DNA from: a virus
Strand: one strand, 5' to 3'
Virus record (IMG/VR): IMGVR_UViG_3300042014_000110
Span: 1 to 27,606 of that record
Length of the DNA: 27,606 bases
In this document: piece by piece, positions 1 through 27,606 of the stretch
Position numbering within the stretch: the first letter of the stretch is position 1
How the letters are laid out: the number at the start of each line of letters is the position of its first letter
The notes under the pieces: model-generated
The model's database searches: none
Told to the model about the DNA's origin: nothing
What the model saw: only the letters and a program-made list of their open reading frames with translations
Made by a program: the position numbers and the translations under genes

Positions 1-179
1 TCAAGAAGGAGCTGCGGGAGGACCTGACCGCAACGCGTGAGGAGGTTCGGTCGCTTCGGTCGCTGGTGCGGGCGTTCGCCTGGTACGTCGCCGAGCTGAC
101 GACCCAGATGCGCGAGCACCGGATCGAACCCCCGGCACCGCCGGACCGGGTGGACGAGTACAACCGAACTGGAGTGTGA
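1..179 (+). CDS. Coiled-coil protein, 5' truncated by window edge
   Basis: The reading frame runs from the window edge (first full codon at 3) to TGA at 177-179. About 58 residues are visible. The first half is a charged heptad-like helix rich in Lys, Glu, Arg and Leu, followed by an aromatic patch (Phe-Ala-Trp-Tyr) and a proline-rich tail ending in NRTGV. It lies 3 nt before the next start, so the two genes are probably co-transcribed. Short coiled-coil proteins like this are common at the distal end of actinophage tail or lysis operons, but no domain identifies the function and the N-terminus is missing. Confidence 0.7.
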   Translation, partial: KKELREDLTATREEVRSLRSLVRAFAWYVAELTTQMREHRIEPPAPPDRVDEYNRTGV

Positions 180-182
180 CCC

Positions 183-509
183 GTGGAGCCGATCCTTGCT
201 GTGCCGCGCCGGGATGACACGGCCGCTGACGCGCGGGCCCTAGAGCAGCTCGGTGTCATCGAACCCCAGCCGACCCCCGCGCCATCCCCCGAGGCGCCGC
301 CCGTCGAGAGTCCCGCACCGCCGGCGCCGGATCCGGTCGACCAGCAGGAGGCGGCCGATCTGAGCGCAGCGCTCGTCGAGGCTGGGGTCACGGCGACTGC
401 GGAGGATCAGGCTGCGGTGCAGGCGCTCGCCAAGCTGGATGCGGCTACCGTCTCAGCGGTGACCCGCTGGATGCAGGCGAAGAAGACCAAGCCCGAGGTG
501 GGCAAGTAG
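183..509 (+). CDS. Proline/alanine-rich small protein, unknown
   Basis: 108 residues from GTG 183 to TAG 507-509, starting 3 nt after the previous stop. The first half (about residues 25-50) is a low-complexity Pro/Ala/Glu linker. The second half (about 52-98) is predicted helical, with repeated Ala-Ala-Leu and Val-Gln-Ala-Leu patterns, and ends in a Lys-rich tail. This resembles small structural or scaffolding-associated phage proteins but has no recognisable domain. Position in a tight plus-strand operon with flanking small genes is the only functional hint. Confidence 0.65.
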   Translation: MEPILAVPRRDDTAADARALEQLGVIEPQPTPAPSPEAPPVESPAPPAPDPVDQQEAADLSAALVEAGVTATAEDQAAVQALAKLDAATVSAVTRWMQAKKTKPEVGK

Positions 510-518
510 GGAGAGCCA

Positions 519-620
519 GTGCCCGAACTCAAGGACGATGACCCGCCGCCGTTCTGGCTGTCGCCGCGGCCGTTCCTCGAACCTGATCTGCCGCTACCGG
601 TCGACGATGACGCTGAATGA
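519..620 (+). CDS. 33-residue acidic proline-rich peptide
   Basis: GTG 519 to TGA 618-620 encodes 33 residues, extremely acidic and proline-rich (VPELKDDDPPPFWLSP at the start, VDDDAE at the end). A GGGAGAG ribosome-binding site lies at 509-515, overlapping the end of the preceding gene, and a strong terminator begins 4 nt after the stop. It is therefore the last gene of this operon. Function is unknown. Its size, composition and position support a genuine coding sequence better than chance, but it is short. Confidence 0.6.
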   Translation: MPELKDDDPPPFWLSPRPFLEPDLPLPVDDDAE

Positions 621-624
621 TCTA

Positions 625-668
625 CGCCCCCGTCTGTTCCTGCCTTACGGCGGGACGGGCGGGGGCGG
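625..668 (+). terminator. Intrinsic terminator of the left operon
   Basis: A GC-rich hairpin starts with CGCCCCCG and closes with CGGGGGCG around a short TTAC loop, with G-T wobbles in the middle. It is followed by TTTCGTCTT. It lies 4 nt after the stop at 620 and ends the plus-strand run. Confidence 0.8.
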
Positions 669-757
669 TTTCGTCTTACCCTGAGTGCAGTCGCTGGCCT
701 GAGAAGCCCGCGCGTCGGACGCATCCACGGCCCGGCGCGTGACGCGGCGAGTGGGTA

Positions 758-789
758 GGAGGGCCGGAGCCGACGGGCAACGGCCCTCC
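758..789 (-). terminator. Hairpin after the minus-strand gene
   Basis: GGAGGGCCG (758-766) and CGGCCCTCC (781-789) form a perfect 9-bp stem with a 14-nt loop. It starts 2 nt beyond the stop codon of the minus-strand gene at 791, so it probably terminates that gene. No clear T tract is seen, as is common in Streptomyces. Confidence 0.6.
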
Positions 790-790
790 G

Positions 791-1264
791 CTACTCGCTC
801 CGCGTCATCACATACACGGTGCCGCTGACGGATGGCGCCTTCGCCGTGAGAACGCGCACTCCAGGAAGAGGCTGATCCTCCTCGAAGACGGGCGGCCCGC
901 TCGGGACAAGGATGAGGCGAGGAGCCGTCACCCGGTTGTACGGCAGGCCCTCCCCGCCGAGCGCAGCCTCAAGCGTGAACTCCGGCAGTGGCGTCAGCGC
1001 AGACCCTCGTGCGCCGAGCCACTCAAGGATCCGCGCGGCCAGCCTCTCGCAGCGTGCGATCGCCTCATCGGTTTGCGGGATCAGATCGAGCGCGAGATGA
1101 AACCGGGGTGACGGCCCTATGGCGAGCGGATCTAGGTAGCCCTCGTATTCGGGCATCTCTCCGGTGAGGCGCAGTTCGATTCCCGGCGAGGGCTCAACGA
1201 GCGTCTCGTTGCCGTCAGCAGCGAGTCGGACCCAGTCGACGGACATAGGCGCGGCAGTCGTCAT
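791..1264 (-). CDS. Conserved-looking hypothetical protein
   Basis: About 157 residues from ATG 1264; alternative starts are GTG 1309 (172 aa) and ATG 1246 (151 aa), and none has a clear ribosome-binding site. The protein is soluble and mixed alpha/beta, with no transmembrane segment. It has a central helix (DEAIARCERLAARILEWLG) and a C-terminal strand-rich part. I do not recognise the family. It is transcribed away from the leaderless operon at 1356, with the 1319-1345 palindrome in the shared intergenic region, so the two may be co-regulated. Confidence 0.6.
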   Translation of the reverse strand: MTTAAPMSVDWVRLAADGNETLVEPSPGIELRLTGEMPEYEGYLDPLAIGPSPRFHLALDLIPQTDEAIARCERLAARILEWLGARGSALTPLPEFTLEAALGGEGLPYNRVTAPRLILVPSGPPVFEEDQPLPGVRVLTAKAPSVSGTVYVMTRSE

Positions 1265-1318
1265 GCCCGGAGGGTAGCGGTTGGGGGCGAGACGAGGCGT
1301 GCCGTCCACCTCGGCTGG

Positions 1319-1349
1319 TAGCGCATAACGTTCCCTTATGCGCTAGAAT
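1319..1349 (+). promoter_or_regulatory. Palindromic operator plus -10 box of a leaderless promoter
   Basis: TAGCGCATAA (1319-1328) and TTATGCGCTA (1336-1345) form a perfect 10-bp inverted repeat around CGTTCCC. The hexamer TAGAAT (1344-1349) is a good -10 box placed 6 nt before ATG 1356, the spacing expected for leaderless transcription starting at the ATG. No usable ribosome-binding site precedes that ATG. The palindrome covers the spacer and -35 region, so a bound protein would block the promoter. The regulator is unknown. Confidence 0.7.
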
Positions 1350-1355
1350 TTGAGG

Positions 1356-2216
1356 ATGACTCAGACCCCCAGCAACCCCGCCGATCGCTGGTATTCCGCT
1401 CAGCACACCGATCACTGCGTGACGAACAAGCTGGAGCAAGGGCAGATCGTGATCGCTGGCCGAAGGCCCTTCCGCATAGACCGCGTAGCCGAACTCCCAT
1501 CAGAGAAGTGGCCCGAGGAGTTCGTCAGTGTCTGGCTCGACCGCGGGATGCCGGATGCCGAGGAATGGCGCGACCGCCCGATGCGCGTCACCGGCTTCTG
1601 GGAAGGCCCCGACGCCGACACGCGAGGACACGGCACGACCGCTCCAGCAAGCCACATGTGGGACGTGCTGCCCGAGCACTATGCCGTCTGCCACAAGTGT
1701 TTCGAGCTGCCCCCGTGCCGTCACGTCCACAACGAGCGCGTCATGCAGCGAGCCACCGCGCGCATGACCGAGGACATGTCCATCCTCCCCGGCACCTGCC
1801 ACGGCTGCCGTGAGCCGATCACGAAGCGACAGAAGTCCTTCACCTTCCCCGGCGCCAACCTCATCCGACCCGACCTCGGGGATCACAGCGCCATCTTTCA
1901 CACCCGCAGCAAGTGCTACGGCGCGCTGACCGCTTACGACAAGCGATGGGCGGCGGCAGAGCCCGACCGCACGCGGCTGTTCTTCTGCGAGGGCGCCCGG
2001 ACGATCCACCACACCGGAGACGTCGACTGCGACAACCCACAGTGTCTCGCCAAGGGCGACCTCAAAGACCTGGTTGATCACCGGTGCAGCATCTGGCACC
2101 GGCCTGGAACGCCGGGCCGACTGTACGACGCGATGCGAGACTTCGGGCGCAACCCCGGCGAGGGAAACGACACCTGCTGGTGCCTCACCGATGCGGACCG
2201 CAGGAATGCCGCATGA
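1356..2216 (+). CDS. Multi-cysteine (putative zinc-binding) protein, first gene of recombinase operon
   Basis: 286 residues from ATG 1356, chosen over TTG 1350 because the -10 box at 1344-1349 places the transcript start at this ATG. Three Cys/His clusters are visible: CHKC followed by C and H near residue 110-125; CHGC (about 148-151) completed by HTRSKC about 32 residues later; and a C-terminal set including CDNPQC, a DHRC and a CWC. This spacing suggests at least two structural zinc sites. Proteins of similar layout occur in Streptomyces with unknown function. The stop overlaps the recombinase start (ATGA), implying translational coupling. A DNA- or RNA-binding role supporting the recombinase is inference. 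Confidence 0.75.
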   Translation: MTQTPSNPADRWYSAQHTDHCVTNKLEQGQIVIAGRRPFRIDRVAELPSEKWPEEFVSVWLDRGMPDAEEWRDRPMRVTGFWEGPDADTRGHGTTAPASHMWDVLPEHYAVCHKCFELPPCRHVHNERVMQRATARMTEDMSILPGTCHGCREPITKRQKSFTFPGANLIRPDLGDHSAIFHTRSKCYGALTAYDKRWAAAEPDRTRLFFCEGARTIHHTGDVDCDNPQCLAKGDLKDLVDHRCSIWHRPGTPGRLYDAMRDFGRNPGEGNDTCWCLTDADRRNAA

Positions 2217-3361
2217 CCGACGGAGAGTTGGCCACCTCCCCCACCGGGCAGTCGATCGCGCTGCCCGGCTCGGACCTGTTCGAGGAAGTCCGCCGCAAGC
2301 TCATCGACGACCTCGGCCAAGTCCAAGTCGACCGACGCGGCCAGGAGCGCATCTACCGACCCCGCGCCGAACTCCTCGCCGAAACCGTCACCCCCGACAC
2401 CTTCGTCATGGTCATGGACTGGCTGTCCTCCACCCGACGAGGCAGCCTCCAGACCAAACGCAACTACGTAGACGACATCCGCCGCGTCTGGGGCAGTTAC
2501 GCGCAGGAGCTCGGCCACGAACGGTTCGCACTCGGCTGCTTCACCGCCGATCACATCCGCGCCTGGCGCCTCCGGATGGAAGGCCGGGGGACGCCGCCAA
2601 CGACGATCGCCCGCTACCTCAACGCGCTCTCCTCGCTCCACACCTACGCCGCCGAGAAGATCGACCTCCCACGGAACCCAGTCACCCAAGACGACCGGCC
2701 GAAGGTCGACAAGGGCAACACGTCCCGCAGCACGCCAGTGCTGGAGATCGAGGAGATCCAGGCCGTCGCCAACGCGGCAGAGAACGAGTTCGACCTCCTC
2801 GTCGTGCTGCTCCTCTACACCCTCGCTGGACGCGTCACCGAAATGGTCGTCGCCGACGTCGACAAGCGGATCGAACGCGGACGCCGCTCCTACCTCGACG
2901 TCACCCGCAAGGAACACAAGGAGCGGATCCTCCCGCTGCCCACCACCGTCGCCGAGCTCCTCGACGCCCACACCGCAGGCCGCACCGAAGGCCCGCTCCT
3001 CCTCGACGCCGACGGCCGCCGACTCGACCGGCACGACGTCGCCCGCCTCCTCACCCGCCTCGGACGCAAGGCGCGGGTCCTCACCTGCCCCACCGTCGGC
3101 AAGCCAGGGCACGCCTTCGCCCGCTGCAAGGTCTGCCGGAAACTCACCCCGCACGTCCTCCGGGCATCGCGCATCACCCACATGCTCGACGCCGGCGAGC
3201 CCCTCGCGGAAGTCCAGGCGTTCGCCGACCACGACAACCCAGCGACCACCGTCGGCTACTGGAACCGCCGCAAGAAGGGCGAGCGCAACGCCGCCCACGT
3301 CGATGCAGCCGAAGCGCTCTTCAGTGGCATCGCCAACCGATTCCACCTGGGGGAGAAGTGA
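2213..3361 (+). CDS. Tyrosine recombinase with Cys-rich insertion in the catalytic domain
   Basis: 382 residues from ATG 2213, which overlaps the upstream stop. An upstream in-frame start at 2084 would lie inside the previous gene. The N-terminal SAM-like core-binding domain covers about residues 55-150. The catalytic domain shows the family set: Arg207 (AGRVTEM), a Lys at 233/236, His314 and Arg317 (HVLR), His340 (DHD) and nucleophile Tyr349. Between the Lys and HxxR motifs an insertion carries Cys292, His300, Cys305 and Cys308, a plausible zinc knuckle that is not usual in XerC/D-type enzymes. It would cut and rejoin DNA at a specific site. It is the middle gene of a three-gene overlapping operon, and no att-like repeat is obvious beside it. 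Confidence 0.88.
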   Translation: MTDGELATSPTGQSIALPGSDLFEEVRRKLIDDLGQVQVDRRGQERIYRPRAELLAETVTPDTFVMVMDWLSSTRRGSLQTKRNYVDDIRRVWGSYAQELGHERFALGCFTADHIRAWRLRMEGRGTPPTTIARYLNALSSLHTYAAEKIDLPRNPVTQDDRPKVDKGNTSRSTPVLEIEEIQAVANAAENEFDLLVVLLLYTLAGRVTEMVVADVDKRIERGRRSYLDVTRKEHKERILPLPTTVAELLDAHTAGRTEGPLLLDADGRRLDRHDVARLLTRLGRKARVLTCPTVGKPGHAFARCKVCRKLTPHVLRASRITHMLDAGEPLAEVQAFADHDNPATTVGYWNRRKKGERNAAHVDAAEALFSGIANRFHLGEK

Positions 3362-4002
3362 CCGTTCACGAGGACGCCGCCGAGGCCCTATTGCAGGACA
3401 TCCTCCGAGACGAGAAGGCGACAAACGCCATGCTCAAGCTGCGGAACCGCCACACCCAGGGCGAGATGGACGAAGGCGGCATCTACAGGACTGGCTACGC
3501 CGATTCGCTCGGCAGCTCCGCACGGTACGCGCCCAGCAAGTGGCCCCTGTACCAGCATGCTGCATTCGCCCAGATCCACGCCCTCATTGGAACTGGGGAC
3601 GTTGCCTACACCTCCATTAGCACTGGAGGCCGGCCTGGGCCCGACGCTGATCGTGTCGGCAACGCCAGCAAACTGCAGGACACCATGACGCCGTTTCGGG
3701 CAGAGCTCGATATGACGCAACATGGCGCTGACTCTGACGGCGTCCTCTCGTGGGACCAACCGCTGAAGATCTCCCAATCAACCGGAGCTCACTTCTACCC
3801 CTCGCCATGCCGGACCGGCGAATACGCGCTCCTCACTTCTCCGACCGTCTTGGATGCCGGCTCCGCCCCCCTCGAAGTCGGCGACTCCTGGCCTTCGCGC
3901 ACCCTGCTGCACCTTTGGGAGGACGGGGCTGTGGCCAGATGGCCCTACGGATCAGAGCTGATATGGCTATTCGTCCACCACAAGAAGTCCTCCTTTCTGT
4001 GA
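3358..4002 (+). CDS. Unknown protein, third gene of recombinase operon
   Basis: 214 residues from GTG 3358, which overlaps the recombinase stop by 4 nt (GTGA). The N-terminal 40 residues are helical and charged (AEALLQDILRDEKATNAML). The rest is rich in Ser, Thr, Gly and aromatic residues and looks strand-rich. There is no signal peptide, membrane segment or known motif. GC content is lower than in its neighbours, which may mark separate acquisition. After its stop the same frame continues open through 4003-4149, where an integrase-tail sequence lies, so this gene may have been inserted just before that relic. Function is unknown; operon position suggests it works with the recombinase. Confidence 0.65.
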   Translation: MTVHEDAAEALLQDILRDEKATNAMLKLRNRHTQGEMDEGGIYRTGYADSLGSSARYAPSKWPLYQHAAFAQIHALIGTGDVAYTSISTGGRPGPDADRVGNASKLQDTMTPFRAELDMTQHGADSDGVLSWDQPLKISQSTGAHFYPSPCRTGEYALLTSPTVLDAGSAPLEVGDSWPSRTLLHLWEDGAVARWPYGSELIWLFVHHKKSSFL

Positions 4003-4149
4003 GTCCTAGCGCCGCACTGGGACCCGTTCCATGGCTGGGCTCAGCCGCGCGCCATCGACCCGAACGGCCTCGACAGCCATCCCGCCTACGTCTTGGCTGC
4101 CAAGCTGGGGGAGAGGCTCCAGTCTGAAGGAGGCCCGGATGACCCATAG
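4003..4149 (+). pseudogene. C-terminal remnant of a tyrosine integrase
   Basis: The frame at 4003-4149 ends with LDSHPAYVLAAKLGERL, the tail typical of Streptomyces tyrosine integrases just after the catalytic Tyr segment. A near-identical tail, LDNHPAYAFAAKLGERL, occurs at 5180-5248. No catalytic residues remain upstream and there is no start codon of its own. It is best read as the leftover 3' end of a lost integrase gene. The downstream gene (ATG 4139) overlaps its end, an old int-orf arrangement. Confidence 0.55.
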
Positions 4150-4630
4150 GCAACGGCCGCGCGCCCGCTTCGTCACCGGCGGCCCGACCTGGGACGAACG
4201 GCAGGCGAGGGCGAATCAGGGGCCGCCAAGGCTGACGAAGAAGCAGAAGGCGGCTCGCAAGCCCCTGATACAGATCATGGACCGGCTAGCCGATGCCGTG
4301 AAGGCGAGGGACTGGCAAGCCGCCCGGGCCGCCCGCCGCTTGGCTTGGGAGGTCGTGAATCAGCTCGATCCGGCACTGACCCGGGAAGAGCGGAAGCAAC
4401 TGGGGGAGTACAAGCAGCGCATTCTCGAGGGAGAGAGACGCCATCGGCCGAGCGAACAGCGCGGCCGGTCACCAGGACGTCGGCGGCCCACGGCGGGTAC
4501 ACAGCCGCACCAGGTCGCGGCGGAAGAGGCACAGAGCGAGAAGGCAGCCAAGAGAGCCGCCGCCAAGATCAAAGGTGCAGGCACCTCGAAGGGGCACCCT
4601 CGTCAGCAGGTCGACAGCCCGCCTGACTGA
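4139..4630 (+). CDS. Basic, helical hypothetical protein
   Basis: 163 residues from ATG 4139, preceded by a strong GAAGGAGG site at 4126-4133. An upstream frame opening at 4031 lacks such a site. The protein is highly basic: an Arg-rich N-terminus, a helical middle (residues about 35-95, with LADAVKARDWQAARAARRL), then a disordered Arg/Pro/Lys-rich tail. It could bind nucleic acid, but no fold is recognised. It overlaps an integrase remnant, so it was probably the gene downstream of a former integrase. Confidence 0.65.
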   Translation: MTHRQRPRARFVTGGPTWDERQARANQGPPRLTKKQKAARKPLIQIMDRLADAVKARDWQAARAARRLAWEVVNQLDPALTREERKQLGEYKQRILEGERRHRPSEQRGRSPGRRRPTAGTQPHQVAAEEAQSEKAAKRAAAKIKGAGTSKGHPRQQVDSPPD

Positions 4631-4654
4631 GAACGGCATGCCAGACTGGCCGCC

Positions 4655-4686
4655 AGCCCGCCACGCGTCCCCCGTTTAGGCGGGCT
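4655..4686 (+). terminator. Hairpin between two accessory genes
   Basis: AGCCCGCC (4655-4662) and GGCGGGCT (4679-4686) pair perfectly over 8 bp with a 16-nt loop. It lies 25 nt after the stop at 4630 and 23 nt before GTG 4709, and probably ends the 4139 gene transcript. Confidence 0.5.
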
Positions 4687-4708
4687 CCGACGACGGGCGG
4701 AGGGTGTT

Positions 4709-5098
4709 GTGGCGGATGAGCTGCTGGAGTTGGTGAAGGCGCGTCGCGGGGAATTGGGGCTGTCGTACCAAGCACTCGCCGCGGCGTCCGTGGATGGCGA
4801 GTCGGGAACGACCGTGTCAGCCGGATGGCTCCATCGGTTGGAGACGGGCGCGCCGGTCGTCGCACCGAGCGCCGAGGTCCTGGCTGCCCTGGCGGCTGGA
4901 TTGCGGATGGAGCTGGTACGCCTGAAGGAGGCAGCTGCCGCGCAGTTCTTCGGGCTGAGCCTGCCTTGGGAGGCGTCGGGCGAGGCGGCTCAGCTGCTGG
5001 CGTTGGTGGCCGGCTTGCCGGAAGCGCAGCGGTGGGCGCTTCTGGACCTGATCAGGGTCATGGCCAAGAGCCAGCAGGACCCCCCGGAGCCCGTGTAG
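4709..5098 (+). CDS. XRE-family repressor-like protein, homologue of the phage repressor
   Basis: 129 residues from GTG 4709 with GGAGGG at 4699-4704. An N-terminal helix-turn-helix (LSYQALAAAS, then SAGWLHRLETG) is followed by AEVLAALAAGLRMELVRLKEAAAAQFFG and a helical C-terminus. The order and many residues match the minus-strand immunity repressor at 14075-14506 (SYAKMSERA, YLQRL, RAIAAALRVSDRRVKAAAADQWLG), so the two are related. It sits directly before an integrase remnant. This suggests it is a relic or captured repressor from a second, related element, which could still act on the same class of operators. That activity is inferred. Confidence 0.75.
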   Translation: MADELLELVKARRGELGLSYQALAAASVDGESGTTVSAGWLHRLETGAPVVAPSAEVLAALAAGLRMELVRLKEAAAAQFFGLSLPWEASGEAAQLLALVAGLPEAQRWALLDLIRVMAKSQQDPPEPV

Positions 5099-5100
5099 GG

Positions 5101-5248
5101 AATCGGCTCCACGTCCAGGACGCCGTGTCGCACTCCGACCCGCGTATTACCCAGCGGTACAACCGGGCGCCGACGCTAGCTCGACAACCACCCCGCCTAC
5201 GCGTTCGCCGCGAAACTCGGCGAACGGCTGGAGAAGGAGACGCAATGA
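5101..5248 (+). pseudogene. Frameshifted C-terminal remnant of a tyrosine integrase
   Basis: One frame from 5101 gives HVQDAVSHSDPRITQRYNRA, the conserved His and nucleophile Tyr block of tyrosine integrases (compare the usual GHADPRTTRRYDRA). The expected continuation LDNHPAYAFAAKLGERLEKE is present at once but in the next frame, from 5180 to TGA 5246-5248. The gene is therefore both truncated and frameshifted near 5173-5180. The final ATGA overlaps the start of the next gene. Together with 4003-4149 it shows that at least two integrases have decayed here. Confidence 0.8.
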
Positions 5249-5481
5249 CGGACAAGCCGACGAGACCGCGCCCGCCGATCCCGCAGCAGATGTTCCTGCA
5301 GCCCAGCTGCGGCTCCCCGAGTGACGAGGAATTGGAGGAGCAGGCCCGGATGGCGGACGCGGACGCCAAGGCGGTGGCCTCGGCGGCTGCAGGGCTGGCG
5401 GAAGGGAAGGCGAAAGGTGTCTCCGCTCGAGGTGTGCGCACCGTGTCCGGGGGCGCCCCGTCGTTGGGAAAGCGCCGCTGA
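5245..5481 (+). CDS. Small hypothetical protein downstream of integrase relic
   Basis: 78 residues from ATG 5245, with GGAGAAGGAGA at 5230-5240 as ribosome-binding site. The N-terminus is Pro-rich (TDKPTRPRPPIPQQM). The middle is an acidic/Ala-rich helix (DEELEEQARMADADAKAVA) and the C-terminus is basic (SLGKRR). No domain is recognised. Its start overlaps the stop of the integrase remnant, a classic coupled arrangement, and a strong terminator follows at 5510. Confidence 0.6.
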   Translation: MTDKPTRPRPPIPQQMFLQPSCGSPSDEELEEQARMADADAKAVASAAAGLAEGKAKGVSARGVRTVSGGAPSLGKRR

Positions 5482-5509
5482 CCCCAGCCTCGTGCCACAC
5501 TGGCCACAG

Positions 5510-5536
5510 CGCCCGCCCCTCTCTTTGGGGCGGGCG
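5510..5536 (+). terminator. Strong intrinsic terminator
   Basis: CGCCCGCCCC (5510-5519) and GGGGCGGGCG (5527-5536) form a perfect 10-bp stem with a TCTCTTT loop, followed by TTCTC. It separates the 5245 gene from ku. Confidence 0.85.
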
Positions 5537-5606
5537 TTCTCGCATGTGCGGCCTCCACAGACCGGCCGTAGGCTGGTGCCGCTCGGGGCTGTCGCGGAGG
5601 TCCGCC

Positions 5607-6398
5607 ATGCCTGCCATCTGGAGCGGAGCCATCTCGTTCGGGCTCGTCACCATCCCCATCAAGGTCGTGACCGCCACCGAGAACCACTCGCTCAGCTTCC
5701 GCCAGTACCACGTCGAGGACATGGGCCGGATCCGCTACCGCAAGGTGTGCGAGCTCGACGGGCAGACCCTCACCGAAGGCGAGATCGGCAAGGCGTATGA
5801 GTGGGCGGAGGGCCGCCTCATCCCCGTGTCGGACGAGGAGCTCGCCGACATGCCGCTGCCCACGGCGAAGGCGATCGAGATCGTCGCGTTCGTGCCCGCT
5901 GAGTCGATCGACCCGATCCGGATCGGCGCCGGCTACTACCTGGCGGCGGACGGGCCGGTCGCTGCGAAGCCGTATGTGCTGCTGCGGAAGGCCCTGGAGC
6001 GGAGCAACAAGGTGGCGGTGGCGAAGTTCGCGCTGCGCGGCCGGGAGCGCCTCGGCCTGCTGCGGATCCGCGACGACGCGATCGTCCTGCACGCCATGCA
6101 CTGGGACGACGAGATCCGCGATCCGGCCGCCCTCGCCCCACCGCCTGTGGAGCTCGACGAGGAGGAGATCGAGAGGGCGCTGCTGCTCATCGACAGCACG
6201 CCCATCTACGGCCTGGAGGGCGAAGAGTTCGCCGACCGGTACACGGAGGCGCTGGAGCAGGTCATCGAGGCGAAGCGTGAGGGCCGCGACCTGCCGTCCG
6301 CGCCGGAGCCGACCGCTATGCCGGGCCAGGTGGTGGATCTGATGGCCGCGCTGGAGGAGTCGGTGGCCAAGGCCCGGACGGCCCGCGGCGGCGCTTAA
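5607..6398 (+). CDS. ku: Ku DNA end-binding protein
   Basis: 263 residues from ATG 5607, preceded by CGGAGG at 5595-5600. The earlier in-frame ATG at 5544 lacks family similarity. The start PAIWSGAISFGLVTIPIKVV and the block MGRIRYRKVCELDG are hallmarks of bacterial Ku. The beta-barrel domain runs to about residue 185, followed by a short helical arm and a C-terminus without the Lys-rich tail seen in many mycobacterial and some Streptomyces Ku proteins. Ku forms a homodimeric ring on broken DNA ends and recruits LigD for non-homologous end joining in the cytoplasm. No ligD gene lies in this window. Terminators on both sides make it a single-gene unit. Some actinophages carry ku, so either a host or a phage origin is possible. 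Confidence 0.95.
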   Translation: MPAIWSGAISFGLVTIPIKVVTATENHSLSFRQYHVEDMGRIRYRKVCELDGQTLTEGEIGKAYEWAEGRLIPVSDEELADMPLPTAKAIEIVAFVPAESIDPIRIGAGYYLAADGPVAAKPYVLLRKALERSNKVAVAKFALRGRERLGLLRIRDDAIVLHAMHWDDEIRDPAALAPPPVELDEEEIERALLLIDSTPIYGLEGEEFADRYTEALEQVIEAKREGRDLPSAPEPTAMPGQVVDLMAALEESVAKARTARGGA

Positions 6399-6489
6399 AG
6401 AATCCCCCGGCCGATATCAATCGCTGTGGCTGGATTGTGGTGCAGGGTGGTGTGTGGGTTCCTCCTCCCCCAAGGTGGCGGCCCCCTGT

Positions 6490-6524
6490 CGGGCCCTGCC
6501 GAGCCGCGTGTTCGGCGGGGCCCG
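6490..6524 (+). terminator. Terminator after ku
   Basis: CGGGCCCTGCCGA (6490-6502) pairs with the segment 6511-6524 (TTCGGCGGGGCCCG) with one G-T wobble and an 8-nt loop. It lies between convergent ku and the minus-strand DUF6233 gene and may serve both. The rest of 6399-6565 shows nothing else. Confidence 0.75.
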
Positions 6525-6565
6525 CCGCTCCTCCCGGCTCCCCACGGGAGGCTATGCGGCTGTCG

Positions 6566-6904
6566 TCAGTCGAGTAGCCCCAGCTCGGTGTCGGGCCGGC
6601 AGTGCGGGCACGGGGTGACGCCCTCGGTGATCGCACGCAGGGCCTGGTCGCGGGCGGCGCCCTTGCTGCGCTTGCCGGCCATGTGGCAGCCGCCGACATG
6701 CACGTACACGGGTACGGCGTCGCGGTTGAGGCCCTGCTCGATGAGCCAGTCCGGTGCGGGCGGCCGGGCCGCGAGTCTGCGCTGGCGTTCCTGCTCGCGA
6801 CGTTCCTCGTCTGCGATCCACCGCCGGGTGCGGTCGAGGTCTCCCTGCTGGACGCGTTCGAGGAAGCGGAGCAGTTGGAGGCGGGGCGGCGGACTGTCGT
6901 TCAC
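6566..6904 (-). CDS. DUF6233-family protein
   Basis: 112 residues from the start at 6904. The layout matches a protein family widespread in Streptomyces and usually called DUF6233. It has an N-terminal leucine-rich helix (RLQLLRFLERVQQGDLDRTRRW), an Arg/Glu-rich middle, PPAPDWLIEQGL, then VYVHVGGCHMAGKR and the C-terminal CPHCRPDTELGLLD with a Cys pair. The function is unknown. The conserved His and Cys residues may bind metal. It is a single gene convergent with ku and divergent from the 6968 operon. Confidence 0.85.
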   Translation of the reverse strand: MNDSPPPRLQLLRFLERVQQGDLDRTRRWIADEERREQERQRRLAARPPAPDWLIEQGLNRDAVPVYVHVGGCHMAGKRSKGAARDQALRAITEGVTPCPHCRPDTELGLLD

Positions 6905-6967
6905 GTGTTCGATTCTAGGGGCTAGGGTGGAAGGCGGCAGCGCGGGGCGAGCAGGAGAGGAGTAGCC

Positions 6968-7213
6968 ATGGTCAGTGACCTGGACCGACTCACCCTCCTC
7001 GGTATCGCCCCGGCCGTGCTGGAGCCCGCCCCCGCAGGCCCACTGCGCTACTCCGGCTACCAGTCCCGCATCAGTCCAGGCCCGTCACACCGTTCGTGCT
7101 CGGCGTGCGGGGCGCCGGCCGTAGCCACCCGCCGTATCGAGGTGGAGGGGCTGCGCTGGCTGGACTCGTGCCGGGACTGCATGCTCGACGCCGCGCGGGC
7201 GGGGGAGGCGTAG
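6968..7213 (+). CDS. Small two-Cys-pair (zinc-ribbon-like) protein
   Basis: 81 residues from ATG 6968 with a strong GGAGAGGAG site just upstream. The C-terminal half has CSACGAP and, about 20 residues later, CRDC, the spacing of a small zinc ribbon. The N-terminal 30 residues are hydrophobic and proline-containing without a clear signal. It is the first gene of a short operon (6968-7698), and the next start overlaps its stop by one base (TAGTG). Function is unknown. Confidence 0.65.
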   Translation: MVSDLDRLTLLGIAPAVLEPAPAGPLRYSGYQSRISPGPSHRSCSACGAPAVATRRIEVEGLRWLDSCRDCMLDAARAGEA

Positions 7214-7413
7214 TGGATGCCGCCGAGCGCTATCACCTCACTCTCACCTCCAGCGGGCGCGACGTGATGCACGGCTGGTGGGGGAGTGAGATCGTCGCCC
7301 GCCGGAAGTTCACGTCGTGGATCGGCGAGCACAGCGCCATGCCCGGCGCCAGGATCACCCTCGTCGACGAGGGGACGGGCGTCGTGTTGACGACCTGGCC
7401 GGACGAGGCGTAA
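7213..7413 (+). CDS. Small hypothetical protein
   Basis: 66 residues from GTG 7213, whose G is the last base of the previous TAG stop. The sequence is beta-rich (YHLTLTSSGRDV, EIVARRKFTSWIGE, ARITLVDEGTGVVLTTWP), like a compact barrel. The order is conserved enough to look like a real Streptomyces small protein, but I do not recognise the family. It is translationally coupled to the zinc-ribbon gene. Confidence 0.6.
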   Translation: MDAAERYHLTLTSSGRDVMHGWWGSEIVARRKFTSWIGEHSAMPGARITLVDEGTGVVLTTWPDEA

Positions 7414-7434
7414 GGCTCTGCCATCCTGGCGAGC

Positions 7435-7698
7435 ATGACGACCCAAATGGACCCAGACCCGCGCATCGGTGCCCTGATGGACCTCACCCAAGGGCTGATC
7501 CTGAAGTATGGGGAGCTCGCCTCGAACGTGGCCGCTCACCTTCCCGAGGAGGCGAGGGTGGAGCTGGTCGAGCACACGCAGACGCTGATGCGCGAGGCGC
7601 GGGACCGATATGAGGAGATCGCCTTCATGGGCTCGACCCCGCCCGTCGGCGAGTACCGCTTGTCGACGCGCCGTCGGATTGTCAGTGGCGGCTCGTAG
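7435..7698 (+). CDS. Small helical hypothetical protein
   Basis: 87 residues from ATG 7435. Most of the chain (about 10-62) is amphipathic helix (LILKYGELASNVAAHL, VELVEHTQTLMREARDRYEE), followed by a short basic tail. No known motif is seen. It follows the previous stop by 21 nt on the same strand and is the last gene before a terminator at 7750. Confidence 0.6.
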   Translation: MTTQMDPDPRIGALMDLTQGLILKYGELASNVAAHLPEEARVELVEHTQTLMREARDRYEEIAFMGSTPPVGEYRLSTRRRIVSGGS

Positions 7699-7749
7699 GC
7701 TGTCCGCACTGTTGTCCGTGCGCGCGCTGCGTGGGCGACTACTCGAATG

Positions 7750-7783
7750 ACGCCCTGCCCGGGGCAGCGCCCGGGTGGGGCGT
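7750..7783 (+). terminator. Terminator of the 6968-7698 operon
   Basis: ACGCCCTGCCCGGG and CCCGGGTGGGGCGT form a 14-bp stem with two wobble pairs and a 6-nt loop. It lies about 50 nt after the last stop. From 7784 to 7944 no gene or other clear element is seen. Confidence 0.7.
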
Positions 7784-7944
7784 CGCGCTGTCAGGCGCCG
7801 GCCGGGTGCCGGACGGTCCGCTTGAGCCCCATCTCGACGTCGAGGCGGGTCGCGGTCACGTCGTCGCGGGCGCTGTGGGCGGAGGGTGCGTTGGATCCGC
7901 AACGCCGCGTGTACGCGTGAACTGTTGTGGCGTTCCGTTGCGTG

Positions 7945-8241
7945 TTACGTGCTGGAGTTTTCCGGGGAGTCCTTGGTGTCTCGGCGGGGGGAGCGGCTGT
8001 GTCCTCGGGCGATCCCTGATACGCGTTCTGGTTTGACTCCGAGGTGGGGGGCCATCTCGGTGTAGCTCATGCCGTCCCGGTCGTGCAGGGTGCGGATGAC
8101 GTGCTGACGGCGCTCCCGTAGCCATTTTTGCAGGTCGGGTACTGCGTTGAGTGCTTCGCTTAGTGCTTTGGCCTGCTCGATGCTTTCGGTTCCCTCTGTG
8201 AGGGTGGCGAGGCTGGCGAATGGGTGGGGTGGGGTCTCCAT
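7945..8241 (-). CDS. Helix-turn-helix regulator
   Basis: 98 residues from ATG 8241 to TAA at 7945. The C-terminal half contains a helix-turn-helix: RQHVIRTLHDRDGMSYTEMA, then HLGVKPERVSGIARG, with a basic tail. The N-terminal half is a helix that may dimerise. It is divergent from the 8355 gene, and the 113-bp space between them holds three copies of one palindrome, so it is the obvious candidate repressor for that promoter. The pairing of protein and sites is inference. Confidence 0.75.
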   Translation of the reverse strand: METPPHPFASLATLTEGTESIEQAKALSEALNAVPDLQKWLRERRQHVIRTLHDRDGMSYTEMAPHLGVKPERVSGIARGHSRSPRRDTKDSPENSST

Positions 8242-8252
8242 GTGGTCATTCT

Positions 8253-8319
8253 AGTGGGTACCCCACAGCATTGGCTAGTGGGTACCCACTTGACAACATT
8301 AGTGGGTACCCACTACCTT
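8253..8319 (+). promoter_or_regulatory. Three-operator array with promoter
   Basis: AGTGGGTACCCACT occurs perfectly at 8277-8290 and 8301-8314, with a near copy (AGTGGGTACCCCAC) at 8253-8266. All three start exactly 24 bp apart. A consensus -35, TTGACA, lies at 8290-8295, and a -10 candidate TACCTT at 8314-8319 has an 18-bp spacer. The third operator fills the spacer and the second abuts the -35. The promoter reads toward the 8355 gene, and the array is positioned to repress it. Some 8242-8252 sequence may also serve the divergent regulator. Confidence 0.85.
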
Positions 8320-8354
8320 TGAGTCATCGAGACCACCACCGAGAGGAAAACCCG

Positions 8355-9002
8355 ATGACGAACACCACCACCACCGCCATCCGCGCCCTCGGCGTCACCG
8401 CACACCTGACCCCGATGACGGAAACCGAACTGGAGGACTGGACATTCGTCACCGACTACCTCCACGGCAGGGGACCCATCCGGGCCTACACCGTCACCCA
8501 CCCCGACAGAGGCGAGCTGGGCCTCATCCTCACCAAGGGCCGCGACTGCCACGCCGAATGGCTCAACCCCCAGGCCGGCGAGTACCTGTACGCCGGACGG
8601 GGCCGCACCCTCCAGTACGCATTGGCGGCCATCCTCAACGCCCACGAGTCCAACGGTCACCCGGTGACCCCCGCTATCGAACGAGAGGCCGCCGGGGCGC
8701 CCACCCCGAAGCCCCTCGCCCCCAAGGTCGTGGCCGAAGCCCACGCCGAAGAAGAAGCCGCTTCCGCTGTTCTCGCTGCATCGGCCGGCCGGGGCGTCAC
8801 CGGCGTCGTCTACCACGGTCGGCACGCCTCGCTGCAGCACGCGTGGCTCATCGCCACTCCGTGCGGCACAGCCGACGGGCGCTGCCCTTGCAGGGGCTTC
8901 GAACTCTTCAACCGGGCCGGGGTGGGTTTGGCCGAGCACGTGCGTGCCCGGCATCTTCAGGTGACACTCGACCAAGACCTCTGGCATGAGTTGGGAGTCT
9001 GA
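8355..9002 (+). CDS. Unknown protein with C-terminal Cys/His cluster, operator-controlled
   Basis: 215 residues from ATG 8355, with GAGAGG upstream. The N-terminal half (about 1-105) is a mixed domain containing TFVTDYLHGRGPIRAYTVTH. A Pro/Ala/Glu linker follows at about 110-145. The C-terminal 65 residues hold a Cys/His group (C-x7-C-x-C then EHVRARH), which could bind zinc. I do not recognise the family. It is the only gene under the triple-operator promoter and ends just before a long inverted repeat. The tight control suggests a product that is costly when constitutive, or a plasmid- or phage-type maintenance function; that is speculative. Confidence 0.7.
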   Translation: MTNTTTTAIRALGVTAHLTPMTETELEDWTFVTDYLHGRGPIRAYTVTHPDRGELGLILTKGRDCHAEWLNPQAGEYLYAGRGRTLQYALAAILNAHESNGHPVTPAIEREAAGAPTPKPLAPKVVAEAHAEEEAASAVLAASAGRGVTGVVYHGRHASLQHAWLIATPCGTADGRCPCRGFELFNRAGVGLAEHVRARHLQVTLDQDLWHELGV

Positions 9003-9048
9003 GATTCCCACGCCACGCCCCTCACGGCGGTCGGTGGCGGCGGGAGTT

Positions 9049-9092
9049 GCAGGTCAGCCAGGTTACCGGGGTCGGTAACCTGGCTGACCTGC
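9049..9092. repeat. Perfect 19-bp inverted repeat
   Basis: GCAGGTCAGCCAGGTTACC (9049-9067) is repeated in inverse orientation at 9074-9092 around a 6-nt loop (GGGGTC). It lies 46 nt after the 8355 gene, with only moderate GC and no T tract. It may be a terminator for that gene, or a protein-binding palindrome. Confidence 0.8.
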
Positions 9093-9169
9093 GGCGTTAA
9101 GGGCGAGAAGTGGCAGCGGATCGTGCCGACCCTTGGCGGGGCAGGAGGGTACGGCCACCCGCCGCACCC

Positions 9170-9349
9170 CTACGCGGCCTCCACGACTTCGGCTCGTTTC
9201 GCCGCCGCCCACTCCGCCACCAGCCGCTCATACTCCCGCCGCTGCTCATCCGACAACCGCACGCTGGGATCCCGCCACAGGGCGCGGATCTCCGCGTTCA
9301 CGGCCGCAGCAGACCGCGCCGGGCCCGCAGGCCGAGGAGTGGGGGACAT
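9170..9349 (-). CDS. Small helical hypothetical protein
   Basis: 59 residues from ATG 9349; longer starts at 9394 and 9424 are possible. The core AAVNAEIRALWRDP, then LSDEQRREYERLVAEWAAA, is a charged amphipathic helical pair that looks like a genuine protein. No ribosome-binding site is evident for the chosen start. The start codon overlaps that of a tiny plus-strand frame at 9348. Function is unknown. Confidence 0.55.
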   Translation of the reverse strand: MSPTPRPAGPARSAAAVNAEIRALWRDPSVRLSDEQRREYERLVAEWAAAKRAEVVEAA

Positions 9350-9464
9350 GCCCAACAGGGTAATCGGCAGGTCTGACAGCGGACTACGACTCATCGACGC
9401 CAGCCCCGCCGAAGCCGCCACCATCGCGGAGGCCTTGCTCCAGCGGACTCGCCAAGCGGCATGA
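9348..9464 (+). CDS. Possible 38-residue peptide
   Basis: ATG 9348 to TGA 9462-9464, with AGGAG at 9336-9340 as a ribosome-binding site. The peptide has basic and polar residues, then SPAEAATIAEALLQRT, a short helix. It lies 25 nt upstream of the 9490 gene on the same strand and could be its operon partner. The small size makes this tentative. Confidence 0.35.
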   Translation: MPNRVIGRSDSGLRLIDASPAEAATIAEALLQRTRQAA

Positions 9465-9489
9465 CGACCGACGTAACCGAGAAGGAAGG

Positions 9490-10158
9490 ATGACCTTGAA
9501 GAAGATAGATCTGACCGGGCAGCGGTTCGGCGAGCTGACCGTCATCGAAGAAGCCGAGCGGGGCGCCAACGGCCGCATCCGCTGGCTCTGCAAGTGCTCC
9601 TGTGGTGCTGACACCGTTAAGTACCCGAAGAACCTCAGGCTGGGTAGGGCCACTTCGTGCGGATGCACTGGCCGCAACGAGATCTTCAAAACGACGCACG
9701 CACAGGCGGGCACGCCCCTGTACCGGCGCTGGGCGGAAATGGTCAAGCGAACGACCAACCCGAACGGCGCGCGCTACGCCGATTACGGTGGTAGGGGCAT
9801 CACGGTTTGCCCCGAGTGGCGCCAGTCGTTCGAGGCGTTCGCCCGGGACATGGGTCCGACCTTCCAGCCGGGCTTGACTCTCGAACGCATCGACAACGAG
9901 CGCGGCTATGCCCCTGGGAACGTCAGGTGGGCAACGTACAGGGAGCAGGCCCGGAACACTCGCAGAAACCATCGAGTGCAGTTCCGTGGCCAGAACAGGA
10001 TCCTCGTCGAGTGGTGCGAGCTACTCGGCCTCAGCTACGGAGCGGTAAGGCAGCGGCTGTACCGTGGCTGGCCGACTGAGCGGGCTCTCACCACTGGCGC
10101 CGACCCGGAGGCGCTAGCCCGGCTCGTCGGTTCCGACGAGGACGGGCAGGCTGCCTGA
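9490..10158 (+). CDS. HNH/AP2-type homing-endonuclease-like DNA-binding protein
   Basis: 222 residues from ATG 9490; the ribosome-binding site GAAGGAAGG directly abuts it, so TTG 9496 is a possible real start. N-terminal region: GQRFGELTVIEE, then Cys-rich WLCKCSCG and SCGC. Middle: YRRWAEMVKRTTNP, YADYGGRGITVCPEW, LERIDNERGYAPGNVRWATYREQARN. The last block is the signature of a large group of phage proteins related to HNH homing endonucleases. A C-terminal helical part resembles a small helix-turn-helix (LVEWCELLGLSYGAVRQRL). It may nick DNA or only bind it. It stands alone in the accessory region. Confidence 0.75.
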   Translation: MTLKKIDLTGQRFGELTVIEEAERGANGRIRWLCKCSCGADTVKYPKNLRLGRATSCGCTGRNEIFKTTHAQAGTPLYRRWAEMVKRTTNPNGARYADYGGRGITVCPEWRQSFEAFARDMGPTFQPGLTLERIDNERGYAPGNVRWATYREQARNTRRNHRVQFRGQNRILVEWCELLGLSYGAVRQRLYRGWPTERALTTGADPEALARLVGSDEDGQAA

Positions 10159-10166
10159 GCGGCACG

Positions 10167-10451
10167 TCAGGGCCCTTGCCTGGGATCATCCGGGCGGGGC
10201 CCTTCTTGTGCCGCAGGCGCCTCCGGCAGTGGACTTGTGAACGTTCCGATGCCCGGCTCCATGTAGGCCAACCCCTCGTCGCGCAGCTTCTGCAGCACCT
10301 TCCGCGCCGTCATCTGCGAGATCCCGAACTGGGCACACACGTCAACCACAGAAGGCAGGCGTCCACCAGGCGGGTAGGTTCCGTCCGCGATGCGCTCCTC
10401 CATGACCGCGTACACCTGCCGCCACCTCGGGATATCCGGCTGCCAGTCCAT
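10167..10451 (-). CDS. Short GntR-family transcriptional regulator
   Basis: 94 residues from ATG 10451. An upstream in-frame extension to 10811 consists of low-complexity repeats and is unlikely to be translated. The winged helix is clear: WRQVYAVMEERIADGTYPPG, RLPSVVDVCAQFGISQMTARKVLQKL, then a wing ending MEPGIGTFT. Only the DNA-binding domain is present, with no effector domain, so it resembles the minimal GntR repressors of actinobacterial mobile elements. The repeats at 10500-10542 lie just upstream, as expected for autoregulation and control of the divergent gene. Confidence 0.85.
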   Translation of the reverse strand: MDWQPDIPRWRQVYAVMEERIADGTYPPGGRLPSVVDVCAQFGISQMTARKVLQKLRDEGLAYMEPGIGTFTSPLPEAPAAQEGPRPDDPRQGP

Positions 10452-10499
10452 GATCGAGACGCTAGGACCGCTATGCCCGATGGGCGAGACGGGCGAACG

Positions 10500-10542
10500 T
10501 ATCGGCCCTATCGCACCTATCGATCCTATCGCGCGCGTATCG
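10500..10542. promoter_or_regulatory. Five-copy TATCG repeat array upstream of the GntR gene
   Basis: TATCG occurs at 10500, 10509, 10518, 10527 and 10538, that is three 9-bp steps and one 11-bp step, mostly in the form TATCGnncC. The array lies in the space between the divergent GntR gene (start 10451) and the 10617 gene. It is a candidate operator or iteron cluster. Confidence 0.65.
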
Positions 10543-10616
10543 TGACCAGCAGGAAAAGCAACGCCTCCCGGACGCGGCGCAGCATCCGGGAGGCAGCCGA
10601 CGAGCGGAGCGTCGAC

Positions 10617-10853
10617 ATGGACGAACCTACCGACCCGGGCGGCGAGCCCGACAGCAGGCCGCCGGTCATAGCCGCTGCTACCCGGCTCAGCCCCCTCCAA
10701 GAGGCGTGGGGCGCCTACACCGGGCACGCCACCACCTGTGCCGGCTGTCGCGACATCGACCGCGGGCGCTGCACCACCGGAGAAGGGCTCTACCGCACGT
10801 ATCAGCAGCACGGCGAACAGGCCTATGAACGGCTGGCCGAACAGAAGCCGTGA
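10617..10853 (+). CDS. Small Cys-containing hypothetical protein
   Basis: 78 residues from ATG 10617 with a GGAG site upstream; GTG 10542 would extend it into the repeat array. The C-terminal half reads LQEAWGAYTGHATTCAGC, then RGRC and GLYRTY, a layout (C-x2-C, then C) often seen in small Streptomyces phage and plasmid proteins of unknown role. It is divergent from the GntR gene and may be its regulatory target. No further domain is seen. Confidence 0.6.
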   Translation: MDEPTDPGGEPDSRPPVIAAATRLSPLQEAWGAYTGHATTCAGCRDIDRGRCTTGEGLYRTYQQHGEQAYERLAEQKP

Positions 10854-10923
10854 AGCTCTGGCCAGGGCCTAACGCTTCGGTGATCTTCTGCGAAGAATCC
10901 GTGATGCCTGCACAGATATATGC

Positions 10924-10945
10924 GGCGTAAGCGTTCCCTTACTGC
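10924..10945. promoter_or_regulatory. Second site resembling the 1319-1345 palindrome
   Basis: GCGTAA, then GCGTTCCC, then TTAC and TGC: this shares the core CGTTCCCTTA and the flanking TAA/TTA inversion with the operator at 1319-1345, though its arms are imperfect. It lies between the 10617 gene and the end of the XRE gene. The gene it would control is unclear. Confidence 0.3.
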
Positions 10946-10979
10946 GGGTATCCGGTGTTGACTTCAGGTCAGCGCAGTA

Positions 10980-11231
10980 CTACCGCAGGAGGTCGGCGGC
11001 GTGTATCCCGAGAGCGCGGGCGATCCGCATCAGTGTGGACAGGCGGGCGTCGTTGGTCCCCGCTTCGATGTCCTGCAGGGTGGCGCGGGAGACGCCGGCG
11101 GCTAGGTAGAGGCGCTCCTGGGTCATGTTCCGGTGGAGGCGGGCGACGCGGATGCGGTCGCCGATCGCGCGCCTCTCGGTGAGGAGCCAGTGGCTGTCGG
11201 AGGGGTCGGGCTGGTCGGGCACTCGACACAC
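10980..11231 (-). CDS. XRE-family HTH regulator
   Basis: 83 residues from GTG 11231. A compact helix-turn-helix of the Cro/C1 type fills the protein: RRAIGDRIRVARLHRNMTQ, LYLAAGVSRATLQDIEAG, LSTLMRIARALGIHAADLL. There is no second domain. It is likely a DNA-binding repressor or a control protein of a mobile element. It is divergent from the 11469 gene, and a hairpin and a palindrome lie in the 237-bp space between them. Its target is not known. Confidence 0.85.
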   Translation of the reverse strand: MCRVPDQPDPSDSHWLLTERRAIGDRIRVARLHRNMTQERLYLAAGVSRATLQDIEAGTNDARLSTLMRIARALGIHAADLLR

Positions 11232-11296
11232 GCTCGACCTAGCATGATCGCCAGTCAGCCTGGAAAGGCAGGCATTTTCCGATCATGAGGTGTCCC

Positions 11297-11330
11297 AGCC
11301 CTGCGGGCGCATGGCATGTGCCGCAGGGCT
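11297..11330 (+). terminator. Hairpin in the divergent intergenic region
   Basis: AGCCCTGCGG (11297-11306) and CCGCAGGGCT (11321-11330) pair perfectly over 10 bp with a 14-nt loop. It lies upstream of both flanking genes, so it may be an attenuator-like or insulating element rather than an ordinary terminator. Confidence 0.5.
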
Positions 11331-11357
11331 AGAGGTACGGTGCAAAAACCGAACAGA

Positions 11358-11379
11358 TGTTCACCTAGATGGGTGAACA
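11358..11379. promoter_or_regulatory. Palindrome upstream of the 11469 gene
   Basis: TGTTCACC (11358-11365) and GGTGAACA (11372-11379) form a perfect inverted repeat with a 6-bp spacer, typical of an operator for a dimeric regulator. The XRE protein encoded at 10980-11231 is a candidate ligand. Confidence 0.55.
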
Positions 11380-11468
11380 ACGGCCAGCACGCGCTTCCTG
11401 TTGAACAACGCGGGAATCAGAGCAACCACCCCCACCCCCATCAGACGGCTGACGTAACGGGAGACGAG

Positions 11469-11705
11469 ATGGACCGCCAGCAGATCCTTGACCTCTATGA
11501 GTGGCGGCCGGGGATCTGCTTCCGGCATCCCGCCAGAGGCGAGATCTCGACGGCGCACGTGAAGACCATCCGCCCGCCGGCGGGCGGGATTCAGGATGTG
11601 CGGGCCTGCTCTGAGTGTGTCGTGCAGATGGAGGAGCAGCAGGCTGAAGCGGCGCATCGGCGCGGCGAGCGGTACCGGCCGGGAGGGCTGCCGGATGGCG
11701 CATAG
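11469..11705 (+). CDS. Small hypothetical protein with Cys pair
   Basis: 78 residues from ATG 11469 with GGGAG a few bases upstream. It contains YEWRPGICFRHPARGE near the N-terminus, then VRACSECVVQMEEQQAEA, and a basic tail. The three Cys and one His could coordinate one metal ion. I do not recognise the family. It stands alone, with a palindrome about 90 bp upstream. Confidence 0.55.
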   Translation: MDRQQILDLYEWRPGICFRHPARGEISTAHVKTIRPPAGGIQDVRACSECVVQMEEQQAEAAHRRGERYRPGGLPDGA

Positions 11706-11740
11706 CCCCAGTTCGCGAGGTCTGGCCGGGGCGCGTTTCC

Positions 11741-11792
11741 GGGGAGTTTCTGGGGAGCAGGGCGCTGCGATGGAGTGCCCGGGGAGATCCAC
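11741..11792. other. Candidate integrase arm-type sites, left cluster
   Basis: GGGGAG occurs at 11741-11746, 11752-11757 and 11781-11786. The first two are exactly 11 bp apart. The third begins a 12-mer (GGGGAGATCCAC) that is repeated at 12137-12148 beside the integrase gene. This pattern suits arm-type binding sites of a tyrosine integrase. Confidence 0.5.
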
Positions 11793-11848
11793 GATGAACG
11801 CGTGTGCCATTCAGTGTTCGGCTATGCATCGCTACGCGCGACTAAGTC

Positions 11849-12061
11849 ATGCAGGTCAGAGAGCCTTCTGTGATCGAGAGTGAGATCCGTGCAGGAGCCC
11901 GCCGGATGCGCAGACATACGGAGAACATCTGGCTGCGGACCAAGCGGTACAACGCCGCCGGCAAGGTCGCCTCCGGCACCGGTGGCGTCTGCTACCTCTA
12001 CTTCCCGGCGCACCTTTCCCCAGTTCAGAAGCGTGCACTGGCCTCTGTAGGCATCTGCTGA
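11849..12061 (+). CDS. Possible small basic protein near the att region
   Basis: 70 residues from ATG 11849, or 63 from GTG 11870. The sequence is basic at the start (RAGARRMRRHTENIWLRTKRY) and hydrophobic later (CYLYFPAH). A strong terminator begins 13 nt after the stop, which supports expression in this direction. No ribosome-binding site is convincing. It lies between the two clusters of arm-like repeats, so it may instead be part of a non-coding att region. Confidence 0.4.
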   Translation: MQVREPSVIESEIRAGARRMRRHTENIWLRTKRYNAAGKVASGTGGVCYLYFPAHLSPVQKRALASVGIC

Positions 12062-12073
12062 CAGCGCAGTAAA

Positions 12074-12100
12074 GCGCCCTCCCGATGGACGGGAGGGCGC
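12074..12100. terminator. Strong terminator between the small gene and integrase
   Basis: GCGCCCTCCCG (12074-12084) and CGGGAGGGCGC (12090-12100) form a perfect 11-bp stem with a 5-nt loop, followed by TCGCTTTTTC. It faces the plus strand. With the integrase ending at 12151 it may also act on the opposite transcript. Confidence 0.85.
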
Positions 12101-12125
12101 TCGCTTTTTCTTGATCAAAATTCGT

Positions 12126-12148
12126 GGGGAGCGCCTGGGGAGATCCAC
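12126..12148. other. Candidate integrase arm-type sites, right cluster
   Basis: GGGGAG at 12126-12131 and 12137-12142 again has an 11-bp step, as at 11741/11752. The second copy begins the shared 12-mer GGGGAGATCCAC. It lies 3 bp past the integrase stop codon, a normal place for attP. Confidence 0.5.
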
Positions 12149-12150
12149 TA

Positions 12151-13446
12151 CTAGGAGGATTCGAACCAGTTCTGCATCGCGGAGCGGCCCCGGCCGTCCG
12201 CCTCGGGCATCATGTGGGCGTAGATCCGGAGGGTGATCGACGGATCCGCGTGGCCCAGCCACTTCGACACTGCCACAAGGTTCTCCCGCGAGTCCAGATG
12301 CACCGACGCGAAGGTGTGCCGCAGCGCGTGAAAGCCGTCCGCGCGGGACTCCTGGTAGGTCACGACCGTCCTGAACTTGCCCGGCCGGTTCCTGATGGGC
12401 TGCCTCGTCTCGACCGGCGGCCGGATGACGCCGGCCGCCGCCAGTGCCGGCTTCCAGACCCGGGTGTCGAACCCGTCCCGCCGGATCGCGCCGCCCCAGG
12501 CGGACGTCAGGATCAGCGCGTGCGTCTGCGGAGCCCGCTCCTCGGCCTCACGATCCGACTTCGGCGGCCGGGGGTCCTTCCAGGGCAGCGTCACCAGTTC
12601 GGCCTGGCGCCGCTCCAGCGCCTCCTGGATCCGCTTCAGCAGGTACTCAGGCACGGGGACTTCCCGCGTCTTCTCGCCCTTCGGCAGAGCGAACGCCAGC
12701 TTCGCGCCCACCTTCTTCACCTGCCGGCGCACCAGGATCCGCTGGCCGTCGAAGTCGATGTCGTCCACCGACAGGCCGAAGACCTCGCTGGAACGCAGGC
12801 CGGCCCCCACCCCCAGGTCGACGCACAGGCGGAACCGGTCGTCGATCGCCTCACGGACAGCCAGCACCCGCTCCTTGGGCCACGCCCGGGCCTTCGCGGG
12901 CGGACGGGTCGGAACGCGCAGCGTCGTCTGCTTCCGGCACGGATTCCGCGTCAGGCGCTCGTCGTCGATCGCGGCCTGGAAGATGGCCGACAGGTAGCGC
13001 CAGGCCTCATTCCCGGTCCCCGCCCCTGCCGTCTCCTTGAGCACCCGCAGCCACTCGCCGAGCTGCTGGGTCTTGATGGCGTTCAGCTGGTAGTCGCCGA
13101 GGTGGGGGAGGATGTGGGTCCATACGCGCCCCTTCACCGTGGCCTCGGTGCTGGGGTTGTCGTAGTCGCGGCGGGCCCACCACTCCTTCTCGACGTAGTC
13201 CCGCAGGAGCATCTGGCCGCGGCGCGGGTCGATGAACTCGCCGGCAGTCGACTCGTGCTGTGCTTTGGCCAGCCAGGCGTTAGCCCCTTCGGGGCCGTGC
13301 AGCTTCTCGAACGAACGGTCCTTCACGCCGGGGATGCCGGCGACCCGGTACCTCTTGCCTTTGCCCCAGCGTTCCGTCCTGCGCTTCTCGCCGGTCGAGG
13401 GGTCCGGCCTCTTCGTCATCCACCGGTCTTCGATGTAGCCGGGCAT
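12151..13446 (-). CDS. int: Phage tyrosine integrase
   Basis: 431 residues from ATG 13446 to TAG at 12151. The N-terminal 80 residues include a beta-rich arm-binding domain with WGKGKRYRVAGIPG. The core-binding domain is about 80-180. The catalytic domain has Arg218 (GAGLRSSE), Lys256 (LPKGEK), His373 and Arg376 (HALRH), His399 (LGHAD) and nucleophile Tyr409 (RIYAH). It would integrate and excise the phage genome with an Xis partner; 15062-15286 is a candidate. Its 3' end spells TGGTTCGAATCC, which resembles a tRNA T-loop and could be part of an att core. It is the distal gene of a minus-strand run with 13465 and the repressor. Confidence 0.95.
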   Translation of the reverse strand: MPGYIEDRWMTKRPDPSTGEKRRTERWGKGKRYRVAGIPGVKDRSFEKLHGPEGANAWLAKAQHESTAGEFIDPRRGQMLLRDYVEKEWWARRDYDNPSTEATVKGRVWTHILPHLGDYQLNAIKTQQLGEWLRVLKETAGAGTGNEAWRYLSAIFQAAIDDERLTRNPCRKQTTLRVPTRPPAKARAWPKERVLAVREAIDDRFRLCVDLGVGAGLRSSEVFGLSVDDIDFDGQRILVRRQVKKVGAKLAFALPKGEKTREVPVPEYLLKRIQEALERRQAELVTLPWKDPRPPKSDREAEERAPQTHALILTSAWGGAIRRDGFDTRVWKPALAAAGVIRPPVETRQPIRNRPGKFRTVVTYQESRADGFHALRHTFASVHLDSRENLVAVSKWLGHADPSITLRIYAHMMPEADGRGRSAMQNWFESS

Positions 13447-13464
13447 GAAGCCCCCTCTTGCCGA

Positions 13465-13914
13465 TCAGGCCGCGTCCGCCTCGGGCGAGTCCATGGTGAT
13501 GATCTCACCCTGCCAGAGCTGGAACCACTGCCCGCCGGCGAGGAAGCGCTCGGTGGCGGGGTTCATGGCGTCGACGAACTGGCTGGCCGTGGCCAGGCTG
13601 GCGACGTGCACCACCACGAGCCCGCAGGATTCGCGTAGCTCGACGCACTGGCGGAGGTCCATCTGATCGTCCCCCTGGTAGGTGACGGTCAGTGGGCTCT
13701 CGGGGGAGTTGGCGCTGATGACCCGGCCGCGCCAGATCTGGAACCAGCTGCAGCGGGCGAGGAACTTCTTCATCGCTCCGTTGAGGGCTGCGGTGTACTC
13801 GCCCGCCTCGGCGCCCTCCCGGATCCTGACGCTTATGTGGCCGCGGCTCTCGCTGAGGTCCACCAGCTGTCCGAGTCTCAAGTGGGGCGTGGCTTCGTAC
13901 ACGACGCGCAGCAT
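13465..13914 (-). CDS. Unknown protein made of two tandem repeats
   Basis: 149 residues from ATG 13914 with GAGGG upstream; a longer frame to 14007 lacks a good start. Two halves align. VDLSESRGHISVRI ... KKFLARCSWFQIWRGRVISA corresponds to VELRESCGLVVVHV ... ERFLAGGQWFQLWQGEIITM, so a domain of about 65 residues has been duplicated. Each half looks like beta-strand, helix, then a WFQ(I/L)W strand. It ends 18 nt before the integrase start and is probably co-transcribed with it. Function is unknown; the position suggests a lysogeny or superinfection role. Confidence 0.75.
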   Translation of the reverse strand: MLRVVYEATPHLRLGQLVDLSESRGHISVRIREGAEAGEYTAALNGAMKKFLARCSWFQIWRGRVISANSPESPLTVTYQGDDQMDLRQCVELRESCGLVVVHVASLATASQFVDAMNPATERFLAGGQWFQLWQGEIITMDSPEADAA

Positions 13915-14074
13915 GAGGCACCCTCCCGTTGGCGCGGTGCGCTGGGGCGTTGTGTGCCGGAAGCGCACGGTTGTGGAAGGGTACGCCGAGTGAACAGAGC
14001 GCGACAATCCGTTCTCACGAATGTCTACATGGGGACTTTTTCGGTCAGTTACCTCTGCCGCGTGAAGCTCTCTG

Positions 14075-14506
14075 CTAGTCGTTCTCGCGGCGGGCGCGCT
14101 CGTCGGCCTCGATCATCGCCCGCCAGCGGCGCAGCTCAGGCTCGGACATGCCTGCCAAGTGGCCCACGATGATGCGGACTTCGTCGTTGTAGCCGGCCAG
14201 CTCGGTGGCTACGTATCCCAGCCACTGGTCGGCTGCTGCGGCCTTGACGCGGCGGTCGCTCACGCGGAGGGCGGCGGCGATGGCCCGCATCTGGGTCTCG
14301 CTCGGTGCGTTCGCCGGCGGGTTGCCCACAAGCCGCTGAAGGTAGGGCTTGGAGAGTTTCGTCCCGGTGTCCGGGTCGATGGCGCGCTCGGACATTTTGG
14401 CGTAGGAGAGTCCACGGTCGTTGGCGTCCTGGATGAGCTGCGAGAGCGCACCGCGGGGACCCGGCGCTTCCGTCCCGGTGGCCGGGTCGGTGGCCGCAGC
14501 CGTCAT
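14075..14506 (-). CDS. XRE-type phage immunity repressor
   Basis: 143 residues from ATG 14506, preceded by GAGGAAGAGG; a frame to 14536 exists but the inner start has the better site. The HTH region is LSYAKMSERA, then LSKPYLQRLVGNPPANAPSE, followed by MRAIAAALRVSDRRVKAAAADQWLG and a helical C-terminus. It is divergent from a Cro-like gene at 14761, with a dense operator region between, which is the normal lysis-lysogeny switch layout. It is homologous to the accessory protein at 4709-5098. Confidence 0.8.
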   Translation of the reverse strand: MTAAATDPATGTEAPGPRGALSQLIQDANDRGLSYAKMSERAIDPDTGTKLSKPYLQRLVGNPPANAPSETQMRAIAAALRVSDRRVKAAAADQWLGYVATELAGYNDEVRIIVGHLAGMSEPELRRWRAMIEADERARREND

Positions 14507-14602
14507 GTCCTCTTCCTCTCGGGTCACTTCAAGCACCGACTGTCTCTGTAGGGGGTGGCGTGCGAAGGGGAAAATACCAGCTCAGTCCGTACAACCATCT
14601 GA

Positions 14603-14724
14603 GATCCGAGACGATCCGTCTACGGATCGATGCTATCCAGCCCAGAACTTTGCCGATAGTCGAGTCCCGGCCGCAGTGAATCGTCTCGGATCTGTAGACG
14701 ATTCGGCTCGACTGTGGTTACCTA
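14603..14724. promoter_or_regulatory. Immunity operator region of the divergent switch
   Basis: GATCCGAGACGAT (14603-14615) is repeated inversely at 14680-14692. CGATCCGT/ACGGATCG (14612-14629) and GAATCGTCT/AGACGATTC (14678-14704) are inverted repeats. All four parts fit one 15-mer close to GAATCGTCTCGGATC, so there are four related sites in two pairs. The rightmost overlaps a -35-like TAGACG at 14695, with a weak -10 near 14718-14724 for the 14761 gene. The likely ligands are the 14075 repressor and the 14761 protein. Confidence 0.7.
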
Positions 14725-14760
14725 TGTCAGGCAAACAGCTCCGCACCACTCGGGGGAACC

Positions 14761-15057
14761 GTGAGCCGACGTGCAAGTAGACGCTGGACCCTGCGCAGCA
14801 TCCCGCTCCTCAGGCACTACATGGACTACCCGGGTCGAGGTAAGCCCTTCTCGGTCCGGACCCTGGCCGAAGAGTCGGGCGTCAGTCAGGGAGTGATCGA
14901 CAAGCTCCTGACCGGCAGGCAGGACACCGCAGACGTCGACGACGCGACCGCCCTCGCGGAGACCCTCGGTAGCGCGATCTTCCCTCTTTTCGCGCCCCCG
15001 TCGTCTCCGGAACTGAATCGAACGTCTCAATCCCCTACCCCCACAAGTGAGGAATAG
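14761..15057 (+). CDS. Cro-like HTH protein, first early gene
   Basis: 98 residues from GTG 14761, with GGGGG 4-5 nt upstream. The helix-turn-helix is FSVRTLAEESGVSQGVIDKL, then LTGRQDTADVDDATALAETLG, followed by a Ser/Pro-rich tail. It starts the long rightward operon and faces the repressor across the operator region, so a Cro-like role antagonising the repressor is the natural reading. That role is inferred from position. Confidence 0.75.
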   Translation: MSRRASRRWTLRSIPLLRHYMDYPGRGKPFSVRTLAEESGVSQGVIDKLLTGRQDTADVDDATALAETLGSAIFPLFAPPSSPELNRTSQSPTPTSEE

Positions 15058-15061
15058 ACCA

Positions 15062-15286
15062 ATGGCCAACAAGCCCAAGCCCCCGCCCAAGGGGTGGCTC
15101 TGGAGCGACGACGCCGCCGACTACCTGGGTGTTTCCGTCACCACCCTCTACCGGTGGCGCCGCGACGGTGTCGGGCCGAAGGGCGAGCCGCACGGCCTGC
15201 GCCGCTACAGGTACAAGATCGCCGACCTCGATGCGTGGCTGAACGGCGACCGCGCCGACACCGAGCCGGCCCGCGCCGCCGCCTGA
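15062..15286 (+). CDS. Excisionase-like MerR-type HTH protein
   Basis: 74 residues from ATG 15062 with GAGGAA upstream. The HTH_17/AlpA type is clear: WLWSDDAADYLGVSVTTLYRW, then RYRYKIADLDAWL. Proteins of this size and fold commonly act as Xis, bending att DNA to favour excision, or as small activators. It lies 4 nt after the Cro-like gene. Since the integrase is on the other strand, excision could be switched on with the early operon. Confidence 0.8.
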   Translation: MANKPKPPPKGWLWSDDAADYLGVSVTTLYRWRRDGVGPKGEPHGLRRYRYKIADLDAWLNGDRADTEPARAAA

Positions 15287-15309
15287 CGGCCGACCTCCCA
15301 GGAGAAGCC

Positions 15310-15519
15310 ATGGACTCGCGCATGTTCAACGCCCTCTTCACCCTCCGCTACGACACGGCGGCCGGCGAGGTCGTCAAGCCCGACCTGCTGGCCCGCGAGG
15401 TGCACATGGTCGAGGGCCCGAAGGCCAACGCGCTGGGCGACGTGGAGCAGGCGTGGGACATCGCGGTGCTCGACGAGTCCGGCACCGACGTGACCGGCCG
15501 CTTCCCCTGCTTCACCTGA
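15310..15519 (+). CDS. Small early protein, unknown
   Basis: 69 residues from ATG 15310, with CCAGGAGA upstream. Visible features: FNALFTLRYDTAAGEV near the start, a helical acidic middle and a C-terminal FPCFT. No domain is recognised. It is in the early operon between the Xis-like gene and several coupled small genes. No gene is seen in 15520-15610. Confidence 0.6.
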   Translation: MDSRMFNALFTLRYDTAAGEVVKPDLLAREVHMVEGPKANALGDVEQAWDIAVLDESGTDVTGRFPCFT

Positions 15520-15610
15520 CGCCGCCCGAGCGGCAAAGAGGCCGCCCCGCGCCTACGGGACGACCTCGCGATCCCCATCCAGAGCACGCAACGAAGGGAC
15601 CGCCGAGTCC

Positions 15611-16048
15611 ATGATCTCATCTCAGCCCGAGGCCAGGAAGGTCTCGCTCGCCGCCGAACTGCGGAACGCCGCAGAGAAGCTGCGTAAGCACGTGAAGCAC
15701 GCGACGGACAGCCCGTGGGTCACCAGCTCCGTCTGGTCCCCGCGCGCCACGTCGACGTCCGCCGTCTACTCCCACGCCCATCCGGCGGGCTCGGTCGCCT
15801 CCGAGGTCGTCGCCTCCGGCCGGATCCGTTCCGGCTACGGCGGGATCCGTGAGCCGTGGAACGCCGAGTACATCGCCCTGATGCAGCCGTCCGTAGGCAA
15901 GCTCCTCGCCGATCTGCTGGACGTCGAGGCCGACGTCGTGGCGGCCCGCACCGCGGAGGACGGCACCGAGGACTACGCCCTCGACTACGGCAGCAACTTC
16001 CTCATCGACATCGCCCGCCTCATCAACGGCGAGGAGGCGGCCCGATGA
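15611..16048 (+). CDS. Early protein, unknown actinophage type
   Basis: 145 residues from ATG 15611, with GAAGGGA about 12 nt upstream. The start is a charged helix (AAELRNAAEKLRKHVKHA) and the middle is Ser/Thr-rich. It then has EPWNAEYIALMQPSVGKLLADLL, similar in style to a common Streptomyces phage protein group with unknown function, and a C-terminal FLIDIARLINGEEA helix. It is coupled to the next gene by ATGA. Confidence 0.65.
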   Translation: MISSQPEARKVSLAAELRNAAEKLRKHVKHATDSPWVTSSVWSPRATSTSAVYSHAHPAGSVASEVVASGRIRSGYGGIREPWNAEYIALMQPSVGKLLADLLDVEADVVAARTAEDGTEDYALDYGSNFLIDIARLINGEEAAR

Positions 16049-16290
16049 CCGCCCGCATCCCCACTCCTGAGGCCGTCTCCTACTTCGCCGCTCGTCTGCT
16101 GCCCGACCACGTCCGTGAGGCTGCGGCGACCGCGGACCGCGCGGAGCTGTACCTGGGCTGCCCCGTCTCGCCGCTGTCGATGGAGGACTTGGGCGACCGG
16201 GAGACGGTGCTCGCGCAGTGGCATCGCGCGGACAAGACCCTCGCCGCAGCCCCGCTACGGCCCGTCACCGCGACGGAGACGCTGTCGTGA
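16045..16290 (+). CDS. Small early protein, unknown
   Basis: 81 residues from ATG 16045, overlapping the previous stop by 4 nt. It is helical, with PEAVSYFAARLLPDHVREA near the start and VLAQWHRADKTLAAAP near the end. No motif is recognised. It is part of a chain of five genes joined by 4-nt overlaps (15611 to 17313). Confidence 0.55.
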   Translation: MTARIPTPEAVSYFAARLLPDHVREAAATADRAELYLGCPVSPLSMEDLGDRETVLAQWHRADKTLAAAPLRPVTATETLS

Positions 16291-16514
16291 CGCGCCCGAT
16301 CTCCGATCTGGACATGCCCCTGGCCCGGCTGGAGGCCGACATCCGGGCCCTGGCCGCCCGCCGCTTCCAGGCGGGTGCGGCCGCCGAGCAGCGGCATCTC
16401 CTCGACCCCGCCGACCAGGCGTTCGCCGCCCTGGCCTGCTCCTGCCCGACCGCCTGCTCCTGCCCAGCCGACTACCCCGGCTGGACCCCCACGACCAGGG
16501 AGAAGACGTCGTGA
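16287..16514 (+). CDS. Small Cys-rich early protein
   Basis: 75 residues from GTG 16287, coupled to the previous gene by GTGA. The N-terminal 45 residues form an amphipathic helix with LARLEADIRALAARRF. The C-terminal part has four Cys (LACSCPTACSCPADYPGW), possibly a metal site or disulphides. Function is unknown. Confidence 0.55.
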   Translation: MTRPISDLDMPLARLEADIRALAARRFQAGAAAEQRHLLDPADQAFAALACSCPTACSCPADYPGWTPTTREKTS

Positions 16515-16867
16515 TCCTCGTCGCCGAACACCTACCCGCCCGCCCGCGCAAGGCCTCCGCCGCCCGCAGGCGCCGCCACCACTTCCGGCTCCCGTACCGG
16601 CTCCACCAGTACGCGCCGGCCGCCGCGTCGATCCTCCTCGCCCCGGTGTGGACGGACACGCAGGGCCCGCAGGAGCGGGTGTTCGTGGCCCGCGCCCTCG
16701 ACGCCGACGGCGAGCCGGTGACCATCCCGCGCGGCGGCTCCCGCCAGATCGCCTCCCTGCTGCAGAGCGCGTTCCCGGGCGCCGACTGGAACCAGGCCCA
16801 GACCTGGCACGCCAAGACCAACCAGCTCACCACCTGGCAGCAGCAGGAACGGCGGGCAGCGGCGTGA
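16511..16867 (+). CDS. Conserved-looking actinophage protein
   Basis: 118 residues from GTG 16511, coupled by GTGA. A basic N-terminus with many Arg and His is followed by VFVARALDADGEPVTIPRGG and FPGADWNQAQTWHAKTNQLTTW, a pattern I associate with small hypothetical proteins of Streptomyces phages and elements. It could bind nucleic acid. There is no catalytic motif. Confidence 0.6.
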   Translation: MILVAEHLPARPRKASAARRRRHHFRLPYRLHQYAPAAASILLAPVWTDTQGPQERVFVARALDADGEPVTIPRGGSRQIASLLQSAFPGADWNQAQTWHAKTNQLTTWQQQERRAAA

Positions 16868-17313
16868 CCAGCATCCTGCCCCGCCTACGCGGCACCGGCA
16901 TCCGCCGGGCGGTCGACAAGGTCGCCGAGCTCCGCGACGAGAACGTCCGGCTCCTCAACCGGCAGGCCGCCGCCGACGACTTCTTCGCGATCCTCATGCA
17001 CGACGTCGTCACCACCAACGCCGCCTGGGGGCAGGAGAAGCAGCTGCGCGGGGAGGCCGAGGAGGCTGCCGCGCAGATGCGGATGGAACGCGACGAGTGG
17101 CGGGATGAGGCGCTGGCCCTGCGGGCCCGGTTCGGTCCGCAGATCGCGGCTGAGGCGAACGCCAACGCGGTCACCGTGCCGTGCGGCTACCGCGACACCA
17201 GCGCCATCGAGGACCAGGCCACCGGGCCGATCGACGTCCGCCCGCTCTGGGAAGCCGCCGACGCCGGACGCCTCGGAGCCGTCACCGACCCGGGCCACGG
17301 CACCACCCTCTGA
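16864..17313 (+). CDS. Coiled-coil early protein
   Basis: 149 residues from GTG 16864, coupled by GTGA. A long helical coiled coil runs from about residue 15 to 100 (AVDKVAELRDENVRLLN, then EAEEAAAQMRMERDEWRDEALAL). The C-terminal tail is less ordered. It resembles small scaffold or DNA-associated coiled-coil proteins; function is unknown. The following 17314-17488 holds no gene but a terminator-like hairpin. Confidence 0.6.
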   Translation: MTSILPRLRGTGIRRAVDKVAELRDENVRLLNRQAAADDFFAILMHDVVTTNAAWGQEKQLRGEAEEAAAQMRMERDEWRDEALALRARFGPQIAAEANANAVTVPCGYRDTSAIEDQATGPIDVRPLWEAADAGRLGAVTDPGHGTTL

Positions 17314-17415
17314 CCGCCGCCCCGCCGGATGACCACCGGCCGGCGGAGGCGGCGACCAACAACCGAAGACCAGCCGCACGTGGCGACCTCCCCCTCGCGC
17401 CCGGCGGCATCCGAA

Positions 17416-17459
17416 GGGCCGCCAGCCCCGCACACCCCCCCCGTCGGGGCTGGCGGCCC
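17416..17459 (+). terminator. Hairpin terminator inside the early operon
   Basis: GGGCCGCCAGCCCC (17416-17429) and GGGGCTGGCGGCCC (17446-17459) form a perfect 14-bp stem with a 16-nt C-rich loop, followed by a short TTTT at 17475. It splits the small-gene block from the recombination and replication block. If efficient, it would need antitermination or a second promoter downstream. Confidence 0.75.
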
Positions 17460-17488
17460 GCCATCAGCACACCCTTTTGGAGCCTCAC

Positions 17489-17836
17489 ATGAGCACCAAC
17501 AGCCCCATCACCAGCGAGGTCGCGGCGCACGTCCTGTCGCACTTCGGCCGCCCCGGCGGCTACCCGGCCGGCGACTGGACCGAATCCCTCATCAGCCTCA
17601 TCGACCGCGCCGACATGACCAACCGGGCCAAGCTGACCGCCGCCTTCCCCGACTACGGGGCCGCCATCGTCCTCATGAAGTACGACTACGACGGGACCGG
17701 GCTGCCCGCGCTGCAGGCCATCGCCGCCGGGAAGCCGCTCCGCTGCACCCGCTGCCGCGGCGAGGACGGCCCGTTCACCGACGAGCAGCTGTGCGAGCCG
17801 TGCGCCCGCCCGATGCCCCTGGACGGCGTGGCGTGA
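17489..17836 (+). CDS. Zinc-ribbon-tailed early protein
   Basis: 115 residues from ATG 17489 (TGGAG upstream; the in-frame start at 17477 is weaker). The N-terminal 80 residues are mixed. The C-terminal 35 contain CTRC and CEPC with 16 residues between, a likely zinc ribbon. It lies directly upstream of the RecE-like nuclease with a GTGA overlap, so it may help DNA recombination. That link is inferred. Confidence 0.65.
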   Translation: MSTNSPITSEVAAHVLSHFGRPGGYPAGDWTESLISLIDRADMTNRAKLTAAFPDYGAAIVLMKYDYDGTGLPALQAIAAGKPLRCTRCRGEDGPFTDEQLCEPCARPMPLDGVA

Positions 17837-18660
17837 CCGCGGCGCCGGTCGAGGTCGAGCCCGGCCTCTACGACATCCCCGCCGAGCTGTACCACCAGGA
17901 CCCCATACCCGGAGGCAGCCTCTCCTCCACCGGCGCCCGCAAGCTCGTCACCGAGTGCCCCGCCAAGTTCAAGTACTGGCTCGACCACCCGCAGCCCCAC
18001 AACAAGGCCCTCGAACTCGGCACCGCCGCACACAAGCTGGTCCTCGACGACGGCCCCGAACTCGTCCTCGTCGATGCCGAGAAGTGGAACACCGACGACA
18101 TCAAGGCCGAGGTCGCCGCGATCCGCGCCGCCGGGAACATCCCGCTCAAGCGGCACCAGCTGGAGCAGGTCGAAGCTATGGCGGCCGAGCTGCGGGCCGA
18201 CGCAGACGCGGCCCGGCTGCTGGAGCCCGGCTCCGGTGTCGCCGAGCAGTCCGCGTTCTGGAACGACAAGGGTGTCTGGCGGCGGGCCCGCTTCGACTGG
18301 CTGCGCCACGACGGCCAGATCGTCGACTACAAGACCGCCCGCTCCTGCCGCCGCCAGGACCTGGAGAAGGCGTTCCACGAGCACGGCTACCCGCAGCAGC
18401 AGGAGTGGTACATCGACGCCGGCGCCGCCCTCGACGTCGCCGACCCCGAGCGGCCGTTCCAGTTCGTGCTGCAGGAGAAAGACCCGCCCTACCTGGTCGT
18501 CGTGACGACCTGCGACCCGATGGCCCGCGGCATCGGCCGCCACCTCAACGAGGTCGCCCTCAACACCTACGCCATCTGCCGCGAGCGCGGCGACTGGCCC
18601 GGATACCTCCCGAACCCGATGACCGCGCTGCCCTCGTGGGTCGAGCGCCAGTACGCCTAG
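17833..18660 (+). CDS. RecE-like PD-(D/E)XK exonuclease
   Basis: 275 residues from GTG 17833, coupled by GTGA. It begins with GLYDIPAELYHQDPIPGGSLSSTGARKL and contains LELGTAAHKLVLD. The nuclease core is RARFDWLRHDGQIVDYKTA, with Asp155 and Asp165-Tyr-Lys167 as metal and catalytic residues. This is the layout of phage RecE/Cas4-like exonucleases (DUF3799 type), about 260-300 aa. It would resect double-stranded ends to make 3' single strands. Its neighbour is a Sak4-like ATPase, which would use those strands. Confidence 0.9.
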   Translation: MTAAPVEVEPGLYDIPAELYHQDPIPGGSLSSTGARKLVTECPAKFKYWLDHPQPHNKALELGTAAHKLVLDDGPELVLVDAEKWNTDDIKAEVAAIRAAGNIPLKRHQLEQVEAMAAELRADADAARLLEPGSGVAEQSAFWNDKGVWRRARFDWLRHDGQIVDYKTARSCRRQDLEKAFHEHGYPQQQEWYIDAGAALDVADPERPFQFVLQEKDPPYLVVVTTCDPMARGIGRHLNEVALNTYAICRERGDWPGYLPNPMTALPSWVERQYA

Positions 18661-18668
18661 GAGACCGC

Positions 18669-19439
18669 ATGTCCCAGCTTCCGCCGCCCGTCCGTACCGC
18701 CCGACAGCAGGGGCCGCCGCCGGAGAACGAGCAGTTCGCGTTCCGGCCCGCCAGCAAGGCCGGCCGTAAGGGCCGCGTCTCCATCCAGGGACTCTCCGGC
18801 TCCGGGAAGACGTGGACCGGCCTCGGTATCGCGCACGGCCTGTCCGAGGGCCACAAGTTCGCCGTGATCGACACGGAGAAGGGCGCCGCCAGCCTGTACG
18901 CCGGTCACCGAGGCATCCACTTCGACACGCTCGCCATGGACCGCTACGACCCGCGCGATCTCGCCCGCGCTCTCGACGCCGCCGCCCAGGCCGGATACCC
19001 AGCCGTGTTCGTCGACAGCCTCTCCCACTTCTGGAAGGGCACCGACGGCACCCTCGACCAGGTCGAGAAAGCCTCCAGCCGGTACGGCGGCAACAAGTTC
19101 GCCGGCTGGAAAGACGGCACCCCCATCCAGAACGACATGGTCGCCGCGATCCTCGACTACCCCGGCCACGTCGTCTGCTCGATGCGCTCCTACACCGAGT
19201 GGGTGCTGAACGGCGGCAAGCCCGAACGGGTCGGCACCCGGCCCGAGCAGCGCAAGGGCATCGAGTACGAGTTCGACGTCGCCGTCGCGATGGACATCGA
19301 GAACACGCTCGAAGTCCTCAAGTCCCGCTGCCCCGCCCTCAACCGGCAGGTCATCAAGCGGCCCAACGGCGCCCGCGACATCGCCGGGCCGCTCCTCGCC
19401 TGGCTGACCGCCAGCCCCGAGCCCACCACCGAGCAGTAG
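18669..19439 (+). CDS. Sak4-like/RecA-fold phage recombination ATPase
   Basis: 256 residues from ATG 18669. Walker A is GLSGSGKT at residues 41-48. A Walker B-like AVFVDSLSHF lies at about 112-120. VIDTEKGAAS resembles the AAA_24/Sak4 type. The size is similar to phage Sak4 proteins. Directly after a RecE-like nuclease, it is likely the single-strand annealing or strand-exchange partner. Assignment to Sak4 rather than a general P-loop ATPase is by context. A hairpin follows at 19455-19481. Confidence 0.8.
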   Translation: MSQLPPPVRTARQQGPPPENEQFAFRPASKAGRKGRVSIQGLSGSGKTWTGLGIAHGLSEGHKFAVIDTEKGAASLYAGHRGIHFDTLAMDRYDPRDLARALDAAAQAGYPAVFVDSLSHFWKGTDGTLDQVEKASSRYGGNKFAGWKDGTPIQNDMVAAILDYPGHVVCSMRSYTEWVLNGGKPERVGTRPEQRKGIEYEFDVAVAMDIENTLEVLKSRCPALNRQVIKRPNGARDIAGPLLAWLTASPEPTTEQ

Positions 19440-19454
19440 CCCGCACACGCCGGA

Positions 19455-19481
19455 GGCCGCCCGCGGGCGATGCGGGCGGCC
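19455..19481 (+). terminator. Intercistronic hairpin
   Basis: GGCCGCCCGC and GCGGGCGGCC form a perfect 10-bp stem with a 7-nt loop in the 65-bp gap after the Sak4-like gene. There is no T tract. It could be a weak terminator or an mRNA-stabilising hairpin. Confidence 0.55.
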
Positions 19482-19504
19482 CCTTCACCCGACAAGGACA
19501 GCAG

Positions 19505-19885
19505 ATGACGAAGCGTTTGTCTCTCGCCGAGCGCCTGGCCGCCGACGACAAGAACCTCCTCCTCCACGAAATCGTGAAACAGGACGACTGGTCCCTGTTC
19601 CTCGTCCAGCAGGCCGTCCTCCACTTCGGCCTGCAGAAGCCCGAGTTCTCCTGCAACGACTTGCGCGACGTGCTGCCCGAGCTGGGGCACGGGTTCCTCG
19701 GCGCCGCCATCAACGCGCTGCGCACCACCGGGATCATCGCCCACACCGACCGGATGGTTCCGTCCACGCAGGCCAGCACCCACGGGCACCGGATCGCCGT
19801 CTGGAAGTTGACCCGCAAGGGCATCGGTATCGCCGCCCGCTCCGCCGCAGCCCGACGCGAGCAGCAGAGGCGGGCCGCGGCGTGA
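19505..19885 (+). CDS. Winged-helix-like early protein
   Basis: 126 residues from ATG 19505, with AAGGACAG upstream. The body shows NDLRDVLPELGHGFLGAAINAL, TTGIIAHT, then HRIAVWKLTRKGI, consistent with a winged-helix fold. The tail is Arg-rich. It may bind DNA at the replication or recombination fork. Function is not known. Confidence 0.65.
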   Translation: MTKRLSLAERLAADDKNLLLHEIVKQDDWSLFLVQQAVLHFGLQKPEFSCNDLRDVLPELGHGFLGAAINALRTTGIIAHTDRMVPSTQASTHGHRIAVWKLTRKGIGIAARSAAARREQQRRAAA

Positions 19886-20085
19886 CCGACATCGTCCTCA
19901 TCCTGCTCGCCTGCCTGGCCTTCGGCATCGCGGCCGTGCTCGTCGCGGTCGTCGGCGCCGCCCGGGTCCGCCGCCACTACCGCAACCGCCACGGCATCCA
20001 ACGCCTGGAGTCCTACGCCAACCACCCCGGCGCCCGACGACTCCTCGACGACATCCACAACCAGCCCCGAGAGGAGGAACTGTGA
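19882..20085 (+). CDS. Small single-span membrane protein
   Basis: 67 residues from GTG 19882, coupled by GTGA. Residues about 3-27 form one hydrophobic membrane helix (IVLILLACLAFGIAAVLVAV), followed by a basic cytoplasmic part (RVRRHYRNRH). A positive-inside arrangement fits an N-out topology. Small membrane proteins in phage early operons sometimes act in superinfection exclusion; here that is speculation. Confidence 0.65.
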   Translation: MTDIVLILLACLAFGIAAVLVAVVGAARVRRHYRNRHGIQRLESYANHPGARRLLDDIHNQPREEEL

Positions 20086-20900
20086 CCACCAACCGCCAGC
20101 CGCCCCACCACGAAAACACCGTGTGCGTGCAGTGGTACTCCTGCCGACTCCCCTCGTGCCGGGACCGGTTCTACGCCCGCCGCCGCGCCATCCGTGCTGG
20201 CCTCATCCAACCCGCCCGCATCCTCGTCGACGCCGCACCCGTCCGGCAGCACATCCTCGACTTGCAGGAAGCCGGACTCAGCATCTCCTGCATCGCCCGT
20301 CAGGCGGGACTCGCCCACACCACCGTCGGCAACTTCCTCCGACCCCGCCCGTCCGCCAGGCGGGGACTCCAGCGGCAGACCACACCCGAAACCGCCGCGA
20401 AGATCCTCGCAGTACGGCCGGTCACGACGATCGGCACGATGCGCCGCATCCAGGCCCTCATCGCCATCGGCTGGCCCGCCCGCAAGATCGCCGCACACGC
20501 GGGCGTCTCGAACCGGTGGCTCTTCGACCTCCGGCCCGACACGGTCATCCACGCCACCTACGCCGAAAAGATCATCACGGCATACGGCGAACTCCGCCAC
20601 CGCAAACCGGAGAAGCACGGCGTCCACGCCGGCCACGCCCGACGCTCCCGCGAACGCGCCAAGACCAACCGCTGGCCCACCCCCCGCTACTGGGACCAGC
20701 ACGCCGACGACATCGACGACCCCCACTTCGAGCCGCTCTACCGCGTGACTCGCAGGGAAATCGTCGCCCAAGACGCCCACTGGCTCATGCGCTCCGGCCT
20801 CGACAAGAACGCCGCCGCCCAGCGCCTCGGAGTCGACAAGTCATACATCGAACACGCCTTCCGAGAGCACCCCCAATACGCCATGGAGACAGCCGCATGA
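20082..20900 (+). CDS. Multi-HTH DNA-binding protein
   Basis: 272 residues from GTG 20082, coupled by GTGA. The N-terminus has Cys residues (CVQWYSCRLPSC). Three helix-turn-helix-like segments are visible: GLSISCIARQAGLAHTTVGNF, IGWPARKIAAHAGVSNRWLF and GLDKNAAAQRLGVDKSYIEHAF. Proteins of this layout are common in actinophages, where they are called HTH DNA-binding proteins. Its position before the methyltransferase locus suggests regulation or replication. The stop overlaps the following fragment (ATGA). Confidence 0.75.
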   Translation: MTTNRQPPHHENTVCVQWYSCRLPSCRDRFYARRRAIRAGLIQPARILVDAAPVRQHILDLQEAGLSISCIARQAGLAHTTVGNFLRPRPSARRGLQRQTTPETAAKILAVRPVTTIGTMRRIQALIAIGWPARKIAAHAGVSNRWLFDLRPDTVIHATYAEKIITAYGELRHRKPEKHGVHAGHARRSRERAKTNRWPTPRYWDQHADDIDDPHFEPLYRVTRREIVAQDAHWLMRSGLDKNAAAQRLGVDKSYIEHAFREHPQYAMETAA

Positions 20901-20989
20901 GCTACCGCAACGACAACGACGCCCTCACGGTCATGGACTGGTTCTGCGGCGCCGGCGGCTCCAGCCGGAGGCTGGGGGTGGCCTCGTGA
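20897..20989 (+). pseudogene. N-terminal fragment of a C5 DNA methyltransferase (motif I only)
   Basis: ATG 20897 (overlapping the previous stop) to TGA 20987-20989 gives 30 residues. They contain TVMDWFCGAGGSS, the SAM-binding motif I of a cytosine-C5 methyltransferase. The frame ends 7 residues later (RRLGVAS), overlapping the start of a complete methyltransferase. It is the start of an older gene whose motif X tail lies at about 22437-22574. It may still be translated as a short peptide. Confidence 0.75.
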
Positions 20990-22017
20990 TCACCGAACTG
21001 TTCCGGGGCCCGGGCGGCTGGGCTGAGGGCCTGCGCCTCCTCGGACTGTCCGACATCGGCCTGGAGTGGGACACCGCTGCCTGTCGCACCGCGCGCGCCG
21101 CCGGGCATCTCACCGTGCAGACCGACGTCGCCGCCTACCCCACCGCCCCGTTCGCCGACCGGACCGCCGGACTGATCGCCTCCCCGCCGTGCCAGGCGTG
21201 GTCTCGGGCTGGGAACCGCGGCGGCCTCCACGATCAGCCTCTTGTCCATCAAGCCGTCAGCGACCTCGCCGTCGGCCGGGACACCCGCGCCGAACTCCTC
21301 GCCCGGTGTCGGGACGCCCGATCCCTGCTCGCCGCGGAGCCGATGCGCTGGCTGTACGACCTGCGCCCCGAGTGGGTGTGCCTGGAGGAAGTCCCCGACG
21401 TCCTGCCGCTGTTCCAGCAGATCGCCGCCGTGCTCCGTCGGTGGGGCTACAGCGTGTGGACAGGTGTAGTCAACGCCGCCGACTACGGAGTACCGCAGAC
21501 CCGTCGCCGCGCAATCCTCATCGCCTCCCGGACCCAGCCAGTGACCGCACCGACGCCGACGCACAGCGAGCACGGCGCCACAGGCCTCTTCGGCGACGAT
21601 CTGCCCCGCTGGATAACGATGGCCGAGGCTCTCGGCTGGGGCTACACCGATCGGCCCGCACCCACCGTCACCGGCGGCGGCACCGCCACCGGCGGGCCTG
21701 AACCGTTCGGCAACGCCACCCGGCGGGCCATGCGCGCGGCGATGGCCGACCGGAAGCACTGGGCCTGGCGCAAGCCGGCGCCGACCGTATCTGGCACTGT
21801 CGGTCACGTCGGTGGCAAGCAGGCCGGTGGCCACCTAAACCTGTCGCCCGAGGAGGGCGCCCGTCTTCAGACCTTCCGCCCGGGCTACCCGTTCCACGGC
21901 AACAAGGGCCAGGTCTCCCTTCAGGTCGGCAACGCCGTCCCGCCGCTCCTCGCCGCGCATGTCGTGGCCGCCGCCACCGGTGTCCCGCTGATCGCCGACT
22001 TGGAGGTGGCGGCGTGA
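20986..22017 (+). CDS. DNA (cytosine-5-)-methyltransferase
   Basis: 343 residues from GTG 20986, overlapping the upstream fragment by 4 nt. Motifs in order: I, ELFRGPGGWAEGL; IV, PPCQAWSRAG with catalytic Cys69; VI, LEEVP (Glu134/135, a variant of ENV); VIII, QTRRRA (171-176); X, GNAVPP (from about 315). The target-recognition region lies between VIII and X. It would methylate cytosine C5 in a specific duplex site, probably to protect phage DNA from host restriction. It has its own intact motif I, so it does not need the fragment before it. It is convergent with an EndoVII-family gene 14 nt away. Confidence 0.92.
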   Translation: MITELFRGPGGWAEGLRLLGLSDIGLEWDTAACRTARAAGHLTVQTDVAAYPTAPFADRTAGLIASPPCQAWSRAGNRGGLHDQPLVHQAVSDLAVGRDTRAELLARCRDARSLLAAEPMRWLYDLRPEWVCLEEVPDVLPLFQQIAAVLRRWGYSVWTGVVNAADYGVPQTRRRAILIASRTQPVTAPTPTHSEHGATGLFGDDLPRWITMAEALGWGYTDRPAPTVTGGGTATGGPEPFGNATRRAMRAAMADRKHWAWRKPAPTVSGTVGHVGGKQAGGHLNLSPEEGARLQTFRPGYPFHGNKGQVSLQVGNAVPPLLAAHVVAAATGVPLIADLEVAA

Positions 22018-22031
22018 CCAGCGTCCTCGGA

Positions 22032-22424
22032 TCAGGCTTCCGCAGGAGTGGCGTATCGCTCCAGGTACTCGGCCGCTGCCCGGAGTCGAGCAGGGTCGTC
22101 ACTGAACAGCCCGAGGCCGGCGTTGCAGCCGCTGCAGAGCACGCCGCGTATCACACCGGTGCGATGGCAGTGGTCGATCGACGGTCGACGGATACGGCCC
22201 GAGCGTGTGACGGTCTCGGTCGATCCGCAGATCGCGCAATGCGGGAACGTGAGCCCCAAAGCTTCCCGGCGCTTCTCTTCCGCCTGGTCGTGCCGAGCCC
22301 GGCGTCCGAGCGCGAAGCAGCTGCGGCAGAGCGAGCGGAACGTGGACGAGTCCGAACGCCGGTAGCCGTTCTCGTCGGTGAGGACGACATCACATCGGGC
22401 ACAGTTCGTGCGTGCAATTCTCAT
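22032..22424 (-). CDS. Recombination endonuclease VII-like HNH-family nuclease
   Basis: 130 residues from ATG 22424 to TGA at 22032. Cys8, Cys11, Cys33, Cys36 form one zinc site. Cys63, Cys66, the IDHCHRTG block (Asp84, His85, His87) and LCSGCNAGLG (Cys97, Cys100, Asn101) give the EndoVII core, with a Cys where DHDH is usual. A TAGAAT -10 box on the minus strand sits 8 nt before the ATG, suggesting leaderless expression. It is the only minus-strand gene in the early region. Free-standing homing nuclease or restriction partner of the adjacent methyltransferase are both possible. Confidence 0.88.
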   Translation of the reverse strand: MRIARTNCARCDVVLTDENGYRRSDSSTFRSLCRSCFALGRRARHDQAEEKRREALGLTFPHCAICGSTETVTRSGRIRRPSIDHCHRTGVIRGVLCSGCNAGLGLFSDDPARLRAAAEYLERYATPAEA

Positions 22425-22436
22425 TGCCCGATTCTA

Positions 22437-22574
22437 CCTGCACAGAACGGAAGTTCGGGCGGCAACGCGGTCACCCCGAACTGCGCCGAGGTCATCGTCT
22501 CCGCGCTCGTCGAGGCGATCACCGGCGAGGACATCGAACGGCACGCCGCGCCCGAGCTGGCAGCCGCCGCGTGA
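22437..22574 (+). pseudogene. C-terminal fragment (motif X) of a C5 DNA methyltransferase
   Basis: The frame ending at TGA 22572-22574 contains GGNAVTPNCAEVIVSALVEAI, then TGEDIERHAAPELAAAA. GNAVTP is motif X of cytosine-C5 methyltransferases, and the following helix is the usual C-terminus. None of motifs IV-VIII lies in this frame upstream. With the motif I peptide at 20897-20989 it marks the two ends of a resident methyltransferase. The frame is open back to GTG 22014, running antisense to the nuclease gene, so a 186-residue product is formally possible. Confidence 0.75.
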
Positions 22575-22661
22575 CCGGGGTGTGCCGGCCGCGCGCCGGA
22601 CCCTGACCGGCCGACACCGCAGCTCCCCATCCATCCGTAGCGTTCGAAAGAAGACCACCCA

Positions 22662-23513
22662 ATGGCACGGATCCGCTCGATCAAGCCGGAGTTCTTCACC
22701 TCCCTGACGATCGCCGAGCAGCCGTTGTCCGCGCGCCTCACCTTCATCGGCCTGTGGACCTACGTCGACGACAACGGCGTCGGCATGGCGGACCCGCGTC
22801 TCATCCGGGCCGCAATCTGGCCCCTCGAAGAGGCTCCGGACATCCTCCAGAGGACTCGCGAGGATCTCCAGAGCCTTCAGGAAGTCCGCCTCATCACCCT
22901 GTACGAAGCCTCCGGACGGCCTCTCGTGTACGTCAACAGCTGGAACGAGCACCAGAAAGTCAGCCACCCCCGGAAGTCGCGATTCCCCACCCCGATCGAG
23001 GTCCCGCAAAGCGCTGACCTGGACTCTTACCACCCTCCGGAGGATTACCAGAGTCCTCCGGAGAACCTCCAGAGCCCTCCGGAGGATGACGCCCCTGAGC
23101 AGGGAGCAGGGAGCAGGGAGCAGGGAAAAGGAATAGAGGGAAATCCGGAGCCTCCGGCATCCGGCGAAACCTCCCCCCGCCCCGACGTCGAACGCGTCTG
23201 CCAGCACCTGGCCGCCGTCATTGAAAAGGGCGGCACCAAGAAGCCGCGGATCACCAAGACGTGGCGCAACGACGTCCGGCTGCTGCTCGACGTCGACGAG
23301 GTCACCACCGACCAAGCCGTCGCTGCCATCGACTGGGCGCACGCCGACGACTTCTGGCAGGCGCACATCCTCAGCCCGGGAAAGCTCCGGGCCAAGTACG
23401 AAACCCTCCGCCGCCAGGCCATCGCCCAGCAGCGCAAGCGCGCACCCCAGGGCCCCGCCACCGCACCCCGCGAAATGACCGAAGAGGAGATCAGCGATGC
23501 CCTCAAGTTCTGA
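22662..23513 (+). CDS. Phage replication initiator-like protein
   Basis: 283 residues from ATG 22662. The start (RIRSIKPEFFTSLTIAEQPL, then ARLTFIGLWTYVDDNGVGM) is typical of actinophage replication-organiser proteins with an N-terminal winged-helix fold. The middle is low-complexity and carries two kinds of tandem repeat (23033-23124). The C-terminal part (about 165-260) is helical and may contact the helicase loader. It is immediately upstream of DnaC-like and DnaB genes, as lambda O precedes P. The initiator role is inferred from layout. Confidence 0.8.
   Translation: MARIRSIKPEFFTSLTIAEQPLSARLTFIGLWTYVDDNGVGMADPRLIRAAIWPLEEAPDILQRTREDLQSLQEVRLITLYEASGRPLVYVNSWNEHQKVSHPRKSRFPTPIEVPQSADLDSYHPPEDYQSPPENLQSPPEDDAPEQGAGSREQGKGIEGNPEPPASGETSPRPDVERVCQHLAAVIEKGGTKKPRITKTWRNDVRLLLDVDEVTTDQAVAAIDWAHADDFWQAHILSPGKLRAKYETLRRQAIAQQRKRAPQGPATAPREMTEEEISDALKF
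23033..23124. repeat. Iteron-like repeats inside the initiator gene, candidate origin
   Basis: A 21-bp unit starting (C/T)CCTCCGGAG occurs at 23033, 23054 and 23075, giving PPEDYQS, PPENLQS, PPEDDAP in the protein. CCTCCGGAGG is itself a palindrome. Four exact copies of GAGCAGG follow head to tail at 23097-23124, then a short A/G-rich stretch (AAAAGGAATAGAGG). Iterons inside an initiator gene are the lambda-type origin arrangement. Confidence 0.65.
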
Positions 23514-24111
23514 CGAGCCGACCGCCCGGCAGTCCTGGATCGCCGAGCGCCGCGACGCCGCCGTCGCCACCTTCACCGCCAAGATCCCCGGCATCTACCA
23601 GGCGAGCATCGAACTGGAGCCGCCCGTCGCCGCCTGGGCCGCCGGCGACTCCGACTGCCCCAGCCTGTTCCTCACCGGCCCGATCGGCGTCGGCAAGACG
23701 CACTCCGCCTGGCAGGCCGCCCGCCAGTGGGTGCACGGCCAGTTCGGCGACAGCTACCGCGGCAGCCCGGTCGTGGAGATCTACCGCTCGACGGCGCTGT
23801 TCGACGCACTGCGCCCCGACGCCCACGACCACTCCGGCCGTGCGCTGGTGAAGCATTTGCAGAAGGTCGACCTGCTGTTCATCGACGACTTGGCGGCGGC
23901 CCGGCCGTCGGCGTGGACACAGGAGCGCCTCTTCGAAATCTTCGACGAGCGGTACATCAACCGCCGGCCCGTGCTCGTCACCTGCGACGTGCTGCCCTCC
24001 GCGCTCGTCGAGGTCACCGGCGACCGGGTCCGCTCCCGCCTTGCCGAGATGTGCCGCGGCGGCGTCGTCCTGCTCCAGGGCGCCGACCGTCGCCGAGGAG
24101 CCGCCGCATGA
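23497..24111 (+). CDS. dnaC: DnaC-like helicase loader (AAA+ ATPase)
   Basis: 204 residues from ATG 23497, which overlaps the initiator gene by 17 nt. Walker A is GPIGVGKTH at about 61-69 and Walker B is LLFIDDL at about 126-132. An Arg-rich C-terminal region (DRVRSRLAEM) provides sensor and finger positions as in DnaC/IstB. It would load the DnaB hexamer at the origin. The next start overlaps its stop (ATGA). Confidence 0.88.
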   Translation: MPSSSDEPTARQSWIAERRDAAVATFTAKIPGIYQASIELEPPVAAWAAGDSDCPSLFLTGPIGVGKTHSAWQAARQWVHGQFGDSYRGSPVVEIYRSTALFDALRPDAHDHSGRALVKHLQKVDLLFIDDLAAARPSAWTQERLFEIFDERYINRRPVLVTCDVLPSALVEVTGDRVRSRLAEMCRGGVVLLQGADRRRGAAA

Positions 24112-25472
24112 GCAACGACCTGTGGGAGACCCCCCTCGACGGCCAGCCCGAACAGGCATCCCGACCCGCCGACCTCGACGCCGAACGGGTCGTCGTCGCC
24201 TCCGCCATGGCCCAACCCGAACTCATCGACGAGATGGCCGCCGAGTTCGACCCCGCCGACATCACCACCGACTGGCTGCGCTGGACCTGGCACGCCACCG
24301 ACGAGATCCGCCAGACCCTCACCAAGGGCGAGATCCGCTGGCAGGCAGTCCACCGGCAGCTCGCCGCCTGGAAGGCTTCCGACTACCTGCCCATCCCCTG
24401 CCCCGGGGAGATGCAGCTCTCGGACCTGTACCTCGTCGCGAACCCGGGGGCCGCACCCTGGTACGGAGAGAAGATCACCAAGGCGGGTGTGGCGTCCCGT
24501 GTCATCGCCCACGGCCACAACGCGATCCTCCGCGGCAGGTCGGCCGCCTTCGACGCCGACGAAGACGTCGCCGCCATCCAGGCCGAACTCGACGGCGTGG
24601 TCCGCACCAGCGCGCAGGCCGAACTCTCCACGATCGGCGACCTCCTCGGCGACTCCCTGGTCCGCGCAGTCACCGAGCCGACCCTGGAAGACCGCATCCC
24701 CACCGGATTCATCGACCTCGACAACCTGCTGTGCGGCGGCTGGGCGCCCGGGCAGCTCGTCGTCGTCGGCGCCCGGCCGGCCATGGGCAAGACCACGCTG
24801 GCGCAAGACTTCGCCCGCGCGGCGGCCATCACCAACAAGATCCCGACGCTGATCGAATCGCTCGAAATGGGCAAGGAGGAACTCTCCGACCGGATCCTGT
24901 GCGCCGAAGCCCGCATCCCGCACCACCACCTGAAGCAGGGCAAGGCCACGGACGTCGACATGGCGCGTGCTGCCCACCGCGCACCCGCCATCGCTGCCGC
25001 CCCGATGCACGTCAACGACTCGCCCGTCTTGTCGATGCCGATGCTCCGCGGCCAAGTACGGCATCTGGTGCGGACGCTCGGGCTGCGCCTGGTAGTCGTC
25101 GACTACCTGCAGCTGATGCAGGTCGGCAAGGCCGAGAACCGGCAGCAGGCCATCGCCGACCTGTCGCGGTCCTTCAAGCTGCTGGCCAAGGAGTTCGGCA
25201 TCACGGTGATCATCCTGTGCCAGCTCAACCGCGGGCCCGAACAGCGCACCGAGAAGAAGCCGATGGTGTCCGACCTGCGCGAGTCGGGTGCAATCGAGCA
25301 GGACGCCGACATCGTGATCCTCCTCCACCGCGAGGACGCCTACGAGAAGGAAAGCCCGCGCGCCGGCGAGGCCGACCTGATCATCGGTAAGCACCGCGGG
25401 GGCCCGACCGCAACGATCACCTGCGCCTTCCAGGGGCACTACGCCCGCTTTGTGGACATGGCCGTCACGTGA
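24108..25472 (+). CDS. dnaB: Replicative DNA helicase DnaB
   Basis: 454 residues from ATG 24108. The N-terminal DnaB domain covers about 20-125. The RecA-like motor has Walker A GARPAMGKTT (221-230), SLEMGKEELSDRIL, Walker B VVVDYLQLM (about 327-335), RQQAIADLSRSFKLLAKE, LCQLNRGPEQR, SDLRESGAIEQDAD and KHRGGPT. The length matches cellular DnaB. It unwinds DNA ahead of the host polymerase. It is coupled to the loader by ATGA and to the next gene by GTGA. Confidence 0.96.
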   Translation: MSNDLWETPLDGQPEQASRPADLDAERVVVASAMAQPELIDEMAAEFDPADITTDWLRWTWHATDEIRQTLTKGEIRWQAVHRQLAAWKASDYLPIPCPGEMQLSDLYLVANPGAAPWYGEKITKAGVASRVIAHGHNAILRGRSAAFDADEDVAAIQAELDGVVRTSAQAELSTIGDLLGDSLVRAVTEPTLEDRIPTGFIDLDNLLCGGWAPGQLVVVGARPAMGKTTLAQDFARAAAITNKIPTLIESLEMGKEELSDRILCAEARIPHHHLKQGKATDVDMARAAHRAPAIAAAPMHVNDSPVLSMPMLRGQVRHLVRTLGLRLVVVDYLQLMQVGKAENRQQAIADLSRSFKLLAKEFGITVIILCQLNRGPEQRTEKKPMVSDLRESGAIEQDADIVILLHREDAYEKESPRAGEADLIIGKHRGGPTATITCAFQGHYARFVDMAVT

Positions 25473-25711
25473 GTCTCAGCCCGGAGGACATCGCCGCCCT
25501 CCGGAAAGACGGCGACCTCGAAAGCTACCTGCGCTCCCTCACCGGAGCGCCCCCGCTGAACGCGGCGCCAGTCGAGCCGGCCGCCCCCGAGGAACCGGAC
25601 TACGTCATCCCGCACCGCGGCGCCTGGCCCATCGGTACCGCCTCCAGCGGACCGACCCCCACCCACGGCAAGTGCACCTGTCCGAAGTGCCTTCGCCCCG
25701 ACGCCGCTTGA
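25469..25711 (+). CDS. Small protein with C-terminal Cys pair
   Basis: 80 residues from GTG 25469, overlapping dnaB by 4 nt. The start SPEDIAALRKDGDLESYLRSL is helical, the middle is Pro/Ala-rich and the end is HGKCTCPKCL, a possible zinc hook. The coupling to dnaB suggests a replication accessory role, but no family is recognised. Confidence 0.6.
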   Translation: MSLSPEDIAALRKDGDLESYLRSLTGAPPLNAAPVEPAAPEEPDYVIPHRGAWPIGTASSGPTPTHGKCTCPKCLRPDAA

Positions 25712-25767
25712 TCACCGTCGCCCGCCCCCATCGCCACCCCCCGCCATCCACACGACAGGAGCAAACC

Positions 25768-26055
25768 GTGAGTACACACCTGATCGAGTTCGGGCCCGCC
25801 TGGCCCATCCCGCCGATCACCGTCGACTACAGCGACCCCACCGCCGCCGCCCGGACCGTGGCCGAGCACGCCATCCCGTACCTGAAGCCGCTGCTTGCCG
25901 AGGCGGGTCACCCCGAGTACGCCGACTGCATCTTCCACACCGACCGAGCGCGGACCGTCGGCCAGTTCCTGTGGCTCAACCTCGCCGGCCGGGAGGGCGC
26001 CCGCTTCTGCCCGGCCCGGCTCACGCCCGTCGCCGCCGCCCCGTCCACGACCTGA
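25768..26055 (+). CDS. Small early protein, unknown
   Basis: 95 residues from GTG 25768, with ACAGGAG upstream. It contains TAAARTVAEHAIPYLKPLLAEAG, then GQFLWLNLAGREGARF. No known motif is present. It lies between small replication-linked genes and the methyltransferases. Confidence 0.55.
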   Translation: MSTHLIEFGPAWPIPPITVDYSDPTAAARTVAEHAIPYLKPLLAEAGHPEYADCIFHTDRARTVGQFLWLNLAGREGARFCPARLTPVAAAPSTT

Positions 26056-26075
26056 CCCGCGAGTAAGGAACCGAT

Positions 26076-26504
26076 GTGACCAGCACCGATCCCGCCCCCT
26101 ACGTCCAAGCCACCCGCTACGAAATCTCCCTGTTCCCCGAAGACTCCGAGCCCCGCCACTACTTCACGATCACCGTCGAATACCGGGGCGCCGGCCGGTG
26201 GGCGGTCCTTGACGGCCGGTACTGCCTTGGCCGGGACGGCGAGTGGGAGTACGAGCCGCTGCCGGCCGCCCGTGACGAGGAGTGGCTTGCCGGGCACCGC
26301 TTCGACCTGGACACGGCGCAGCAGCTGGCGAAGCAGGCCGCGCCGGGTCTGGTCGTCAACGGGATCACTGCCGCCGAGGCGTACCGCCGTAACCCGCCCC
26401 GGCATGTCGGCGGCCGGGTCAACGCGGAGGACTGTCCGGCCTGCCACGGCAGCAACCCGCCCTGGCCGTTCATCTGCCCCGGACGCGACGGAGCCGACCG
26501 ATGA
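26076..26504 (+). CDS. Unknown early protein with Cys cluster
   Basis: 142 residues from GTG 26076, with AAGGAA 5 nt upstream. Visible: ATRYEISLFPEDSEPRHYFT, GRWAVLDGRYCL, a helix with DTAQQLAKQAA, and CPACHGSNPPWPFICPG at the end, a likely zinc site. A one-codon frame ATG-TGA (26074-26079) overlaps the start. Function is unknown. A 10-codon frame at 26501-26533 follows and is probably not a gene. Confidence 0.65.
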   Translation: MTSTDPAPYVQATRYEISLFPEDSEPRHYFTITVEYRGAGRWAVLDGRYCLGRDGEWEYEPLPAARDEEWLAGHRFDLDTAQQLAKQAAPGLVVNGITAAEAYRRNPPRHVGGRVNAEDCPACHGSNPPWPFICPGRDGADR

Positions 26505-26560
26505 CCGCCGCCGCTGTCTCGTCTGTCGTCTGACCACCCACAACCACCAGGAGACCCCTC

Positions 26561-27325
26561 GTGAAAGTCCCCGCCACCGTCCTCGAAGTCCTCGACCGCG
26601 CCCTCACCGACGGCAACCGCCTCACCCTCACCGGCACCCTGGACCGGAAGCTGTACCAGGACACCGCGAAGGTCCTGGAAGCCGCGGGCGGCAAATGGAA
26701 CCGCCGGGCGAAGGCGCACCTGTTCGACGGCGACGCCGCCGACGCCATCGAAACCCTGATCCTCACCGGCGAGATCACCAGCAGGCGGCAGCAGTTCGGC
26801 TACTTCCCCACCCCCGCCCCGATCGTCCAGCAGCTTCTCACCCTGGCCCGGATCGAGCCCGGCATGCGCGTCCTGGAGCCGTCCGCCGGCCACGGAGCCA
26901 TCGCTCTGGCCGGCGCTGACGCCGGGGCGCTGGTGGACTGCGTGGAGATCCAGCCCGACCATGCCGAGAAGATCCGCGACGCCCACCACCCCGACGTCAC
27001 CGTCCTGGTCGCGGACTTCCTGACCACCAGCCCGCAGCCCGTGTACGACCGGGTGGTGATGAACCCGCCGTTCGCCCGGCAGGCCGACATCGCCCACGTC
27101 GAGCACGCGTACACGGCTTTGCGGCCGGGCGGTCTGCTGGCCGCGGTGATGTCGGCCGGGGTGACGTTCCGGCAGACGGCTGCCGCGGTCGCGTTCCGGG
27201 CGCGGGTCGAGTCGCTCGGCGGCACGCTGCATCCGCTGCCGGAAGGTGCGTTCCGCGAGTCGGGGACGGGCGTGAACACGGTCATAGCCGTGCTGCCGAA
27301 GCCCGCCGCCTCGTCTGCCGTGTAG
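26561..27325 (+). CDS. N6-adenine-type DNA methyltransferase
   Basis: 254 residues from GTG 26561. An N-terminal part (about 1-75) has KVLEAAGGKWNRRAKAHLF, a small domain often fused to phage methylases. The SAM domain has motif I VLEPSAGHGAIAL (104-116), an acidic VEIQPDHA, motif IV MNPPFAR (167-173) and a C-terminal GGTLHPLPEGAF. NPPF is typical of N6-adenine methyltransferases acting on DNA, or less often other amino groups. It would protect phage DNA from host restriction. It precedes a second amino-methyltransferase. Confidence 0.88.
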   Translation: MKVPATVLEVLDRALTDGNRLTLTGTLDRKLYQDTAKVLEAAGGKWNRRAKAHLFDGDAADAIETLILTGEITSRRQQFGYFPTPAPIVQQLLTLARIEPGMRVLEPSAGHGAIALAGADAGALVDCVEIQPDHAEKIRDAHHPDVTVLVADFLTTSPQPVYDRVVMNPPFARQADIAHVEHAYTALRPGGLLAAVMSAGVTFRQTAAAVAFRARVESLGGTLHPLPEGAFRESGTGVNTVIAVLPKPAASSAV

Positions 27326-27356
27326 CCCCCGCTCATCACGAACCCCCGGAGACCCG

Positions 27357-27606
27357 ATGACCCCGTACTGGGAAGACCCCGACAGCGGCCTGCAGCTCTA
27401 CTGCGGAGACATGCGCGACGTGCTCCCGGCCCTGGACGTCAAGGCGGATTTGATCTTGACGGATCCTCCCTACGCCGAGACGAGCCTCGCCTGGGACCGG
27501 TGGCCCGACGGCTGGCCCGCCCTCGCCGCCAAGGCCGCCAACTCGATGTGGTGCTTCGGCAGCATGCGCATGTTCCTCGACCGCGGCCACGAGTTCACCG
27601 ACTGGA
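27357..27606 (+). CDS. N6/N4 DNA methyltransferase with DPPY motif, 3' truncated
   Basis: ATG 27357, 31 nt after the previous stop; it runs open to the window end, giving 83 residues. QLYCGDMRDVLPAL, then LILTDPPYAET, shows the catalytic DPPY motif (residues 36-39) of the beta-class amino-methyltransferases, which act on adenine N6 or cytosine N4. The SAM motif FxGxG would lie downstream outside the window. It completes a set of three methyltransferases. Confidence 0.85.
   Translation, partial: MTPYWEDPDSGLQLYCGDMRDVLPALDVKADLILTDPPYAETSLAWDRWPDGWPALAAKAANSMWCFGSMRMFLDRGHEFTDW

What the first reader, a model, noticed from the sequence alone, without database searches (positions are those of the whole stretch)
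20897..22574. A C5 methyltransferase gene replaced from within by another methyltransferase and an EndoVII gene
A 30-residue frame with motif I (DWFCGAGGSS) starts the locus and a frame with motif X (GNAVTP) plus C-terminal helix ends it. The body between, which should carry motifs IV-VIII of that protein, is instead a complete, different C5 methyltransferase on the plus strand and an EndoVII-like nuclease on the minus strand. The simplest reading is that a cassette of roughly 1.5 kb (junctions near 20965 and 22440) entered a resident methyltransferase gene and displaced its middle. Gene-for-gene replacement flanked by remnants of the same enzyme class suggests homing between methyltransferase alleles.
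Basis: partly seen in the sequence, partly recalled or inferred. Interest (0 to 1): 0.8.

Follow-up and report, generated by a model that had tools for sequence, protein, structure and literature searches.

The report
Phage methylase gutted by nuclease cassette
In a Streptomyces-type phage, all but the two ends of one DNA-methylating gene have been replaced by a different DNA-methylating gene and a DNA-cutting gene, and unrelated Streptomyces elements carry the same cutting gene at the same spot, as if it spreads by cutting and invading that gene.

Summary
The 30-residue frame (20897-20989) and the GNAVTP frame (22460-22574) are the two ends of one actinophage C5 methyltransferase (MTase1). 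It is intact, about 440-604 aa, in dozens of related viruses and plasmids. Intact alleles define the junctions as 20966/20967 and 22459/22460, so 1,493 bp has replaced about 540 residues. The insert holds a complete, different C5 methyltransferase (MTase2, 20986-22017 +) and an EndoVII-type nuclease (22032-22424 -).

Two independent genomes carry the same nuclease (88-90% aa) at the same codon. In S. olivoverticillatus it sits with a different MTase2. In another Streptomyces genome (G345) it sits alone, and that genome has no C5 methyltransferase at all, which argues against a restriction-modification pair. Two further phages have the N-terminal stub plus MTase2 without the nuclease. The interrupted copies' flanks match different intact alleles better than each other, so the nuclease module has moved horizontally, always to this site.

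Best reading: an EndoVII-family homing endonuclease invaded the motif X codons of MTase1, and the methyltransferase slot beside it is exchanged as variable cargo. Homing is inferred, not shown. EndoVII-type homing endonucleases and nuclease insertions in phage methylases are known; this arrangement is a new variant.

The parts
20082..20900 (+). Upstream HTH gene; homologs lie directly upstream of intact MTase1 in many viral contigs, which marks MTase1 as the resident gene of the slot
   Evidence: phrog_1590 1e-37; tblastn synteny in L032, L039, L099, L104 and others
20897..20989 (+). 30-aa frame: MTase1 N-terminal stub (motif I MDWFCGAGGSS). Homology to intact alleles ends at 20966. Its start overlaps the HTH gene stop (ATGA) and its stop overlaps the MTase2 start (GTGA)
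20966..20967 (.). Left junction
   Evidence: commonest end of homology to intact alleles, 52 of 107 hits
20986..22017 (+). MTase2, complete C5 cytosine methyltransferase (343 aa), a different family from MTase1 and closest to L020 (79% aa)
   Evidence: PF00145 2.7e-30
22032..22424 (-). EndoVII-family nuclease, 130 aa: N-terminal CARC/CRSC zinc-finger-like cysteines, C-terminal catalytic CAIC...DHCH...R...CSGCN
   Evidence: PF02945 9.1e-18; phrog_2633 4e-25; motif positions
22425..22459 (-). EndoVII upstream region; TCTCATTGCCCGATTCTACCTGCACAGA (22419-22446) is identical in all three copies although the module as a whole is 84-87% identical; it contains a TAGAAT -10-like hexamer on the minus strand (no sigma-70-type promoter was found by scan)
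22459..22460 (.). Right junction, in the codon before GNAV of motif X; same codon in L030 (7710) and L112 (1923)
   Evidence: 66 of 80 hits begin at 22460
22460..22574 (+). MTase1 C-terminal stub (motif X GNAVTP plus C-terminal helix), out of its original reading context
   Evidence: 89.2% DNA identity to L101 over 22460-22616
22575..22616 (.). Intergenic sequence still matching that downstream of an intact MTase1 gene (L101)
22662..23513 (+). Downstream resident gene, replication initiation protein
   Evidence: phrog_2149 2.3e-59
17329..18660 (+). RecE/exonuclease VIII-like gene of the same phage, a possible source of the recombination that short homology arms would need
   Evidence: phrog_412 2.5e-77

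Best explanation
The locus is a phage C5 methyltransferase gene (MTase1) that has been invaded and gutted. An EndoVII-family endonuclease module is inserted exactly at the motif X codons. The body of MTase1 has been lost and a complete unrelated C5 methyltransferase (MTase2) now occupies its place behind the MTase1 start. Shown: both ends belong to one gene; the junction positions; recurrence of the same nuclease at the same codon in three unrelated or only distantly related replicons; exchange of MTase2; absence of C5 methyltransferases in one nuclease carrier. Inferred: the nuclease cuts uninterrupted MTase1 near its conserved motif X sequence; the break is repaired from an occupied copy through the conserved MTase1 ends, which act as short homology arms; the insertion destroys the cut site and so protects the carrier; and the methyltransferase next to the nuclease is co-converted, swapping the phage's methylation specificity. 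The 30-aa stub survives as a translational bridge (ATGA and GTGA overlaps) between the upstream gene and MTase2.
For: Intact MTase1 genes carry both ends, and blastn places both fragments in one intact plasmid gene in S. anulatus (H77/H78). Junction histograms give 20966 and 22460. The EndoVII module is 84-87% DNA and 88-90% aa identical in window, L030 and L112 with the right junction in the same codon. Window and G345 share only the EndoVII/MTase1-end region in the blastp comparison. Flank discordance: the window C-flank is 93.8% identical to intact alleles but 82.7% and 79.0% to the other two interrupted copies (ranks 28 and 42 of 65); the L030 and L112 flanks behave likewise. Both junctions fall in the most conserved DNA of the gene: the 24-nt windows at motif I and at the insertion site are at the 99.7th percentile over 55 intact genes. 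EndoVII is under purifying selection (codon positions 1 and 2 92-96% identical, position 3 66-75%). The catalytic motif is C-terminal as in the homing/restriction clade that contains F-CphI (PMC6083498). MTase2 differs between window and L030 (closest relatives L020 and L013; different TRDs). The right junction is fixed while left junctions vary (49, 53, about 60, 70 and 112 nt into MTase1), as expected if EndoVII is the positioned element.
Against: No cleavage, homing or expression data exist. Only three EndoVII copies are known (2 of 393 Streptomyces genomes sampled), so 'active homing' rests on few events. The EndoVII module is about as diverged as the flanks at silent sites, so spread is not recent. 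Two phages show stub plus MTase2 without EndoVII, so methyltransferase replacement can occur, or persist, without the nuclease. No sigma-70-like promoter was found for EndoVII.
Confidence: 0.66

Rival explanations
1. Ordinary phage mosaicism: the methyltransferase slot is a recombination hotspot because motif I and motif X are so conserved. RecE/RecT-type recombination swaps modules there, and EndoVII is a passenger with another role such as resolvase.
For: Stub plus MTase2 without EndoVII exists (L007, L008); the same slot holds intact MTase1 or tandem MTase2 in phage-plasmids; the junctions lie in the most conserved DNA; the phage encodes a RecE-like exonuclease.
Against: The right junction is the same codon in three unrelated or distantly related replicons while left junctions vary. 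EndoVII is the most constant part and once the only content. Its motif is C-terminal, unlike the resolvase clade.
Confidence: 0.24
2. MTase2 and EndoVII form a type II restriction-modification pair (Hpy99I-like) that inserted as a selfish R-M cassette.
For: The closest solved structure to EndoVII is the restriction enzyme Hpy99I (3fc3, E 3.5e-8); PADLOC REase_II model 2.7e-9; the genes are adjacent and convergent; Hpy99I-like genes are often next to methylases (PMC6083498).
Against: The G345 genome carries the intact nuclease (90% aa) but no C5 methyltransferase (PF00145: 0 matches, while 10 of 14 control genomes ring; MTase2: 0 matches). The MTase2s beside 88%-identical nucleases have different TRDs and different closest relatives. 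Nearly all MTase2 relatives stand without this nuclease: 95 of 393 genomes have an MTase2-like protein (E at most 1e-60) and 2 of 393 have the nuclease at 88-90% identity.
Confidence: 0.05
3. The two MTase1 ends are still functional, for example a split or trans-acting methyltransferase, or a spliced intervening sequence.
For: Both stubs keep high identity to intact alleles in the window.
Against: About 540 residues including motifs IV-VIII are gone. The C-stub has no start of its own and the frame leading into it is antisense EndoVII with a stop in L030. The L030 stub has a mutated motif I (GAGRSS). No Rfam intron was found.
Confidence: 0.02
4. Assembly chimera of two methyltransferase loci in a metagenomic virus contig.
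For: The window is a fragmentary IMG/VR record.
Against: The same architecture occurs in a cultured isolate, S. olivoverticillatus CECT 3266 (L030), and a related one in G345, with the same right junction.
Confidence: 0.01

Closest known systems
F-CphI of cyanophage S-PM2, founder of the EndoVII-motif (DHHRN) homing endonuclease family (PMC6083498)
   Same: Small phage nuclease with a C-terminal CxxC...DHxH...R...CxxC-N EndoVII motif and an N-terminal extension; sits at a conserved target gene that it is thought to cut in unoccupied relatives
   Different: F-CphI lies next to an intron-interrupted psbA gene and cooperates with the intron; here the nuclease sits inside the remains of the target gene, on the opposite strand, with no intron, and the target gene is destroyed; no activity shown
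Hidden HNH insertion (ShiLan domain) and lone LAGLIDADG insertion in actinophage DNA methylases (PMC11855218, PMC9957025)
   Same: Homing-nuclease genes inserted at conserved sites of a phage methylase; the ShiLan domain spreads horizontally between divergent alleles and phages
   Different: Different methylase family (ShiLan_65, Dorothy_75 and Taj_79 give no blastp match to MTase1), different nuclease family, insert read through in frame with the methylase kept whole; here the methylase body is lost and replaced by a second methylase
Free-standing T4 seg/mob endonucleases and intronless homing with co-conversion (PMC2988022)
   Same: Proposed mechanism: cut the rival allele, repair copies the nuclease and neighbouring DNA, replacing the rival's markers
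   Different: Nuclease family; insertion within rather than beside the target gene
Hpy99I restriction endonuclease (PDB 3fc3)
   Same: Closest solved relative by sequence; beta-beta-alpha-Me/EndoVII-type nuclease; next to a C5 methyltransferase
   Different: One carrier genome has the nuclease without any C5 methyltransferase; shorter protein; methyltransferase partner not conserved
Streptomyces phage ZL12 and plasmid pSAM1 tandem C5 methyltransferases
   Same: MTase2-like genes in a comparable slot after a recombinase-type gene
   Different: No MTase1 stubs and no EndoVII at the locus

Membership tests
C5 cytosine methyltransferase (PF00145), MTase2 | Motifs I, IV (PPCQ), VIII (QxRxR), X (GNAVPP) in order | tested here: met
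   LFRGPGG, SPPCQ, QTRRR, GNAVPP at residues 5, 66, 171, 315; PF00145 2.7e-30
MTase1 actinophage methylase family | Both window fragments match the two ends of one intact gene at corresponding positions | tested here: met
MTase1 actinophage methylase family | Complete, functional gene in the window | tested here: not met
   residues ~24-564 of ~600 are missing
EndoVII family (PF02945) | Two CxxC zinc ligands and D-H-x-H, R, N catalytic residues | tested here: met
   CAIC 63, DHCH 84, R93, CSGCN 97; PF02945 9.1e-18
EndoVII-motif (DHHRN) homing endonucleases | EndoVII motif at the C-terminal end (endonuclease clade) rather than N-terminal (resolvase clade) | tested here: met
   motif at residues 63-101 of 130, criterion from PMC6083498; no tree built
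EndoVII-motif (DHHRN) homing endonucleases | Sporadic presence at one site in divergent hosts, discordant with flanks | tested here: met
EndoVII-motif (DHHRN) homing endonucleases | Site-specific cleavage of the unoccupied allele and biased inheritance | not testable with these tools
   needs biochemistry and co-infection
Type II restriction-modification pair | Nuclease always accompanied by its protecting methyltransferase | tested here: not met
   G345 has the nuclease and no PF00145 protein
Self-splicing intron or intein | Known intron RNA, or host gene continuous across the insert | tested here: not met
   no Rfam match; about 540 residues of the host gene missing; stub ends in a stop codon

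The most novel reading that the evidence does not exclude
A phage 'methylation-swap' homing element: an EndoVII homing nuclease anchored at motif X of a widespread phage methyltransferase, keeping the two ends of its target gene as homology arms and carrying an exchangeable replacement methyltransferase, so that each invasion deletes the rival phage's methylation specificity and installs a new one.
Probability: 0.35. Interest if true: 0.72.

Novelty: new variant of a known kind. Interest (0 to 1): 0.55.

Why it matters
It gives a concrete set of occupied, half-occupied and empty alleles, with single-codon junctions, for testing whether selfish nucleases drive the turnover of phage anti-restriction methyltransferases. 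If true, it links homing to changes in phage DNA modification and hence to which hosts a phage can survive in. It would also extend EndoVII-type homing endonucleases, known experimentally from one cyanophage protein in the paper read here, to actinophages and phage-plasmids.

Tried and rejected
Searching named phages with the C-terminal fragment alone by tblastn gave nothing; the intact family came from DNA patterns in viral contigs and from plasmids. EndoVII relatives in viral contigs beyond the window were only distant and not at MTase1. An exact search for the conserved EndoVII upstream sequence in viral contigs gave none. The plus-strand 186-aa ORF 22014-22574 was considered as an in-frame fusion into MTase1 (as in the ShiLan domain). 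It is open in window and L112 but stopped in L030, so it was judged to be an antisense by-product. A short repeat (stub tail GGCTGGGGGTGGCC.CGTGA against the MTase2 tail TTGGAGGTGGCGGCGTGA) might have mediated loss of MTase2 in L112, but it also reads as a Shine-Dalgarno-like sequence in overlapping gene ends, so no claim is made. The ShiLan/Dorothy/Taj methylase was tested as the same gene family and rejected.

Full report
What is in the window. The window is a 27.6 kb fragment of an IMG/VR virus record. Its genes include an integrase, RecE-like exonuclease (17329-18660), DnaC-like loader and DnaB-like helicase. The locus reads, on the plus strand: an HTH gene (20082-20900); a 30-residue frame that starts inside the HTH stop (ATGA) and stops inside the next start (GTGA); a 343-residue C5 methyltransferase (MTase2, 20986-22017); then, on the minus strand, a 130-residue EndoVII-family nuclease (22032-22424); then 115 bases of coding-type sequence reading GNAVTPNCAEVIVSALVEAITGEDIERHAAPELAAAA and a stop (22574); then a replication initiation gene (22662-23513).

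The two fragments are the ends of one gene. A DNA pattern for MDWFCGAGGSS found 74 viral contigs. Those with the whole gene on hand encode one protein family (here MTase1, about 440-604 aa) that starts MxYRNDNDALTVMDWFCGAGGSSQG and ends RQYGNAVTPNCAEVIVSALVEAITGEDIER. In S. anulatus plasmids, blastn with the window locus hits both ends of a single annotated DNA cytosine methyltransferase gene (H77 and H78). Homology to intact alleles most often ends at 20966 on the left (52 of 107 hits) and begins at 22460 on the right (66 of 80). The replaced stretch is therefore 20967-22459 (1,493 bp), standing in for about 540 residues of MTase1. On the right, the match to L101 runs on past the stop codon into intergenic DNA (to 22616). 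Homologs of the HTH gene lie upstream of intact MTase1 in many contigs. MTase1 is therefore the resident gene.

The same thing elsewhere. Four further loci show related states. L030 (cultured S. olivoverticillatus CECT 3266) has a 42-residue MTase1 N-stub, an MTase2, EndoVII (88% aa) and the MTase1 C-stub. L112/L171 (genome G345, a 90 kb contig whose slot follows a Rad52-type gene, as in MTase1-bearing phage-plasmids such as L246) has the N-stub MTYRHDDELTLMDWFCG, then EndoVII (90% aa) alone, then the C-stub. L007 and L008 have the N-stub followed by MTase2 with neither EndoVII nor C-stub. In phage ZL12 and plasmid pSAM1, tandem MTase2-like genes are found without stubs. One slot therefore holds intact MTase1, MTase2, stub plus MTase2, stub plus MTase2 plus EndoVII plus C-stub, or stub plus EndoVII plus C-stub.

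Evidence for horizontal movement at a fixed site. The EndoVII module is 84-87% identical in DNA across the three carriers, and the right junction falls in the same codon, just before GNAV of motif X. Yet window and G345 share no other gene found by blastp, and window and L030 share only moderately similar neighbours. The flanks disagree with the insert. The window C-flank is 93.8% identical to several intact alleles but only 82.7% and 79.0% identical to the two other interrupted copies (ranks 28 and 42 of 65). The same holds for the other two, and largely for the N-stubs. Over 55 intact genes, the 24-nt windows at motif I and at the insertion site are among the most conserved DNA of the gene (99.7th percentile). 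Both are good targets for a nuclease and good arms for recombination. Left junctions vary (49 to 112 nt into MTase1) while the right one is fixed, which points to EndoVII as the positioned element.

Not a restriction-modification pair. The nearest solved structure to the nuclease is Hpy99I, so this was tested. G345 encodes the nuclease but has no PF00145 protein, with controls ringing, and no MTase2 relative. The MTase2s of window and L030 have different target-recognition regions and different nearest relatives (79% to L020, 83% to L013; L030 ranks only 24th for the window protein), although their nucleases are 88% identical. In 393 Streptomyces genomes, 95 have an MTase2-like protein (E at most 1e-60) and 2 have this nuclease at 88-90% identity. 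MTase2 therefore normally lives alone and is not the nuclease's guardian.

Mechanism. The nuclease keeps the full EndoVII catalytic set (CAIC, DHCH, R93, CSGCN) at its C-terminal end. In the EndoVII-motif tree of PMC6083498, C-terminal placement marks the clade of homing and restriction endonucleases, and N-terminal placement marks resolvases. Its codons show purifying selection. I propose intronless homing: cleavage of uninterrupted MTase1 near motif X, repair from an occupied copy through the conserved ends, and co-conversion of the neighbouring methyltransferase. Shown: architecture, junctions, recurrence, discordance, exchange of MTase2, absence of a methyltransferase partner in one carrier. 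Inferred: cleavage, target site, protection of occupied alleles, co-conversion, and the role of the stub as a translational bridge. The order of events (EndoVII first or MTase2 first) cannot be settled with three EndoVII copies. The existence of stub plus MTase2 without EndoVII leaves room for ordinary recombination at the slot.

Relation to known systems. EndoVII-type homing endonucleases are known (F-CphI, PMC6083498). Nuclease insertions in actinophage methylases are known as well (ShiLan domain and LAGLIDADG insertions, PMC9957025 and PMC11855218), but those sit in a different methylase family (no blastp match), are read through in frame and leave the methylase whole. I found no description of an EndoVII element that guts a C5 methylase at motif X and sits with an interchangeable replacement methylase. 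The paper library is open-access only, so absence there is weak evidence. I file it as a new variant of a known kind.

Noticed in passing
window 5544-6398 +: Ku-like DNA end-binding protein gene (phrog_4873, E 5e-66) in this phage; could bear on how breaks made by the nuclease are repaired
   Followed up: no
window 9490-10158 +: HNH endonuclease gene (phrog_374, 3e-64)
   Followed up: no
window 26561-27325 +: Protein similar to parts of very large methyltransferase/DarB-like antirestriction proteins (phrog_9133, phrog_15406), apparently part of a larger gene near the window end
   Followed up: no
L007 4927-5004, L008 4930-5004: MTase1 motif I stubs directly before MTase2 without EndoVII; in L008 the DNA after the MTase2 stop resembles that downstream of intact MTase1 (80.6% over 134 nt)
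   Followed up: partly
window 22419-22446: 28-nt stretch at and upstream of the EndoVII start is identical in all three copies, with TAGAAT a few bases before the start codon on the minus strand, suggesting a leaderless promoter carried by the module
   Followed up: partly
window 22014-22574 +: 186-aa plus-strand frame antisense to EndoVII runs in frame into the MTase1 C-stub and is preceded by GGAGGTGG; open in window and L112, stopped in L030
   Followed up: partly
L251 931-2950 (Arthrobacter phage MidnightRain gp84-gp85): Closest named-phage relative of the nuclease (47%) also lies directly after a DNA methyltransferase gene, of another family ending GNGVVP
   Followed up: partly
L253 (Mycobacterium phage CloudWang3 gp63 and gp65) and L255 (Escherichia phage E26): Other EndoVII relatives sit next to DNA primase and a gyrB-like topoisomerase gene, typical free-standing homing-nuclease neighbours
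   Followed up: no
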